Origin: an uncultured Colwellia sp.
GTDB lineage: Bacteria; Pseudomonadota; Gammaproteobacteria; Enterobacterales; Alteromonadaceae
NCBI GenBank assembly: GCA_913058395.1
Contig: CAJXQI010000004.1
Location: 62,001-126,000, forward strand
Direction of reading: 5' to 3'
DNA: 64,000 nt
Shown here one piece after another: positions 1 to 64,000 of this stretch; the stretch's first letter is position 1, and every line of letters begins with the position of its first letter. A model generated the notes under the pieces. That model saw nothing but the letters and a program-made list of their open reading frames with translations. It had not been told where the DNA came from and did not search any database. Both the position numbers and the translations under genes were made by a program.

Positions 1-705
1 TATCTCATGGGTTAAAACACTGACTAGGTCTTGCCATGCTTGCAATTGCGCTGATACGAGTTCGTTTTGAATATCTTGTAAACTAAATAATAGCTCTTGC
101 TGCTGTGCAAGTCTTATTTCCGTGGCGGCAACAGTTAATTGATGTTCAATACCGTCTATATTTAATTTTATTAGTTGGCGTTCTCCAGCCTGCATAGTTT
201 TTATTTGCTCTGGAAAGTGCGATCCAAATTGTGCCAAGTCATTCAGTCTAATTACGGGGGTTGTGCCAAATAGTCTTCTGGCACTATTGTTCCATAACGT
301 GATTTGGTTTTCTTGATTGAGGCTTATTAGTGGCACAGGAACATGTTCGACAACCGCTTTTAAATGCTTTAACTCTGTAACTTGTGCCGTTCTTGCTTTT
401 TGTAGGCGAGTTAAAATATCGGTAAAAGCGTGACCTAGTTCTTCAAAGCCTGCACCTACATTAGATAAGTCGAAACGTTGTGAGAAGTCAGCATAACGAG
501 CAGCATCAAAAAAACGCACTAACTCATTATTGGTTTTAGAAACAAAGTTTACCAATTCAATAAATTGGCAAATTAATAGCACTACTAGCAATATTGTTGC
601 CGCGTGATAACCCGAAGTTGTTACAGCTATTGTTAGTAATACTAAGGTCACCATTGCAGCGATTGTGCGAGCGATAATACGTAGAGAGAATTGTTTAAAG
701 CCCAT
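1..705 (-). CDS. Sensor histidine kinase, N-terminal 235 residues (runs off left edge)
   Basis: This reading frame opens at the ATG at 705 and is still open at base 1. The visible part has two adjacent membrane segments in roughly the first 50 residues, then a PAS-like region (containing WNNSARRLFGT), and ends just as the H-box begins: HEI is residues 233-235, so the phosphorylated His is at 233. The ATPase domain lies outside the window. The start overlaps the last 11 bases of the response regulator gene, so the two are almost certainly translationally coupled partners. Arrangement and H-box suit the NtrY/AtoS-like kinases that pair with sigma-54 activators. The signal sensed cannot be read from the sequence; control of the neighbouring exporter is inferred. 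Confidence 0.85.
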   Translation of the reverse strand, partial: MGFKQFSLRIIARTIAAMVTLVLLTIAVTTSGYHAATILLVVLLICQFIELVNFVSKTNNELVRFFDAARYADFSQRFDLSNVGAGFEELGHAFTDILTRLQKARTAQVTELKHLKAVVEHVPVPLISLNQENQITLWNNSARRLFGTTPVIRLNDLAQFGSHFPEQIKTMQAGERQLIKLNIDGIEHQLTVAATEIRLAQQQELLFSLQDIQNELVSAQLQAWQDLVSVLTHEI

Positions 706-2152
706 ACTTTTCCATCCTTCTGTATAAAGCTGCACGTGTTAAACCAAGTGCTTTAGCACAATGGCTGATATTGTAGCGATGTTTTTTTAGTGCCGCAGTT
801 ATCGCTTGTTTTTCCATTTCTTCTAAGGTTAACTCTTCAGTTAAATCGTTTTCCATATGAGCATTGGCAGGCAAAAATGCATTTGGGGCTTTATCTGTCA
901 TTTGATTAAAATTTTGCTGTGCTTTTTGCTCTAATTGAAAGTCACTAATTTGTAAGTCAGCATGCTCGGTTAGAATAACTGCACGCTCAATGGCATGGCG
1001 TAAAGCTCTAATGTTTCCTTGCCATGCCTCTTGCAGTAAAACTTGCTTGGTATCGCGTGTTAAGCTGTTAACTGACTTGTTATATTTTTTACTGTATAAA
1101 GCGATAAAATGCTCAGCAATTGGCACAATATCTTCTTTTCGTTCTCTCAGTGGCGGTAAATTAAGGGTCACAGTGTTTAATCGAAATAATAAATCTTGCC
1201 TAAATTTACTCTCATTATTTAGCACTTCCGGAGGAATGTTGGTAGCCGCGATCACTCTGACATTGAAAGGCTGCGCTTTATTACTGCCTAATGGTGTTAC
1301 TTGGCGTTGTTCAAGCACAGTTAATAATTTTGCTTGTAAGTAAAGCGGTAAGTTACCAATTTCATCTAAAAATAAAGTACCGCCATCAGCAGCTTTTAAT
1401 TTGCCAATACGGTCTTGCTGAGCACCGGTAAATGCCCCTTTTTTATGACCAAATAATTCACTTTCAAATAAGCTTTCTGAAATCGCACCTAAGTCAATCG
1501 ACATAAAAATATTGCGCGCACGCTGGCTTTGAGAGTGAATGTCGCGCGCTATTAGTTCTTTTCCGGTACCATTTTCACCTAAAATAAGGACATTGGCATC
1601 AGTTGGTGCTGCTTTATGGATTAGTGCGTGAACATCTTGCATTGGCTTAGATTGGCCAATGATCATTTGCTGCGTATGCTGATTACTAGCTTGTCCTGAG
1701 GTTTCCGCTAAGGTTTGTACCAAGGCTTGGTTAGTTACCTTTAATTGCGCCGCTTCAAACCGTGACTTTCCTAGTTGTACTGCCGTTGATAATGTCGCGA
1801 CAACTTTTTCGTTTTGCCATGGCTTGGCGATAAAGTCAGTAGCACCTTGTTTCATGGCATCGACAGCAATATCGACACCGCCATGTGCTGTGATCATCAC
1901 AACAATACTATTGGGTTTAATGACTAGAATCTCTTTTAGCCAATAAAAACCTTGTTCACCAGAGCTCTCACCTGGGCCAAAATTCATATCTAATAAAATA
2001 GCATCAAAATCATTTTCTTTAATGAGTTTAGGTATTTGTTCGGGGCGATTACATATGCTGACCTCTGAAAATTTACGATTTAGTAGTAATTTTCCTGCCA
2101 CCAATATGTCTTGGTCGTCATCAACGATGAGTATTTTTCCGTCTATTTTCAT
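695..2152 (-). CDS. Sigma-54-dependent response regulator (NtrC family)
   Basis: Three-domain activator. A receiver domain covers about residues 1-120, with acidic pocket DDD at 11-13 and probable phospho-Asp 55. The AAA+ sigma-54 interaction domain has Walker A GENGTGKE near 192-199 and the RNA-polymerase loop GAFTGA at 239-244. A C-terminal Fis-type helix-turn-helix ends in YRRMEKYGL. Presence of GAFTGA means it should truly activate sigma-54 promoters. I chose the ATG at 2152, which gives a normal receiver start (MKIDGKILIVDDD); a TTG at 2176 would add eight residues. It overlaps the kinase gene and is divergent from the ABC exporter operon, whose upstream DNA has a sigma-54 promoter match, so that operon is the probable target. 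Confidence 0.93.
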   Translation of the reverse strand: MKIDGKILIVDDDQDILVAGKLLLNRKFSEVSICNRPEQIPKLIKENDFDAILLDMNFGPGESSGEQGFYWLKEILVIKPNSIVVMITAHGGVDIAVDAMKQGATDFIAKPWQNEKVVATLSTAVQLGKSRFEAAQLKVTNQALVQTLAETSGQASNQHTQQMIIGQSKPMQDVHALIHKAAPTDANVLILGENGTGKELIARDIHSQSQRARNIFMSIDLGAISESLFESELFGHKKGAFTGAQQDRIGKLKAADGGTLFLDEIGNLPLYLQAKLLTVLEQRQVTPLGSNKAQPFNVRVIAATNIPPEVLNNESKFRQDLLFRLNTVTLNLPPLRERKEDIVPIAEHFIALYSKKYNKSVNSLTRDTKQVLLQEAWQGNIRALRHAIERAVILTEHADLQISDFQLEQKAQQNFNQMTDKAPNAFLPANAHMENDLTEELTLEEMEKQAITAALKKHRYNISHCAKALGLTRAALYRRMEKYGL

Positions 2153-2212
2153 TTTTATTTTGATGCTGTACAGCAAGTTAGGGAAACAAACTGTTCAATA
2201 ACGTACACCTAG

Positions 2213-2228
2213 TGTCCGAAAACGTACA
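2213..2228. promoter_or_regulatory. Imperfect inverted repeat, candidate activator (enhancer) site
   Basis: TGTCCG, four A, then CGTACA form an inverted repeat with one mismatch per arm. A further CGTACA lies at 2202-2207. The site is about 90 bases upstream of the proposed sigma-54 promoter, the usual distance for an NtrC-type enhancer, and sits close to the regulator gene, which would also allow autoregulation. Binding is inferred. Confidence 0.45.
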
Positions 2229-2314
2229 GTTTTTTGTTGGTTTTTATTTTTAATAGTAACAGCTGGATAGTATAAAACTGATTTAAAACAGTGGTTTGTG
2301 GGTTTTTATGATGA

Positions 2315-2330
2315 TTGGAACAAAAATTGT
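2315..2330 (+). promoter_or_regulatory. Candidate sigma-54 (-24/-12) promoter for the exporter operon
   Basis: TTGGAACAAAAATTGT matches the sigma-54 consensus TTGGCAC-N5-TTGC, with GG at 2317-2318 and, after exactly ten bases, G at 2329 (GT instead of GC at the -12 element). It is 44 bases upstream of the adaptor start codon and is divergent from a gene for a sigma-54 activator. The deviation at -12 is a common weaker form. Confidence 0.6.
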
Positions 2331-2373
2331 AATGTGTTTGTAACGATAATTTTTATACAGCGAAAGTAGGGTA

Positions 2374-3708
2374 ATGACACATTCACTAAAATCAGTCAGT
2401 GTTGATAATGCGAACACTACAACGAATAACGGCAATACCGCTGTCTCGGGCGCAGGAATGGATCGCAAGGTGATACGCAAAAAGTCGAAAACAAAACCAG
2501 TTTTATTGGCAGTCGCTATTATGGCAATTGTTGGCTTCGTTGGCTGGCAGTTTAGTCATAAGATAAGTGGTAAATCGCTCAGTGTTGATAGTAATCGTAT
2601 CGTTGTTTCAACTGTCGTATCGGGAACGTTTGAAGATTTTATTCCCGTACGTGGTCGCGTAGCACCTGCAAAAACAGTATTTCTTGATGCGATTGAAGGT
2701 GGCCGAGTTGAGCGTATTTTAGTTGAAGACGGTGCGCAATTAAGTGCCGGCAGCCTAATTGTAGAATTATCTAACGCCAGTTTACAATTGAATGTTTTAG
2801 GTAACGAAGCGCGCGTTGCTGAGCAACTAAATAACATGCGTTCAATTGAGCTTAGTCTTGAGCAGAATCGCCTGCGTCATAAAAGCAACATTATTGATAT
2901 TGAATATCAAATTAAATTATTGACTCGCCAATTGGCGCGCGAGCAAGAGTTAGTGACAAGCGGCGCGGTAAGTCAATCAGCATTTGATGACACAAAAGAT
3001 ACCCTCAATTGGTACCAACAGCGCCTGTTAGTTACTCAAGAAAGCCAAACTTCAGATACTCGTATGCAAGAAGAACAACTCAAGTTCTTAAAAGCGACTA
3101 GCCAACGTTTAGAAAGTAATTTAGAAATATCACGACAAAATCTAGACAACATGAATGTGAAAGCCCCCGTAAACGGTAAGTTATCTGGCTTTAATATTGA
3201 AATAGGCCAAAGTATTGGCCGTGGTGAACGCTTAGGGCAAATTGATACTCCCAATGATTATAAAGTTACCGCCTATATTGATGAGTTCTACTTAGGTCGC
3301 GTTGATATTGGTCAGCGAGCAGTATTTAAAGAATACCAATTAACTATTAAGAAAATTTACCCACAAGTACAAAATGGCCAATTTGAGGTAGATTTTGCTT
3401 TTGTTGGTGAACAGCCTAGCGGTATTCGTCGCGGACAAACAATTCAGACAAAACTAACACTTGGTGATGCAAGTAAAGCGGTACTTATTCCAAACGGTGC
3501 TTTTTATCAAGATACTGGCGGCAACTGGATTTTTGTTGTTACCGAAAGTGGTGATGAAGCGGTACGTCGGCCAGTGCGCTTAGGGCGTCGTAATAATCAA
3601 TTTATTGAAGTACTGGAAGGTTTAGAAGTAGGCGAGCAAGTCGTTACTAGTCCGTACAGTAGTTACCAAGACATGCAACATTTAAAACTTAACACTAGTA
3701 CAAATTAA
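2374..3708 (+). CDS. HlyD/MacA-like periplasmic adaptor of an ABC exporter
   Basis: A 444-residue membrane-fusion protein. It has a cytoplasmic N-terminus of about 40 residues, one membrane anchor at about 42-60, then a periplasmic part with a lipoyl/barrel-sandwich half (VSGTFEDFIPVRGRVAP), a long helical hairpin (about 140-270) and a beta-barrel/membrane-proximal end. It would bridge the inner-membrane permease encoded downstream to an outer-membrane channel; no TolC-like gene is in the window. It starts at the ATG at 2374 behind AAAGTAGGG. It is the first gene of a three-gene operon with the ATPase and permease. Exported substrate is unknown; MacAB-like systems export peptides, macrolides or lipids. 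Confidence 0.9.
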   Translation: MTHSLKSVSVDNANTTTNNGNTAVSGAGMDRKVIRKKSKTKPVLLAVAIMAIVGFVGWQFSHKISGKSLSVDSNRIVVSTVVSGTFEDFIPVRGRVAPAKTVFLDAIEGGRVERILVEDGAQLSAGSLIVELSNASLQLNVLGNEARVAEQLNNMRSIELSLEQNRLRHKSNIIDIEYQIKLLTRQLAREQELVTSGAVSQSAFDDTKDTLNWYQQRLLVTQESQTSDTRMQEEQLKFLKATSQRLESNLEISRQNLDNMNVKAPVNGKLSGFNIEIGQSIGRGERLGQIDTPNDYKVTAYIDEFYLGRVDIGQRAVFKEYQLTIKKIYPQVQNGQFEVDFAFVGEQPSGIRRGQTIQTKLTLGDASKAVLIPNGAFYQDTGGNWIFVVTESGDEAVRRPVRLGRRNNQFIEVLEGLEVGEQVVTSPYSSYQDMQHLKLNTSTN

Positions 3709-3788
3709 CTCGACCAAACTAACGAAAGAACATTTAGCAGCAAAGCATAGCCAGCTATCAATCAAATTTATAAAAATAGGACTTTATT

Positions 3789-4469
3789 ATGTTGAAACTT
3801 CACAACTTATCACGCGTTTATCAAACTGACGATGTTGAAACAATGGCATTAAATAATGTGAACATTGAAATTGCTCAAGGAGAATTTGTTGCCATTATGG
3901 GGCCTTCTGGCTGTGGTAAATCTACCTTATTAAACACAATTGGCATGTTAGATACGCCAAGTAGTGGTGAGTACTGGTTTAATGGTGAAGATGTTTCTGG
4001 CTATTCTGAAGCACAACTTGCGGTGATCAGAAAACAGAGTATTGGTTTTATTTTTCAAAACTTTAATTTAATTGATGAATTAACTGTTGCTGAAAATATC
4101 GAACTGGCTTTGCTTTACCACGATATTCCGGCAAGTGAGCGAAAACAGCGCGTTTCAACGGTTATGGACAAAGTAGGTATTGCGCATCGTGCCAAGCATA
4201 TGCCAAGCCAATTATCGGGCGGCCAGCAACAAAGGGTGGCAGTAGCTCGTGCCGTGGTGGGAGATCAAAAAATGATTCTAGCAGATGAGCCAACCGGAAA
4301 CTTAGATAGCGGGCATGGCCAAGAGGTTATGGAAATGCTGCAAGCCTTAAATGACGAAGGCACCACTATTGTGATGGTAACGCACAGCCCTGCACACGCA
4401 GATTACGCAAAACGGACAATTAACTTGTTTGATGGTCACGTTGTTACTGAAAGCGTTAAGGCCGCTTAG
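3789..4469 (+). CDS. ABC transporter ATP-binding protein (MacB/LolD family)
   Basis: A 226-residue stand-alone nucleotide-binding subunit with all expected motifs: Walker A GPSGCGKST (38-46), Q-loop FIFQN (about 88-92), signature LSGGQQQRVAVAR (about 143), Walker B with DEPTGNLDSG (about 167-176), and H-loop VTHS (about 199). Sequence type is that of the LolD/MacB/FtsE group that powers mechanotransmission with FtsX-like permeases. It is located 80 bases after the adaptor and 8 bases before the permease, so it belongs to the same transcript. It acts at the cytoplasmic face of the inner membrane. Confidence 0.95.
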   Translation: MLKLHNLSRVYQTDDVETMALNNVNIEIAQGEFVAIMGPSGCGKSTLLNTIGMLDTPSSGEYWFNGEDVSGYSEAQLAVIRKQSIGFIFQNFNLIDELTVAENIELALLYHDIPASERKQRVSTVMDKVGIAHRAKHMPSQLSGGQQQRVAVARAVVGDQKMILADEPTGNLDSGHGQEVMEMLQALNDEGTTIVMVTHSPAHADYAKRTINLFDGHVVTESVKAA

Positions 4470-4477
4470 GAGGCATT

Positions 4478-7003
4478 ATGTTTAAAAATTACTTAATTAC
4501 CGCATGGCGTAATATCATCAAAAATGGTGTTTTTTCAGCGATTAATATTTTTGGTTTATCCATTGCTTTGATGAGCTGTATTTTAATCATGCTGTTTGTT
4601 AAAGAAGAAATGGGTTTTGATAAATGGTTAAAAGACAATGACAGATTAGTGCGTATGCACACTGCCTACACGATGCCAGACAGAGCACCATTTTTAACTG
4701 TGCGTTCGGCAGGGCGAATGATGGAAGCCATTCGTGACTATGCTAAAAACGAAATAGAAACGGGTGTACGTTTAATACAATGGTCATTAACCGTTCGCAA
4801 AGACGATAACGCCTTTGATGAAGCTATTACGTTGGCCGATGGTAGCTTTTTTGATGTTTTTGATCTGCCATTTGTACATGGCTCGAGAGCCACATCGTTT
4901 AATCAACCAATGAACTTGTTAGTCACCGAAGAGTTTGCCAAGAAATATTTTGGTCGCACCGACGTGATCGGTGAAACCTTAACGGTTTGTTGTGTTGGTC
5001 GTAACCCTCCTAGCGATGTGAGAATTACTGGTGTACTAAAAGATTTACCCGATGAGACACATTTGAATATCAATATGCTGTTCTATTTACAGCCAGCACT
5101 GTTTCCACCAAATAATAATATATTAGATACTTGGACGAGTGTGAATGTATATACCTACTTCAAACTGAATGCAGGTATAACACCTATGCAGTTGCAAGAG
5201 CGTATTGATTACTGGATGAATAATGAAAGCCCGTTAGTTGAAATGTCTAAAGATCTACTAGGGGAGCAAAGTAACGGTATGCAAGTCACTGACTTTGCAA
5301 GACAGCCTGTTATGAAAGTCACTGACTTACATCTTAATGCCAAAAAGCATGCGGGGAATATTGGAGATATTACGCCGATGGGCGATCAGGAAATGATTAA
5401 TACCTTTACCGTGGTTGCTTTTCTCGTGCTAATGATTGCGTGTATTAATTTTATGAACCTATCAACTGCAAAGGCCAGTAAGCGAGCGAAAGAAGTAGCA
5501 ATGCGCAAAGTACTGGGTGCAAGCCGTTTGCAAGTGGCTATACAGTTTTTAAGTGAAGCGATAGTGATTGTTTTTGTTGCGTTACTGTTTGCTATTGCTG
5601 CGTCAGAATTAGTCTTACCTATTTATAATGATATCTTAGGTAAACAATTGGCACTAAGACTGTTTAATGAACCTGATTTGTTATTGTCGCTTATTGTTGT
5701 TGCTACGGTTGTTGGTATTGGCGCTGGAATCTATCCTGCGATATATCTTTCTCGGTTTCTACCGGGCCATATTTTAAAGTCGAGCAAAAGTGGTGAATCT
5801 GGAAATTCAGCTAAATTACGTAGTGTGTTAGTCGTATTTCAATTTACTACGTCAATCGTACTAGTTATTGCTACCTTGGTTGTTTATGGGCAAACACTGT
5901 ATTCAAATTCTGTTGATGTTGGCTATCAAAGTGACAATAAGCTTGTGTTAAATGTTCGTCCGGCCCGAGAAAATTTGCCGAGCTTAAAGCAAGAATTGTT
6001 AAATATTCCAGAAATAACCTCAGTAACATTTTCATCGGAAGCACCTACACAAGATAATGAAAACAATAACCAATTTACCTTGTTAGGGACTGGTGAAGAT
6101 GGAAAAAAGGTTGAACCGGCGTTACTCAATTATCACAATATGGACTATGGCTTTTTTGAAGCTTATAAAGTTCAGCCTATTGCTGGGCGTCTATTTGATG
6201 AAAACTATGGTAGTGATCAAATGACCTCTGTTGAAAGTGACACTATTGAACCAGGGCAAGCTAGTGTTATTTTAAATGAAAGTGCACTAACTAAGTTAGG
6301 TTTTAGCAGCGCCGAGGAAGTTATTGGCCGAACTTTATTGTTAGGCGAGCAGCAACTGAATGTGATTGGTGTGATCCCTGACATTCATTTTAGATCCATT
6401 AAATTTGGTATTAGAGCAAGCGCTTATATGCTTAATTCTGATCGCTTTCAGGTGGCTAATCTAACCGTGAATTCCGAGCTATTAAACTCTGATAAGTCAG
6501 CTGAAATTATTAGCAAAATTGAGCAAGTATGGAAAACGAATGTGCCATTACAACCGATTAATTTACAGTTTCTTTCGGAAATGATGCAAGCACAATATCA
6601 AGATGAACTAACAACGGCTCAACTATTTTTAGCATTTTCAGTGCTTGCCATAATTATCGCATGCTTAGGTTTATATGGCTTGTCCGCCTTTACCGTAGAA
6701 CGTCGCACGAAAGAAATAGGTATTCGAAAGGTAATGGGGGCGAGTGTTAAAGATATCGTTAAATTATTGATTTGGCAGTTTTCTAAACCTGTTGCTTTAG
6801 CAAATATTATTGCCTGGCCTATCGCAGCATACGCCATGTTAACTTGGTTAGAGTCGTTTCCTTATCGAATCGATCAAGTTTGGTTAATACCTATTTGCTT
6901 ATCCGTCGGTACATTATCATTATTTATTGCTTGGTTCACCGTCGGTACCAATGCAGCGAAAGTTGCTCGTAAAAATCCAATAAGTTCTTTACGTTATGAG
7001 TAA
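4478..7003 (+). CDS. ABC transporter permease with two MacB-PCD/FtsX modules
   Basis: An 841-residue inner-membrane protein. The first membrane segment is at about 21-41, followed by a periplasmic MacB-PCD domain and three membrane segments starting near 309. The boundary motif MRKVLGASR is near 345. A second module repeats the plan: membrane segment near 453, periplasmic domain, then three C-terminal segments with the matching motif IGIRKVMGAS near 746. This double FtsX layout is that of the long permeases found with separate MacB-type ATPases in Bacteroidetes and gammaproteobacteria, rather than of E. coli MacB. AGGAGG lies just before the ATG. It is the last gene of the exporter operon. 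Confidence 0.92.
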   Translation: MFKNYLITAWRNIIKNGVFSAINIFGLSIALMSCILIMLFVKEEMGFDKWLKDNDRLVRMHTAYTMPDRAPFLTVRSAGRMMEAIRDYAKNEIETGVRLIQWSLTVRKDDNAFDEAITLADGSFFDVFDLPFVHGSRATSFNQPMNLLVTEEFAKKYFGRTDVIGETLTVCCVGRNPPSDVRITGVLKDLPDETHLNINMLFYLQPALFPPNNNILDTWTSVNVYTYFKLNAGITPMQLQERIDYWMNNESPLVEMSKDLLGEQSNGMQVTDFARQPVMKVTDLHLNAKKHAGNIGDITPMGDQEMINTFTVVAFLVLMIACINFMNLSTAKASKRAKEVAMRKVLGASRLQVAIQFLSEAIVIVFVALLFAIAASELVLPIYNDILGKQLALRLFNEPDLLLSLIVVATVVGIGAGIYPAIYLSRFLPGHILKSSKSGESGNSAKLRSVLVVFQFTTSIVLVIATLVVYGQTLYSNSVDVGYQSDNKLVLNVRPARENLPSLKQELLNIPEITSVTFSSEAPTQDNENNNQFTLLGTGEDGKKVEPALLNYHNMDYGFFEAYKVQPIAGRLFDENYGSDQMTSVESDTIEPGQASVILNESALTKLGFSSAEEVIGRTLLLGEQQLNVIGVIPDIHFRSIKFGIRASAYMLNSDRFQVANLTVNSELLNSDKSAEIISKIEQVWKTNVPLQPINLQFLSEMMQAQYQDELTTAQLFLAFSVLAIIIACLGLYGLSAFTVERRTKEIGIRKVMGASVKDIVKLLIWQFSKPVALANIIAWPIAAYAMLTWLESFPYRIDQVWLIPICLSVGTLSLFIAWFTVGTNAAKVARKNPISSLRYE

Positions 7004-7045
7004 GTGTATTTAGCTTATTTTAATACTCAACTCATTTTAAGTACA

Positions 7046-7071
7046 AAAAAACCGCTCAATGAGCGGTTTTT
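7046..7071. terminator. Bidirectional rho-independent terminator
   Basis: The arms ACCGCTC (7051-7057) and GAGCGGT (7061-7067) are extended by A and T runs on either side. It lies between the convergent exporter permease and metK, and can end transcription from both. Confidence 0.88.
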
Positions 7072-7120
7072 ATATTTAGATAAAACTAAGTAGTGATTTT
7101 CATTTAATCAATTACTAAGC

Positions 7121-8308
7121 TTAGATGCCAGCAGACAGACGAAGTGCTTCAGCTCTATCTGTTTTTTCCCAGCTAAAGGCTGTGAACGTATCATCACCAA
7201 CGGTCATTTCAAATGGTTCGCGACCAAAGTGACCGTATGCCGCTGTTTGGCGATACATTGGGTGAAGAAGGTCTAACATTTTAGTGATGCCGTATGGACG
7301 AAGGTCAAAATGTTCACGTACTAATTCAACCAAACGTTCTTCAGACACTTTACCTGTGCCAAATGAATCAATTGAAATTGACGTTGGCTCTGCAACACCA
7401 ATTGCGTAAGAAATTTGAATTTCACAACGATCAGCTAAACCTGCAGCAACAATGTTTTTGGCAACATAACGGCCAGCGTATGCAGCACTACGATCAACTT
7501 TTGATGGATCTTTACCAGAGAAAGCACCACCACCGTGACGAGCCATGCCGCCATAAGTATCAACAATAATTTTACGACCAGTTAAGCCACAATCACCAAC
7601 TGGGCCGCCGATAACGAATCGGCCAGTAGGGTTAATATGGTATTTAGTTTCAGCTGTTAATAGCTCTTCTGGTAATACATGCTTAATAATGTTTTCCATT
7701 ACCGCATTGACCAAATCATCTTGTTTGATATCAGGGTTATGCTGAGTTGAAAGTACAACAGTATCAATCGCTACTGGTTTATTATCTTCATAGATAAAAG
7801 TAACTTGAGATTTAGCGTCAGGACGTAACCAAGGTAAAACACCTGATTTACGCGCTTCAGCTTGACGCTCAACTAAACGGTGAGAATAGTATAAAGGTGC
7901 AGGCATTAACGTTGGTGTTTCGTTAGTTGCGTAACCAAACATTAAACCTTGGTCACCAGCGCCTTGTTCTTCAGGGCTAGTACGGTCAACACCTTGAGCA
8001 ATTTCAGGAGATTGTTGGCCGATTAAGTTCATAATGCCACAGGTTTCACCATCAAAACCAACATCAGATGAAGTGTAACCAATTTCACTAATTACGTTGC
8101 GGGTTAGCTTTTCTAAATCAACCCAAGCGTTAGTTGAAACTTCACCAGAAATAATGGCAACACCAGTCTTAACCATAGTTTCACAAGCAACGCGCGCATT
8201 TTTATCTTTAGCAATAATTGCATCTAATACCGCATCAGAAATTTGATCGGCAATTTTATCTGGATGTCCTTCTGATACTGACTCAGAAGTAAAAAGGTGT
8301 GTAGACAT
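7121..8308 (-). CDS. metK: S-adenosylmethionine synthetase
   Basis: Makes S-adenosylmethionine from methionine and ATP. The 395-residue length is typical for the family. It opens with the canonical [19 protein letters not shown] segment, has the signature [15 protein letters not shown], and the P-loop-like [16 protein letters not shown]. The start at 8308 is preceded by AGAGGG. murI is upstream on the same strand but 188 bases away, and that gap holds MetJ-box-like repeats and a plausible promoter, so metK appears to be regulated separately by methionine supply. Cytoplasmic, essential housekeeping enzyme. Confidence 0.98.
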
Positions 8309-8359
8309 AAACCCTCTGTATAAATTAACTGAAAAACAATAACTGTTTTTAATGGCGAC

Positions 8360-8388
8360 ATTCTAACTGTTTAGTTAACACTTGCCTA
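8360..8388 (-). promoter_or_regulatory. Candidate sigma-70 promoter of metK
   Basis: On the minus strand TAGGCA (8388-8383) and TAGAAT (8365-8360) are separated by exactly 17 bases, about 50 bases upstream of the metK start. Both hexamers match the consensus at four or more positions. Prediction only. Confidence 0.45.
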
Positions 8389-8395
8389 GAGTTTT

Positions 8396-8419
8396 TTACG
8401 CCTAGATGGCTAAACGTCT
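8396..8419. promoter_or_regulatory. Tandem MetJ-box-like 8-mers upstream of metK
   Basis: Three adjacent 8-mers, TTACGCCT, AGATGGCT and AAACGTCT, match the palindromic MetJ box AGACGTCT at 5, 6 and 7 of 8 positions. MetJ binds such tandem boxes with SAM as corepressor and is known to control metK in gammaproteobacteria. The boxes sit just upstream of the proposed -35 element. No metJ gene is in the window. Confidence 0.5.
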
Positions 8420-8496
8420 TTGAGCTGAGTCAAATTCATAGCAAATTCTTTCAATTATTCTAGAGTTATTCTGTATTCTAGCGCAAAAAAATAAAT

Positions 8497-9351
8497 TTAA
8501 GGAAATTTATGCAGAGAAAGTGGCTGTTGCCAAATGTGTGAAAAAAGTCGTTGTTGTGTGGAACAACTCTTCGAACTATAAAAGGTCGTTGCACCGTCAG
8601 TATTAGTATTATTGATTAACTGATGCAATGCTAACTGTCGCTGTAGCTGCTCAGTTACGGGCAATGCCGTTTCCATGATAACCACGTCATTACCGCAAAT
8701 ATCACTAATCACTTCTTTTACTAATGGGTAATGGGTGCAGCCTAGCACGATGGTATCGACACCTTTAGCCATTAACGGCTGCAAATAAGCGGTCAGTAAT
8801 AATTTGCAGTCGGCAGAGTTCTTTTTATCATGTTCGATTAATTCAACTAAGCCTGGGCAAGGTTGAATATACACTTCAGTATTATGCTTATATTGCTCTA
8901 CTAAGGCTAAAAAACGCTGATTTTCTGCTGTTGCCTTGGTAACCAATATCGCAACTTTTTTATGTTGGCTGATATTTACCGCAGGTTTAATTGCCGGCTC
9001 AACGCCGATAACAGGAATAGAGATAGTTTTTCGTAGCTGATCAATGGCGTTAACGGTTGCGGTATTGCAAGCAACAACAATCGCTTTAGCGTTTTTTTCC
9101 ACAAACCAATCAGCTATTTCATTTACTCGTTGTTGAATAAATGCAGCCGACTTCTCACCGTAAGGTGCATTTAATGTATCTGCAACATAAAGCAAATCTT
9201 CATGGGGTAATTGCTGCTTAATACAGTGCATAATAGATAAGCCACCAATGCCAGAATCGAAAATACCTATCGGTTGATTATTGATATTTTTCTGCTTCAC
9301 TAAATCGTTAGTGATAAAAGTGTGAGTGTTTGCTTTTGGCTGTGTGGGCAT
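8497..9351 (-). CDS. murI: Glutamate racemase
   Basis: Interconverts L- and D-glutamate for peptidoglycan. The 284-residue protein has the family motifs: FDSGIGGLS with the catalytic Asp-Ser, APYGEKS, first catalytic Cys in VVACNTAT, and second catalytic Cys in VLGCTHYPL. About 25 residues precede the usual IGIFDSG start; no better internal start is evident. It stands alone on the minus strand, upstream of metK, with a MITE-like element directly on its 5' side, so its promoter may lie in or be displaced by that element. Confidence 0.95.
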   Translation of the reverse strand: MPTQPKANTHTFITNDLVKQKNINNQPIGIFDSGIGGLSIMHCIKQQLPHEDLLYVADTLNAPYGEKSAAFIQQRVNEIADWFVEKNAKAIVVACNTATVNAIDQLRKTISIPVIGVEPAIKPAVNISQHKKVAILVTKATAENQRFLALVEQYKHNTEVYIQPCPGLVELIEHDKKNSADCKLLLTAYLQPLMAKGVDTIVLGCTHYPLVKEVISDICGNDVVIMETALPVTEQLQRQLALHQLINNTNTDGATTFYSSKSCSTQQRLFSHIWQQPLSLHKFP

Positions 9352-9373
9352 TAAGTCTACGTAGGTTAAGAGC

Positions 9374-9639
9374 TATACCCAAGCCACTTGAAAATGCAGT
9401 TTCAGAGTTAAGCTAGGAAATCAGAGCAAGGCGCAGCACGCAGGTAATGGTTATTTCCTTATCAAGCGCTGTAACGCTGCACTGTTTTTCTAGCTTAGTT
9501 CCCGTAGGGCAAGGCGATAAAGGGTCATCTCCGGCGTTATTGATTTCTACAATGGAACAACCATTCTCTTCAATCAATGTCTTGGTGATAACCCTTTTTC
9601 GACTTGCTGAATTCTGCATTTTCAAGTGGTTTGGGTATA
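9374..9639. mobile_element. MITE-like element, copy 1 (intact, 266 bp)
   Basis: A 266-bp stretch bounded by 26-bp terminal inverted repeats: 9374-9399 begins TATACCCAAGCCACTTGAAA, and 9614-9639 is its reverse complement with one mismatch. Inside are shorter complementary segments (TAAGCTAG near 9408 and CTAGCTTA near 9492). There is no transposase gene; short frames on both strands run across the termini and are probably spurious. A second copy, in opposite orientation, lies at 26788-26981. Size, termini and repetition fit a miniature inverted-repeat element mobilised in trans. No clear target duplication is visible beyond a possible TA/TATA. Confidence 0.75.
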
Positions 9640-9821
9640 AAATAAGTTTGTCTGCGTTAAGTATATTATTAACAGGCAAACAAGGTCTATCAATTAATTA
9701 TAAAGTTATAAATGATGATGTTCGTTAATAGTCGCTTTACAAAAATAAAATAATTGTAAAGTTTTTTGTTTATATAGTAAGCTAAGGCCCTAAATAAAGT
9801 AATGGTAACAGGAGTCGCCAA

Positions 9822-11153
9822 ATGCAAAGTGATGTTTCATTCGCACGTATTAAACAATTTCCGATATTAATGTGGATTTTGCTATTCGGCTCATTCATTA
9901 CTCGCGGCAGTTATTACATGGTATGGCCATTTTTAGCGGTAATTCTTTATGAAAAATTTGCTTTATCTGCCACCAATGTTGGGCTTATTCTGTCAAGTGC
10001 CGCTGTTATATCTGTATTAGTGAGCTTTATCGGTAGTGCGCTCTCCGACCGAATTGGTCGTCGTCCCTTAATGTACATCAGTGGTATTTTATATATCATT
10101 TCCTTTTCGTTATTAGCACAAGCCAATACTATTATTGCATACGCTGGCGTGATCACTTTATGTTCTATTGCAACTGCGCTATGGCGACCATTAGCTTCGG
10201 CATTAATTGGCGATATTATTAAAGATAAAAGCACCCGTGAACTCGCCATGCAATCTTTATATTTTATCGTTAATGTCGGTTGTGCTGTGGGCCCTATGGT
10301 CGGGTTATGGCTAGGTTTAACAGGAGAGCAATCAAGCTTTTATATTACTGCGGGAGCTTTTGCTTTCTTATTAGTGTTGTTGTGGTGGGGATTTCATCAA
10401 CATAGTCAGCTTGAAAGCGCAGAAACAGATAAGGTTAAAGAAGCCAGAATTGATACGGAAGCAAATGATAAATCTAAAGCTATAACGGAACCTAATCTCC
10501 CAGCAGAAGCAACCGTAAGCAATAAAAAAGGCAATCAACTTATCAAGGTTCTGGTTGCTGATAAACTGTTGCAATGTCTTATTTTTGCCAACATTTTGTG
10601 CATGTTTATTTATGCGCAAATGGATAGTTCACTTATTCAGTATTTAACTCGTGCGAAAGTGCCCGATCTGCTTGAACTTATTTCAGCGATGATTTTTACC
10701 AATGCGCTAGTTATTATCTCAACACAATTTTTACTATTAAAATTGATGGCAGGTTTATCGTTAATTAATCGTATTCAAGCTGGCTTAGTGCTGCTGATGC
10801 TTTCGCAAATTTGGTTAGCGGTTAATCCCTTAACACTTTTTTGGGGCTGGATAGGCGCAATAATAGTGATGAGTTTAGCGGAAACTATTCTATTTCCTAC
10901 CATGAATGTTCATATTGACCGTTTAGCGCCAGACCATTTACGTGGAGCATATTTCGGTGCGGCCTCTTTCTATGAGTTTGGCTTTGCAATTGCACCACTA
11001 GGAGGAGGGATTATTCTCGACCAACTTGGTGGCCCATCGCTATTTTTCATTGCTGCAGGCCTAACATTGGTTGTTATTTACCTTTATCGAATTTTGGATA
11101 AATTGCCAAGACCAGATTTCACCCAGTTTAAGCCACAATCAAGCGCAGAGTAA
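9822..11153 (+). CDS. MFS transporter (MdtH-like drug/metabolite efflux)
   Basis: A 443-residue polytopic protein with about 12 membrane segments. It has the MFS motif-A-like loop SDRIGRRPLMY between helices 2 and 3, and a central hydrophilic linker at about 196-240 rich in Glu, Lys and Ala. General similarity is to the MdtH/YceL-like proton-driven exporters, but substrate cannot be assigned. Its ATG at 9822 follows CAGGAG. It stands alone, with the MITE-like element upstream and the convergent 6S RNA/repeat region downstream. Confidence 0.85.
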   Translation: MQSDVSFARIKQFPILMWILLFGSFITRGSYYMVWPFLAVILYEKFALSATNVGLILSSAAVISVLVSFIGSALSDRIGRRPLMYISGILYIISFSLLAQANTIIAYAGVITLCSIATALWRPLASALIGDIIKDKSTRELAMQSLYFIVNVGCAVGPMVGLWLGLTGEQSSFYITAGAFAFLLVLLWWGFHQHSQLESAETDKVKEARIDTEANDKSKAITEPNLPAEATVSNKKGNQLIKVLVADKLLQCLIFANILCMFIYAQMDSSLIQYLTRAKVPDLLELISAMIFTNALVIISTQFLLLKLMAGLSLINRIQAGLVLLMLSQIWLAVNPLTLFWGWIGAIIVMSLAETILFPTMNVHIDRLAPDHLRGAYFGAASFYEFGFAIAPLGGGIILDQLGGPSLFFIAAGLTLVVIYLYRILDKLPRPDFTQFKPQSSAE

Positions 11154-11215
11154 TACTGTTAGAAGGTAATGGAAGTAAGGGATAATAGATGTACTTCAAT
11201 AAAATACAGGATAGA

Positions 11216-11705
11216 GACTTCCAAAGTGCCGCCGTTCAGATTAGTTCTGAATATCGGGTGCTTTTCTAGAGAGTTGCGCGGAAATATTATAGATATTTTT
11301 GAGAGTAAGAATAGGTAGTGACTTCCAAAGTGCCGCCGTTCACATTAGTCCTGAACATCGGGTGCTTTTCTAGAGAATGCGCGGAAATATTGTTGGTATT
11401 GTGTGTCTTCAATTGACGTAGGAAAAATTTGAAAATAAGTAGAATATTAGAAAGAGATAGTGACTTCCAAAGTGCCGCCGTTCACATTAGTCCTGAATAT
11501 CGGGTGTTTACTTAGAGTTGCGCGGAAATATTAAAGATATTTTTGAGAGTAAGAATAGATAGTGACTTCCAAAGTGCCGCCGTTCACATTAGTCCTGAAC
11601 ATCGGGTGCTTTTCTAGAGAATGCGCGGAAATATTGTTGGTATTGTGTGTCTTCAATTGACGTAGGAAAAATTTGAAAATAAGTAGAATATTAGAAAGAG
11701 ATAGT
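11216..11705 (-). repeat. Higher-order tandem array of 6S RNA 3'-end copies
   Basis: Four direct copies of the last ~70 nt of the adjacent 6S RNA gene begin (plus-strand coordinates) at 11216, 11320, 11462 and 11564; the authentic 3' end is the fifth, at 11706. Each starts GACTTCCAAAGTGCCGCCGT and ends near GCGCGGAAATATT. Spacings of 104, 142, 102 and 142 show a two-part unit of about 245 bp repeated twice. The 142-base blocks 11320-11461 and 11564-11705 look identical, so the last duplication is recent. Each copy can fold through GTTCA/TGAAC and flanking pairs, but lacks the 5' half of the 6S closing stem and, except in the real gene, the CCTGAACACC hairpin arm. Whether they are transcribed is unknown. 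Confidence 0.85.
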
Positions 11706-11884
11706 GACTTCCAAAGTGCCGCCGTTCACATTAGTCCTGAACACCGGGTGTTCAGGGCGGAAATATCATTTTAACCGTAGGCTTCCCGATACGAGCCGGG
11801 CTTGCACAATAGCTAATAATCAACATCCTTAGTTAAAACTTATCGGCTCAGGGACATAGTTCACAAACGAACACTCCAGAAGAC
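11706..11884 (-). ncRNA. ssrS: 6S RNA (SsrS)
   Basis: About 179 nt on the minus strand, directly downstream of zapA as in other gammaproteobacteria. Recognisable conserved pieces in order are GTGTTCGTTTGTGAAC, GTCCCTGAGCCGATA, GCAAGCCCGGCTCGTATCGG followed by GAAGCC, the hairpin CCTGAACACC/GGTGTTCAGG, and GAACGGCGGCACTTTGGAAG. The 5' end GTCTTCTGGAGTG pairs with the 3' end CACTTTGGAAGTC over about 13 positions with G-U pairs, forming the closing stem. 6S RNA mimics an open promoter and holds sigma-70 RNA polymerase in stationary phase. Ends are placed by stem pairing and promoter distance, and are accurate to a few bases. Confidence 0.92.
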
Positions 11885-11890
11885 AAACTC

Positions 11891-11896
11891 ATTATA
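11891..11896 (-). promoter_or_regulatory. -10 element of the 6S RNA promoter
   Basis: A perfect TATAAT on the minus strand, seven bases before the proposed 6S RNA 5' end at 11884. No strong -35 hexamer is seen 16-18 bases upstream (TTAATA is closest). Confidence 0.7.
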
Positions 11897-12026
11897 GCTA
11901 ATAATGCCAGCTGTATTAAGTCTTTTATCACTTGTAAGACCTGAATGCTTAATGCTTGAACAGATTGAAGTTTCTTTAAACAGAATGACTTTATTTTGAA
12001 AGGTATGAAAAAATTGCCGGTATTAT

Positions 12027-12332
12027 TTAAGCACGTTTTGGTGAATTAACCGCTTGTTCGATTGTGGTTTGAAGCAATTCAATTTTGCTCTGCATTCTCT
12101 CACGCTCTTGTTCGAGGTCAGCACGTGCTTGAAGTAAATCGTTAGCAAGGTTAAGCGACATCATGACAAGTGCTTGTTCAGGGCTTTTCATGGCAGCGCT
12201 TTTTTTGGTATCTTTTTCTAAACGCTTATTAATTTCTTCGGCCGCTTGTAAAAGCGCCGATTCATGGCCAGCAGGACAAGCGATTTTTAATCGTTTGTTG
12301 GCAACATTAATTGTTACTGTGTGTTGGCTCAT
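12027..12332 (-). CDS. zapA: Cell division protein ZapA
   Basis: A 101-residue cytoplasmic protein that binds FtsZ and bundles protofilaments at the Z ring. The N-terminal ZapA core (VTINVANKRLKIACPAGHE) is followed by a long helix (about 50-95) suited to coiled-coil tetramerisation. Length equals that of the family. Location next to ssrS on the same strand, and divergent from the ygfB-pepP-ubiH block, is the conserved gammaproteobacterial arrangement and supports the call. Confidence 0.95.
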   Translation of the reverse strand: MSQHTVTINVANKRLKIACPAGHESALLQAAEEINKRLEKDTKKSAAMKSPEQALVMMSLNLANDLLQARADLEQERERMQSKIELLQTTIEQAVNSPKRA

Positions 12333-12584
12333 TACGTCGTAATTCTCAAAGCGTTACATTAATTAATTGAGTAAAATACCCATTATAGTTTTGCTGTTGA
12401 TGAATAATCATTTGCAGCTAACACTAAGAAAAGTAAATGAATACTAAAACCCAGTGCACCATAAAGAGGAACTATAACGGTGAGTGTTACACTATGCAAG
12501 TGATCTCTATGGTTTTTTCTGGAATCGAAGCAATGCCAATGTTACGATAGCGGCTAATATACTCCCTTTTGAAATTATATTTTT

Positions 12585-13154
12585 ATGTCTGATAGTACCT
12601 CTTTAGATTTTTCCTCTGCACAAGCAATTTTAACCAGTGAAAGTGTTGAAGCACACGCCGCTGAAATCCACGGTGTACTTACCGGCCTTGTTTCGGCAGG
12701 CTTTGAATTTGAAAGTAGCGATTATATCGCCATGGTCAACGACATGCTTAATAATGCTGAAGGTTTACCTGCACGTGTTAAAAGTTTGATAAAAGATATG
12801 TATAGCGATATTTGGCAACAAATTCTTGATGAATCTTACAGCTTTCAATTGATGCTACCAGATGATGACGACTCTATTGTTGAGCGTGGTCATGCATTAA
12901 GTAAATGGGTAGAAGGCTTTAATCTTGGCTTTGGTTTACAGCAAACTAAAACCACCACCTTTTCTGATGACGTAAAAGAAGTACTTGCTGATTTTGTTGA
13001 AATCGCCAATTTGTCTGATGAAATGGAAGAAGATGAAGATACTGAGCAAGCTTATTTCGAAATTGCAGAATACGTTAGAATTTCTGCCTTACTTTGTTTT
13101 ACTGAATTAGGTACTCCGCCTGAATCTAAAGACAAAGAAGCAACGCTACATTAG
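12585..13154 (+). CDS. ygfB: UPF0149 family protein YgfB
   Basis: A 189-residue all-helical, acidic protein of the UPF0149 family, with typical features EIHGVLTGLVSAG near the N-terminus and WVEGFNLGFG mid-protein. In Pseudomonas the homologue modulates a regulator of ampDh3; in most species the role is undefined. It heads the conserved ygfB-pepP-ubiH-ubiI run. It starts at the ATG at 12585 in a weak ribosome-binding context. Cytoplasmic. Confidence 0.9.
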   Translation: MSDSTSLDFSSAQAILTSESVEAHAAEIHGVLTGLVSAGFEFESSDYIAMVNDMLNNAEGLPARVKSLIKDMYSDIWQQILDESYSFQLMLPDDDDSIVERGHALSKWVEGFNLGFGLQQTKTTTFSDDVKEVLADFVEIANLSDEMEEDEDTEQAYFEIAEYVRISALLCFTELGTPPESKDKEATLH

Positions 13155-13271
13155 TAACAAACTAATTAGCAGTTAAGCACTCACGACAAACAGCTAAATA
13201 ATCTCTAATGAATTAATTCTACTAAAGAAGTTATTTAGCTGTCGATATAACGCCATTAGATACTGACAAAT

Positions 13272-14612
13272 ATGATCAAAAATACTTTATTACCCGTTGC
13301 TGAGTTTTGTCAGCGTAGAAGCGATTTTATTGCGCAAATGCCTGCTAATAGCATTGCGTTAATTTCTGCTGGCAAAGAAGTTACGCGCAGTAACGATACT
13401 GAATACCCATTTTGTCAAAGTAAAAATTTCTATTACCTGACGGGCTTTAATGAGCCTGATGCTATTTTAGCTATGGTGAAAGGGACGGATGCGGAAGCAG
13501 CGCAAAGTATTTTATTTTCGCGTGAAAAAGACAGCCTACAAGAAGTATGGCATGGCAGACGCGTTGGTCAGCTAGCCGCGGTTGAAAATTACCAAGTTGA
13601 TTTGTGCTTTAGCTTAGCTGAAGTTAACGAGCAACTTTTGCCATTAATTGAAGGTAAAAGTGCTGTGTTAATTTGCCAGCAAGAGCAAGGTGAGTTCGAA
13701 CAGCAAGTATTGTCTTGGTTAGCAGATATTAGAAAGTCAGCTCGCACTGGTGCGAAGGCGCCAAAATCACTAGTTGATTGTAGTGAAATAATTCATGAAA
13801 TGCGTTTGCATAAATCAGACGCTGAGCTCGACATTATGCGTCAGGTTAATGTTATAAGCGGCGCAGCTCATCAAAGAGCCATGCAGCAAACATCAGCAGG
13901 TATATTTGAATATCAAATTGAAGCTGAACTCTTACATGAATTTGCCAGTAACGGTGCTCGTCATCCAGCTTACGGCTCTATTGTTGCTGGCGGCGATAAC
14001 GCTAATATTTTGCATTACACCGATAATGACGAAACACTTAATAATGGTGATTTATTGTTAATTGATGCTGGTGGTGAACTAGCGGGTTACGCCGCAGATA
14101 TTACGCGTACATTCCCGGTTAACGGTCAATTTAGCATTGAACAAAAAGCGATTTATCAACTGGTACTTGATAGCCAAAACTTGGCAATTGAAGCGATAAA
14201 ACCGCAACAAACTTTTGCTGAACTAAATCGTTTAGTGTGTAACTTCCTGACCCAAGGTTTATACGACTTAGGCATTTTAAAAGGCGATATAACGTTATTG
14301 TTAGCCCAAAAAGCCTGTAAAAAATACTTTATTCACGGCCTTGGTCATTGGTTAGGGCTTGATGTTCATGATGTTGGTGACTATCACTCTAATCAGCAAC
14401 GTGAACAATTACGCCCGTTTGCGCCAGGCATGGTGATGACGATTGAACCGGGAATTTATATCCCGCTCAGCGATAAATCAGTTGATGAAAAATGGCGTGG
14501 TATTGGCGTTCGCATTGAAGATAATATTGCGGTAACCGAATCTGGTTTTGAAAACTTAACCGTCAATGCTGCAAAAACTATTGCTGATATTGAAAAGGTG
14601 ATGGCTAATTAG
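13272..14612 (+). CDS. pepP: Xaa-Pro aminopeptidase
   Basis: Metalloprotease (two Mn ions) that removes the N-terminal residue before proline. The 446 residues comprise an N-terminal creatinase-like domain (about 1-170; YPFCQSKNFYYLTGFNEPDA) and the pita-bread catalytic domain. Visible ligands lie in LLIDAGGELAGYAADITRTFP (two Asp), HGLGHWLGLDVHDVG (His), MTIEPGIYI and GIGVRIEDNI (Glu residues). Length and gene order are those of E. coli PepP. It lies between ygfB and ubiH. Cytoplasmic. Confidence 0.96.
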   Translation: MIKNTLLPVAEFCQRRSDFIAQMPANSIALISAGKEVTRSNDTEYPFCQSKNFYYLTGFNEPDAILAMVKGTDAEAAQSILFSREKDSLQEVWHGRRVGQLAAVENYQVDLCFSLAEVNEQLLPLIEGKSAVLICQQEQGEFEQQVLSWLADIRKSARTGAKAPKSLVDCSEIIHEMRLHKSDAELDIMRQVNVISGAAHQRAMQQTSAGIFEYQIEAELLHEFASNGARHPAYGSIVAGGDNANILHYTDNDETLNNGDLLLIDAGGELAGYAADITRTFPVNGQFSIEQKAIYQLVLDSQNLAIEAIKPQQTFAELNRLVCNFLTQGLYDLGILKGDITLLLAQKACKKYFIHGLGHWLGLDVHDVGDYHSNQQREQLRPFAPGMVMTIEPGIYIPLSDKSVDEKWRGIGVRIEDNIAVTESGFENLTVNAAKTIADIEKVMAN

Positions 14613-14714
14613 TGTTCCTTTGTGCGTAATCCATTGATTAAGCACAAAGTGATAACGCTGATAGCAAGTTAAACTTAGCGTCATTAACGGCAGAAAAATA
14701 ACAATAGGTTAACG

Positions 14715-15977
14715 ATGAATAATAGTGAGCAAAACGCTAGTACTAGCAACACCCAAGATGCACAGCACTTTGACGTGATCATTTCTGGTGGTGGTTTATC
14801 AGGTGCTTTAATGGCATTAAGTTTATCGAGCCTAGTTACTCATCAGCAAACCCCTTTAAAAATCGCCATTATCGAAGCTAACCCAGTATTGACTGACCCA
14901 TCACAAAGTTTTGATGATCGCGTTTTAGCCTTATCGCATGGTAGTGCTGCTTATTTAGAAAGTGTTGGCGCTTGGCAATACCTACAAAACCATGCTGAGC
15001 CAATTAAAAATATCCATATTTCAGACCGTGGTCATTATGGCAAAGCGCGATTGTATGCTAAACATCATCAAGTTGATGCCTTAGGTTATGTTGCTGAAAT
15101 GTCATTTATTGGCGCGGCATTATTAAAAGCCTTAGCGACTAAAAACAATATCACTTGGTTTGCTCCTGACAGTATTGCCAATGTGCAATGGCAAGCTGAG
15201 CAAGTCAATGTAGAGTTAAATTCTGCTACGCAGTTAACTACCGCGCTATTGTTAGCTTGTGATGGCGCGCAGTCTACGTGTCGCAAGTTTGCTAATATTT
15301 CCACCACTAGTCGTGATTATCAGCAATCGGCATTAATCGCTAATGTGGGTACGGCAATTCATCATAAAAATATTGCTTATGAACGTTTTACCCAAACTGG
15401 CCCTATTGCCATGTTGCCACTTTCTGCGCTGTCAACGAATAGCCAACAAAGCAGTGCAGGGCGTTGTTCACTAGTGTGGACGCTAACGCCAGAGTTAGCC
15501 GAGGACATGCTAAATTTGTCAGATGATGAATTTGCTGCACAATTAGAAAAATCTTTTGGCCGCTGGTTAGGTAATATTACTCAAGTAGGTAAGCGCGCGG
15601 TTTACCCATTAAAATTATTACAAGCAACTGAGCAGGTTTATCACCGTATGGCATTAATAGGTAATGCTTCTCATACAATTCACCCTATTGCTGGCCAAGG
15701 TTTCAACTTAGGTTTGCGTGATGTCAGTGATATGACTCAAGTGATAAAACAAGCATTAGCGAATGGGCAAGACATAGGTTCATTTGCCAATTTAATGCAA
15801 TATGCACAAGCGCGTCAGCAAGACCAAAAACAAGTGATCACCTTAACAGATTCATTAGTTACCTTGTTTTCAAACGAGCTACCACCGCTAGTTGCGGGTC
15901 GAAACATCGGCTTAAAGGTACTAAATTACTTGCCGAATTTGAAAAATGCTTTGGTTAAGAAAACCATGGGTTACTAG
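14715..15977 (+). CDS. ubiH: 2-octaprenyl-6-methoxyphenol hydroxylase UbiH
   Basis: FAD-dependent monooxygenase of ubiquinone biosynthesis. A GxGxxG-type FAD-binding fingerprint (IISGGGLSGALMALSL) starts near residue 25, after a hydrophilic N-terminal extension. The UbiH-specific stretch SFDDRVLALSHGS follows, and the second FAD motif is ALIGNASHTIHPIAGQGFNLG. It is 420 residues, slightly longer than E. coli UbiH because of the N-terminal tail. Paralogous to, and just upstream of, ubiI, as in E. coli. Acts in the cytoplasmic/membrane-associated Ubi complex. Confidence 0.94.
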   Translation: MNNSEQNASTSNTQDAQHFDVIISGGGLSGALMALSLSSLVTHQQTPLKIAIIEANPVLTDPSQSFDDRVLALSHGSAAYLESVGAWQYLQNHAEPIKNIHISDRGHYGKARLYAKHHQVDALGYVAEMSFIGAALLKALATKNNITWFAPDSIANVQWQAEQVNVELNSATQLTTALLLACDGAQSTCRKFANISTTSRDYQQSALIANVGTAIHHKNIAYERFTQTGPIAMLPLSALSTNSQQSSAGRCSLVWTLTPELAEDMLNLSDDEFAAQLEKSFGRWLGNITQVGKRAVYPLKLLQATEQVYHRMALIGNASHTIHPIAGQGFNLGLRDVSDMTQVIKQALANGQDIGSFANLMQYAQARQQDQKQVITLTDSLVTLFSNELPPLVAGRNIGLKVLNYLPNLKNALVKKTMGY

Positions 15978-16042
15978 CAGTAAAATTAACCTATAAATAA
16001 TAGTGATAGCGCTATTAGTTATTTAAATAAATGTGAAGAATA

Positions 16043-17332
16043 ATGCAAAAATTTGATCTATTAATTGTTGGTGGCGGCATGGTTGGCTTAACGTTAGCTT
16101 TGGCTATTCGTCAGCAAACTGAGCTTAGCATCGCTATTGTTGATAATACGCCTGTTGATGAACTGAGTAGCGAGCCAGAAGTGCGCGTTAGTGCCATTAA
16201 TGCGGCGAGTCAGCAAATGTTCAATAACCTCAATGTTTGGCAAGATATTATTAGCCAGCGCGCGCAGCCTTATTTTGACATGCACATTTGGGATAAAGCC
16301 GGTTATGGTCAGTTAGATTTTGCTTTAAAAGATGTTAGCAATTCAACGCTTGCTAGTAATCTTGAACAGCTAGGTTTTATTATTGAAAACAAAGCTATTC
16401 GTAATGCCTTATGGCACAAAGCCCAACAAGACAGCGGCATTACCTTTTTTACTGATAACAAATTAGAGCAGTTAAATTTTAGCGACAGCGAAGTATTTGC
16501 TACCTTTGCCGCGAATAGCGAAAGCGGAAAAACACAAATGCCGGTGATGGCAAAGCTTGTTGTCGGCGCAGATGGCGCAAATTCTTGGGTGCGTCAGCAA
16601 ATGAATGTGCCGTTAACATTTCGTGATTACGACCATCACGCCATTGTTGCCACCGTTAAATGCAAACAAGGCCATCAAAATACTGCATGGCAAGTGTTTC
16701 TAGAAACCGGCCCATTAGCTTTACTGCCTTTATATCAAGATGATTTATGCTCAATTGTTTGGTCAACAAGCCCTGAAGAAGCAACGCGACTAAGCGCTTT
16801 GTCAGCCGAAGATTTTGCTAAAGAAATAACGGCGGCAAGTGATGGTAAGTTAGGACAAGTATTACTGGAAAGTGAGCGTTTTACTTATCCGTTAACCATG
16901 CGTTTTGCTCAAGACTTTGTCAAAGAGCGTATTGTTTTAGTGGGAGATGCCGCCCATACCATTCATCCGTTAGCTGGTCAGGGGGTTAATTTAGGTTTAC
17001 TTGATGCCGCCGCCTTAGCGCAAACGATTAGTCAGCAAATAAGCAAAGCACAGCAAAAGGGTAGCCTTGATGACAATGCTTGGTTTAGTGATAAATCGTT
17101 ACAGCAATTTGCTCGCTGGCGTAAAAGCGAAGCGGCAGAAATGATCGCCGCGATGGAAGCTATTAAGCAAACGTTCACGCCACAGCAAGGCGCTATAAAA
17201 TTAATACGTGGTTTAGGCATGTCATTGCTCAATAATATTAAACCCGCTAAAGCCTTAATGATTAATCAAGCGCTAGGTTTTAAAGGTGAATTACCAGAAT
17301 TAGCCAAACCTACTCAACACCAGCAAAAATAA
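16043..17332 (+). CDS. ubiI: 2-octaprenylphenol hydroxylase UbiI (VisC)
   Basis: Second FAD monooxygenase of ubiquinone synthesis, catalysing the C5 hydroxylation. FAD fingerprint LIVGGGMVGLTLALAI lies at residues 7-22, and the family motif VLVGDAAHTIHPLAGQGVNL in the C-terminal half. It is 429 residues. It follows ubiH by 65 bases and probably shares its transcript. Assignment as UbiI rather than UbiF/UbiH rests on gene order and on the REVRVSAINAAS-type segment (here EVRVSAINAAS). Confidence 0.93.
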   Translation: MQKFDLLIVGGGMVGLTLALAIRQQTELSIAIVDNTPVDELSSEPEVRVSAINAASQQMFNNLNVWQDIISQRAQPYFDMHIWDKAGYGQLDFALKDVSNSTLASNLEQLGFIIENKAIRNALWHKAQQDSGITFFTDNKLEQLNFSDSEVFATFAANSESGKTQMPVMAKLVVGADGANSWVRQQMNVPLTFRDYDHHAIVATVKCKQGHQNTAWQVFLETGPLALLPLYQDDLCSIVWSTSPEEATRLSALSAEDFAKEITAASDGKLGQVLLESERFTYPLTMRFAQDFVKERIVLVGDAAHTIHPLAGQGVNLGLLDAAALAQTISQQISKAQQKGSLDDNAWFSDKSLQQFARWRKSEAAEMIAAMEAIKQTFTPQQGAIKLIRGLGMSLLNNIKPAKALMINQALGFKGELPELAKPTQHQQK

Positions 17333-17733
17333 GCTCAGGTTATTGTTTTTTATTGACCATGCAGTCAAGAAAAACGCCACTTTCATCGACCAGCTAAAGT
17401 AAAATTAGCTGGTTGATAACTCCGCAACATTTATTCTTTTCACCGATATAAAATTTTTATTTGCCATTAGGGATGTTTGCATCCTCGCTAGGGAATTATA
17501 TTTTTAAAATGTGTACATTTAAAAATATAATTTGGAATATTTTTATTTGTCCATTTTAAATTTTTTAAAAGGGGTTTTATCTGTTGAATCAACAGCGTCT
17601 CACAGTTATAATCTTGGCCACTTTTTGTAAATCTTCCGTCTTTATCCTAATTTTACATGAGTATATGTAATGGTGTGCTTGCTTAAAGCGTACTGAAACT
17701 AAGATAAAGCAACTAACGTGAGTGAAACGTACG
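17333..17733. other. Intergenic region upstream of gcvT
   Basis: Four hundred bases without a gene. It contains a 12-bp-stem hairpin without a T-tract (17387-17416, core CCAGCTAA/TTAGCTGG), a small hairpin GGATG-TTTG-CATCC near 17471-17484, and a long AT-rich palindrome (17496-17530, listed separately). The conserved core of a glycine riboswitch, which often precedes gcvT, was looked for and not found; control may instead be by a GcvA-type protein. Confidence 0.6.
17496..17530. repeat. 35-bp AT-rich near-perfect palindrome
   Basis: TTATATTTTTAAAATGT, a GT spacer, and ACATTTAAAAATATAA are complementary apart from one missing T. It is about 200 bases upstream of gcvT. It could be a regulator operator or a structured RNA. 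Nothing in the sequence decides between these. Confidence 0.6.
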
Positions 17734-18822
17734 ATGACAAATAAAACAGTATTACATGCTAAGCACTTAGAAGCTGGCGCTAAAATGGTTGATTTCTACG
17801 GCTGGGATATGCCAATCAACTATGGTTCTCAAATTGAAGAACATCATGCTGTGCGCACAGACGCTGGTATGTTCGATGTTTCACACATGACTATTGTTGA
17901 TGTTAAAGGCGCAGATGCTCAAGCATTCTTACGTAAATTAGTCATTAACGACGTAGCAAAATTAGACGTTGCTGGTAAAGCACTATACACAGGTATGTGT
18001 AACCACGAAGGTGGCGTTATTGATGACTTAATCGTTTATTTCTTCACTAACACTGACTACCGTTTAGTGGTTAACTCAGCAACACGTGTAAAAGATTTAG
18101 CGTGGATTGCCGAACAATCTGCAGGTTTTGACGTAACGGTTACCGAACGTCCTGAATTTGCCATGATCGCCGTACAAGGCCCACAAGCAAAAGCGAAAGT
18201 TGCCACATTACTTAACGCAGAACAAACAGCGGCAGTTGAATGTATGAAGCCATTCTTCTCAGCACAAGCTGGCGACTTATTTATCGCAACAACAGGTTAC
18301 ACAGGTGAAAACGGTTACGAAATCGCACTACCTGCTGACCAAGCTGCTGATTTATGGCAACAACTTCTTGATGCTGGCGTTAAACCTTGTGGTTTAGGTG
18401 CTCGTGACACTTTACGTTTAGAAGCTGGTATGAACCTTTACGGTTTAGACATGGACGAAAGCGTTTCTCCATTAGCCGCTAACATGGCTTGGACAATTAG
18501 CTGGGAACCAGAAGACCGCAACTTTAACGGTCGTGAAGTTATTGCCGCTCAACGTGCAGCTGGCGACCAACCTAAACTTGTTGGTTTAGTACTTGAAGAG
18601 AAAGGCGTATTACGTACTGGTCTTAAAGTAATCACCGCAGAAGGCGAGGGTATTATTACTTCAGGTACTTTCTCTCCAACATTAGGTCACAGTATTGCTA
18701 TGGCACGCGTACCACGCAGTGTTAAATTAGGCGATACCGTAGAAGTTGAAATGCGTAAAAAGCTAGTTAAAGTTCAAGTAATTAAGCCAAGCTTCGTACG
18801 TAATGGTAAAAAAGTTTTTTAA
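17734..18822 (+). CDS. gcvT: Glycine cleavage system T protein (aminomethyltransferase)
   Basis: Transfers the methylene group from the aminomethyl-lipoyl arm of GcvH to tetrahydrofolate, releasing ammonia. From the ATG at 17734 the protein has 362 residues, the usual length, and begins in register with E. coli GcvT; the in-frame GTG at 17722 would add four. Family features include [26 protein letters not shown], the Asp-containing [17 protein letters not shown] and the C-terminal VRNGKKVF. It is the first gene of the gcvTHP cluster. Confidence 0.97.
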
Positions 18823-18890
18823 CAACATTGCTTTAAATCAACTTTCATTCGTTGGTTAGCAAACTAGGTTAAAAACGCTGAAATTTTAGG

Positions 18891-18934
18891 CTATAGTATG
18901 AGGTGAATGGCGCAGGCCAAGCTTGATACTATAG
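18891..18934. repeat. Inverted repeat between gcvT and gcvH
   Basis: CTATAGTAT (18891-18899) and ATACTATAG (18926-18934) are perfect complements around a 26-base loop. The hairpin has no T-tract and ends 43 bases before gcvH. It might attenuate or stabilise the message, or be an operator. Confidence 0.5.
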
Positions 18935-18977
18935 ACGTTTACACAAAAATTAAAAAATAAAGATTAGGAACAAAACA

Positions 18978-19367
18978 ATGAGCAACATTCCTTCAGAATT
19001 AAAATACGCAACATCACACGAATGGGTACGCAACGAAGGTAACGGTGTCGTTACTATCGGTATTACTGAGCACGCACAAGACCTTTTAGGTGACATGGTA
19101 TTCGTTGAATTACCAGATGTTGGCGATGCAGTAAGCACTGGCGACGACGTTGCTGTTGCAGAATCTGTAAAAGCAGCTTCAGACATTTACGCACCAGTAT
19201 CTGGTGAAGTAATTGAAGTGAATGAAGAGCTTGAAGATTCACCAGAATTAGTAAACTCAGATGCCTTTGGTGGCGGTTGGTTGTTCAAACTAAAAATTGA
19301 AGACGAAGGCGAGTTAGATAGCTTGCTTGATGCGGAAGGTTACGCAAACTCGATCGACGAAGACTAA
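18978..19367 (+). CDS. gcvH: Glycine cleavage system H protein
   Basis: The 129-residue lipoyl carrier that shuttles the aminomethyl group between GcvP, GcvT and the dihydrolipoyl dehydrogenase. The lipoylation site is Lys65 in [16 protein letters not shown]. The whole length fits the single lipoyl-domain fold. AGGAACAAAACA precedes the ATG. It is located between gcvT and gcvP, with 155 and 304 non-coding bases on either side. Confidence 0.97.
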
Positions 19368-19671
19368 TTTTTTGTCACATTTTGCGTTTATGCTGCGTTG
19401 CTATCGTTATTCGTCTTAATCACTTAGCTGTTATTTAGCTAAGGGCTTACTAAGTTCAGAAGACTCATAACGTTAGTGCCTTGCTTACATGGATGTAAGT
19501 ACTTAGGTTAAGTCAGGAACAATTAACCTGTGTCTAAACGACAGACTGTTTACGAAAATCTGTTTAAGCCTCGAAGATTCATCTGAATACCGAGGCTTTC
19601 TTTTATTTAAATATTTTTAATTACGGTTAACTCAGGTTAATCAGTAAACTATTTTATAGAGAAGCTGTTTT
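19368..19671. other. Spacer between gcvH and gcvP
   Basis: No gene. It contains hairpin CTTACAT-GG-ATGTAAG (19484-19499) and a strong terminator at 19566-19604. Because the terminator lies between gcvH and gcvP, either it ends or attenuates the gcvTH message, or gcvP has its own promoter in the last 70 bases. A small RNA ending at the terminator is possible but there is no direct sign of a promoter for one. Confidence 0.55.
19566..19604 (+). terminator. Rho-independent terminator within the gcv cluster
   Basis: AAGCCTCG pairs with CGAGGCTT, with an inner ATTCA/TGAAT stem, followed by TCTTTT. It sits downstream of gcvH and 68 bases upstream of gcvP. Confidence 0.8.
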
Positions 19672-22557
19672 ATGACTACTCAATCATTAAAAGACTTAGA
19701 GCAAACTCAAGACTTTATTCGTCGCCACATTGGCCCTAATGCCGAACAAACTCAAGCCATGTTAAATGACATTGGTGCCGAGTCTGTTGATGCACTTATC
19801 GACGAAATCGTTCCTTCAGACATTCGCTTAGCAAACTTACCAGCGATTGAAGAAAGTAAAACAGAAGTACAAGCACTTGCTGACTTAAAAGCAGTTGCTG
19901 GCTTGAATAAAGTAAACGACACCTACATTGGTTTAGGTTACTACGGCACATTAACGCCGAACGTTATTTTACGTAACGTGTTAGAAAATCCAGGCTGGTA
20001 CACGGCATACACGCCTTACCAACCAGAAATTGCTCAAGGTCGTTTAGAGTCATTATTAAACTACCAACAAATGTGTTTAGACCTTACAGGTTTAGACCTA
20101 GCGTCGGCTTCATTACTTGATGAAGGTACGGCAGCAGCTGAAGCGATGGCGTTAGCTAAGCGTGTTTCTAAAAACAAAAAATCAAATACATTCTTTATCT
20201 CAAGTGATGTTTACCCACAAACAATCGACGTTGTTAAACAACGTGCAGAAATGTTTGGTTTTGAAATCGTTGTCGCTCCGGCTGACGAAGTGGTTGATCA
20301 CGATGTATTTGGTGCCATTTTACAATACCCAAGCGCAACAGGTGAAGTACGTGATATTTCAGACCTAATCGCTAAAGTACACGAGAAAAAAGGTATTGTT
20401 GCAGTAGCAGCCGATATCATGAGCTTAGTGCTATTAAAAGCGCCAGGCGAGCTAGGTGCTGACGCCGTAATCGGTTCAAGCCAACGCTTTGGTGTACCAA
20501 TGGGCTACGGCGGACCACACGCAGCATTCTTCACCACATCAGACAAATACAAACGTTCATTACCAGGTCGTATTATTGGTGTATCAAAAGATACTCGTGA
20601 TAACCCAGCACTTCGTATGGCAATGCAAACACGCGAGCAACACATTCGTCGTGAAAAAGCCAACTCAAACATTTGTACTGCACAGGTATTATTAGCGAAC
20701 ATGGCTGCGTTCTACGCGGTTTACCATGGTCCTAAAGGCTTAAAAGTTATTGCTGAACGTATTCACCGTTTTACTGACATTTTATGTTTAGGTACAGCAA
20801 CGAAAGGCTTAACCGCTATTCACGCTAACTACTTCGACACACTAACGTTTAACGCTGACAACAAAGACGAAATTGTTGCCCGCGCATTAGCCGCAGGCGT
20901 TAACTTCCGTACTGATGTTGATGGTCAAATCAGTGTTTCATTAGATGAAACCACAACGCGTGAAAAAGTTGCTGGCTTATTTGATATTTTATTAGGCGAA
21001 GGTCATGGCTTAGACGTAGCAGCACTTGATCAACAAATACTTGATTGTGGTCACTCGTCAATTCCTGCTTCACTTGTACGTGAATCAGCAATATTAACGC
21101 ACCCAGTATTTAACCAGTATCACAGTGAAACTGAGATGCTACGTTACATCAAAAAACTTGAAAACAAAGATTTAGCATTGAACCACTCAATGATCTCTTT
21201 AGGTTCTTGTACCATGAAGCTAAATGCAACAGCACAAATGATCCCAGTATCATGGCCTGAATTTGCAAACATGCACCCATTTGCTCCTGTTGACCAAGCA
21301 CAAGGTTACAAGCAAATGATTGACGAACTAGGTGACTGGTTAGTTGAGCTTACTGGCTACGACAACATTTCAATGCAACCAAACTCAGGTGCGCAGGGTG
21401 AATATGCAGGTCTTATCGCCATTCACAAATACCACGAAAGCCGTGGCGACGCTCACCGTAACATTTGTTTAATTCCATCATCTGCTCATGGTACTAACCC
21501 AGCGTCAGCGCAAATGGTTGGTATGAAAGTGGTTGTGGTTGATTGTGACAAAGAAGGTAACGTTGACATGGACGACTTACGTGCGAAAGCAAGTGAGTTA
21601 GCCGACAGCCTTTCTTGTATCATGATCACATACCCGTCAACGCACGGTGTATACGAAACAACCATTGCAGAAATTTGTAACATCGTACATGAACACGGCG
21701 GCCAAGTTTACCTTGATGGCGCAAACATGAACGCACAAGTAGGCGTTACATCACCAGGTTTCATTGGTGCTGATGTTTCTCACTTGAACCTACACAAAAC
21801 TTTCGCTATTCCACACGGTGGCGGTGGTCCAGGTATGGGTCCTATTGGCGTTAAATCGCACTTAGCACCATTCTTACCTGACCATGCCTTAATCAATGTA
21901 AGCGAAAGCACACAAGGTAATGGCGCAGTTTCAGCAGCACCATACGGTAGTGCAGGTATTTTATGTATCTCATACCTATACGTTGCCTTGTTAGGTAAAA
22001 AAGGTGTTACTGACGCAACTAAATACGCGATCACTAACGCTAACTACTTAGCTAAAAAATTAGGCCAACATTACCCAATTTTATACGCAGGGAAAAATGG
22101 CCGTGTAGCACACGAATGTATTATCGACTTACGCCCACTGAAAGCGGAATCAGGTATTACTGAAGTAGACATGGCTAAACGCTTAATGGACTACGGTTTC
22201 CACGCACCAACCATGTCGTTCCCAGTAGCGGGTACCTTCATGATTGAGCCTACAGAATCTGAGTCTAAAGTTGAACTTGACCGTTTCGTAGAAGCCATGG
22301 TTTGTATTCGCGAAGAAGTACGTAAAGTTGAATCTGGTGAGTGGTCAAGCGACGACAACCCATTACACAACGCACCACATACACTAGCGGATATTACTGA
22401 TACTTGGGATCGTGCTTACTCGATTCAAGAAGCAGTATTCCCAGTGCCTGCGGCAGCAGCGAATAAATTCTGGCCAACCGTAAACCGTATTGATGATGTA
22501 TACGGGGACAGAAATTTAATTTGTTCATGTCCAAGTGTGGATACGTATAAAGACTAG
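19672..22557 (+). CDS. gcvP: Glycine decarboxylase, P protein (PLP-dependent)
   Basis: Decarboxylates glycine and passes the aminomethyl group to lipoyl-GcvH. The 961-residue protein is the fused (alpha2-type) form with N- and C-terminal halves each of aminotransferase fold. Diagnostic segments are DFIRRHIGP at the N-terminus, [22 protein letters not shown], and the PLP-binding lysine near residue 708 in [19 protein letters not shown]. It follows gcvH after a 304-base spacer that includes a terminator. A terminator also follows it. Confidence 0.98.
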
Positions 22558-22579
22558 TAACTAGTTGATATATAATAAT

Positions 22580-22607
22580 AAAAAGCGAGATAAGGCTCGC
22601 TTTTTTT
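22580..22607 (+). terminator. Rho-independent terminator after gcvP
   Basis: AAAAGCGAG and CTCGCTTTT form a nine-pair stem around a six-base loop, followed by a T run. Confidence 0.9.
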
Positions 22608-22663
22608 GTGGGTGTGTGTATGATGAAATTATGTAAATATAAATACCTCTTAAATGGAATTTA

Positions 22664-24535
22664 ATGTCTAAATACTCTGTAAAAGATCTTGCTCAGTTTC
22701 TAAAAAAATCAAAAGAAAGCGGCTCTCCCTTTGTTTTATTTACTGGCGCGGGTTGTTCAAAATCTGCAGGGATCCCATTAGCTGGCGAATTAGTTGATGA
22801 AATCAATCGGGATTTTGAGCTAGAACTCAAAGGGCTATCTAAAGAGGATAGGCAAGATTACGGAAAATGTATGTCTGTTCTTGTTAAAGAAGACAGACGC
22901 AAATTGATTAGTAATTATATTAACGGAGCAAAAATAAATTGGACGCATATAGCAATAGCTTTACTTATTGAAAAAGGGTATTTTCAACGAATTCTAACAT
23001 TCAACTTTGATAACCTTTTAGCAAGGAGCAGTGGGCTATTAGGACTTTATCCTGCAACTTATGATTTAACTACAGCAGATCTTGATTTACATAATCTAAT
23101 TGTTGAACCTGCAGTAGTTCACATTCACGGACAAAGTCATGGGTTTACACTATTAAATACTGATGAAGAAACTTCTAAGCATGCGGAAAACTTAGAGCAC
23201 TTTATAGCATCAACATTGAATAATTCCCCTACTTTGTTTGTTGGCTATAGTGGGTGTGCAGATGCTTTCTTTCCGATACTAGAAAAAAAGTATACTGGTC
23301 AACATAGATTGTTTTGGTCCGGTCGAGTGGAGGATTCACCTGAGCATTTAAATAATTCACTATTGAAAAACTATGGGAGTTTTGCACATTATATACGTGG
23401 TGAAGATTCTGATATTTTTTTTATAGAATTAGCTCGGGAACTGGGGTGCTTCCCTCCAAAAATATTTACAGACCCATATAAACACTTATTAAATGAATTA
23501 TCTCATGTTACTGACTTTCCTGTGCATGAAACAACCCATACTGATATTTTTGTAAATATTAAAAAACAATTAAAAAGAGATAGTGAACGGTATCTTAAAC
23601 AATCAACTATACATAGCGAAAAACTGTTACTAGAAGGGAATTATGACAAATTAATTTCTTTATATGAGAGTAATAGGTCACAAAACAAAAATGTTTTAAA
23701 TGATGTTAGTTTAGCGTACTTCCATAAAGCATATAAATTACAACATAGTGTCGAAAGTAAGGATATACATGAAGTTTTAGATGATGTCATTACATTATAT
23801 GAAAACGCCTTAGCTATTAATCCAAACCTTTCTTTTGCTCATAATAATTTAGGGGCACTGAATGGTGATTTAGCTAAGCAAACTTTTAGTAATAATGAAG
23901 CATTGGAACTTCATAATAGAGCCATTGAAAAATATAAAATGGCAATTGAAGTTGAGCCAAAAATGGCGTTATCAAACCAAAACTTACTTTTGGCTTATAG
24001 TGAAATTGGTGATGTTGCAGCCCACCTTGACTTAGATGCCAGTATATATTTCAGATTAGCATGTGAACATGCTTCAAGTATTCTACCTATAATCGAGAAT
24101 GATAGTCATTTATTGCATTGTTTTTCGTATGTTATCCACAGGTTTAACCAAGTTTCTAATGAACATGATTTTATATCACCAATATTGAATGAATTAATTT
24201 TATATTTGGAAAAAATGAATAACAAGGTTCAAAATGATTTAGATATATTAGGAGCTTTAGGTTTACTTTACATTACAAAGTTCTCTATGAATTCGGATAA
24301 CAAAAATATTGAATTAGCAATGAGTTATATGAAAATAGTTGAAACTATTGATGAGTTTAATATTTACGATATGGGATGCGCATTTGCCTTAACTAATCAA
24401 TTGGAAAAATGCAGAGAAATATTTGAAAAAATGAATAACGCAGGTAAATTACAAAATAAAAAACATTTATTGATAGATAAAGATTTAGAAGTAATCAGGG
24501 AGTTAGATTGGTTTAAAAATATAATGAGTGATTAA
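22664..24535 (+). CDS. SIR2-family NADase-like protein with C-terminal TPR repeats
   Basis: A 623-residue protein. The N-terminal ~260 residues form a SIR2-like Rossmann domain: GAGCS at 28-32, TFNFDNLLA at about 113, HIHGQ at about 153 and VGYSGCAD at about 193. These are the NAD-binding and catalytic (Asn, His) positions of the SIR2_2 type. The rest, from about 330, is helical with TPR-like repeats (FAHNNLGALNGDL; ALSNQNLLLAYSEIGD). Known relatives with SIR2 plus a helical-repeat sensor (DSR1, DSR2, ThsA) degrade NAD during phage infection; this role here is inferred. No partner gene is adjacent. It has terminators on the upstream side, a poor ribosome-binding site and lower GC than gcvP, which suggests acquisition. 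Confidence 0.8.
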   Translation: MSKYSVKDLAQFLKKSKESGSPFVLFTGAGCSKSAGIPLAGELVDEINRDFELELKGLSKEDRQDYGKCMSVLVKEDRRKLISNYINGAKINWTHIAIALLIEKGYFQRILTFNFDNLLARSSGLLGLYPATYDLTTADLDLHNLIVEPAVVHIHGQSHGFTLLNTDEETSKHAENLEHFIASTLNNSPTLFVGYSGCADAFFPILEKKYTGQHRLFWSGRVEDSPEHLNNSLLKNYGSFAHYIRGEDSDIFFIELARELGCFPPKIFTDPYKHLLNELSHVTDFPVHETTHTDIFVNIKKQLKRDSERYLKQSTIHSEKLLLEGNYDKLISLYESNRSQNKNVLNDVSLAYFHKAYKLQHSVESKDIHEVLDDVITLYENALAINPNLSFAHNNLGALNGDLAKQTFSNNEALELHNRAIEKYKMAIEVEPKMALSNQNLLLAYSEIGDVAAHLDLDASIYFRLACEHASSILPIIENDSHLLHCFSYVIHRFNQVSNEHDFISPILNELILYLEKMNNKVQNDLDILGALGLLYITKFSMNSDNKNIELAMSYMKIVETIDEFNIYDMGCAFALTNQLEKCREIFEKMNNAGKLQNKKHLLIDKDLEVIRELDWFKNIMSD

Positions 24536-24620
24536 TAGCACTAACTAATCGTTGTGGCAGTGACTCGGCAACTGCTCCTCGACAATTGCTCCGGCATCCA
24601 TGCAGTCGACCCCGACGCTA

Positions 24621-24637
24621 AGCAGAGAATCAAACTC
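24621..24637. repeat. 17-bp imperfect direct repeat, left copy (flanks PEP-CTERM gene)
   Basis: AGCAGAGAATCAAACTC matches AGTAGAGATTCAAACTC at 25577-25593 at 15 of 17 positions. It is part of a locally GC-richer segment (24551-24650) that also contains near-repeated CGGCAACTGCTCC/CGACAATTGCTCC. Read on the minus strand, both copies look like a tRNA T-arm (GAG TTTGAWT CTC). Recombination site or chance is undecided. Confidence 0.4.
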
Positions 24638-24811
24638 CAACCGTTAGAGGCTAATAAAATTCCGTGTAGTCGTCTCGCGACTGAACATGGTTATTTTTAC
24701 CTGTTTCATATTCTTTGCACATTTGCTTGTTAGTATCCCACTCAACTGTTTTAACAATACTTTTAAGTAAAACAATTTTTACTATCAATTCAGCATATTT
24801 GGAGTAGTTGG

Positions 24812-25501
24812 ATGAATATTATCAATAAATCAATAGCGATACTGGCTTTGGTATTTGCAGGGGCAAGTGCTCAAGTACATGCGGGGTTAATTTCTACCTC
24901 AACCAACGGTGGTAATAATTTTGTGCCGTTTGGCGGTACTGTTACTCAATACCAATCGCTTTATAGTGGCGATATGTTCGGTGGTGGCTTAGTTGAAATT
25001 ACCTCTTTAGATTTTTTCTATGCTCGGGGTGGTGATGGTTTAGTTGATGGTGACTTTCAGATTTCATTATCTACTTCTGATTATATAAGTATGGTTACTC
25101 CCGCTGTAACTAATGTTAGCTATGTGGAAGCATTAAGCGAAGGCACGAACATATTTTCACAGCAAGCCGATATTGCAATTGTTGACGGAAAAATATCTTT
25201 TAATGGTAGCTTTGTCTTTGATTCTTCATATAACTTAATTATCGATATTGTTAACCTAGGTGCTGACAGTGGCTCTGACTGGGAGCGTTTTAAAACAGCT
25301 CATAATTTCGACAATTATGCATTGGGTAGACGTTTTACCTATTTAAATAACAGTGGTGGCTCTGCCGAATCAAATTCTAGTTCTAGTGAAGTTGCTGTTC
25401 AATTTGGTTTCAATACTGTGTCGGTACCAGAGCCTTCTTCACTTGCTTTGTTTTTTCTAAGTTGTATTTTTCTAGCTCGAATGAGAATTAAAGTGAAGTA
25501 A
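24812..25501 (+). CDS. PEP-CTERM sorting domain protein
   Basis: A 229-residue exported protein. An N-terminal signal peptide (IAILALVFAGASAQVHA) precedes a Gly/Ser/Asn-rich beta-type body of unknown function. The C-terminus has the PEP-CTERM signature: VPEPSSLAL near 205, a hydrophobic helix, then basic RMRIKVK. Such proteins are processed by an exosortase and are linked to exopolysaccharide/biofilm in PEP-CTERM bacteria; no exosortase gene is in this window. It starts at the ATG at 24812 after GGAG. It is a single gene with its own terminator, bracketed by an imperfect 17-bp direct repeat. Confidence 0.85.
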   Translation: MNIINKSIAILALVFAGASAQVHAGLISTSTNGGNNFVPFGGTVTQYQSLYSGDMFGGGLVEITSLDFFYARGGDGLVDGDFQISLSTSDYISMVTPAVTNVSYVEALSEGTNIFSQQADIAIVDGKISFNGSFVFDSSYNLIIDIVNLGADSGSDWERFKTAHNFDNYALGRRFTYLNNSGGSAESNSSSSEVAVQFGFNTVSVPEPSSLALFFLSCIFLARMRIKVK

Positions 25502-25529
25502 TTTCTAGGCAATACTTTTTTGTATATAA

Positions 25530-25555
25530 AAGTGAGCTTTCAGCTCATTTTTTTT
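25530..25555 (+). terminator. Rho-independent terminator after the PEP-CTERM gene
   Basis: TGAGCT-TTC-AGCTCA hairpin (25533-25547) with an eight-T tail. Confidence 0.85.
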
Positions 25556-25576
25556 AATACTATCGCTGTGGTGCCA

Positions 25577-25593
25577 AGTAGAGATTCAAACTC
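25577..25593. repeat. 17-bp imperfect direct repeat, right copy
   Basis: Second copy of the repeat at 24621-24637, 956 bases away. On the minus strand it forms a perfect five-pair TAGAG/CTCTA stem with a seven-base loop, followed by CTTGGCACCA, like the 3' end of a tRNA. No complete tRNA fold could be built upstream of it. Confidence 0.4.
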
Positions 25594-25735
25594 TATGCCT
25601 TGTGTTCGATGAGCACTTTTATGTGACGAAAATTAATCTGAAGTGACTTTTACGTTTAAATTGCCGCTAAAACTCGTAAGTCTGTTATTACTTAAGAAAC
25701 TTGGTACAATGCCATTTTTTGATTTTAGGTAGCCA

Positions 25736-26065
25736 ATGAATAAAGGTAATGAGCCACTACACGGCATTAAACTTGAACAAATTCTAACTGAACTTGAGAA
25801 GGAAGTTGGTTGGGATAAAATGGGTGAGTTACTTAATATTCGTTGTTTTCTCAATAAACCGCGCCTTAAATCAAGTTTAAAATTTCTTCGTACAACCCCT
25901 TGGGCGCGCAGTAGAGTTGAAATTTTATACTTGAAAACATTTTGTAGTAAGCATAAATCAACGGGGAATGTGATCAGGGGCATACTGTCTCAGAAAACAA
26001 CCGCACCGGAAAAGACTTCCCGCAAGCCTGCGCCATTTGTTTGGCCGACATTGGACGATAAATAA
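25736..26065 (+). CDS. VF530 family DNA-binding protein (DUF2132)
   Basis: A 109-residue small basic protein whose first ~75 residues match the VF530/DUF2132 family: PLHGIKLEQILTELEK, NIRCFLNKPRLKSSLKFLR and TPWARSRVEILYL. The Vibrio member has a DNA-binding-like fold; the cellular role is not established. The C-terminal ~35 residues are a Lys/Pro/Thr-rich tail. A frame on the opposite strand is a shadow. Monocistronic and convergent with the S4 protein gene. Confidence 0.88.
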   Translation: MNKGNEPLHGIKLEQILTELEKEVGWDKMGELLNIRCFLNKPRLKSSLKFLRTTPWARSRVEILYLKTFCSKHKSTGNVIRGILSQKTTAPEKTSRKPAPFVWPTLDDK

Positions 26066-26263
26066 GCGAGATAGCTAACACTGACGTGATTAAGCATTAT
26101 GTAGTGAATGTCAGGTTAACGTTAATGCTAAAGTTGAAGTTAAAGTTATCAGATGATTGTTACCTAAAAATGATAATTTATACTCTTGCTTCTGCATTCA
26201 TGCCGTCAACTCTGTCGCCAAGCTGAGGATGATTTTTTAACGTCGATGTGTTGTTGTTTTCAC

Positions 26264-26305
26264 AAAAAAACGAAAAGCCTTTATCATCAAGCTTTTCGTT
26301 TTTTT
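26264..26305. terminator. Bidirectional rho-independent terminator
   Basis: CGAAAAGC (26271-26278) and GCTTTTCG (26291-26298) are flanked by seven A and seven T. It separates the convergent VF530 and S4-domain genes. Confidence 0.88.
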
Positions 26306-26344
26306 ATGTCGTTTTTTTAATTACGGTAGAGTTTTAGCTAATAA

Positions 26345-26734
26345 TTAAACCGAAGCCGGCTTTCTTTTCGATGCTTCTACCGCTGATTTTGACGATGGCT
26401 TGGTATTTGTTTCTGATGAAGCTACCGATGCTTTACTTTTAGCTCTTTTTTTCTTTTTTGCATTTTTATTTGCTGAAACAACCGTATCAATAAATTCAGC
26501 TGATTTTTTGCTTGGGTTATAAGCGATTTTAATCGTTTTACCGTTAAATTCGATAACATCGCCGTGGCGAATTTTTTTACGTTTTTGAACGATAACTTTA
26601 TTATTTACTGAAATATTACCTTCACTGATCATGGTTTTAGCTTCGCCGCCGCCACCAACCATGTTGGAAATTTTGAGTAACTTATAAAGTTCTATCGGTT
26701 CAACACAAATGTCGAAAGTTGAATGTTCAGACAT
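26345..26734 (-). CDS. S4-domain RNA-binding protein (YbcJ-like) with basic tail
   Basis: A 129-residue protein. The first ~75 residues are an S4 RNA-binding domain like E. coli YbcJ (IELYKLLKISNMVGGGGEAK, ISEGNISVNN, KKIRHGDVIEFNGKTI). The last ~45 residues are a low-complexity Lys/Ala/Ser tail (NAKKKKRAKSKAS), longer than in YbcJ, which would add nonspecific RNA affinity. Role is probably in ribosome or RNA metabolism; not established. Monocistronic, with the truncated MITE copy on its 5' side. Confidence 0.85.
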   Translation of the reverse strand: MSEHSTFDICVEPIELYKLLKISNMVGGGGEAKTMISEGNISVNNKVIVQKRKKIRHGDVIEFNGKTIKIAYNPSKKSAEFIDTVVSANKNAKKKKRAKSKASVASSETNTKPSSKSAVEASKRKPASV

Positions 26735-26787
26735 GAAATACGCCTAATAATTTAAAATAGTAATATTGGTAAATTCTAACATATATA

Positions 26788-26981
26788 TATAGCCAAGCCA
26801 CTTGAATATGCAGAATTCAGCAAGTCGAAACAGGTTAGCACCAAGGCATTGATTGAATAGAGTGGCTATTTCAATGTAAAAATCAATAACGCTGGAAGTA
26901 ACTCTTTATCGTCTTGCCCGCAGGGAACTACGCTAGAAAAACAGTTCAGCGTTGCAGTACTTGATAAGGGAAAACCATCAC
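26788..26981. mobile_element. MITE-like element, copy 2 (truncated)
   Basis: Starts with TATAGCCAAGCCACTTGAAT, differing from the copy-1 terminus at a few positions, and continues collinear with the reverse complement of 9639-9450 (GAATTCAGCAAGTCGAAA, CAATAACGCTGGA, TTATCGTCTTGCCC, GCTAGAAAAACAGT, TTGATAAGG). Similarity stops near 26981, before the second terminal repeat, so this copy lacks one end. It lies between the S4 gene and a LysR gene that both read leftward. Confidence 0.7.
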
Positions 26982-27048
26982 TGTGATGATTTATAATTAG
27001 TCTTTTGAACTCAGCCCTAAATTTGTATCAATTATAGTGGCTTAGCTT

Positions 27049-27957
27049 CTAAGAAAAGTACTCTGTTAATGCTTTAATGAATTCAGTTGTGCGTTGAGGG
27101 ATAAATTTTCGATTTGGATATATAGCATGTAAATCTGAGCCGAGAGACGTACCTACGCGATTAAAGTCATGTTGGTATTTGTCCATTACTGTCACTAAAC
27201 GTTTAGCTTTTAGGTCGGCGGCGATATCCAAGTATGATTTTAATGCAATACCAGCCCCTTCAATTGCCCAGCGTCTGATCACTGCACCATCATTTGAAGT
27301 TCTAGCGGCTTGAATTGAAATTGACCTTTTCTCATCAGTGTTTTGAAAATGCCAAGTTGTTAATGGCTCTGCCATACGCACCATAGTTAAACAATCATGT
27401 TGCACTAATTCTTCGGGACTTGCAGGTATGCCTTTACGCTTAAGGTACGTTGGTGATGCACACAGCACTCGGCGATTACTTGCTAGTTTACGTGCTATCA
27501 ATGTGCTGTCTTCTAGGCTGCCAAAGCGTATTCCTAAATCAAAGCCTTCGCCAACTAAGTCAGTAACGCTATCAGAAAGATAAAGGTAAGGTTTAATGTT
27601 GGGGTTTTTGTCTACAAATGCTGATAGCACCGGTGCTATGTGCTGTTGGCCTAAATCTGATGGCGCAGTTATACGCAATGAACCACCAAAGCTTGTTTGA
27701 CCTGTTTGTAAAGCCGTTTCTGCTTGTTCAACTTCCGCCAAAATACGTTCACAAGCAACATAAAACTTACGACCTTCATCGGTCAGAGAAATTTGGCGGG
27801 TTGTTCTATTTAGCAGACGAACACCGTACCTTTCTTCTAACCCATTGATCCGCGCAGTCATCCGCGCCGGTGAAAGTCCTACCTCTCTACCTGCTGCTGC
27901 CAAACCTTGGCTTTTGATAACCCTAACAAATAGATCGATATCGCCAAGCTTGTCCAT
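27049..27957 (-). CDS. LysR-family transcriptional regulator
   Basis: A 302-residue LTTR. The N-terminal winged helix (about 1-60; IDLFVRVIKSQGLAAAGREVGLSPARM) is followed by an inducer-binding domain from about 88 (GSLRITAPSDLGQQHIAPVL). It belongs to the DhcR/YafC-like branch. It is divergent from a VOC protein / ene-reductase operon 112 bases away, which is the usual arrangement of an LTTR and its target. The gap holds AATAA-CTA-TTATT (28017-28029) as a possible half of an operator. Ligand unknown. Confidence 0.9.
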   Translation of the reverse strand: MDKLGDIDLFVRVIKSQGLAAAGREVGLSPARMTARINGLEERYGVRLLNRTTRQISLTDEGRKFYVACERILAEVEQAETALQTGQTSFGGSLRITAPSDLGQQHIAPVLSAFVDKNPNIKPYLYLSDSVTDLVGEGFDLGIRFGSLEDSTLIARKLASNRRVLCASPTYLKRKGIPASPEELVQHDCLTMVRMAEPLTTWHFQNTDEKRSISIQAARTSNDGAVIRRWAIEGAGIALKSYLDIAADLKAKRLVTVMDKYQHDFNRVGTSLGSDLHAIYPNRKFIPQRTTEFIKALTEYFS

Positions 27958-28069
27958 ATTGTTTTGTTTTTCAGAAGAGTGTTTTAATAATTATGTCAAT
28001 TGTTTTGTTTACAGGCAATAACTATTATTTCACTTACAAAATATATGCAGAAAAGTTTAGAGGGCATAG

Positions 28070-28510
28070 ATGAATATTAATCATGTTTTGGTACTAACGA
28101 GTGATCTTAAAGCAATGGAGTGTTTTTGGACAAAATTGATAGGTTTGCAGGTGGGTGAACGTCCTCCTTTTCCATTTAACGGCGTATGGATTTATAGCGA
28201 CAATAAGCCATTGGTACATATTGCTGAGCAAGCTGCATCAGTTTTTGGTAATGGCGCGATAGTTCATGTTGCACTTGAAGGTTCAGATTATAGGTCGCTT
28301 ATTAAACGGTTGAATACAAATAGCTATCTCTATACCGAAAAAGTGGTTCCGCTATCAGGTGAACGACAAGTATTTATTGTTGGCCCTGATGGCTTAATTG
28401 TGGAAATGCTTTTTCCACTCACTGAACAGCAAGATATAGCAGTAAACAAGCAGCAGCATGAATATAAAACTAACGAATACCTTGAATTTTTAGGAGGAAA
28501 AATATTATGA
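28070..28510 (+). CDS. VOC (glyoxalase/dioxygenase fold) protein
   Basis: A 146-residue single-domain vicinal-oxygen-chelate protein. A possible metal ligand His lies in NINHVLVLT, another in IVHVALEG, and a Glu in VGPDGLIVEMLFP. Reaction is unknown; the family includes glyoxalases, dioxygenases and resistance proteins. It is first in an operon: its stop overlaps the start of the ene-reductase gene by four bases (ATGA). Regulation by the divergent LysR gene is inferred. Confidence 0.82.
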   Translation: MNINHVLVLTSDLKAMECFWTKLIGLQVGERPPFPFNGVWIYSDNKPLVHIAEQAASVFGNGAIVHVALEGSDYRSLIKRLNTNSYLYTEKVVPLSGERQVFIVGPDGLIVEMLFPLTEQQDIAVNKQQHEYKTNEYLEFLGGKIL

Positions 28511-29625
28511 AAAACTCAATTTTATTTAACAAAAAGGCGCTAGGAACATTTGAAGCTAATAATCGCATTGTATTGGCACCAATGACACGTTCTCGCACGG
28601 CTCAGCCTGATGATATTCCGACAGATTTAATGGCTAAATATTATGCACAACGTGCTAGCGCAGGTTTTATTATTACTGAAGCAACTCAAATATCGTCACA
28701 AGGAAAAGGTTACTCCTTTACGCCTGGAATGTTTACGGCTGAGCAAGTGGCCGGTTGGAAGAAAGTTACCCAAGCAGTTCATAAAGAAAAAGGTCATATT
28801 GTTTCTCAATTGTGGCATGTTGGAAGAATGTCGCATGCTTCATTTCATGCCGATGGACTACCTGTTGCACCATCGGCAATTGCACCTGATGCCCAAGTGT
28901 GGGTTGTGGGTGACGATGGTATTGGACGAATGGTGGATTGCCCAGTTCCGAGGGCGTTATCAAAACAAGATATTAAAGACATAATTCAAGATTATCGTCA
29001 TGCTGCTAAAAATGCCATGGAAGCGGGGTTTGATGGCATAGAAATTCATGGCGGGAATGGCTATTTGATTGATCAGTTTATGCGTCGTAGCTCAAACAAA
29101 CGTGATGATGAATACGGTGGATCTATCATTAATCGCTTACGGTTTGTGCTTGAAGTCATTAAAGCTGTGAGTGACGAAATTGGCGCAAATAAAGTTGGTA
29201 TTCGTTTAGCTCCATTCATTACACAACGGGGGATGGACGATGTAGAAGCAATTGATGCCATTTTGCTCGCAAGTAAGAAGTTTAATGATATGGGCTTAGC
29301 TTATATTCACCTTTCTGAAGCTGATTGGGATGATGCTCCTGTAGTAAGCGATGACTTTAGACATGCCTTACGTGAAAATTTTGATGGCAGTATCATTGTT
29401 GCCGGTAATTACACGGCCAAAACAGGTGCAGCATTAATTGATTCTGCTTTAGTAGACTTTATTGCTTACGGGCGAAAGTTCTTAGCGAACCCTGATTTAC
29501 CTTACCGTTTTATGCATGAACTTCCTTTGAATGAAATTACTGACCCATCAACATTGTTTGGCGGTGATGCACGGGGTTATACCGACTACCCAAGTTATTC
29601 AAACCTCAACTCGTTTGGAGAGTGA
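28507..29625 (+). CDS. Old Yellow Enzyme-family alkene reductase (NemA-like)
   Basis: A 372-residue FMN-dependent TIM-barrel reductase that uses NAD(P)H to reduce activated C=C bonds and nitro compounds. Visible motifs are NRIVLAPMTRSRT, SQLWHVGRMSH, FDGIEIHGGNGYLIDQF (substrate-binding His-Gly-Asn) and IAYGRKFLANPDLPYR. The GGAGG before the ATG lies inside the VOC gene. Coupled to the VOC gene by a four-base overlap. Probably handles electrophiles or xenobiotics sensed by the divergent LysR protein. Confidence 0.93.
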   Translation: MKNSILFNKKALGTFEANNRIVLAPMTRSRTAQPDDIPTDLMAKYYAQRASAGFIITEATQISSQGKGYSFTPGMFTAEQVAGWKKVTQAVHKEKGHIVSQLWHVGRMSHASFHADGLPVAPSAIAPDAQVWVVGDDGIGRMVDCPVPRALSKQDIKDIIQDYRHAAKNAMEAGFDGIEIHGGNGYLIDQFMRRSSNKRDDEYGGSIINRLRFVLEVIKAVSDEIGANKVGIRLAPFITQRGMDDVEAIDAILLASKKFNDMGLAYIHLSEADWDDAPVVSDDFRHALRENFDGSIIVAGNYTAKTGAALIDSALVDFIAYGRKFLANPDLPYRFMHELPLNEITDPSTLFGGDARGYTDYPSYSNLNSFGE

Positions 29626-29627
29626 TT

Positions 29628-30179
29628 ATGATTGCACAAAAAACAATGCGATGTTTTATCACAGCTATTTCAATAAGTACTTTATGTATTTCTAGCAGTA
29701 TTTGGGCAAACGATAAACTACCTGAGCCTGAGAAGTTACAGGTAGCGAGTGGTTTATCAACAAAAGAAGCGTTGAGCTTATTAAACACTGCCCAGCAATA
29801 TTTCGCTTTTTGGAATACGGGTATCGATGATTATGCTAAGCAAGTACTGGCTCCCAATTTTGTTGACCTCAATTTACCTGAAGGAAGGCCTCAAGGACCC
29901 GAAGGGCCGTTAATTGCATCTGCGGGGTTTAGACAAGCGGTTCCTGATTTGTCGGTAACGGTGAAATCAGTCTACCTGCTCAAAAATAAGGTTATTTCTC
30001 AATTGCTGTTTAATGGTCATTTCACCGGTACGCTTGGAAAATTGAAAGGTAAAGGCCAAGCAATAACATTTTCTGCTGTCGATATGTATACGATTGAGTA
30101 TGGAAAGATTATCAAAAACTGGCATCTAGAAGACAACCTGACACTGAAGCAACAGCTCGGATTAATCAAAAGTAACTAA
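29628..30179 (+). CDS. Exported SnoaL-like (ester cyclase type) protein
   Basis: From the ATG at 29628 (GGAG seven bases upstream; a GTG at 29622 is also possible) the protein has 183 residues. A signal peptide ends around ISSSIWA. The remainder resembles a SnoaL/NTF2-like cone: YFAFWNTGIDDYAKQVLAPNF and IIKNWHLEDNLTLKQQLG. SnoaL-like proteins are cyclases or hydrolases acting on small molecules; the periplasmic location here is unusual. It starts two bases after the ene-reductase stop, so is in the same operon. Confidence 0.75.
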   Translation: MIAQKTMRCFITAISISTLCISSSIWANDKLPEPEKLQVASGLSTKEALSLLNTAQQYFAFWNTGIDDYAKQVLAPNFVDLNLPEGRPQGPEGPLIASAGFRQAVPDLSVTVKSVYLLKNKVISQLLFNGHFTGTLGKLKGKGQAITFSAVDMYTIEYGKIIKNWHLEDNLTLKQQLGLIKSN

Positions 30180-30202
30180 TTAGTTTCAAAAGGTGCTAAA
30201 TA

Positions 30203-31156
30203 ATGACTATTCAAAGAACAATTAAGCAAGCTTTAGCTGTGGTTTCAATAATAGCTATATCGGTAGGTTTTAGCTTAGTTAAAGCTGAACCGATAAAACA
30301 GCAAAAGCCGTTTTGGCCAAATGACGCTCAACTAGTAATTTCAATATCTATGCAGTTCGAAGCCACAGCGCAGGATGCTAATGACCCTGGGCCATTTCCT
30401 AAGCAAGACCCTAACTACCCCGATACGATTGCACCAACGTGGTATCAGTATGGTATGAATGAAGGGATCCCTAGACTACTAAATCTCTGGGATAAACACG
30501 GAATTAAAGTGACATCACACATGGTTGGAAGTGCTGTTGAGTTAAATCCTGAACTGGCAAAAGAAGTCGTAGCACGTGGTCATGAGGCATCAGGACATGG
30601 CCAAACATGGACGCCGCAATACTCGATGACAGAAGCTGAAGAGCGAGCTTCATATATTAAAAGTGCCAATATTATTGAAAAAGTGACCGGCACTCGTCCG
30701 ATAGGCTTTAATGCTTTTTGGATGCGTCATTCTACAAAAACGCTAGAAATTCTGCAGGAGCTGGACTTTATTTATCATATTGATGACCTTTCAAGAGATG
30801 AGCCTTCTATTATTCCGGTTAAAGATAAACCCTTTGCAGTGGTTCCTTATACATTCCGCAATAACGATATTGTTCGTTACACAGGTAGCACTGCAATGAC
30901 TGGCTCTGCCTATACGCAAGAACTTAAAGATGAGTTTGACGTGCTTTATGAAGAAGGAGAAACACGCAGACGCATGATGTCAATCAGTGCCCATGACAGG
31001 TTAGCTGGAACTCCCGCACGGGTTAAAGCTTTAGATAAATTTATTACCTATGCCAAGCAGTATAAGGGGGTTGTGTTTATGCGAAAAGATGAGATTGCAC
31101 GTTGGACATTAACTCATAAAGATGTTCCAGTTAACCCTGCTCGAGTCTTCAATTAA
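30203..31156 (+). CDS. Exported polysaccharide-deacetylase-fold (NodB/PuuE-like) protein
   Basis: A 317-residue protein with a signal peptide (about 1-28, ending VKA) and a NodB-homology barrel. The His motif is present (RGHEASGHGQTW), and IGFNAFWMRHS resembles motif 3, but the usual TFDDG metal-binding motif is replaced by ISISMQFEA, as in the PuuE/allantoinase-like branch. It may act on a small amide or sugar rather than on peptidoglycan. It is last in the VOC / ene-reductase / SnoaL operon, 23 bases after the previous gene, with AAGGTG upstream. Confidence 0.82.
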   Translation: MTIQRTIKQALAVVSIIAISVGFSLVKAEPIKQQKPFWPNDAQLVISISMQFEATAQDANDPGPFPKQDPNYPDTIAPTWYQYGMNEGIPRLLNLWDKHGIKVTSHMVGSAVELNPELAKEVVARGHEASGHGQTWTPQYSMTEAEERASYIKSANIIEKVTGTRPIGFNAFWMRHSTKTLEILQELDFIYHIDDLSRDEPSIIPVKDKPFAVVPYTFRNNDIVRYTGSTAMTGSAYTQELKDEFDVLYEEGETRRRMMSISAHDRLAGTPARVKALDKFITYAKQYKGVVFMRKDEIARWTLTHKDVPVNPARVFN

Positions 31157-31293
31157 TTGCAGGCTTTTTGTGACAAAATGAGTTTTCAGGAAGATCAGTT
31201 TTCTATTTTAATGACTTTATTGGAAAGTGATAGCATTAAACAACAGGGTTTGTAGAGGGAAGAACTGTGTCTATTATAAACACAGGCCTCTTT

Positions 31294-31321
31294 GGATGCA
31301 GTTTTCTCGGCAACTGCATCC
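31294..31321. repeat. Strong hairpin between convergent genes
   Basis: GGATGCAGTT and AACTGCATCC form a perfect ten-pair stem around the loop TTCTCGGC. There is no T-tract on either strand. Probably a transcription-stop or mRNA-end hairpin. The CTCGGCAACTGC segment recurs at 24564-24575. Confidence 0.55.
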
Positions 31322-31337
31322 TCAATAATTACCATTG

Positions 31338-32402
31338 CTAATTTATTTTAAAACTTGAACCTGCATCATTTAACGCACGGTAAAAGTCTTCAATTTGACA
31401 CATTTCTTCCATTTGACAGATCACTCGATATTTTTCTATCGCTGGCTGATAACCTTGTAAAGCGGCCTGAAATAGCCAATGGGCAGCACTTTCAATATCA
31501 CGACTGCCTTCAATGCCTGTTAAGTAGAGCTCTGCAAGGTTGGTTTGTCCTGGCGCATAGCCTAACTCGGCTGATTGTTTCAATAATACGAATGCTTGCT
31601 CAAACCTGTCATTAATATAACTTGCTTTAAGGAAGGCCATACCTTGGGTATTTTGTCGTTTTCCTGGGATATAACGCCACTCTTCTTTCGCTACTGTTGA
31701 GCTAGTTACGGGGTTACCATCAATCATGTAAACGGCGGTGTTTCTACCAATCATATTAAATTCTGGTCGTACTACACGATAAATGAAACCTTGCTCAAAT
31801 AATTTATCTAATTCAGCGTAAGAAAAGTTGTGGCGCTTTTGTTCGAAATAATCAAAATTTGTACTGTGGCCGAAACGTAGACCATTGCTTAAAGATTTTT
31901 TCATTGGATAAAAGAAATTGCCATAAGTCAGCGATACTGTACCACCAGTAATATCGACAATTTTAGCAAGCCGATATTTGTTATGTGGACGTAGATCGCC
32001 GGATACTTTTCGATAGTCTAAATAGTAAAAGTCGTTAACTTTCGGGGCTTCGATATAGGCTTGGCTTTGACGATTTTTTTGTTGTTCTTCGGAAAAGTAA
32101 TAGCTCAGCAATAAGATAATAAGAATGCTGCCAGTAAAAGTACTAAGCAAGCGCAGTTTGTTGAAAAGTGCTAAACCAAGATCAGAGAAAATTAGCTTTC
32201 TATCTGCAGCGCTATTAGCAAGGTGCTGACATTGTAAACACTGTACTCGTGTATCACGTTTTACGGGGAAAATAGGTAAGTATTCAAAAAAGTAAAAAGC
32301 ATAGGTGATCACTGAATTAACACGGTGTTCTTGGCTACCACAACAAGGGCAAAGTATTTTGTCAGTTGTGCCTAAACTTATTGTCGACTCGCGATAATCC
32401 AT
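31338..32402 (-). CDS. Zinc-ribbon membrane protein with Sel1-like repeats
   Basis: A 354-residue protein. It has an N-terminal zinc ribbon (CPCC near 18-21 and CLQC near 55-58), one membrane segment at about 88-105 (GSILIILLLSYYF), a ~140-residue region of unknown fold, and two Sel1/TPR-like repeats near the C-terminus (ASYINDRFEQAFVLLKQSAE; AAHWLFQAALQGYQPA). The mixture suggests a membrane-anchored scaffold. No functional assignment. Single gene. Confidence 0.7.
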   Translation of the reverse strand: MDYRESTISLGTTDKILCPCCGSQEHRVNSVITYAFYFFEYLPIFPVKRDTRVQCLQCQHLANSAADRKLIFSDLGLALFNKLRLLSTFTGSILIILLLSYYFSEEQQKNRQSQAYIEAPKVNDFYYLDYRKVSGDLRPHNKYRLAKIVDITGGTVSLTYGNFFYPMKKSLSNGLRFGHSTNFDYFEQKRHNFSYAELDKLFEQGFIYRVVRPEFNMIGRNTAVYMIDGNPVTSSTVAKEEWRYIPGKRQNTQGMAFLKASYINDRFEQAFVLLKQSAELGYAPGQTNLAELYLTGIEGSRDIESAAHWLFQAALQGYQPAIEKYRVICQMEEMCQIEDFYRALNDAGSSFKIN

Positions 32403-32716
32403 TACCTAAACCTATTGTTAATTAATACTTTTTCATGGCTGTTATTTTTATAGCATTGGTTTGTAAAACAGACAAGTGTTTTATACTAACAGTTTCGTAG
32501 ATTGAGGCTGGCTGATTTACTTTTCGTTTATTATTTCAGTAAACAATATTGGTTTTTCTTACTGTGGAAATTAACAGAATTATCTGACTTTAGATGTGTT
32601 TATATCAATAATTGTCTGTTATTTTAACGTAATATGCTATCAGGTTTACTTACTAGGCTATTGTCGAGAAAGCTTCTAAGCCATCAAAAGACAAATTAAA
32701 TTGGGAGAAATAAACA
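32403..32716. other. AT-rich intergenic region
   Basis: Divergent gap between the zinc-ribbon gene and a small hypothetical gene, presumably holding both promoters. No repeat, RNA or operator was recognised. Confidence 0.5.
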
Positions 32717-33067
32717 ATGGTAAACATGTTAATTACATATCAACTTAATGACGGTGATGTTATTGAAATTAATCACCCAGAAGAGTTTGAGTTTAAAGAT
32801 TTAGATGGTAACAGTTTAGGGAATGCGGAAATTATTAAGCGTCATAATAATGATTTAATATTAGCTGAAGCTGCATTTGTAATTTCCGCTGAGCATGAGA
32901 ATATTGCCATACCAAGCGATGCTGCTTACATGGAGCCAAAAGCAGGAGTAAAACAACCTTTTGATTTTAATGGTCTGGTAAACGTTTGTGGTTTTTCTTC
33001 TATTAAATATAAATTTGATAGACAAGGTGATGAGAGCTCTGATTGGGTTGTTGCTTATCCGCGCTAA
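32717..33067 (+). CDS. Small hypothetical protein
   Basis: A 116-residue, acidic, soluble protein with no family I recognise. The composition is that of a compact beta-rich domain (ITYQLNDGDVIEINHPEEF; FNGLVNVCGFSSIKYKFDR). A good GGGAGA ribosome-binding site precedes the ATG at 32717, which supports expression. Flanked by long gene-free stretches, so monocistronic. Confidence 0.65.
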   Translation: MVNMLITYQLNDGDVIEINHPEEFEFKDLDGNSLGNAEIIKRHNNDLILAEAAFVISAEHENIAIPSDAAYMEPKAGVKQPFDFNGLVNVCGFSSIKYKFDRQGDESSDWVVAYPR

Positions 33068-33537
33068 TTATTAGGGCTGAGTGACGTTTAACTTTTTTCA
33101 CTTTAGTAACTGCAGCGTTGTATTATTTTTCGCATCACTTGGATTCCCCTATAATCGCTAAAAGTATTTCGCGACAATATGCAGTTAATTCAATGTTAGA
33201 CTTAGCTTAAGATCGGAAATCAAGTTAGCTAATGCCCTGTAAAATGATTTTAAAGGTGAATCTGAAATGGTTTGCCTTTTTAAATTATGTCCTATCTAAA
33301 TTAAACTTTCTTTATTAAAAGTAGCCGGTTAAATAATTTTATATCGATAAATAATACGGCCTTTAAAATCAACCGATGTCACCTTTGAAAGCTTCATATT
33401 AAGTAAAAATGCAATTATTTGAAAAATAATTGAAAAAATACGTTCGAATATGCCCATTAAGACGCCAATACTACTAAATTTGGTTACTTTTCATATTAAA
33501 CCTAGTTCTTAATATCTAAGACTTAATAAGGAACACT
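33068..33537. other. Gene-free AT-rich stretch with an inverted repeat
   Basis: No reading frame of note. CAATTATTT (33412-33420) and AAATAATTG (33424-33432) form a perfect inverted repeat about 105 bases upstream of the next gene, possibly an operator. Nothing else was recognised. Confidence 0.5.
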
Positions 33538-33945
33538 ATGAAAATTTTTGAATGGGATGGTAATCGTAGAAACCTATTACCTTTACTTTGGATTTACCTA
33601 ACCGCGAATTACATCTATTGTGATGTGTTTACTTTGCACCTTGCGCCATATTTAGAAGCGTTTTTGTCTGGCGACGTAGGTGGTATGAAGATCACTGAAG
33701 AATTCTTATTGATGTTTGCTGTGATAATGCAAATTCCTACTATTATGATTGTGCTATCTAGGTTTTTAACCTTTAAGCTGAATAAATATTTTAATATTGC
33801 TGCAGGAGTCATTACCACTTCAGTACAAGCTTTTACGGTAATGATGGGCGGTGCCACACTGCATTACATGTTCTTTAGTTTCTTTGAAATTTGTACCGGT
33901 TTGTTGATAATTTATTTTGCAGTCACTTGGAAACAAAAATATTAA
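33538..33945 (+). CDS. DUF6326-type four-helix membrane protein
   Basis: A 135-residue inner-membrane protein with about four membrane helices (around 13-35, 57-80, 85-105 and 108-130) and the family-like opening NRRNLLPLLWIYLTANYIYC. Function unknown. A strong AGGAACACT context precedes the ATG. The AraC-type regulator gene begins about 115 bases downstream on the same strand. Confidence 0.72.
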   Translation: MKIFEWDGNRRNLLPLLWIYLTANYIYCDVFTLHLAPYLEAFLSGDVGGMKITEEFLLMFAVIMQIPTIMIVLSRFLTFKLNKYFNIAAGVITTSVQAFTVMMGGATLHYMFFSFFEICTGLLIIYFAVTWKQKY

Positions 33946-34061
33946 TGAGGCAACACTACTTATAAAATGGTGTAGGGCTGGTTGTTTGATGATATGTGGC
34001 TTCAGATGTTATTTAACTTTATACTTATTTGAGTCACAAAATTCTCATCTTTGGTAATTTA

Positions 34062-35198
34062 ATGGTCGACGTTTTACCCACAATTATTTATTCAAGTATG
34101 ATTGGAATGACAACCATCGCTTTATTAGAGGCTTTCAAAAAGCCGAAGGAAAGACAGAGTACTTTCCTTAAAGGTCTGTTATTGCTATTACTAGTACATT
34201 TAGCAGGTGAATTGTTTATATATTCAGGTGCTTATGTTTATGCACCAGCACTAGCAGGTGCACAGTTTCCGTTTAGAGTTTTACTTGGACCTGCGCTCTA
34301 TTTTTATGCCCATGCGACTATGTCACCAAATAAGGCAATAAATAAACAGGTGTGGGCTTTAGCGTTATCAGGACCTGTTTTAGTTATATTGGTTATGCTG
34401 CCTTTTATTTTTGTGATCAGTCCTGAAGAGAAGCTAGCGCTAGCTAATCCATTAACAAGAGACCCAAAGCTTTGGCAAATAGCGGTGTTTACTTGCTTAT
34501 CAGCTACCTTTGTATTTATTTTATTCACTGTTTTATTCTTAATGATGGCTTTAAGACTCCATCATTCTCACAGGTTACAACTTATGGAACGCTTTTCCGA
34601 AATTGAGCAGCGTTCATTAGCGTGGTTTAAACCAGTTTTGTTAATTTGGGGCGCGGCATGGCTAATGTATGCCATTGAGTTTTCTTTAAGTGCATTAGGC
34701 TGGTTGTGGTTTGGTTCAGGGAAAGTGTTGCCCGCTTTTGAAGCTGTAGCGTTGGCTACTTTTATACAGAAGGCATTAAGCCAAAAGGTGCTTAGTGAAT
34801 CAGAGAAAGGGTTGCCTCGTGTTAATAAAACTAGAACAGCTCTTTTGAGTACTGAAAAAATGCAATCCATTGCTTCGAAACTTGAACGAGCGATGACTGA
34901 TGATAAGTTGTTTTTGCAAGATAATTTATCACTGAATAAGTTATCTGAGTCTATATCTGAAACTGAAAATCACATTTCAGAAACTCTCTCACAATTTTTA
35001 AATACTAAATTTTTCCAGTTTGTTAATGGCTTTCGAATTGAAGAAGCAAAGAAAGCTTTGCAGAACAGCGACATGCTAGTCACTACAATTGCCTTTGATG
35101 TTGGTTTTAATTCTAAATCGACATTCAATACTGCTTTTAAAAAGATTGTTGGTTATAGCCCATCAGCATACCGAAACTCACTACTTGAAAGTAAATAG
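34062..35198 (+). CDS. AraC-family regulator with an N-terminal membrane domain
   Basis: From the ATG at 34062 the protein has 378 residues (a TTG at 34029 would add eleven). The first ~235 residues contain about seven membrane helices, and the last ~100 carry an AraC-type double helix-turn-helix (ENLSLNKLSESISETENHIS-like first motif; the closing segment is VVTTIAFDVGF-like followed by STFNTAFKKIVGYSPSAYR). A membrane-embedded AraC regulator is likely to sense a membrane or periplasmic signal. Similar proteins occur in Bacteroidetes and marine gammaproteobacteria. Target genes are unknown. Confidence 0.85.
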   Translation: MVDVLPTIIYSSMIGMTTIALLEAFKKPKERQSTFLKGLLLLLLVHLAGELFIYSGAYVYAPALAGAQFPFRVLLGPALYFYAHATMSPNKAINKQVWALALSGPVLVILVMLPFIFVISPEEKLALANPLTRDPKLWQIAVFTCLSATFVFILFTVLFLMMALRLHHSHRLQLMERFSEIEQRSLAWFKPVLLIWGAAWLMYAIEFSLSALGWLWFGSGKVLPAFEAVALATFIQKALSQKVLSESEKGLPRVNKTRTALLSTEKMQSIASKLERAMTDDKLFLQDNLSLNKLSESISETENHISETLSQFLNTKFFQFVNGFRIEEAKKALQNSDMLVTTIAFDVGFNSKSTFNTAFKKIVGYSPSAYRNSLLESK

Positions 35199-35409
35199 TA
35201 AATGCTTTGAATAAGTTTCTTCTAAATGGCTCTATTTGGAGAGTAGTTTAATAACTTCTAGCTTTGACGATGATTTGGTGATTGTTCATGAGGCTAAATA
35301 ATTAATATAGTTGCTCTTATTTTAAATAATTGATTCAATAAGATTTAACAAATGATGAAGGCTAATTGATTAGCCTTGGCTGTAAACTCAAAAGTGATGG
35401 AAGAGTTAA

Positions 35410-36489
35410 GTGAACATTGAACAAGATCAACTTGATAAAGTTGAAGAAAACCTAAACAAGCAAAATGGGCTATTGGCTGTTTTTGCTACTGCTTTTTGGA
35501 TTATTCCCTTTATTGGTTTTTGGTATGTTATACATTCATATCACCCTAACTTTTCACCAATTATGTTACTCCTCAGTGGTTTATTAGTTGGTTTAGCTGT
35601 GCGTATTCATGGCAAAGGTATGACGGGGATTTTTTCTCTTATCGCGGTAATAGCTCACAGCTGTATTGTAATTGTTGCTTTTAGCTTAAATATTGTTTGG
35701 ACTGGTACTACTTGGGCATTTTTATTATTTGGTCTTTACGCTGCAGGGGTTATTACTGCTAAAAAAGTTGCACGTATTGAGGTGTCATTTGAAGAGCACA
35801 GAGCTTATTCATATTTAACATACCCAAAGGCTCATTCAAGTAGTAAAAAACTAAAGAATACTTGGTTTGTTACTTTGCCTATTTTACTCGTGATAATGGC
35901 TTTTTCATCATACATTGCGGTGGTAAGTTCGGCATTTATTCAACAATATCAATTTTTAATGAATCAAGAAAAAAGTAACCAACAGCTATCAAAGCATATA
36001 GAAAATAAAGAAATTGATATATTGCCGGATGCTTTAAATAATAGAACGACTCACGATATTCTACTTTACGCTTATGCATATCATTCAGGTTTACTTGTTA
36101 ATAAGCGAAGCATGCACAGTGAAGTGTTTCCAAAGTCAGAATACAAAGCAAAAACATTACTGAAATACCTTATTGAGTTTCGTGATAATGCTAGAGCTAA
36201 GTTTATTCTTGGCTTTTTAACCGTAGAAGAAAAAGGTACTGCTTTATTAGAGGAATCGGCTGAGCAAAAAGACAAATATGCTCGAATTTATTCTGCTGTG
36301 CGTTTTGGGTGTTATTCCAATGAAAATATGGCGCTTGAGTTATTAACAAAGTTGAGAGACTCTTCGAGTGAAGAGTATATTCAGGAAGAAATAAACTCGA
36401 TAATTTATCTTGGCATTACTGAAACTTGTCGAGACTTCGAGCGACCTGAATTTGCATTAAGTTTTGTTATAAATTACAGCGAGACTTAG
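35410..36489 (+). CDS. Membrane protein of unknown function
   Basis: A 359-residue protein. About four membrane helices lie in residues 22-115 and another at about 152-175. A hydrophilic C-terminal half follows with helical, Sel1/TPR-like character (ILLYAYAYHSGLL; NARAKFILGFLTVEEKGTAL). It starts with GTG at 35410, supported by GGAAGAG six bases upstream. No family was recognised. Monocistronic. Confidence 0.65.
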   Translation: MNIEQDQLDKVEENLNKQNGLLAVFATAFWIIPFIGFWYVIHSYHPNFSPIMLLLSGLLVGLAVRIHGKGMTGIFSLIAVIAHSCIVIVAFSLNIVWTGTTWAFLLFGLYAAGVITAKKVARIEVSFEEHRAYSYLTYPKAHSSSKKLKNTWFVTLPILLVIMAFSSYIAVVSSAFIQQYQFLMNQEKSNQQLSKHIENKEIDILPDALNNRTTHDILLYAYAYHSGLLVNKRSMHSEVFPKSEYKAKTLLKYLIEFRDNARAKFILGFLTVEEKGTALLEESAEQKDKYARIYSAVRFGCYSNENMALELLTKLRDSSSEEYIQEEINSIIYLGITETCRDFERPEFALSFVINYSET

Positions 36490-36600
36490 TGATAAATAGA
36501 TTCAAAATAAATTAATATTTAATGATATAGCAAACTTGTTAGTTAAATAATAAATCTGCAATATTACTAATGATTTACAGCGAATTTTCAGCATTATAAC

Positions 36601-37305
36601 TTAGTTGAAAAGGCCTGCGTGGTAGGCGTTGGTTACTTTATCGAGCAATTCTTTGTTGCTTAAATTTAGTTTGTGCAGTTTGCTGAAACCGAAAAGTGTT
36701 ACGGTGTTTCTTAGCCCTTCAAGCGCAATAGGGGATACTTTTAACTTTGCGCTGCTGATTTCCCCTGAAAATGTTGCGAATACTTCTGGGCTGAACATGA
36801 TTAAGTCAATGCGGTTTTTAAGTAGTAAGGAAAAACCAATACGATCATTTTGCACAGAAATTTTGTCTAGGGCGTCATCGTTATCAAATTTAGGAAAATA
36901 GGCTGTACCGCGGGAAACACCAATGATTTTTCCTTTGAAGTCATTATAGGTACTAATAATGATGCCTTCTTTTGAAATAACTTTTAGTTCATCGGCAGGT
37001 TTAAATGGCGCGTAAACTGCAAATTGATCTCTTTGTGCTGTTTGGTTAAGTCCAGCAATGACATCAACATCACCTTTTTTCAACATGGCAACACATCGTG
37101 CAAAATTAGGGGATTGTACAAAAGTTAATTGTTTATCTAGTACGTCAGCAAGTACTTCAAGTGCTGAAATATGAGTTCCGTATGGTTTAGCTCCTAAGTA
37201 TTGATAAGGAGGGTGGTCGTCAATACAAGCAACTAGGGCTTTGCTTTGAGCTTGTGTAAATGAAGCCCAGAATAGACTTAGCAATAATAAAGTAATCTTT
37301 CTCAT
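36601..37305 (-). CDS. Periplasmic substrate-binding-protein-like protein (SBP_bac_3)
   Basis: A 234-residue exported protein. The signal peptide (LLLLSLFWASFTQAQ) is followed by a type-II periplasmic-binding fold: LVACIDDHPPYQYLG, GDVDVIAGLNQTAQR, and the hinge-like KGKIIGVSRGTAYFP. It is shorter than amino-acid-binding proteins of ABC importers and lacks neighbouring permease genes. Such orphan proteins in Alteromonadales are common and may be sensors or orphan binders. The start codon at 37305 is preceded by a G-rich site. Confidence 0.8.
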   Translation of the reverse strand: MRKITLLLLSLFWASFTQAQSKALVACIDDHPPYQYLGAKPYGTHISALEVLADVLDKQLTFVQSPNFARCVAMLKKGDVDVIAGLNQTAQRDQFAVYAPFKPADELKVISKEGIIISTYNDFKGKIIGVSRGTAYFPKFDNDDALDKISVQNDRIGFSLLLKNRIDLIMFSPEVFATFSGEISSAKLKVSPIALEGLRNTVTLFGFSKLHKLNLSNKELLDKVTNAYHAGLFN

Positions 37306-37366
37306 AACTTAGCCCCCAAAACCTTTGTGTTGTATATTGTTAAGTTTACACCATATTGTGTTTTTT

Positions 37367-37399
37367 CAATACCAATGATGCTATTAATCATTGGTATTG
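37367..37399. repeat. 13-bp perfect inverted repeat
   Basis: CAATACCAATGAT and ATCATTGGTATTG flank a seven-base spacer between the DUF3307 gene and the binding-protein gene, both on the minus strand. There is no T-tract on the minus strand after it, so it is not an ordinary terminator for DUF3307. It could be an operator for the downstream binding-protein gene. Confidence 0.55.
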
Positions 37400-37466
37400 T
37401 TTGCAGTCTGTTTAACAAGGTTACTTAGTGGCTCATCGCGACCTTTAGTTATTTTGAGTGATGAAT

Positions 37467-38210
37467 TTAAATTATTTTGTAGATTTGTAATACATTCCAG
37501 CCAACAAGTAATGCAATGGCGTAACTTAATAAAGTGCCTAGCATCATATATTCAGTCAGCTTCATGTCCTTATTTTTTGTTAAGTCGCCAAACCTAAATA
37601 TAGTTTTGGTTGCGACTAAAAAGCCAATGCCAGCAAATTGTCCCATGAACATAAATGAAAGTGCTAAACAGCGTTCAATGTAGCCAATCCAAGCGCCTGC
37701 GGATACTAAACCTGTATCTTGATTTTCATTTTCTGTAATTAAACTTTCGGTATGCTTTTTTAACGCCAGTGAAATTATTACGGAAGCAGGCTTACAAACC
37801 AATAGATAAGCCATGGCAATGAGCATATTTTTAGCCGTGAATAAGCTACCTAAAAACATTGTCAGTTGCGCTAACGTGATACCCGAAAAATATGCCCATA
37901 CCATGGTGATAATTAGTAGATGAATGGTTTGGTCAAGTAGAAAATAAGTTAGGTTTTTCTTACTATGAGATTTCCAGTAATCAGTAAGTAAGTGTGACAC
38001 TGAGATTAACGCAGTCGCTATTATTGCTTGCAGTACTGATAGCTCAGATAGGAAAAAAACAGCAGTATTGAGTAATGTATGCACTAAAAAGTGCTTCCAT
38101 AACCCTAGCGATTTAAGATGGTTATTGTTTCTACATTCAACCCATTTAGCAGGTTGAAGATAAAAGTCGCCGATGAAGTGCGCTGTTAGCAATAATAGTA
38201 ATAATTCCAT
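37467..38210 (-). CDS. DUF3307 membrane protein, partner of SatD
   Basis: A 247-residue inner-membrane protein with about six membrane helices. It opens with the family signature LTAHFIGDFYLQPAKWVE followed by LWKHFLVHTLLNT. Function unknown. Its ATG overlaps the stop of the SatD-family gene by one base (TAATG), so the two products are made together; this pairing is recurrent in bacteria. The C-terminal part is also hydrophobic (YMMLGTLLSYAIALLVGWNVL). Confidence 0.88.
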   Translation of the reverse strand: MELLLLLLTAHFIGDFYLQPAKWVECRNNNHLKSLGLWKHFLVHTLLNTAVFFLSELSVLQAIIATALISVSHLLTDYWKSHSKKNLTYFLLDQTIHLLIITMVWAYFSGITLAQLTMFLGSLFTAKNMLIAMAYLLVCKPASVIISLALKKHTESLITENENQDTGLVSAGAWIGYIERCLALSFMFMGQFAGIGFLVATKTIFRFGDLTKNKDMKLTEYMMLGTLLSYAIALLVGWNVLQIYKII

Positions 38211-38845
38211 TATGTATTATCCCTAAGCGTAATTTTTTTGTTTATTACGGTCATATAATCCCTTACTAGATAAGCGCCAATATTTCCTAGTCTATTACTG
38301 ATGTTTTGGCGTGTTGTACCGGTAATATCAGCAATTTTTTTATGCTCTGCGAAACTGCTTTCTATGTACTGATATAATAATTCAGCTTGTGTTTTAGTTA
38401 GCCTGTTCAGCAGGTGATTTAAAAACTGAGTTAGGAGCTTTATTTCGTCTTCATCAGTTTCATGCTCAAACTGCAATGATAATTCGCCCCGTTGAGTTTT
38501 TTCTAATCCTCTACCTGATTTTATAAATACTGGGCCTGACGATGTATTTGGCTTTTCATCGTATATATTATGCGAGCCATAAGCTAGGGATAGTGTGCAT
38601 TGAATAGGTTTTGCAGAGAATTTTGATAAGTGCAGGGCAAGCTTGATTAATAACGTGCTTTTTAAAGCGTGAATGGGGCTGGGGTACTGAATTTGAAATT
38701 CATCACCGCGATATATTTCACCAATTGCACCATATTTTTCATTCGCTTCGTTAAGGAATGTTTTAAGGTGCTTTATAACATCTGAATAGGTTTCATCAGA
38801 CATTTTTGTTGAATTAACTATATCTCCTGTTAACACCGCAATCAT
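38210..38845 (-). CDS. SatD-family protein with C-terminal helix-turn-helix
   Basis: From the ATG at 38845 the protein has 211 residues (a TTG at 38878 would add eleven). The N-terminal domain opens MIAVLTGDIVNSTKMS and contains IYRGDEFQIQYPSPIHAL. The Asp in GDIVNS and the Asp in RGDEF are placed like the two metal-binding Asp residues of class III nucleotide cyclases. The C-terminal ~50 residues form a sigma-region-4-like helix-turn-helix (KIADITGTTRQNISNRLG). SatD was named from a streptococcal acid-tolerance locus; its activity is not known to me. Overlaps the DUF3307 membrane gene by one base. Confidence 0.82.
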   Translation of the reverse strand: MIAVLTGDIVNSTKMSDETYSDVIKHLKTFLNEANEKYGAIGEIYRGDEFQIQYPSPIHALKSTLLIKLALHLSKFSAKPIQCTLSLAYGSHNIYDEKPNTSSGPVFIKSGRGLEKTQRGELSLQFEHETDEDEIKLLTQFLNHLLNRLTKTQAELLYQYIESSFAEHKKIADITGTTRQNISNRLGNIGAYLVRDYMTVINKKITLRDNT

Positions 38846-39093
38846 ATTAATGTACTCATTGTGAAACTCTAAAAGCAACTATATTTGATTGCTATCTGTC
38901 ATGCAACCTTATTTGGTTGCTTTTGATGGTGCAATTATATTCAATTGTATTATTCAGAGGAGGGATTCCCTTTTTGTACTCAGTCAGCAATAAACTGGAA
39001 TTTTTGCATTAAAGATAAATTTTGCTAAATTTTTCGTCTTTTAATCATTGCTTACGTCTTAATAGATAATTGTAAATATCTAATGAGTAAAAC

Positions 39094-40323
39094 ATGAATT
39101 TTGATAAGAAGAGAAGTGTTGCAAAGAACAGTTTTGTTAGAAACAGTGAAGCCATGCTAAATGGTATATTTGGCACAACCGATGTGACGCCTTTTTGGGT
39201 TGCAGATATGGACTTTCCCGTTGCTAACCCGATTAAAGAAGAGTTGCAGCGTTTAGTTGATAGAGGACAGTTTGCCTATGAATTTAATTCTCAAGGGGTA
39301 TTCACTGCAATTAGTGACTGGTATCAGCGCCGACATGATTTATCACTAAATGTTGATAATTTCGTGCAAGTTACCGGCGTGCTAACGGGGATTGCTTTAT
39401 TAATAAGAGAGCTAACAGACGAAGGTGACAGTGTGCTAATTCAAACGCCGGCCTATCACCAGTTTTCCAAAGTGATCAGCACCGCCAATAGAAATGTGCT
39501 CAAAAGCCCTTTAAAAATTGTTAATAACAATTATCAAATGGATTTTGAAGATATGGAGCAAAAAATGGCCGCTTCAGAAGTCAAAGTTATGATTTTGTGT
39601 AATCCCCATAACCCGGTTGGAAGAGTATGGCGCAAAGAAGAACTAGAGCAAGTTGTGCAGCTAGCTAATAAACACCATGTCACCATTATTAGCGATGAAA
39701 TCCATTCAGATATTATTTATTCAGGGCATAAATTTACTAGTTTGATGACCATAGATGCCAATAAGCATGTTGCGCTTATTGGTTCACCTTCTAAAACCTT
39801 TGGTATGCAAAGTATCTCAAATGGTTATTTGTACACTGAAAATACCAAGCTACTTGCGAACATGAAAGCTTTTGCTGAATCTTTATATATTGACCATGGC
39901 AATGCTTTTACAACCTTTGCAACGATTGCCGCTTTTGAAAAAGGTGAAGCATGGTTAGATGCGTTTTTAGTATATATGCAGGGAAATATTGATTGGATTA
40001 ATGATTTTCTGTGGTCGGAACTACCGCAGGTAAAAATGTTTCCCGTAGAGGGAACTTACCAAGTTTGGTTTGATTTTTCTGCCACTGGGTTAGCTGGAGA
40101 TGAGCTGACAAAAGTATTCGGAAAAGCGGGTTTTGGTGCATCTCCGGGTAGTTGGTTTGATGGTGATGCTAAGCACTTTGCTCGAATGAGTTTTGCTAGT
40201 CCAAGGTCAGAAATAAAACAGGCGTTTGAGCGCTTGAAAGATGTATTGGAACAAACCGCAGTGCCTGTTAGTGGTATTAATAAATGTGAAAGTAATAAAG
40301 CTACATCGGCTGGCTGTTGTTAA
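39094..40323 (+). CDS. MalY/PatB-type PLP-dependent C-S lyase
   Basis: A 409-residue aminotransferase-fold enzyme. It opens like PatB (TDVTPFWVADMDFPV), with LCNPHNPVGRVW and the PLP lysine in IGSPSKTFGMQS. Family members cleave cystathionine or cysteine conjugates to homocysteine/pyruvate/ammonia, and some also act as regulators. The C-terminus carries an extra ~20-residue tail ending in AGCC, with three Cys, not usual for the family. Single gene, convergent with the isochorismatase operon. Confidence 0.9.
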   Translation: MNFDKKRSVAKNSFVRNSEAMLNGIFGTTDVTPFWVADMDFPVANPIKEELQRLVDRGQFAYEFNSQGVFTAISDWYQRRHDLSLNVDNFVQVTGVLTGIALLIRELTDEGDSVLIQTPAYHQFSKVISTANRNVLKSPLKIVNNNYQMDFEDMEQKMAASEVKVMILCNPHNPVGRVWRKEELEQVVQLANKHHVTIISDEIHSDIIYSGHKFTSLMTIDANKHVALIGSPSKTFGMQSISNGYLYTENTKLLANMKAFAESLYIDHGNAFTTFATIAAFEKGEAWLDAFLVYMQGNIDWINDFLWSELPQVKMFPVEGTYQVWFDFSATGLAGDELTKVFGKAGFGASPGSWFDGDAKHFARMSFASPRSEIKQAFERLKDVLEQTAVPVSGINKCESNKATSAGCC

Positions 40324-40419
40324 TCGGTATTTTGCTTTTTTAGTTAGAGATACATCGGCGTTATAAAGTAAGTATGGAGAGAGTCAACTTTTTATCTCTC
40401 CTTTAAATGAAAATTATGC

Positions 40420-40480
40420 CGTAATGCTTTGTATTATTAAGTAAATACTACTAAGTAAAGATTAATAAGTAAGCATTACG
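40420..40480. repeat. Inverted repeat between convergent genes
   Basis: CGTAATGCTT (40420-40429) and AAGCATTACG (40471-40480) are perfect complements with a 41-base AT-rich loop containing repeated TAAGTAAA. Another weaker hairpin, GGAGAGA/TCTCTCC, is at 40376-40401. Possibly the transcription end region of the C-S lyase gene and the isochorismatase operon. Confidence 0.5.
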
Positions 40481-40492
40481 ACATCTCGATTG

Positions 40493-41086
40493 CTAATGTA
40501 ACTTCGAAAGGATTTCCTCAAACAGTACTTGAATGAGTTTACCTCCGTTCTCTGAACTCCAGTCTTGTGCTAATTCGGCAATTAACTGGTTTGTTGAGGT
40601 GAGTGTTACGCCATGGCTTTCCATTCTTCTCAATGCTGTTTCGTCGGCAAGTGTGGTTGGGGACCCTGAACCATCAACAACAACCTGTACATTATATCCT
40701 TCGGCAATTGCTGTAATTGCAGGGTAAACAACACAAACATCGGTGGTAATTCCTGCAATGATGATATTTTTTCGTTCTGTGGCTTTTACAGCGGCTGAAA
40801 AGTTTTCATCTTTCATGCTATCAACAACACCTGCTCGAAGGATGCGGTTTTCGTAAGCTTCTGGTACAGCTTGAATAAGCTCATCAAACAGTGGACCTTG
40901 CGCTTGCTCTTCCATACTAGAAGTTAAAATTAGTGGCATACCGGTTTCTTTTGCTGCGCGAGCTAAAGCGACGGTATTCTTTTTAATTTCATCAAGTTCT
41001 AGTGAGCCAACCCAGCCCATAGTGCCAACCTGATGATCGATAAGTAACATTACCGAGTTTTCTGGTGTAAAAGTTGTAGTATTCAT
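40493..41086 (-). CDS. Isochorismatase-family hydrolase (YcaC-like)
   Basis: A 197-residue cysteine hydrolase. The catalytic Asp is in VMLLIDHQVGTM, and the nucleophile Cys with the cis-peptide region in IIAGITTDVCVVYPA. Closest to the YcaC group, whose natural substrate is uncertain. AGAGGTC precedes the start. It is the second gene of an operon with the pirin-family gene, 14 bases after it. The pair faces a LysR gene, which probably controls it. Confidence 0.92.
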   Translation of the reverse strand: MNTTTFTPENSVMLLIDHQVGTMGWVGSLELDEIKKNTVALARAAKETGMPLILTSSMEEQAQGPLFDELIQAVPEAYENRILRAGVVDSMKDENFSAAVKATERKNIIIAGITTDVCVVYPAITAIAEGYNVQVVVDGSGSPTTLADETALRRMESHGVTLTSTNQLIAELAQDWSSENGGKLIQVLFEEILSKLH

Positions 41087-41100
41087 AATTGACCTCTCAT

Positions 41101-41934
41101 TTAAGAAATTTGGCTAATGCCATGTTTGTGCAGTTGTTGTATTTTTTGTACGCCTGCAATTAAATTTGTTCTGCTGCTATGAACAGATGCGCCATTACTA
41201 ATAATTTCTTGGCTAAGTGGCGCGCCTAAAACCAATAGAAACTCTGCATCTTGGCTTGAAGTGTTAACAACCAAGGCTTCAGTTCCTTTTTCATATATAC
41301 CTAGTTCGCCCGCTGATAAACGTACGCCTCCTGTATTAATCGAGCCATGTCGAACATAAACAAATGCTGTGGTTTGAGGTTCACCGGCTAAGTGTTGCCA
41401 TTCATTACTAGCGCTTAGGTTTACGTGAAGATAAGTCATATCTACAGGGGCTTGGGCAGTACTTTTTTTCCCCTGAAATTGGCCTACAACTATTTTGGTT
41501 TTTGAACCCTCTTTTTCAATAACGGGTATATCTTGCTGTTGTAACGTTGAATAGGTAACTGGCCCCATTTCTTGAATATGCTCAGGTAAGACAACCCAAA
41601 GTTGAAATGCATCAGCGATAAACGTATCGGGATAAACAGTTTCTTTGTGTAAAACACCTGCACCGGCTGACATTATTTGAACGCCGCCTGCTTTAAGCAT
41701 ACCTGAGTGACCTCCGGTATCTTCATGACCAATGTCGCCTGTTTGTGGGTAGCTAATTGTGGCAACACCAGAGTGGCCATGAAAATCAAACCCGGCTGTA
41801 CCTTTTACATTTGGAAGATAAAAGTGATCCCATAAAACAAAAGGGTTGAGCTCAGTAACATTGACGGAATTTACAAAGCTACTAACAGGGCCATGTTTAT
41901 TGCCGTTTCTAATTTCTCTAATTTGTCTTGTCAT
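41101..41934 (-). CDS. Pirin-family protein
   Basis: A 277-residue bicupin. The metal-binding cupin has FDFHGHSGVATISYPQTG and MKAGGVQIMSAGAGVLHKE, with His and Glu ligands. Pirins include quercetin dioxygenases and regulators of electrophile/oxidative responses; the substrate here is not known. First gene of a pirin / isochorismatase operon. The 106-base gap to the divergent LysR gene contains TCAAT-CGCT-ATTGA (41951-41964), a plausible LysR site. Confidence 0.92.
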   Translation of the reverse strand: MTRQIREIRNGNKHGPVSSFVNSVNVTELNPFVLWDHFYLPNVKGTAGFDFHGHSGVATISYPQTGDIGHEDTGGHSGMLKAGGVQIMSAGAGVLHKETVYPDTFIADAFQLWVVLPEHIQEMGPVTYSTLQQQDIPVIEKEGSKTKIVVGQFQGKKSTAQAPVDMTYLHVNLSASNEWQHLAGEPQTTAFVYVRHGSINTGGVRLSAGELGIYEKGTEALVVNTSSQDAEFLLVLGAPLSQEIISNGASVHSSRTNLIAGVQKIQQLHKHGISQIS

Positions 41935-41950
41935 CTTGCTAATTCCTATC

Positions 41951-41964
41951 TCAATCGCTATTGA
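41951..41964. promoter_or_regulatory. Candidate LysR operator, pirin/LysR gap
   Basis: Perfect inverted repeat TCAAT-CGCT-ATTGA, in the divergent region between the pirin operon and the LysR gene. Size and placement suit an LTTR recognition site. Binding is inferred. Confidence 0.45.
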
Positions 41965-42040
41965 TAAATCTTAATACAAGGTTTATTGTTTTATTAGATG
42001 GCTTATTTGGTTTTGTTAATCCCGTTTTTGAGAGGAATGG

Positions 42041-42940
42041 ATGGATCTTAATGATATTAAAGTATTTATTAGTGTTGTTGAGGCTGGTAGTTTTGCTGGA
42101 GCAAGTAAAACCTTAGCCATGCCATCTACTACAGTTAGTCGTAAAGTCGTGCAACTAGAAGCTAGTCTTGGTGTAAAGCTTTTGTATAGAAGCACGCGGA
42201 AGTTGTCCATGACCGAAGAAGGGCGTCATTATTTTCATTTATGCCAGCAACACCTAGTTGCTCTGGAAGAAGCTAATGATGCATTAATGCAGGCACAGTC
42301 TGAGCCAAAAGGGAAAATTCGCATCTCTTCACCTTTTGATTTTGCCGTGCAATATGCACAACCTTGGATCACAGAATTTTTAAAAGAATATCCTGAAATC
42401 AGTATTGAGTTAGATACGTCTGATAGTTATGTCAACATGGTTGAGAGCCGTATTGACGTGACATTTCGTTCAGGTCAACTACAAGACTCTTCATTAATCG
42501 CTAGAAGGATAGGGCCAAAACATAGTATTTGTTGTGCAAGCCCAGAGTTTTTATCAACAGTAAAAACAATAAAGCACCCTGACGACTTAATGGAATTAAA
42601 CTGCCTTATCATGGGGAAGTCGTTATCACATAACCATTGGCAATTTTTAAAAAATAATAAACAGTATCAAACTACTGTGTCAGGAAGGTATGCCACAACA
42701 AGTATGCATTTAGTTATAGAGTCGGCTCTTAACGGGTTAGGAGTTGCTTATGTACCCATTGCACTAGTCAAAGAGCATATTGAAGCCGGACGCCTTGTGC
42801 CAGTTTTAACTGATTATGAAACCCCGAAATCAAATATGTTTTTGATTTATCAATCTCACAAATACATGACTAAACCCATTAGGCTTTTTATTGATCATGT
42901 GATTGATAAGGTGACACCAAACGCACCTTGGACAATTTAA
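42041..42940 (+). CDS. LysR-family transcriptional regulator
   Basis: A 299-residue LTTR with N-terminal winged helix (IKVFISVVEAGSFAGASKTL, STTVSRKVVQLE) and inducer-binding domain (KGKIRISSPFDFAVQ onward). Good GAGAGGA upstream. Divergent from the pirin / isochorismatase operon, which it likely activates or represses. It belongs to the same branch as the LysR protein encoded at 27049-27957. Confidence 0.92.
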   Translation: MDLNDIKVFISVVEAGSFAGASKTLAMPSTTVSRKVVQLEASLGVKLLYRSTRKLSMTEEGRHYFHLCQQHLVALEEANDALMQAQSEPKGKIRISSPFDFAVQYAQPWITEFLKEYPEISIELDTSDSYVNMVESRIDVTFRSGQLQDSSLIARRIGPKHSICCASPEFLSTVKTIKHPDDLMELNCLIMGKSLSHNHWQFLKNNKQYQTTVSGRYATTSMHLVIESALNGLGVAYVPIALVKEHIEAGRLVPVLTDYETPKSNMFLIYQSHKYMTKPIRLFIDHVIDKVTPNAPWTI

Positions 42941-43123
42941 CTTAAGAGTTTTAATAAATATTCAATGCTACTTCAGGCTCAAAGTTGTTGTTAATAATTT
43001 AAGTGCTGAGGGAGGCTTTAGGTGGGGTAGCCGTTGAGCTAACAACCTTGATTAATTCCGTCAGCTTTGTGCGCTAAGGTTAGTCATTAGGGCATAAGCA
43101 ACGGAAATACTGGAGAACTCAGG

Positions 43124-43765
43124 TTATTTTTTCTGATAAAAGAAGTGATTAAAATTATGCTGCAACTTTTCGAAATATTGGCCGACATGCAAACCGTCAA
43201 CTATTGCATGATGTACTTCTACTGATACTGGCATCGCTATTTCGTTGTGAATATTTTTATACTTTCCCATGACAATTCTTGGTGTTGAGTCGTGTTCACT
43301 TTGTTTTTGGGCATGAGAGAAACTTGTAAAATGAAGCCAAGGTAAAACAGAACAATAAATTTCATTTGCTTTGTTATTTGCTGGCTTTGACGTGTTACAA
43401 CCTTGCTTAACTTTAGCTAGCTGCTGAGCAGCATTTTGATAAAATAAATTAAAGTCACTGCTAGCGCCAAAATCACAAAAGCTAAAGCTTTCATCATTAT
43501 TGAGCACTGTACAGCTTACTTCTAATTCGTCATGTACGTCGATTTCATTGTTGTTTATTCGAAACCTAAATGGTTCTATTTGATTTGCAGTGTATCCGAG
43601 TAGAAACAATGAACAAATGAAGAAAGAAAGCTGATTCTCTTTACAATAATCAAGAGTTTTCGTGACATCAACCGTTGCGCATACATTGAAGAAAGGTTGT
43701 TTAAAAGTAGTATAAAAATCAAAATGTTCTTTTCTATACCAAGTATCGATATCAATTTTTTTCAT
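43124..43765 (-). CDS. Chloramphenicol acetyltransferase-like (CatA-type) enzyme
   Basis: From the ATG at 43765 (a TTG at 43777 would add four residues) the protein has 213 residues, close to CatA enzymes. Features of the family in order are an F-rich N-terminus (YRKEHFDFYTTFKQPFFNV), FRFRINNNEIDVHDEL, FSFCDF, SVLPWLHFTSFSHA, and the catalytic His near 186 in VHHAIVDGLHVGQYF. All key positions are present, so it may acetylate chloramphenicol or a related alcohol. Marine chromosomal homologues are often uncharacterised, so the natural substrate is uncertain. Single gene, with a 370-base gap upstream. Confidence 0.85.
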   Translation of the reverse strand: MKKIDIDTWYRKEHFDFYTTFKQPFFNVCATVDVTKTLDYCKENQLSFFICSLFLLGYTANQIEPFRFRINNNEIDVHDELEVSCTVLNNDESFSFCDFGASSDFNLFYQNAAQQLAKVKQGCNTSKPANNKANEIYCSVLPWLHFTSFSHAQKQSEHDSTPRIVMGKYKNIHNEIAMPVSVEVHHAIVDGLHVGQYFEKLQHNFNHFFYQKK

Positions 43766-44135
43766 GCAGGGCAACAATTTGGTTGTTTAAGAAAGATCTT
43801 AACATAACCTAAAGTCATTGCCATTAACTGTTAGAGCAATGTATTAGCCCACAAGGCTCTCTGTGAAATTGATAAGTGGTTATGAGGTTGTGCAGTTTGC
43901 GGGTCGTTTAGAAAAGGTTGTGCGCTATAAGCTTTATTAACTGGTTGGCTTTACGGCGCAGCAAACAAAATCATTAAATATTGTAACTCAGTTTATTGCG
44001 CAGTATTTGTTGATACAGTAGCTGAGCTCTCTAAGTAAGGCATAATGAAAATACCGTGGCTACCGAACAAATGGTTGTCACGGCGTATTCTTAGTCTACA
44101 AATCAACTTTGTGAACATGCGAGCTATTGAATTTT
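43766..44135. other. Gene-free stretch
   Basis: No gene or recognisable element. It lies between two minus-strand genes and must contain the promoter of the acetyltransferase gene. Short frames have no supporting features. Confidence 0.5.
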
Positions 44136-44675
44136 TTAAGCTTTTTCGGCTTTACTTTTTTCTAAAGCTCGGCGCTTTTCAATTGCCATTGGCGTGATGT
44201 CATCGTGAAGCTTCTTTTCCAAACCACAAGCAAAATAGACTTCTGCCATGAGAAATAATGGCCCAATAACTAAGCCCATAATATCATCGAAAAATGCTGG
44301 TTTTGCTTTTTCGTAAATATGACCAATAAATTGAATTATCCAACCCAAAACAAAAGTCGCGATGGCGATCCATAGTGCGCCTTCCATTGTTGAAACTAAG
44401 CTTGCAAGGTAGATATTTACCACCACATAAATAAGCATTCCCAGCCCTAGCTTAAGGTGCAATTTAAAGTAGTAGAGTAGGGCAATGGTGAATAATACCA
44501 TCGCTGGTGTAAAACTTAATGAGTTTTCTTCTGTTTTTATGCCGAAGGTATTTAAACTTAGTAGCAGGGTAATTGCCCACACAATAAGCGGTATGCCGAT
44601 GAAATGGGTTTTAATATTAGTTTTGTTAAAGTGTACACTTTTGTAGTTTGATAACTGTTCTTCGACTGTTTTCAT
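44136..44675 (-). CDS. DUF962/Mpo1-like membrane protein
   Basis: A 179-residue protein with about four membrane helices. It opens with the family pattern LSNYKSVHFNKTNIKTHFIGIPLIVW, of which the His residues are conserved, and continues with IGHIYEKAKPAFFDD. Yeast Mpo1 is an Fe-dependent dioxygenase in fatty-acid alpha-oxidation; bacterial homologues are uncharacterised. AAGGAAC precedes the start. Monocistronic. Confidence 0.88.
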   Translation of the reverse strand: MKTVEEQLSNYKSVHFNKTNIKTHFIGIPLIVWAITLLLSLNTFGIKTEENSLSFTPAMVLFTIALLYYFKLHLKLGLGMLIYVVVNIYLASLVSTMEGALWIAIATFVLGWIIQFIGHIYEKAKPAFFDDIMGLVIGPLFLMAEVYFACGLEKKLHDDITPMAIEKRRALEKSKAEKA

Positions 44676-44870
44676 GACAGTTCCTTATTATATTTATGCA
44701 AATATAATGGCAATTATTGTCATTGAAGTAAAGAGAGCAGACCAGAGGATAAGTAACCGGTTAAATTTTAGTTTTTTGAAGGTAAATTGAGTGTGCTTGA
44801 TTTACTTGTGCAGCAAACAGTGCTGCTTGGTGCACAAGTAATAGTCAGTTACTTTAATGTATTTGAAGGT

Positions 44871-45590
44871 TTAAGGTTGTTGACGTGTTGCAGCAATAAC
44901 AATTTCACGAATACAAACATGCTGTGGTTGGCTATAAGCAAAAGTGATAGTACCTGCAATATCGTCAGCACTGATCACACCGCCCATGCTGTCTTTCCAT
45001 GACTCGTACCCAGCTTTAATATCTTCAGAAGTGGTATGTGATAATAATTCTGTTTCAACTGCGCCAGGTGCAATAGTGATGACACGTACATTACTGTCAG
45101 CAACTTCTTCACGTACATTTTCAGTAATGGCATGTACCGCGAATTTTGTTCCGCAATAAGCGGCATGTGCGCCAAATGTTTTACGTCCAGCAATAGAGCT
45201 AATATTGATAATAGTGCCTGTATTTCTTGCTTTCATTGGCGCTAGCACGGCTTGCATGCCGTTTAATAAGCCTAATACATTCACATCAAACATGGTTTTA
45301 AATTCACTCGCTGCTTGGTCATCAATTTGACCAAGTAACATCACACCTGCGTTATTAACTAAACAATCCACCGGGCCGTATTGTGTTTCGGCTTTTGTGA
45401 CTGCAGCGTCAAAACTTGCTTTGTCAGTAACATCAACTTTTTCGCATAAGGTGTTGGGTAGGTTCATTGCTACTAAATTTTCAACACGTCGAGCAACTAA
45501 TAATAATGGGTGACCTAAAGCGCTAAAGTGCTGTGCAATGGCTTTACCGATACCTGAACTTGCGCCCGTAACAACAATTAATTTTTTCAT
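44871..45590 (-). CDS. Short-chain dehydrogenase/reductase (YdfG-like)
   Basis: From the ATG at 45590 (AAAGAGA upstream) the protein has 239 residues, a normal SDR length; the longer open frame to 45668 adds an unsupported extension. The NAD(P) motif TGASSGIGKAI, the LVNNAGVMLLGQ segment, the active-site Ser in INISSIAGRK, and YCGTKFA (Tyr and Lys) are all present. Closest to NADP-dependent 3-hydroxy-acid/serine dehydrogenases of the YdfG type. Divergent from a LysR gene, with palindromes between. Confidence 0.92.
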   Translation of the reverse strand: MKKLIVVTGASSGIGKAIAQHFSALGHPLLLVARRVENLVAMNLPNTLCEKVDVTDKASFDAAVTKAETQYGPVDCLVNNAGVMLLGQIDDQAASEFKTMFDVNVLGLLNGMQAVLAPMKARNTGTIINISSIAGRKTFGAHAAYCGTKFAVHAITENVREEVADSNVRVITIAPGAVETELLSHTTSEDIKAGYESWKDSMGGVISADDIAGTITFAYSQPQHVCIREIVIAATRQQP

Positions 45591-45660
45591 TTGAATTTTC
45601 TCTTTCGACAATGTTGGTGAATTGCGATAAATAATAAAACAAAGCGGTTTGTTGATATAT

Positions 45661-45696
45661 GGCTCCAATGTAATATCATTGTTTCCATATGGAGCC
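45661..45696. promoter_or_regulatory. Nested palindromes in the SDR/LysR divergent region
   Basis: GGCTCCA (45661-45667) is inversely repeated as TGGAGCC (45690-45696). Inside lie CAATG-TAATAT-CATTG (45666-45681) and the palindrome CCATATGG. It is the likely operator of the LysR protein, directly upstream of both starts. Binding is inferred. Confidence 0.55.
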
Positions 45697-45704
45697 TAAA
45701 GTGT

Positions 45705-46625
45705 GTGAAAATGAAAAGAGTTGATAATCAGGTTAATTTGGCAGACGTTAGAGCCTTTGTCGTTATTGCAAAAGCAAAAAACTTCACTCTTGCCGCTGAA
45801 CAATTAAATTGTTCGCGCTCACATGTTTCTAAGCAGTTGCTAAGTTTAGAACAAGCACTTGGGGTAAAACTTATTATTCGCACCACTCGCAGCCAACGTT
45901 TAACTGAGCAAGGTAAGTTGTTTTTTGATAAGTGCTTTAGAGCGTTAGATGAAATAGACAGCGCAGTGGAAAAGGTGCTTGATAGTAGTGACAGTATTCA
46001 AGGGCAAATAAAAATAAACTGTGTTGGCGGCTTCATTGGTGAAAATGTTGTCAGTGCTTTGGTTAATGACTTTATTAAATTGCACCCAAATATTTCGATT
46101 ATCTTAGATTTTAGTAGCCAGCGTGTTGATTTAATTTCAGGCGAGTTTGATTTGGTATTTAGGATGGGGAATTTACCTGACTCAAACTTAGTTGCGCGAA
46201 AATTAATGGACATTGCAGTAAGTACAGTGGCTAGCCCTGAATACTTATTACGAGCAGGTAAGCTATCTCATCCACAAGACTTACTTGAACATGCTTGTAT
46301 CACGGGGTCGGTAAAGCAATGGCATTTTTATCATAAGTTCGATGTTAACAAGCAGTGTGATGTAAATGTTACTGGGCAAATACAATGTAAAAATGGCCGT
46401 ACCATGCTGACCAGTGCATTAGCAGGTAACGGTGTTATTCGAGTACCAAGTTTATATTGCCAACAACACCTTAAAACAGGAGCATTACTTGAGGTGTTTG
46501 AAGAGTGGCACGTTAGTTCAACACCTTTATATTTAGTTTACGCGAAAGATAAATTTCAACCGATTCGCTTAAAAACACTGGTTGATTTTATTAAGGAAAA
46601 ATTCACGCAATATATTGAACTGTAA
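45705..46625 (+). CDS. LysR-family transcriptional regulator
   Basis: A 306-residue LTTR. N-terminal winged helix VRAFVVIAKAKNFTLAAEQL is followed by SRSHVSKQLLSLEQ; the inducer-binding domain begins near 90 (GQIKINCVGGFIGENV). Start: GTG at 45705, ten bases after GGAG; ATG at 45711 is the alternative. Divergent from the SDR gene, which is the probable target. Confidence 0.92.
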   Translation: MKMKRVDNQVNLADVRAFVVIAKAKNFTLAAEQLNCSRSHVSKQLLSLEQALGVKLIIRTTRSQRLTEQGKLFFDKCFRALDEIDSAVEKVLDSSDSIQGQIKINCVGGFIGENVVSALVNDFIKLHPNISIILDFSSQRVDLISGEFDLVFRMGNLPDSNLVARKLMDIAVSTVASPEYLLRAGKLSHPQDLLEHACITGSVKQWHFYHKFDVNKQCDVNVTGQIQCKNGRTMLTSALAGNGVIRVPSLYCQQHLKTGALLEVFEEWHVSSTPLYLVYAKDKFQPIRLKTLVDFIKEKFTQYIEL

Positions 46626-46740
46626 TAATGAAAACTATTACTGGCTATATCGTACATTAAGATAATTATCGGCATAAATATTGAAGTCATCTTGGCTAGC
46701 TCATACAATGCAGGGATTATTTATTGAAAAAGTTACTTTT

Positions 46741-47085
46741 ATGTCATCTGATAGATTTGGTACTAGCGCCAATTATAAAAGCCAAGAAAAAGGTTATCGT
46801 GACCGAGCATTAAAACTATATCCATGGGTTTGTGGCCGTTGTGCTCGTGCATTTGAATATTCTAATATTAAAGAACTAACGGTTCATCATATCGATCATG
46901 ATCATACTAATAATCCTAATGACGGCAGTAACTGGGAATTATTATGCATTTATTGTCATGACAACGAACATGCAAAATACACCGACCATGCGAGCTATCA
47001 AACCGAAGTGAAGGCGGGCGATAGCAATCAAGACACTGCAACTTATAATCCATTCGCTGACTTAAAGTCGATGCTAAAAAAGTAG
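46741..47085 (+). CDS. yajD: HNH nuclease YajD
   Basis: From the ATG at 46741 the protein has 114 residues and is in register with E. coli YajD; the frame upstream to a TTG at 46681 is not supported. Zinc-binding pairs CGRC and CIYC enclose the HNH core ELTVHHIDHDHTNNPNDGSN. The C-terminal YNPFADLKSMLKK is also conserved. Predicted nuclease; cellular role unknown. Confidence 0.93.
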   Translation: MSSDRFGTSANYKSQEKGYRDRALKLYPWVCGRCARAFEYSNIKELTVHHIDHDHTNNPNDGSNWELLCIYCHDNEHAKYTDHASYQTEVKAGDSNQDTATYNPFADLKSMLKK

Positions 47086-47158
47086 CGCTTTAGTGACAAC
47101 ATGTATGCAGTGATACGCAGAATATAAAAGCAGGATATAAAATAAAAAGGAGTTGAAT

Positions 47159-48106
47159 GTGGCTGGTGCGAGTTTATTGACTTTGATTGATGATATTGCC
47201 GTCGTTTTAGATGACGTTGCCGTATTATCAAAAGTTGCTGTAAAAAAAACAGCAGGGGTATTAGGTGATGATTTAGCACTTAATGCTGAGCAAGTTTCTG
47301 GGGTAAAAGCTGACAGGGAATTACCAGTAATATGGGCTGTAGCAAAAGGCTCTTTTCTTAATAAACTTATTTTAGTACCTGCGGCGTTATTGATCAGCGC
47401 CTTTGCACCACCATTAATTACAGTGTTATTGGTAATTGGCGGCCTGTTTCTTTGCTTTGAAGGGTTTGAGAAAGTTTTTCATAAATTGCTGCATAGCAAA
47501 GAGGTTATTGCCGAAGAGCGACAGAAAACACTGAACGCGGTGGCAGATGAAAGTATTGATATTGTTGCATTAGAGCAAGAGAAAATTAAAGGCGCTATTC
47601 GTACCGACTTTATTCTTTCTGCTGAAATAGTGGTCATTGTGCTGGGGTCAGTGAAAGACGCTGCTTTTGAAACCCAAGTGATGGTGGTATCTGCTTTAGC
47701 TATTGCCATTACGGTCGGCGTTTACGGCCTAGTGGCGGCAATAGTTAAGCTTGATGACTTAGGGCTCTACTTACTGAGAAAGTCTGTTTCAGGTAACTTC
47801 AATGCATTACAACGTGCGGCAGGTCGTGGACTGTTAATGTTTGCTCCGTTTTTAATGAAGCTGTTAACGATTGTCGGAACTATTGCCATGTTCCTTGTCG
47901 GTGGTGGCATTATTGTTCATAGTTTTTCATGGCTGAGTGATAAATTTCATCAGCTGGAACATTGGGCACATCAATATATTGGTGGTATGTCTGACAGCAT
48001 TTTACCAATCCTACTTGATGGTGTAATTGGCATTGTTGCTGGTGGTTTAGTGTTGTTATTCGTTAGTGCTGTTTCGAGTCTAAAAAGTAAGCAAGTTATC
48101 AATTAA
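47159..48106 (+). CDS. DUF808 family inner-membrane protein (YedI-like)
   Basis: The start is GTG at 47159, seven bases after AAAAAGGAG, giving AGASLLTLIDDIA as in E. coli YedI; a TTG at 47153 would add two residues. It has about 315 residues with five to six membrane helices, the conserved KKTAGVLGDDLALNA, and RELPVIWAVAKGS. Function unknown. It follows yajD by 73 bases and may share its transcript. Confidence 0.92.
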   Translation: MAGASLLTLIDDIAVVLDDVAVLSKVAVKKTAGVLGDDLALNAEQVSGVKADRELPVIWAVAKGSFLNKLILVPAALLISAFAPPLITVLLVIGGLFLCFEGFEKVFHKLLHSKEVIAEERQKTLNAVADESIDIVALEQEKIKGAIRTDFILSAEIVVIVLGSVKDAAFETQVMVVSALAIAITVGVYGLVAAIVKLDDLGLYLLRKSVSGNFNALQRAAGRGLLMFAPFLMKLLTIVGTIAMFLVGGGIIVHSFSWLSDKFHQLEHWAHQYIGGMSDSILPILLDGVIGIVAGGLVLLFVSAVSSLKSKQVIN

Positions 48107-48224
48107 CTAGCCATAAGTGAAACTATTCACTTGTTGATTTAAAACAATGTTTTTAGCTAATAAGTGAATTAATTCTAAATTTTTACATTTTTGCTATTGT
48201 TTTTTGTTGCCTTCGCCCTGAGTA

Positions 48225-48230
48225 TATAAT
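48225..48230 (+). promoter_or_regulatory. Candidate -10 element upstream of hpf
   Basis: TATAAT, 25 bases before the hpf start codon. No strong -35 hexamer is seen, as is frequent for stationary-phase promoters. Prediction only. Confidence 0.4.
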
Positions 48231-48255
48231 TGAAGACAACAAAAAAGGTAGCAAT

Positions 48256-48591
48256 ATGAAAATAATCATTTCCGGTCATCACGTTGAAATCACTGAAGGT
48301 ATTAACCAGTCAGTTGAAAATAAATTTGCAAAAGTTGCCAAACATTTCCCTAGCCTAATGACACTCGATGTCATCATTACCGTAGAGCCAAACCAACAAA
48401 AACTTGAAGTTTCCACAACCTATGAAGGTGCAACCGTTTCTGTAAACGCAGCAGACAAAGAGTTATATGCCGCAATTGCTAGTGCAGCGAATAAACTAGA
48501 AGCAGCATTATCGCATCGTAAAGGTGTACTGTTAGCTAAGCAGAAACAAAAATACGAAGTAGAGCAATCAAACGCATTTGAAAACAGTTAA
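48256..48591 (+). CDS. hpf: Ribosome hibernation promoting factor (short HPF/YfiA family)
   Basis: A 111-residue protein with the beta-alpha-beta-beta-beta-alpha HPF fold: IIISGHHVEITEGINQSVEN at the N-terminus and ADKELYAAIASAANKLEAAL near the C-terminus. The short form lacks the dimerisation domain, so it is of the HPF or YfiA/RaiA type. It binds the 30S decoding site in stationary phase. The call as Hpf rather than RaiA rests on length. TATAAT at 48225-48230 may be its -10. A strong terminator follows. Confidence 0.88.
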   Translation: MKIIISGHHVEITEGINQSVENKFAKVAKHFPSLMTLDVIITVEPNQQKLEVSTTYEGATVSVNAADKELYAAIASAANKLEAALSHRKGVLLAKQKQKYEVEQSNAFENS

Positions 48592-48620
48592 TGTAAATTT
48601 TAGTTATTGTTTCAAATAGA

Positions 48621-48646
48621 AAAAGGCCGTTTAACGGCCTTTTTTG
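48621..48646 (+). terminator. Rho-independent terminator after hpf
   Basis: AAAAGGCCGTT and AACGGCCTTTT with a long T run. Very strong. Confidence 0.92.
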
Positions 48647-48891
48647 TGTTCTATATTAACCTTCATTTTTCAGTTCCTGATAAAAATTAAGTGCTTACGC
48701 TGATGTAAGCCATGTCGCAATCATAATCGCAAGTGCTGTAATTCAATAATGAAAAGCATCGTTATTGCTAATATCATTTAGGTAAGATGAAATAATGGCT
48801 ATTAGCGCTTTGTTCTCGTAAAATAGCGCATTAGCTTTATTCTGCCAAAAAGATAGTTAAAGCGTTACTTTTAAAATCCCCAAGGAATCCC

Positions 48892-49182
48892 ATGAAAAAA
48901 ACATTCGAGTTAACACACCCTAAAATTAAAGTTGAAAGAATGGTTGAAGCGGTGAAACACGAAGTTAAAAAATACCTAAAGCGTGAACGCAATAAAACCT
49001 TGCCAGAAGATGCTGATTATTGGGATTTTGATTGTAAAATTGGCGCGTCTGCGCAAACGGCTGATGTTATTCATGTGGCAACGATTAATAAGCAAGTAGA
49101 TATTCTTGCTGCGGATGGCTTAACGTCGTTTTACCTTGAAATATTAGTAAAACCAGCGGTTCGTACTTTTGAAGAAAAATAG
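48892..49182 (+). CDS. DUF6172 family protein
   Basis: A 96-residue soluble, basic protein of a conserved gammaproteobacterial family (KKTFELTHPKIKVERMVEAV; YWDFDCKIG). Function unknown. A CAAGGAAT ribosome-binding context precedes the ATG. Monocistronic. Confidence 0.82.
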   Translation: MKKTFELTHPKIKVERMVEAVKHEVKKYLKRERNKTLPEDADYWDFDCKIGASAQTADVIHVATINKQVDILAADGLTSFYLEILVKPAVRTFEEK

Positions 49183-49401
49183 GTAGTCACCGCACTATTA
49201 TTTTTCTATATCTCGGCTGGTTATCTTTATTCCTCTAAGGTGCTAGCCGCAGTTTAATACTCATTCTATTTGTTCTCAAACCGCTGATAAGCTCTAATAC
49301 ACTGCCGATTGAATAGGTCTCTCCTCACTTAATCTCGCTATTAAGCGTTTTCTAACTATACTTCTGTTGTCGAATTTTCGGCAAATAATGGAGAGTATAA
49401 G

Positions 49402-49851
49402 ATGAAGCATATCGTAAAAATAATGGGATTATGTTGTCTACTCTTTGCCGTTTCTTCTCAAGCAGAACTTGAGATCTATAAAGATTATGACCTTGGTCGT
49501 GAAATTATTTCAATGACCACAGTTAAAATAGACCCAAACATGGAAGATGTTTATTTGGCAGGCTTGCGAGAAAGTTGGGTTAAGGCTGTAAAATTACAAA
49601 AAAAACTCGGTTACATTAAAGACTTCAAAATTTATGGTAGTGAGTTACCACAAAGTGGTAATTTTAATATGGTATTGATGGTGATTTTTGAAAACAGTGC
49701 TGACTTAGAGCCCAATCAGAAAAAATACAATGCCTTTATGAAAAGTTGGGGGCAAGCGAACCAAGATAACTCTAGAAAAATATCTAAAACCTATCCTAAT
49801 GTTAGAACCTTAACAGGTGAATATCGATTAAGAGAAATCATGCTCAAGTAG
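49402..49851 (+). CDS. Exported protein of unknown function
   Basis: A 149-residue protein. The signal peptide (IMGLCCLLFAVSSQA) is followed by a compact domain, which may be of ferredoxin-like alpha+beta type (TTVKIDPNMEDVYLAGLRES; FNMVLMVIFENSADL). The ATG follows GGAGAG. No family was recognised. Single gene. Confidence 0.7.
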   Translation: MKHIVKIMGLCCLLFAVSSQAELEIYKDYDLGREIISMTTVKIDPNMEDVYLAGLRESWVKAVKLQKKLGYIKDFKIYGSELPQSGNFNMVLMVIFENSADLEPNQKKYNAFMKSWGQANQDNSRKISKTYPNVRTLTGEYRLREIMLK

Positions 49852-49957
49852 CTTTATTTAACTTGCGTTAAAGCGATTTTAAAACAGAACCGTTAAATGT
49901 AATACCTCACAAATAGCCGCTTTCTAGCTAAATGTGAGGTGTAATAAATGAACTAAG

Positions 49958-50881
49958 TTAATAACCAATCAAACCATTTATATGTGCAACAGCGCTTCTT
50001 CCTAGCGCATTTAACGAATACCCCCCTTCAAGTACGGAAACTATTCTGCCGTCAGCATGTTTGTCAGCAATATCTTTTAGCTGATCAGTCACCCAACGAT
50101 AATCTTCATCTACCAAACTTACTTGTGACATGTCGTCTTCAATATGGGCATCAAAGCCAGCAGAGACAAAAATAATTTGTGGCTTGAATTTGTTTAATGC
50201 CGGCAGCCAGGTATCAAGAATCGCCTGACGAAAATCAGCACTTTTGGCTGTCGCGTCTAGTGGCGTATTGATAATTGGCGGTTTGGTGCTTTCTGTGATC
50301 TCAAACGGGTAGAAAGGGTACTGATAAGTTGAGCAGAATAAATAACCTTTTTTGTCTTTAACGATATCTTCCGTGCCATTACCGTGATGTACGTCAAAAT
50401 CGACAATGGCAACACGCTTCATTTTGTATTGCTGCTTTGCGTAAGCTGCTGCAACAGCAACATTATTAAAAAAGCAAAAGCCCATGCCTTTATTGTGCTC
50501 TGCATGATGTCCTGGTGGTCGGGTGGCACAAAACGCTGAAGAAAGCTCTTTTGACATCACCAAATCTACTGCGTCTTTCGCAGCACCGGCAGAAAGTAAT
50601 GCAGCGTTAAGCGTATTGGGATTCATTACCGTGTCATCATCAACATGGTAAAGACCTTCTTCTGGGGCATTTGCAAAAATAGAGTCGATGTAGTCTTTAT
50701 CATGGGCTAAATAAAGCAATTCTTTGTCAATGGGTTTAGCATTAAATTGCCTAATGACGTAATCTAAACCGCTGCTGATAAGTTGGTCTTGAATTGCCGC
50801 CATTCGGGCTGGAGCTTCTGGATGATGCTCGCCCATATCATGAGTTAAACATTGATGGTGACTTATAACGCCGACAGTCAT
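49958..50881 (-). CDS. Histone-deacetylase-family enzyme (class II-like)
   Basis: A 307-residue zinc hydrolase of the arginase/deacetylase fold. Active-site segments are RPPGHHAEHNKGMGFCFFNN (two His), VDFDVHHGNGT (Asp and His zinc ligands) and FVSAGFDAHIED (second Asp). Bacterial members deacetylate acyl-lysine, acetoin or acetylpolyamines. Downstream of the CoA-transferase/GNAT fusion gene by 61 bases on the same strand, so acetyl-group metabolism or protein (de)acylation is suggested. Confidence 0.93.
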   Translation of the reverse strand: MTVGVISHHQCLTHDMGEHHPEAPARMAAIQDQLISSGLDYVIRQFNAKPIDKELLYLAHDKDYIDSIFANAPEEGLYHVDDDTVMNPNTLNAALLSAGAAKDAVDLVMSKELSSAFCATRPPGHHAEHNKGMGFCFFNNVAVAAAYAKQQYKMKRVAIVDFDVHHGNGTEDIVKDKKGYLFCSTYQYPFYPFEITESTKPPIINTPLDATAKSADFRQAILDTWLPALNKFKPQIIFVSAGFDAHIEDDMSQVSLVDEDYRWVTDQLKDIADKHADGRIVSVLEGGYSLNALGRSAVAHINGLIGY

Positions 50882-50942
50882 ATTAATTTCCTTTAAATGT
50901 ACTTATTCAATGCACTTATACTTTGTGCTTTATTAGCTTGAT

Positions 50943-52778
50943 TTATAACGTATATGCTAAGCTAACTTCGTCATAATCATCCGATGGTTTACGTAGAAAC
51001 CCTGCATTTTCAAACACTTTCAACATAGGGGCATTGTCTCGTCTGACACAAGCAATTAACTGAGTTAATCCACGAATTTTAGCAATGGCAATCAACTCTG
51101 AAAGTAGAGCTTTTGCCATGCCTTTACCGCGTTTACTTTCTTTGATTACAAAAGCAACTTCTGCGCTATTACTGGTTTCCAAATAGTAATATCGGGCAAC
51201 CGCTTGAATTGATTCACCCAAGTGATCGCGTTCGGTTAAGCACAACGCCAAATCAACATGCTGATTGACGCTAACCAAATTACATGACTTTTCACGCGTC
51301 ATTTGTGTCGCATGATGGTTGTAACGCATCATCAAGGTTTCTTTGTTGTGTGAATAAAAGAACTCTTGTAACTTGCGCTCATCAGCGGGTGCTAACGGGC
51401 GCAGAAAGTATTCTGAGTCAGCAAAGGTAAAACGCTTGATTTCAATTTTACCTAGCTCAGGTACTGAGGTTGGGGTGTTTTCTTGATATTCAGGCACCCA
51501 ATAATGTTTACGTACATCTTTTAATAGCTGAGCTCTAAACTTAGGATGTGCAATACGAATAAGCTCTAATGCGCGTTCACGAATGCTTTTACCTTGTAAC
51601 GAGGCAATACCATATTCGGTTACTACATATGAAACATGACCACGAGAAGTTACCACGCCGCCACCTTCAGTGATATGGGGCACAATACGTGAAATTTTTC
51701 CGTCTTTAGTTGTCGACGGTAGCGCAATGATAGGCTTGCCGCCTTTGCTTAAGGCTGAGCCACGTATAAAGTCTACCTGACCGCCAATGCCGCTGTAAAA
51801 ATGATAACCGATAGAGTCGGAAACCACTTGGCCAGTTAAATCCACTTCGATGGCGCTATTAATCGAAACCATTTTTTCATTTCGTGCGATATTTACTGGC
51901 GAGTTGATATGTTCACTGGGGTAAAATTCGACATGTGGGTTACCATCAACAAACTTATAGAGGCGTCTTGTACCAACGCAAAAACTGACGACAGTTTTAC
52001 CTTTATGGAAGGTTTTTTTACGATTGTTGATTACACCAGAGAGCATTAAATCAATAATGCCGTCTGAGATCATTTCGCTGTGTACGCCTAAATCTTTATG
52101 GTTGGCCAAATACTGCAATACGGCAGAAGGAATATTACCAATACCTATTTGAATAGTGGCACCGTTTTCTACTAACATCGCAACATATTGGCCAATTTGC
52201 TCAGTCACTTGGTCAACAACGGGCTCAGGTACTTCAGGTAAGTATTGTTTCATCTCCATATGAGCGTCAATTTGATTCATATGAACAAAGCCATGACCAT
52301 TAGTTCGTGGCATTTTAGGGTTTATTTGCGCGATAACATACTTGGCTTTTTTAATTGCCGCAGAAACGATATCGACACTGACACCTAGTGAACAATAACC
52401 ATACTCATCAGGTGGGCTGACCATGATCAGCGCTACGTCTAATGGCAAAATATTTTCATTAAATAACTTTGGAATTTCTGACAAAAATGACGGTGTGTAA
52501 TCTGCACGTCCTTCTCGTATTGCCTTTCTAATTTTTTCGCCGCCAATAAAAAAGGCATTTACCTTAAATAAATCTCTGTGCTTAGCATCAGCCCAAACAT
52601 TTTCAGACAAGGTTAAAATATGCACTGCTTCAATATCATGTAAGCCAGCGCTGTTGGAAATTAGATCATCAATTAGAGCGTTTGGCACAGCGGCATTCGA
52701 GCCAATAAATATTCGATTCCCTGATTTGAGATATTTTGACCAGTCGATAACTGATTTTTCCTTTTTCTTTATCGCCAT
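50943..52778 (-). CDS. Acetyl-CoA hydrolase/transferase fused to a GNAT acetyltransferase
   Basis: A 611-residue fusion. About residues 1-440 form an acetyl-CoA hydrolase/4-hydroxybutyrate CoA-transferase (IGIGNIPSAVLQYLANHKD; YSGIGGQVDFIRGSA, of which the Glu/Gln region is the active site). About 450-611 is a GNAT domain (FFYSHNKETLMMRYN; KRGKGMAKALLSELI for acetyl-CoA binding). It lies just upstream of the HDAC-like gene and the two are probably an operon. The fusion is found in other proteobacteria; it may be regulated by, or channel, acetyl-CoA. Confidence 0.92.
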   Translation of the reverse strand: MAIKKKEKSVIDWSKYLKSGNRIFIGSNAAVPNALIDDLISNSAGLHDIEAVHILTLSENVWADAKHRDLFKVNAFFIGGEKIRKAIREGRADYTPSFLSEIPKLFNENILPLDVALIMVSPPDEYGYCSLGVSVDIVSAAIKKAKYVIAQINPKMPRTNGHGFVHMNQIDAHMEMKQYLPEVPEPVVDQVTEQIGQYVAMLVENGATIQIGIGNIPSAVLQYLANHKDLGVHSEMISDGIIDLMLSGVINNRKKTFHKGKTVVSFCVGTRRLYKFVDGNPHVEFYPSEHINSPVNIARNEKMVSINSAIEVDLTGQVVSDSIGYHFYSGIGGQVDFIRGSALSKGGKPIIALPSTTKDGKISRIVPHITEGGGVVTSRGHVSYVVTEYGIASLQGKSIRERALELIRIAHPKFRAQLLKDVRKHYWVPEYQENTPTSVPELGKIEIKRFTFADSEYFLRPLAPADERKLQEFFYSHNKETLMMRYNHHATQMTREKSCNLVSVNQHVDLALCLTERDHLGESIQAVARYYYLETSNSAEVAFVIKESKRGKGMAKALLSELIAIAKIRGLTQLIACVRRDNAPMLKVFENAGFLRKPSDDYDEVSLAYTL

Positions 52779-53026
52779 AAATTTCTCTGTTAATGCGGTA
52801 TTTACTTGAGTATGGATTAATGAATAAGTTATTTTTTGATCCGAGTCAACTCTAATGCAGCTTTAGACTAAAGGTGTAGTTTAATAAATTGAAAAACAAA
52901 GGCATTTCTTGCATTGTTAAATTAATTTAAAAGGTAAATTTTACTGTTAATTACACTGTTAAGTCTTTATCTTGCATGAAGATATAAGTAATTTTTTATA
53001 AATTGATAACGCAAGGACGGAAATTA

Positions 53027-53899
53027 ATGCAGCGATTAAGTTTCACTTTTATCGGCATTTTATTGGTTTTTTTATTAGTGTCTGGCGTGGCAACATCTAC
53101 TTATGCCGCCGGTAACGCAAAAAATGCAGTTAACACAACCGAAAAGCCACGTTGGGAAGCGGGGGCATTATTAGCGGCTTTTCATAGCCCTTTATATCCG
53201 GCCGCAGCTGAAACTCAAGAGAAGTTATTACCAGTACCATTTTTAATTTACCGAGGAGAACGATTACGGGTTGGCGAAGACGGCGTTATTAAGGCGATGG
53301 CAGTTGAAAAACCTCGCTTTAAAGTCGACTTATCGCTTGGCGCTGCTTTTAATGCAAACTCTGATGATGCTTCCGCTCGTAAAGGTATGCCTGACTTAGA
53401 CTTTATATTTGAAGTTGGCCCAGAAGTTAGTTTTATGCTGGCCAACAGTGATAGTAGCGAAACATGGCTAAATTTGCAGTTTCGTAAAGTATTTTCAACT
53501 GACTTTTCTAGTATTGAAGACCGGGGTTATATATTTCAGCCTGAATTAGCCTATCAAGGGAATAATTTATTTATTGATAATAGTAGCTTTAAATTTACCT
53601 TATCTCCGTTATTTGCTACCAACAAAACGCATCAATATTTTTATCAAGTCGATGAACAGTATAGTACGACTGAACGACCGTTTTATCATGCAAATGGTGG
53701 GTATTTAGGCACAGAAATGTCGTTGGTAAATCGCTTTAAAGTTCGTGATGATGTAATGATTTTTGTCAGTACTAAATTAGGCTTTTACCAAGGAGCAAGT
53801 AATGAAGACAGCCCTTTATTTAAAAAGGACTTTAATTACAGCATAGGGCTAGGGATAAAGTGGACACTTTTTCAGAGTAATAAAGCGAGCTTGTTTTAG
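53027..53899 (+). CDS. MipA/OmpV family outer-membrane protein
   Basis: From the ATG at 53027 (AAGGACGGA upstream; a TTG at 53003 is less likely) the protein has 290 residues. A signal peptide ends around TSTYAAG. The body has alternating amphipathic strands, as in a beta barrel, ending with GLGIKWTLFQ. The family is scaffold or outer-membrane porin-like; MipA links lytic transglycosylase and PBP1B in E. coli. The following small gene starts eight bases after its stop. Confidence 0.85.
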   Translation: MQRLSFTFIGILLVFLLVSGVATSTYAAGNAKNAVNTTEKPRWEAGALLAAFHSPLYPAAAETQEKLLPVPFLIYRGERLRVGEDGVIKAMAVEKPRFKVDLSLGAAFNANSDDASARKGMPDLDFIFEVGPEVSFMLANSDSSETWLNLQFRKVFSTDFSSIEDRGYIFQPELAYQGNNLFIDNSSFKFTLSPLFATNKTHQYFYQVDEQYSTTERPFYHANGGYLGTEMSLVNRFKVRDDVMIFVSTKLGFYQGASNEDSPLFKKDFNYSIGLGIKWTLFQSNKASLF

Positions 53900-53907
53900 G
53901 AGGTAGT

Positions 53908-54141
53908 GTGTCTGAGACCGCACAAATACGTTTATTGAAAGTATGTATTGTTATTGGCATTTCATTATTACTATTAGGGCACTACTTACTTTCGTATGCT
54001 GATTTACCAGCATCAATGGGTGTAACGGGAATTATTATTTCTGCGGCCTGTATCGCTTTTGGTTTGATATTCTCCCTGCCAACAAAAATGTATTTAACTT
54101 TTTTATTAATGAAACGTGAGCAGGCTGACAAGAAGCATTGA
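53908..54141 (+). CDS. Small two-helix membrane protein
   Basis: A 77-residue protein with two membrane helices (about 12-30 and 38-58) and a basic C-terminus. Its start is GTG at 53908, with an AGGAGG site overlapping the MipA stop, so the two are translated together. No family was recognised. Confidence 0.7.
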   Translation: MSETAQIRLLKVCIVIGISLLLLGHYLLSYADLPASMGVTGIIISAACIAFGLIFSLPTKMYLTFLLMKREQADKKH

Positions 54142-54154
54142 AAAGCTAGCATTA

Positions 54155-54179
54155 AAAAAGCCCAACAAGGTCGGGCTTA
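54155..54179. terminator. Terminator between convergent genes
   Basis: AAGCCC and GGGCTT around nine bases. The A run on the left side gives a T tail on the minus strand, so it serves mainly the gene at 54236-55435. Confidence 0.75.
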
Positions 54180-54235
54180 ATATATTGCTTTCAACAATTT
54201 GCTTTCAACAACGCTTAAAACAAAAGAGTTATCGC

Positions 54236-55435
54236 TTAGCCAAAAATATTACGCATTAAGGTAATGGCTTGATCAACCGTTTTACCGTCTTTTACGCTAT
54301 TGACTATGGTGCTGCGCATGTTAATGATAAATTCTGGAATATCATCGGCTTCAAATGCTTTGTCAACAATAGCTTCTGCTGATGCTTTACTGCGTTTAAC
54401 TGCTTTGGCTACGCCAATTTTAATCTTCTTTGGTTTGTCGCGCATTCTAATGTAGTTTGAGTTTGCAGCTAATGAGTCATCAGCAAACAAAAATAAGTCA
54501 ATTAATACTGCACGGTTTTTCCACAGGTGCAATTCAACTTCATCACTTGGCATTTTACAATTCCACCATTGTGTACTTCTGATGGTTGCGATTAACTCAT
54601 GCCAGTAATCGTCGAAGCTTTGGTTGTTCAATTTCACCAAGCCTAGGCCTTGTGAAAGAATATCTAATTTGGCATTGGTCAGCGCAACAAATTGGTCTGG
54701 TCTACGCATCGCTAATAAACGTGTTGCAGCGGTTAGTGGCGCTTTTTCATCGCTTGCGTGTTCAGTAAAAATGGCTTTATAAGCACTAACAAAATTTTCG
54801 TAATGGCTTAAAGTCACTTCACCTTCTAAAGGAATTGTTGCTAGTGCTTTATCAAAGGCAGCAGGGTGTGACTTTAAAAGTTGATGAAAAGTTTTTGCAC
54901 CGCGCGTGCCAGCAAACCATTCAACATCAAACATATAAACACTAACATCATGTTGAGCAGTATGCTTACCGGCGAATACTAAGCGATCTTCTTCAATCAT
55001 TTCTACTAAACTGTTGCTGCGTATTCCTGCAACATAGTCGAGTAACTTTAAACGTTCAGGTAATGCTTGCAATGTTGCTGAGTCTTGTAAAAAGCCAGCA
55101 AACATAGGCCAAGGAATAACACGCGCCATTTTTAATTGGCAAGCACTAACGCCTGTAGATAACGTTTCTTGCAATTTTTTTAGTGGTTTTTCTTGATTCG
55201 GCTCTAAAAGTTCACGATTTACGTCATGTAAACAAATTCGATGTAGTTCTGCACACCAGTTTAGAAAGTTTTCTGGGTGGTTTTCAACTTTTACCGCCAT
55301 TAAGTTAAGGCTGAGATCAGCAACAAATGATAAAGCATTTTGGTAAATAGTTTGCTCGGTAGAACTAAGCGACATCGCATTTGGAGAGGTAAGTAATTTT
55401 CTCATGAAACTGATATTTTCCGACGGTAAAAACAT
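54236..55435 (-). CDS. Conserved-looking hypothetical protein
   Basis: A 399-residue soluble, mainly helical protein. No motif of a known family was found. Segments such as VYMFDVEWFAGTRGAK, ATRLLAMRRPDQFVALT and QWWNCKMPSDEVELHLWKNR resemble helical domains often found in hypothetical proteins linked to restriction-type loci, but nothing nearby supports that. Start is uncertain: ATG 55435, or ATG 55405 (11th residue). Monocistronic with its own terminator. Confidence 0.72.
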   Translation of the reverse strand: MFLPSENISFMRKLLTSPNAMSLSSTEQTIYQNALSFVADLSLNLMAVKVENHPENFLNWCAELHRICLHDVNRELLEPNQEKPLKKLQETLSTGVSACQLKMARVIPWPMFAGFLQDSATLQALPERLKLLDYVAGIRSNSLVEMIEEDRLVFAGKHTAQHDVSVYMFDVEWFAGTRGAKTFHQLLKSHPAAFDKALATIPLEGEVTLSHYENFVSAYKAIFTEHASDEKAPLTAATRLLAMRRPDQFVALTNAKLDILSQGLGLVKLNNQSFDDYWHELIATIRSTQWWNCKMPSDEVELHLWKNRAVLIDLFLFADDSLAANSNYIRMRDKPKKIKIGVAKAVKRSKASAEAIVDKAFEADDIPEFIINMRSTIVNSVKDGKTVDQAITLMRNIFG

Positions 55436-55614
55436 AAAAATAGGGCGGCATAATACGTGTAAAATTACCTAACGCAAGTGATAAAGTGTAATTTAATTAA
55501 GAAAAGATAAACTGGTGTTTTTACGGGCGTTATATGTAGAAATGTTCAGCAAACCCTATGCCGTTGATTTTCTTTAGCAAAGGGTTTGAACATTGGGAGA
55601 GTGACTAATAACTG

Positions 55615-55878
55615 TTACGAGGTTACTGCTTGTTTCGGTTTAGAATAATACTTCACTAAACCAATAATAGAAGCGGCAATCCAAAACAATTCAATGACAA
55701 AACTTGCCAAATTAAAGTTGTAACACAAGCTAATAAGCAGTAAAACTGCGCCCGTTAGATTGATTAGGTTATAGGCCAAACTTTTCGGGGTTAACTTTTC
55801 CAGTTGTAGCATAAAAAATGCTCCAACCACTAAAAAAGTTCCCGACATTCCAATGATATCGAATAAAATATCGATCAT
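55615..55878 (-). CDS. CBU_0592-like small membrane protein
   Basis: From the ATG at 55878 (TTGGAG six bases upstream) the protein has 87 residues, with three membrane helices. It opens IDILFDIIGMSGTFLVVGAF and continues LTPKSLAYNLINLTGA, which is the pattern of the CBU_0592 family. Function unknown. Confidence 0.82.
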   Translation of the reverse strand: MIDILFDIIGMSGTFLVVGAFFMLQLEKLTPKSLAYNLINLTGAVLLLISLCYNFNLASFVIELFWIAASIIGLVKYYSKPKQAVTS

Positions 55879-56202
55879 GATAAACTCCAAGCTATATACT
55901 CGTAACACTGTGATCTATATTTTGAACAGCATCGAGTATAAAAGTTGATCCAAAATGCTGGCCCTGTCCGTGGGTAGGATCGTTTTCGTCCGTGAAACAG
56001 CTTGTCGTTTACCGTAAATAACACAACTTAGTCATTATCGATGGTTATTTAGGTAATTTCGCTGCTATTGTATGCAGGCTTTTTAAAAAGGTAAAGCTTT
56101 ACCGTACTACTTTACCGATAGCCAAATTCGCTATTACAATAATAAGCATTTTTTGAAGCTTGTTTGCATATCAATTATAAAAATTTAAAAGGGATAGATT
56201 TC

Positions 56203-57039
56203 ATGAAGCGATTACGTATGGTTAGTTTGGCGGTAACGTTACTATTTTTATTCGTTAGTCGTGTTGCGGTTTCGCATGATAACCATACTAGTAGTGCTAC
56301 CTATTTGGGTAATGCCGCTATTTTAGTACAAGATGAGAGTACTAAACTGTTATTTGACCCATTCTTTCATAAAGACTTTAGTATTTATCAATTAGTACCG
56401 GAAGACATTCGCCAAGCGATTTTTCAAGGAGCCTCGCCTTATAACAATATTAGCTTTGTTTTTATTAGCCATGCTCATGATGACCATTTCTCAGCCATCG
56501 ACTTACTCAATTATCTAAAACGTCATGCTAAAGTGCAGCTTGTAGCACCAAAACAAGCGATTGATCAGCTAATGGCATTAAGCGAGTTTAGCGATAATGA
56601 TAAAAGCTTAATGCCACGTTTACACGCGGTGCCATTGGGTTATGGTGATATGGCTTGGTCGAAAACAATTAACAACACCCATTTATCAGCCGTACGCATT
56701 CCTCATGCCGGTTGGCCGAGTCGAGCGGAAGTTGAAAATCTTGTTTTTCGAGTAACGCTTAATGATGGTTCAACAGTGATGCACATGGGCGACGCGGACC
56801 CTGACGATGAGCATTATTTGCCGTATAAATTACATTGGCAAAAACAAATTACTGATACTGCCTTCCCACCGTACTGGTTTTTCTTTTCGGCAGAGGGACG
56901 CGACATTCTTGATGACATTATTAATGCTAAACAACATATTGGCGTGCATGTGCCTGTTGAAGTACCGAAGCGCCTTATTGGCTCTAATAAGTTATTTTTC
57001 TCTAAACCAGGTCAAGTAGCTGAAGTTCATAAGCATTGA
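56203..57039 (+). CDS. MBL-fold (UlaG-like) exported hydrolase
   Basis: From the ATG at 56203 (AAGGGAT upstream) the protein has 278 residues. After a signal peptide (LAVTLLFLFVSRVAVSH) comes a metallo-beta-lactamase fold with the ligand motif SHAHDDHF (HxHxDH), a further Asp in HMGDADPDD and the His in IHVPVE-like region HIGVHVPVE. The opening LGNAAILVQDESTKLLFDP is typical for UlaG/lactonase-like members. Substrate unknown; location periplasmic. Confidence 0.87.
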   Translation: MKRLRMVSLAVTLLFLFVSRVAVSHDNHTSSATYLGNAAILVQDESTKLLFDPFFHKDFSIYQLVPEDIRQAIFQGASPYNNISFVFISHAHDDHFSAIDLLNYLKRHAKVQLVAPKQAIDQLMALSEFSDNDKSLMPRLHAVPLGYGDMAWSKTINNTHLSAVRIPHAGWPSRAEVENLVFRVTLNDGSTVMHMGDADPDDEHYLPYKLHWQKQITDTAFPPYWFFFSAEGRDILDDIINAKQHIGVHVPVEVPKRLIGSNKLFFSKPGQVAEVHKH

Positions 57040-57045
57040 GGTAAG

Positions 57046-57498
57046 TTATTTTGTTGAACTGGTTGTGTTTACATGCTGATTTTTATGTTTATCAGCGGTC
57101 AGTTTCTCTACCCAATTAGCTAGTAATATGGTTAAGAAGTTAAATAGTATAATACCTATAATATCAGCAATTAAATCGACGCCATCTAAGGTTCTATTTG
57201 GGATAAAGTGTTGACTGAGTTCTTCAATAAGTACAAACAAAAAAACTAACACTGTACCTGTATATATTGGCACGTTAGAAATTGGCACGTTAGAAAAATT
57301 AACGCGCCTAAATTTTAATAACAAATTTGCTGCCAATGTTAAGCAACCAAATAAACAAAAGTGGCCTAATTTATCGCCATAAGGAATGCGGGCTACTAAA
57401 TCAAAAAATATGCTTTTTTGCCCAGTGTTGGCTAAATAAATAATCCAGCCGATAAAAACAAAAAAACTGACTGATATTGTCGATATAACTTTATACAT
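57046..57498 (-). CDS. VanZ-family membrane protein
   Basis: A 150-residue protein with four membrane helices and the VanZ motif DKLGHFCLFGCLTL, followed by LIEELSQHFIPNRTLDGVDLIADIIG. VanZ relatives affect teicoplanin susceptibility in Enterococcus; in proteobacteria the role is unknown. The ATG overlaps the alpha/beta hydrolase stop by one base (TAATG), so the two form an operon. Confidence 0.88.
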   Translation of the reverse strand: MYKVISTISVSFFVFIGWIIYLANTGQKSIFFDLVARIPYGDKLGHFCLFGCLTLAANLLLKFRRVNFSNVPISNVPIYTGTVLVFLFVLIEELSQHFIPNRTLDGVDLIADIIGIILFNFLTILLANWVEKLTADKHKNQHVNTTSSTK

Positions 57499-58382
57499 TA
57501 ACGGCTCTCATTATTTAGCAAACTAGGCGCCGTAGCACTATTGTGCACTGCATTTTTATCAACGTTAAAATCAGTAGTAGGTAGACGTGCTAATAACATT
57601 TCTACTTCACGAATAATTAATTCTGGCTCATCTATTTGAATAAAGTGGTAGCTGTTCTTAGTAAATACAGCTTTTCCTTGCGGGAAGCTTTCGGCCCAAT
57701 TTTTATGCTGTTCAGCCATTTTACTTCGCCCTAAATCAGTCATTAATAAAATTGGTGGTTCCTGCCACTTTTTAACGGTCGCAATCAAAGTCACTGGAAT
57801 ATCGCCAATAGCGGGGTAGTCTGGCATCGGTCTTTTAGTCCAATAGTCAATATACTCATTAGCCATACCATTTTTTGCGCCTTGATTCTTAAGCCATTTT
57901 ATTTCTTCTGTTGCTTTCGATAAATTTATCGCTCTCATTATATCTAAATCGTGCTCTGAAGCTGGGTCTATCAATAATAGCGCCTTTACCGAATCAGGAT
58001 ATTTAGCGGCAAAAGCTCTGGCGAGTATTCCGCCATAAGAGTGTGACAAATGAATAACAGGCTTATTGATTTTTAGCGCATCAAGTAAGCGCTTTGTATG
58101 CGTGGCATATTGCTCTGCACTAAAGTGTTGCTCGGTAGCCGATGAGTTACCGTTGCCCGCACGTGAATAACGAATTACTTGAGCTGTCTTGGCTAGTTCC
58201 GCAACAATGTTGTCCCAATCTTTCAAGTCTCTGGTCATGCCAGCTTCTAGTAGAATAATATTCTCACCAGTGCCTGTTTTTTCATACTCGAGTTCAAATT
58301 CGCCAATATTAATTTTTTGTATTTGTGCATTGCAAAATACTGAACAAAACAGGGCAAGCATTAAAGATAGTAATTTCATCAT
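57498..58382 (-). CDS. Exported alpha/beta hydrolase
   Basis: From the ATG at 58382 the protein has 294 residues (a GTG at 58394 adds four). A signal peptide (MLALFCSVFCNAQ) precedes an alpha/beta-hydrolase fold with nucleophile Ser in IHLSHSYGGILAR, an oxyanion/RYSRAGNGNS loop, an Asp in LLIDPASEHD and a likely catalytic His in NSYHFIQIDEPE. Esterase or peptidase is the likely activity; substrate unknown. Operon with VanZ-family gene. Confidence 0.87.
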   Translation of the reverse strand: MMKLLSLMLALFCSVFCNAQIQKINIGEFELEYEKTGTGENIILLEAGMTRDLKDWDNIVAELAKTAQVIRYSRAGNGNSSATEQHFSAEQYATHTKRLLDALKINKPVIHLSHSYGGILARAFAAKYPDSVKALLLIDPASEHDLDIMRAINLSKATEEIKWLKNQGAKNGMANEYIDYWTKRPMPDYPAIGDIPVTLIATVKKWQEPPILLMTDLGRSKMAEQHKNWAESFPQGKAVFTKNSYHFIQIDEPELIIREVEMLLARLPTTDFNVDKNAVHNSATAPSLLNNESR

Positions 58383-58575
58383 GTTTCCATACACTTGAAG
58401 CTTCTAAAGAAGCGATTAATAGGATGAGGGTAGGAGTTACTCTACCTGCGATATTCAGGTGGTTACTACCTGATAACTTATATTAATCATCTTTATTTTC
58501 ATAGCGTTAAATTGTATTGTGGTAACTCTACAGCAAGCTGTAAACTTAAATGAATGAAATGGACAAGGAATTATT

Positions 58576-58962
58576 TTGGCACTTAAAGTTGATCACCTAA
58601 CTATCTTGGTAAAATCTCTAGATGCCAGCATGGGGTATTACAATAAGCTTTTACATCTTATAGGTTTTAGCAAATTGAAAGAGCATGTTTGGACTGATAA
58701 TGAAGGTTTTTATTTTCAATTCAATGAGGCCAAAGAGGGAACTGCAGATTATGAGCGCTATGGTGCAGGCATGAACCATATTGGTTTTTCAGCGCCGTCA
58801 GTTGCGTTTGTTGAAAATGTGCAACAACAGATGAAAATAGCGGGCTTTGATGTACCCGAAATACAAACTTTTGATGGCGTTAAAGCGCTGTTTATGAAAG
58901 ATCCCGACGGTATTCGTTTTGAAATTACGTACTATCCGCCGGGTGCTGCCGTTGTTGATTAG
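58576..58962 (+). CDS. VOC-family protein
   Basis: A 128-residue single-domain glyoxalase/bleomycin-resistance fold protein. It starts at TTG 58576, the only start that gives ALKVDHLTILVKSLDASMGYY, and is supported by AAGGA six bases upstream. Metal-ligand candidates are the His in KVDHLTI, another in MNHIGFSA and Glu in DPDGIRFEITYYPP. Function unknown. Single gene, convergent with the next. Confidence 0.85.
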   Translation: MALKVDHLTILVKSLDASMGYYNKLLHLIGFSKLKEHVWTDNEGFYFQFNEAKEGTADYERYGAGMNHIGFSAPSVAFVENVQQQMKIAGFDVPEIQTFDGVKALFMKDPDGIRFEITYYPPGAAVVD

Positions 58963-58976
58963 CGATAAGTTAACTT

Positions 58977-60347
58977 TTACTCATCATCCATTTTCATCGC
59001 TTCAATATTAATAATGGTTGAACGATTTAAGGTTATTTTAAAGCGCTGTATTTGTTGATGATGTGCTTTGTCTGTTTGCATCAATACCACATTAATTTGA
59101 TAGCGTCGTTCCACCGCTTGTTTAGTTATTTTAGTGCCCTCAAGCGAGTACAAACGGCCTTCACCTTTTTTTAAGAAGCGAATAAATGGCGTTAAGTTAA
59201 AGAAAATACGCTGCTGTATTTCGTCATAACCAGGTAAAAATGTTTTTGCGTATACTTTAGTATCACTGCGAAAATGAAGTAGCTGTGCAGCCTGTTTATT
59301 TTGTTGTCGACGGGTTTGAAATAGTTTGTCGACTTCTTTGGGTAAGTCTTTATTACGAATATATTCAAGCCAAATGGTTTGACTAGCAATACGACTTTTA
59401 TTAACGCTATTGGTGAAAATATTTCGCCACTTGGGTAAACCACGTTGAATACCGCGCCATATTATTCGAGTAATATCATCTTTAAATATTTCCCTTAAGC
59501 CATAAATTACCCCTAACATGCCGACAAGCGCTATGGTGACTTCGGTAAAGTTTGCTCGGGCGTTTAACACCAACATCATGACAAAGGCCATGATAATTGC
59601 GGTGACGGTACCACGAACTAATCGTTTCAAATTAGTATTGAGATTTTTAACCTCTTTTTGAAATACCACCCCGTATTCAACCAAGCGTTGTAATAAACGC
59701 ATTTTATTGGTGATGCGGTTAGGGTCTGCCAAGGTTGTTTGAGAATTATATTGGTTAGTTTCTCGGTATTCATTTTCGCTTTTACATAAAGCAAATAAGA
59801 AGTTTCGCTCGGCAGTAAAATCACTACTTTTAGGCCCTCGTGATAATATCTTTAAAAATGATTGTTCAACATGCCAACTTAAGTAGTTATCGGCATTTTC
59901 AAAAAAGGGACTTAGCTTTTTGTCTGGTGGCGTGTAGCGTCTTAATTTTTTTAATAACCCTGTAATTTGTTCTGCTACTACAATCGCTTGCGGGTAGAAG
60001 TCTTCACTTTCTTTAAGCTTGATGGTTTGCTTAATATCGGTGTCTAGAGCGATACGAATTTGGTAAGAAAATAAATTTAAATTTAGCCGGTAATCGGTTA
60101 TCTCGCCTTTGGTTTGGCTGATAAAACGACTGCGTACTAAGGGCAAGTGCAATTGATCAGAATAGTAAGCACTATGACTTTTTATGCTACTGTGAAAGTA
60201 TTGTTCTTCAGAAAGTGTTCTAGGGCTAATGCCCATTTCAACAGGCAGAGAGAAATATAAATCGAGTCTTTGGTAGTCACTAGGTAATAACTGGTAACTG
60301 ACTTTTAGGGAAAGGTTTTCGTCTTGAATGAGTTTAGTATTATTCAC
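58977..60347 (-). CDS. Large hypothetical protein with two membrane helices
   Basis: A 456-residue protein of no family I recognise. Residues 1-240 are soluble with a regular alternating pattern (LKVSYQLLPSDYQRLDLYFS). Two membrane helices follow at about 247-265 and 270-290 (AIIMAFVMMLVLNARANFTE), then a soluble C-terminal domain. Starts with GTG at 60347; the AAGGAG at 60361-60366 is 12 bases away, longer than usual. Monocistronic. Confidence 0.68.
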   Translation of the reverse strand: MNNTKLIQDENLSLKVSYQLLPSDYQRLDLYFSLPVEMGISPRTLSEEQYFHSSIKSHSAYYSDQLHLPLVRSRFISQTKGEITDYRLNLNLFSYQIRIALDTDIKQTIKLKESEDFYPQAIVVAEQITGLLKKLRRYTPPDKKLSPFFENADNYLSWHVEQSFLKILSRGPKSSDFTAERNFLFALCKSENEYRETNQYNSQTTLADPNRITNKMRLLQRLVEYGVVFQKEVKNLNTNLKRLVRGTVTAIIMAFVMMLVLNARANFTEVTIALVGMLGVIYGLREIFKDDITRIIWRGIQRGLPKWRNIFTNSVNKSRIASQTIWLEYIRNKDLPKEVDKLFQTRRQQNKQAAQLLHFRSDTKVYAKTFLPGYDEIQQRIFFNLTPFIRFLKKGEGRLYSLEGTKITKQAVERRYQINVVLMQTDKAHHQQIQRFKITLNRSTIINIEAMKMDDE

Positions 60348-60610
60348 TTATAGCTTGTACTCCTTATTGTGTTGTTTTTATAAATCCTAAATTGATTAAA
60401 AGACTGAATAAAAAGTCATGACTAATACAAATTTATCAGTTTAGAACTTATAGATTGTATTATACGCTATTTGTCTGATAGTTTTTAGATGAATTTAATC
60501 TGACTTAATTCGGTCTAAACTAATGATTAGTAAACTTTGTTTCATTTGACGTTTAAGATAATTTAGGTGTCGAATTGTTTAGCAAATTGCAACGTTCAGA
60601 GGTGAGTAAT

Positions 60611-60916
60611 ATGAAAATGGTTTACACAAATGAAAATCACTTTTTAGCCAATAATGCCAAAAACATTATTGAATCTGTCGGTATTGTTACTTTCCTGAAA
60701 AATGAATTTGCACAAGGGGCGGTTGGTGAAGTTGCTGCTTTTGATTGTTGGCCAGAAGTTTGGGTTGTTGATGATAGTGATTTTGAACGGGCAAAAGCAG
60801 CAATTGCTGAGTCTGATAAATCACGCAGCATGCATGATTGGATTTGTAATCATTGTTTGGAAAAAAATGACGCCTCATTTGAAATATGCTGGCAGTGCAA
60901 TGAAGATGCTGAATAA
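60611..60916 (+). CDS. DUF2007 domain protein with a RanBP2-type zinc finger
   Basis: From the ATG at 60611 (GAGGTGA upstream) the protein has 101 residues. The N-terminal ~70 residues are the DUF2007 fold (KMVYTNENHFLANNAKNIIE; AAFDCWPEVWVVDDSDFERA). The C-terminus is a zinc finger of the DWxC-x2-C-x10-C-x2-C type (DWICNHCLEKND, then ICWQCNED), i.e. RanBP2-like. DUF2007 proteins are thought to be signal-transduction proteins; the zinc finger may bind protein or RNA. Function not established. Confidence 0.85.
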   Translation: MKMVYTNENHFLANNAKNIIESVGIVTFLKNEFAQGAVGEVAAFDCWPEVWVVDDSDFERAKAAIAESDKSRSMHDWICNHCLEKNDASFEICWQCNEDAE

Positions 60917-60979
60917 GCTCCAATTAACGCGAAACAATAGATAAATGGTTAAAAAACGTATGTGCGGTATGCATTTGAT

Positions 60980-61290
60980 ATGCAATTAATTATTAATTTA
61001 GTCAAAAGAGATCAGCTCAGGTTACGAGCGCTCGAGTGTGTAAGGCAGCTGAATTTACCGCAGTGCTATATTGCTGCTGGTTTTGTTCGCAATCTTGTTT
61101 GGGATCACTTACATCAATATCAGCCAATACCTTTGGTTGTATTTCTGCCTTTGGTTTTGATTCTTTACTCAACCTACAGATAACACATAATACAAAGCGG
61201 CAATTGGAAGTGTTTGAAAAACGTATAGAAAGTAAAAACTGGCTTATATTATGGCCTAAACTGTCGATAGCTAGTGGGGTCATGGATTGA
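60980..61290 (+). pseudogene. Decayed nucleotidyltransferase (NTP_transf_6/COG3575 type)
   Basis: The N-terminal fragment in one frame, RLRALECVRQLNLPQCYIAA followed by GFVRNLVWDHLHQY (about 60980-61120), matches the start of this family. The C-terminal fragment in another frame, AFGFDSLLNLQITHN and KRIESKNWLILWPKLSIAS (about 61150-61280), matches the family's end. The central part with the catalytic DVDV-type residues is missing, and the two pieces are out of frame, so an internal deletion inactivated the gene. The intact family is about 190 residues. Located between the DUF2007 gene and the GGDEF gene. Confidence 0.8.
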
Positions 61291-61416
61291 TCTTGTATGC
61301 TAATTTTTGTGTTTGATTGAGTTAATATTCCCCCTGAAATGAATACTTCTGTTTAATAATAATGTAGACTATTAATCAAGCAATAAAACAATTGTACAAC
61401 AACGGAATGTAGAACA

Positions 61417-63234
61417 ATGATGTTTTTAATGAGGAGCTTTTTTTCTCCACCCGCCCAAATATTACTCTTACTGTTAGCGATAGTGCCGGCGCACTCTTAT
61501 GCGAACGAGCCACTTGAAAACTATAAACAATTAAAAAAATTACAGCATCTAAATGTAGAAAGTAGTCGTGATTTTATCAATCAATTAGCTATTAAAGTAA
61601 AAAGCGATGAATATCATCTTTTACAAGCGCCTATTTATGCCTATATAGCTAAGTTAAAAGCCAATGACGGCAATTGGCTTGAAGGTAAGCATTACCTCGA
61701 ACAAGCAATTTCGACACTTTCAGATGTTGAAAATGATGACTTACTTATTGATGCACTTGAAAATATTAGTTGGATATTTTTTATTAGAGGCAATTATAAT
61801 GAAGCGATTTTCTATGTACAAAAAATGGCAGATCATGCCTATGAAACTGTAAATCAACGTGGGCAAATTGTCGCTTTAAATAGGTTAGCGTTGAGTTATA
61901 TTGAATTAGAATTGTATGAATTAGCGTTAGAGCCATTAGAGTTAGCCTTAGAGCTTGCTCGAGAAACAAAAAACTATGACAGTGAGTTTTTAGCAACCTT
62001 ATATTTAATTAACGCACGAATCGCTCTTCCCAATGTAAACCCGCAAGACACCTTAGCATTAATGCTTATAGCTGAACGTATTCCTTCAAAGTTTAATATT
62101 GATGATGGTTACTTACCTCGTTTAAAGGGAGTGGTTTATCAACAGCTAGGTGATTTTGAAGCGGCTGAGCAGTGGCTTAATTTTGCCAAAGAAAAAGCAG
62201 AATTGAATCATGATGTACGCTTATTGCAAATGGTCACTCAAAGCCAATCAGAGTTTTATTTGGCAACTAATGAACCTTGGTATGCGCTTGACTCTGCGAT
62301 TATAAGTTTAAACTTTAATAACCAACTGCAGCACTCAAACGGCATTGCTGAAATTGATTATCTACTCAGCAAAATTTATCAGCGTTTGGGAGATGATAAA
62401 AACTCATTGAAATATTTACGTTCATACGCGGATTTTCAGCAAACTGCCAGTAACAAGAACAGTGTGAGTTTAATTACCACTATGGATAAGCGGATAGAAA
62501 ACATTAAACGCCAGCAAAAACTTGTTGAATTAGAAAACTCTCTACTAACCAGTAAAATACTGACGCAGGACAGTGACAATAAGCAGCAATTTTTTATTTT
62601 TACCATTTTGGCATTGGCACTAATATGCAGCTTTTTTATCATTATATTTATTGTTCATCATCGAATGCTAAAAGCACGCATAGTGTTATCGATGAAGGAT
62701 GAATTAACCGGCGTGTTTTGTCGTAGCTATTTAAAAAACTACTTGCCAGTTGTGCAATCACGCTTTGAAAGAGAGCCGAATAGCGAGTTAACATTAGGCG
62801 CACTAATTATTGATTGTGACGACTTTAAATTTATCAATGATACCTTTGGTCATGCAGGTGGTGACAAAGCATTAAAAGCGATTGTAGATACAATAAAAGA
62901 TCATATCAGGGAGAGTGATTTACTGTTACGTTGGGGCGGTGATGAATTTGTTCTGATTTGTGAATCAATAAGCCAAGGACAAATGCGAGATCTGGCAAAA
63001 CGGATAACCCAAGGTATTAGCGACATGCTAATAGAATATGACAATGCAACACTTACGGTAACTGTTTCTGCAGGCTATGCCTTGCATAATAAGGCTGATG
63101 ACTTTGACTTTGATGGCTTAATAAAAGCCGCCGATGAATTTTTATTGGTAACTAAAAAGTTGGGCAAAAATAGTTGTTTAGGCGATAACTTTGGCGGTTT
63201 AATTAATAAAGAACTCTCTAATAACTTTTGCTAA
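61417..63234 (+). CDS. TPR-containing transmembrane diguanylate cyclase
   Basis: A 605-residue protein: signal peptide (LLLLLAIVPAHSYA), a periplasmic helical-repeat sensor of TPR type at about 45-390 (YNEAIFYVQKMADHAYE), one membrane helix at about 391-412, and a GGDEF domain at about 425-595. Active-site RWGGDEF lies near 505 and is intact. The inhibitory I-site RESD is five residues before it, so the enzyme should make cyclic di-GMP and be subject to product inhibition. No EAL domain. The ligand of the TPR region is unknown. Single gene. Confidence 0.93.
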   Translation: MMFLMRSFFSPPAQILLLLLAIVPAHSYANEPLENYKQLKKLQHLNVESSRDFINQLAIKVKSDEYHLLQAPIYAYIAKLKANDGNWLEGKHYLEQAISTLSDVENDDLLIDALENISWIFFIRGNYNEAIFYVQKMADHAYETVNQRGQIVALNRLALSYIELELYELALEPLELALELARETKNYDSEFLATLYLINARIALPNVNPQDTLALMLIAERIPSKFNIDDGYLPRLKGVVYQQLGDFEAAEQWLNFAKEKAELNHDVRLLQMVTQSQSEFYLATNEPWYALDSAIISLNFNNQLQHSNGIAEIDYLLSKIYQRLGDDKNSLKYLRSYADFQQTASNKNSVSLITTMDKRIENIKRQQKLVELENSLLTSKILTQDSDNKQQFFIFTILALALICSFFIIIFIVHHRMLKARIVLSMKDELTGVFCRSYLKNYLPVVQSRFEREPNSELTLGALIIDCDDFKFINDTFGHAGGDKALKAIVDTIKDHIRESDLLLRWGGDEFVLICESISQGQMRDLAKRITQGISDMLIEYDNATLTVTVSAGYALHNKADDFDFDGLIKAADEFLLVTKKLGKNSCLGDNFGGLINKELSNNFC

Positions 63235-63475
63235 ATATCTGTGTGTTTGATGCGTTGTTAATAAATAATAGCAATAACTTAACCGTATTATACTTACAAT
63301 TGTTAGCTATAAAATAAATATGATAACGAAGCAGATATACGTTTATCAGAGATAAAATAGAGGGAAGGAAAATATTAAAATGAGCCTTTCCCCAGTATAT
63401 TTACTATAACTGCTAGCTATATACTTTACTTCTTGTCGATATTTTCAGGATCAGTTTCTTGTCGCGAAATATTTA

Positions 63476-64000
63476 TCATAAACTATTAAATAACGACAAT
63501 GCTATTGCGCACATGATCAAGCCAACAATAATATCAATACTGCGCTTAACTTTTCCCTGACTAAGCCATTGCGACAGCTTTGCTGCTGCTCCTGCCAAAC
63601 TATAAAACCAAAGTATCGAAGCCAGCATAGTTCCTACGGCAAAGGCTATTTTTTCATTACCCTGAAACTGACCACCGACACTACCTAGGATCACTACGGT
63701 ATCAAGATACACATGCGGATTGAGTAAAGTTACAGCTAAGGTTGAAGCGACAACCAGCCAAGGGCGTTTTTTACTTTTAGTGCCAGAAAGCTGCTGTTGC
63801 TCGTAACCATTTAGCCATGCTTGGCGAAATGACAACGCTGCATAAGTTAATAAAAAAATGATGCCGCCCCAGGAAATAACAGTGACTAACGTTGGTGATG
63901 AGGCAATAAGTTTAGCACCGCCAAATACACCTAACGCAATAAGCGCAACATCACAAAACATACAAATAGTTGCTGCTAAAAAGTGATGATTCTTTTTAAT
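63476..64000 (-). CDS. LysE/ArgO-type amino-acid exporter (runs off right edge)
   Basis: The frame runs past the ATG at 63961 to the edge of the window without a stop, so the N-terminal helix lies outside. The visible ~175 residues have about five membrane helices. The match is to ArgO/LysE: ATICMFCDVALIALGVFGGA, the WGGIIFLLTYAALSFRQAW segment, and TLLNPHVYLDTVVILGSVGG. Exports arginine or lysine by relatives; exact substrate is uncertain. Confidence 0.88.
   Translation of the reverse strand: MKKNHHFLAATICMFCDVALIALGVFGGAKLIASSPTLVTVISWGGIIFLLTYAALSFRQAWLNGYEQQQLSGTKSKKRPWLVVASTLAVTLLNPHVYLDTVVILGSVGGQFQGNEKIAFAVGTMLASILWFYSLAGAAAKLSQWLSQGKVKRSIDIIVGLIMCAIALSLFNSL

Follow-up and report, generated by a model that had tools for sequence, protein, structure and literature searches.

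Why should the 3' end of a 6S RNA gene be repeated in tandem behind the gene, and do the repeats act as RNA? The question is raised by the window, the whole 64,000-nt stretch of DNA that was analysed, in which the 20-mer GACTTCCAAAGTGCCGCCGT occurs five times on the plus strand, as the initial annotation had reported. The array of 6S 3'-end pseudo-copies is real and recurrent. The decoy role proposed for it is unsupported, and the array most likely persists through DNA recombination.

The 6S RNA gene and the array behind it

The window holds a complete 6S RNA gene, ssrS, on the minus strand (11885-11704, Table 1). Its match to Rfam RF00013 (96.9 bits, E 3.5e-18) spans the full model, 1-187, and exceeds the gathering cut-off of 46.4 bits. 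Covariance-model search thus confirms what had been called a convincing ssrS gene, at the place given except that the start is 11885 and not 11884. In gamma-proteobacteria zapA adjoins ssrS, and ZapA is encoded next to the gene here (12027-12332). 6S RNA is a single-gene RNA in the window's genus, with one RF00013 match per genome in 17/17 genomes. The likely ssrS promoter, TTAATA-17-TATAAT, ends with its -10 box 6 nt ahead of the start of 6S and is a rightly placed consensus match, though not proof. It is the sole promoter-like match in 11100-12100, where shuffled sequences average 2.8, and none was found inside the array. The minus strand yielded no terminator-like site.

Four partial 6S 3' copies follow ssrS on the same strand (11635-11214) in alternating 142- and 102-nt units, so that two 244-bp tandem units hold all four. 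TRF reports the array with score 1007, period 244, 2.2 copies and 96% matches, and a repeat search returns it as family D2 (239 nt, 98%). In Table 1 the identity of the window copies was counted over the last 47 nt of ssrS, and R1 is a sequence model of the 6S 3' half. The 5' two thirds of 6S are absent from the four copies, and RF00013 gave no match to them up to E 5. Elsewhere in the window the longest exact match to the last 46 nt of ssrS is 10 nt. A 101-nt array query found no further copy in the window's genome, only three matches of 14-16 nt. No ORF of at least 20 aa on the ssrS strand is common to all units of the window; a 41-aa TTG-start ORF is confined to the two 142-nt-type units. 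On the plus strand, the reverse complements of three copies form weak terminator-like sites facing the convergent MFS gene (11350-11362, 11492-11504 and 11594-11606; 3 found vs 0.8 expected).

Table 1. Features of the ssrS locus in the window and of tRNA-Arg(ACG) copies in related genomes
Feature	Sequence	Position	Strand	Remarks
ssrS, 6S RNA gene, 182 nt	window	11704..11885	-	Rfam RF00013, complete model
Likely ssrS promoter, TTAATA-17-TATAAT	window	11891..11919	-	consensus match 10/12
zapA, upstream of ssrS	window	12027..12332	-	PF05164, E 1.4e-17
Partial 6S 3' copy 1, 142-nt unit type	window	11562..11635	-	46/47 identical to ssrS 3' end; R1 48.1 bits
Partial 6S 3' copy 2, 102-nt unit type	window	11460..11532	-	45/47 identical; R1 47.9 bits
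Partial 6S 3' copy 3, 142-nt unit type	window	11318..11391	-	46/47 identical; R1 48.1 bits
Partial 6S 3' copy 4, most diverged	window	11214..11288	-	42/47 identical; R1 37.6 bits
Tandem array including ssrS 3' end	window	11210..11752		244-bp period = 102- + 142-nt unit
MFS transporter gene, convergent to ssrS, first gene beyond array	window	9822..11153	+	PF07690, E 7.4e-43
tRNA-Arg(ACG) copies	L239 (G092)	from 1577		
tRNA-Arg(ACG) copies	L241 (G161)	from 2004		
tRNA-Arg(ACG) copies	L279 (G188)	1500-2200		
tRNA-Arg(ACG) copies	L276 (G313)	1500-2250		

The copies had been described as continuous 3' tails of ~37-70 nt. They do keep the 3' end, and with it one half of the 6S closing stem, but each window copy is 73-75 nt long and joins two separate ssrS segments. 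Block 1, ~12 nt reading xATATTTCCGC (ssrS nt ~118-129), opens each copy. Block 2 (nt ~136-182) is in most copies an identity block reaching the gene 3' end, and is followed by a pyrimidine-rich tract. Between the blocks, where ssrS has the hairpin 5' arm CCTGAA, stands a replaced stretch, GCANNCTCTAGAAAAG and variants of it. Ahead of block 1 many copies share AATATCAAYRAT, which is absent from ssrS. In each of the 80 scored copies (of 82, from four genera) other sequence stands in place of the 5' arm of the 3' hairpin. In these copies a mean of 3.8 hairpin pairs can form, none with more than 6, vs 3.7 for left arms dealt anew, and the hairpin of the own ssrS forms 8/8 pairs in 35/35 genomes. 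By eye, several copies of genus g38 carry differing insertions of ~14-18 nt in block 2 between GCGGCA and TTGGAAG, at nearly one point and with the last nucleotides kept (G184, G092, G274, G166, G313).

Occurrence among related genomes

The arrays were mapped by comparing each ssrS with its downstream DNA. One or more copies were scored in 35/53 genomes of four related genera (g1, 10/17; g38, 20/27; g25, 2/6; g34, 3/3), and the 35 carriers hold 82 copies, 1 to 7 per genome. Since copies lie at the same place in so many genomes, the array is not a local accident, and the comparison across relatives removes the possibility that the copies occur in no related genome. In seven genomes copy numbers are lower bounds because the contigs end ~520 nt or less behind ssrS, mostly inside the array (G001 C12, G006 C9, G009 C4, G040 C27, G338 C3, G200 C7, G368 C68). 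The 18 non-carriers include four genomes (G040, G338, G368, G200) with just 1-89 nt between ssrS and the contig end. Draft assemblies of these genera often break at ssrS, which is a caution. The DNA behind ssrS is also crowded by other repeats of the CTCATTGTTTYCTCCCTGTAAAAA type and the GTAGGGGCGACTTCAGTCGCC type (REP-like by eye), in genomes with and without arrays (L026, L029, L039, L036, L032).

Degenerate remnants were found in some non-carriers, by BLAST in G011 and G012, where lone copies have decayed to 75-76% identity, and by eye in G013, G053, G142, G179 and G363. Remnants of block 1 only were seen by eye in G142, G053 and G063 (genus g48). Genus g52 has one carrier among its 6 genomes, G188, whose three copies differ in form: they retain the hairpin, its loop enlarged. 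BLAST of 297-1800 nt behind ssrS gave no match in 97 genomes of the 47 remaining genera of the family. The exact array-core pattern matches two named records, Colwellia piezophila ATCC BAA-637 and Cognaticolwellia mytili KCTC 52417.

R1 searches over 395 genomes of the family agree in outline with this distribution, but their counts were not used because they include an antisense match of the ssrS hairpin. Second matches in the array-free g1 genomes G005, G007 and G008 are this antisense strand and not copies. Over 295 genomes of the order, 130 have an R1 match at E<=1e-4, and more than one match occurs solely in G000; the 165/295 genomes lacking any match indicate that R1 covers other families poorly. 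Eight R1 matches in G035 (genus g20) belong to a separate multi-copy repeat of ~840 bp that carries the 6S 3' end in inverted orientation. At its borders stand 48-58 nt from the 3' end of ssrS, inverted, and it lies on contigs C3, C12 and C31 (L196, L197, L203) and more weakly in L202 and L207. One of its copies directly adjoins ssrS. Other copies are close to genes named by eye as HU and PAAR/Rhs-like, and inspection by eye showed no integrase.

A ZapA+UPF0149 tree of 77 genomes, built by a quick method and with many weak branches, places g1 and g38 each as one group with carriers in both. Array presence and absence require 12 changes on this tree, an overestimate because truncated arrays were scored absent. 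Sister species differ, with four copies in G002 and zero in G007. The next known gene beyond the array in the 35 carriers is a convergent MFS gene in 8 and a codirectional murI in 8, and neither lies within the DNA examined in 19. The distribution fits one old origin followed by many losses, without proving it, plus a separate case in g52, where the array of G188 looks separate. These findings show that a global regulator, 6S RNA, can have its 3' end within a changeable tandem array, and dozens of natural arrays provide material on how stable-RNA 3' ends duplicate, homogenise and decay.

Probable recombination and its alternatives

On balance, the array probably goes back to an old tandem duplication of part of the gene, and unequal crossing-over with ssrS has kept its copies alike, as in arrays of the kind seen at tyrT. 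Copy number varies, lone copies decay, and copies resemble the ssrS of their own genome. Informative cells are those in which the own ssrS differs from that of other genomes; in 29 genomes the copies agree with their own ssrS in 0.95 of these cells for block 2 and 0.79 for block 1, though the cells are not independent. A third column group, labelled arm, reached 0.98, but a single site where block 2 begins (CACCC/CACAC) accounts for this value, which is therefore uninformative about the arm. Differences from ssrS are rare near the 3' end, with 13/78 falling in the last 21 of 40-41 nt among 29 ungapped differing copies. A gradient of similarity rising toward the 3' end is what crossing-over into ssrS predicts.

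A common ancestor would have duplicated part of ssrS in tandem, and the copy would have lost the hairpin arm. The array would then grow and shrink as ssrS and its copies cross over unequally, and each deletion would hand the 3' end of a copy to ssrS. Only lineages whose copies hold a working 6S 3' end would therefore survive, and the 3' block would for that reason stay alike, most strictly at the very 3' end. Any transcription of the array would occur by readthrough from the ssrS promoter. For the most part the array is expected to be baggage that is tolerated, and any role as a reserve 3' end to be small.

Recombination is inferred, and the crossover itself was not directly observed. Two observations count against the model. 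Block 1, ~12 nt between unlike flanks, tracks its own ssrS at 0.79 and is short for homologous recombination. Furthermore, the arm never reverts, though gene conversion should sometimes restore it. A third observation counts against pure neutrality. Between g1 and g38, ungapped identity of copy-specific sequence is 0.51 at -18 to -7 and 0.49 in the arm, and 0.27 in the far spacer; with gaps allowed, the excess over shuffles is 0.07, 0.12 and -0.01, respectively. Copy-specific sequence thus appears conserved between the two genera while spacers are saturated, which leaves open a role at the sequence level.

A mobile element in the array finds no backing, as the array core had no match in a viral collection. 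A related alternative is that tyrosine-recombinase elements integrated at the ssrS 3' end, left copies of the identity block as att scars and were lost. Identity blocks of att sites run from a palindrome centre to the gene 3' end, and the block repeated here likewise begins at the centre of the hairpin CCTGAACAC/GTGTTCAGG and reaches the ssrS 3' end. Partial copies also occur at tRNA genes, which are common attachment genes for integrative elements, and att remnants in tRNA and tmRNA genes also leave, downstream of a stable RNA gene, partial copies of its 3' end. Unlike such remnants, the 6S arrays have no integrase nearby: in 9/9 genomes the 10 kb around ssrS are free of Phage_integrase matches (PF00589, E<=1e-6), the nearest being 11 kb away in G015. 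They consist of regular short units (100-150 nt, with no shared ORF, in the window), similarity to ssrS resumes beyond the replaced arm in block 1, and the window's genome has no copies elsewhere. We consider this origin unlikely.

The copies might instead serve as reserve 3' ends. In a readthrough RNA the 5' strand would re-form the closing stem with a copy, which a pyrimidine tract again follows, and the RNA would gain a new chance to terminate or to be trimmed to a 6S-like RNA. Pyrimidines make up 0.69 of nt 5-24 past the end of the copies (31 genomes) and 0.71 of those past the end of ssrS (52 genomes from the four genera), vs 0.54 at 27-46 nt, and conservation in the copies is highest over the last ~20 nt. 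When one copy is included in the transcript, the copy takes the 5' strand in 29/31 predicted folds. This result is unspecific, however, because an unmodified duplicate behaves in the same way. Across 52 genera, ssrS is followed by pyrimidine tracts whether or not an array is present (mean 0.66), and the search of the minus strand gave no terminator-like site. A reserve function, as modelled, is improbable.

A further possibility is that each copy contains a functional DNA or RNA element, for example a putative processing or protein-binding site at the conserved AATATCAAYRATATTTCCGCGCA...CTAGAAAA. Copy-specific sequence that is not in ssrS is common to genera whose spacers are saturated, which speaks for such an element. 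Against this, the excess is modest once gaps are allowed, the copies fold no better than shuffles, 18/53 genomes of the four genera have no scored copy, and the arms carry varied insertions in g38. Such an element seems quite unlikely from these comparisons.

According to the initial annotation, readthrough RNAs of the array could pair with the 5' strand of 6S, in competition with its closing stem, and so be decoy or antagonist RNAs. All 80 scored copies (of 82) lack the partner strand of the hairpin, and, probably because of this, copies are predicted to bind the 6S 5' half (nt 1-62) somewhat better than the gene's own 3' half does in 24/31 genomes (mean -10.5 vs -8.7 kcal/mol). The copies are not more structured than shuffles: distinct copies folded alone have a mean z of +0.07 against dinucleotide shuffles, and the last 66 nt of their own ssrS -1.5. 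Compensatory-looking changes noted by eye in a local hairpin (G122, G161, G090, G184) were not upheld by folding, and RNAalifold consensus shapes differ between g1 and g38 copies.

Substitutions in the copies do not spare pairing with the 5' strand. In the 3' block of 29 copies from 17 genomes (10 identical and 14 gapped copies set aside), they cost 4.07 vs 3.79 kcal/mol expected at fixed positions (P 0.76), and random positions gave P 0.94 in the 17 genomes. An earlier signal, 2.43 vs 4.73, was withdrawn because the tested segment included nucleotides of the replaced arm. In readthrough folds a copy takes the 6S 5' strand in 29/31 cases, an unmodified duplicate in 31/31 and a shuffled copy in 14/31, and strand capture was rejected as a copy-specific signal. 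Even the shuffled copy lowers the own pairing of ssrS to 0.31, vs 0.60 for ssrS alone. In addition, the array has no promoter-like site and is missing from many members of the four genera. Folding therefore gives the decoy proposal no support, and we regard it as highly doubtful.

Comparison with known systems

Titles and abstract openings of the open PMC literature contained no description of tandem 6S 3'-end arrays, in agreement with the initial view that such copies are undescribed. In terms of RF00013, the fifth, complete element is the 6S gene and the four copies go unrecognised. In the Bacillus cereus group, two complete, paralogous 6S genes are reported in tandem (PMC7726162). There, as here, more than one 6S-derived unit is adjacent, but in the window the 3' parts alone are repeated.

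Partial 3' copies are not confined to 6S, as tRNA-Arg(ACG) copies lie behind intact tRNA-Arg genes in 3/17 genomes searched (G092, G161, G188). They measure 33 nt in G092 (exact) and G161 (one exact, one 94%), and G188 has two of 38 nt. All keep the T-arm and the acceptor 3' strand and, by eye, have one anticodon-stem strand or its loop replaced. G188 carries both kinds of array, and G313 has two full-length tRNA-Arg(ACG) versions with inserts. The window's own genome has a 54-nt tRNA-Arg match, but this is a gene truncated where a contig ends and not a partial copy, and many 3'-end matches to the tmRNA model are whole tandem tRNA-Glu genes, which are ordinary. The ssrS and tRNA-Arg(ACG) arrays might represent one kind of element, made of 3'-half copies of stable RNAs from which one strand of a neighbouring helix is removed, leaving the 3' strand open. 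If transcribed, they would act as decoys for anything that targets the 3' half of the RNA, such as its own 5' strand, trimming nucleases, toxins or integrases; we think this distinctly improbable. The tmRNA and RNase P genes of ten array-bearing genomes had no partial copies (20/20 loci, 1500 nt searched), and the process is therefore not general to all stable RNA genes. By analogy, the patterns at tRNA genes and at E. coli tyrT suggest that it is wider than 6S.

The 6S array resembles the 178-nt tRNA-Tyr 3' repeats of E. coli tyrT and, by this analogy, is of the same kind. In E. coli K-12 (NC_000913.3), 203-nt repeats lie in register behind the tRNA-Tyr genes with 178-nt spacing and 95% identity, and the repeat next to tyrV overlaps the tyrV 3' end by 19 nt. 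Like tyrT (tyrTV), the window array consists of tandem repeats behind a stable RNA gene that carry the 3' end of that gene. The two differ in the RNA concerned and in how much of it is repeated, 19 nt of a tRNA at tyrT and ~47+12 nt of 6S RNA in the window. They also differ in content, since tyrT has an annotated RttR RNA and the small protein tpr, whereas the units of the window share no ORF and so have no counterpart of tpr.
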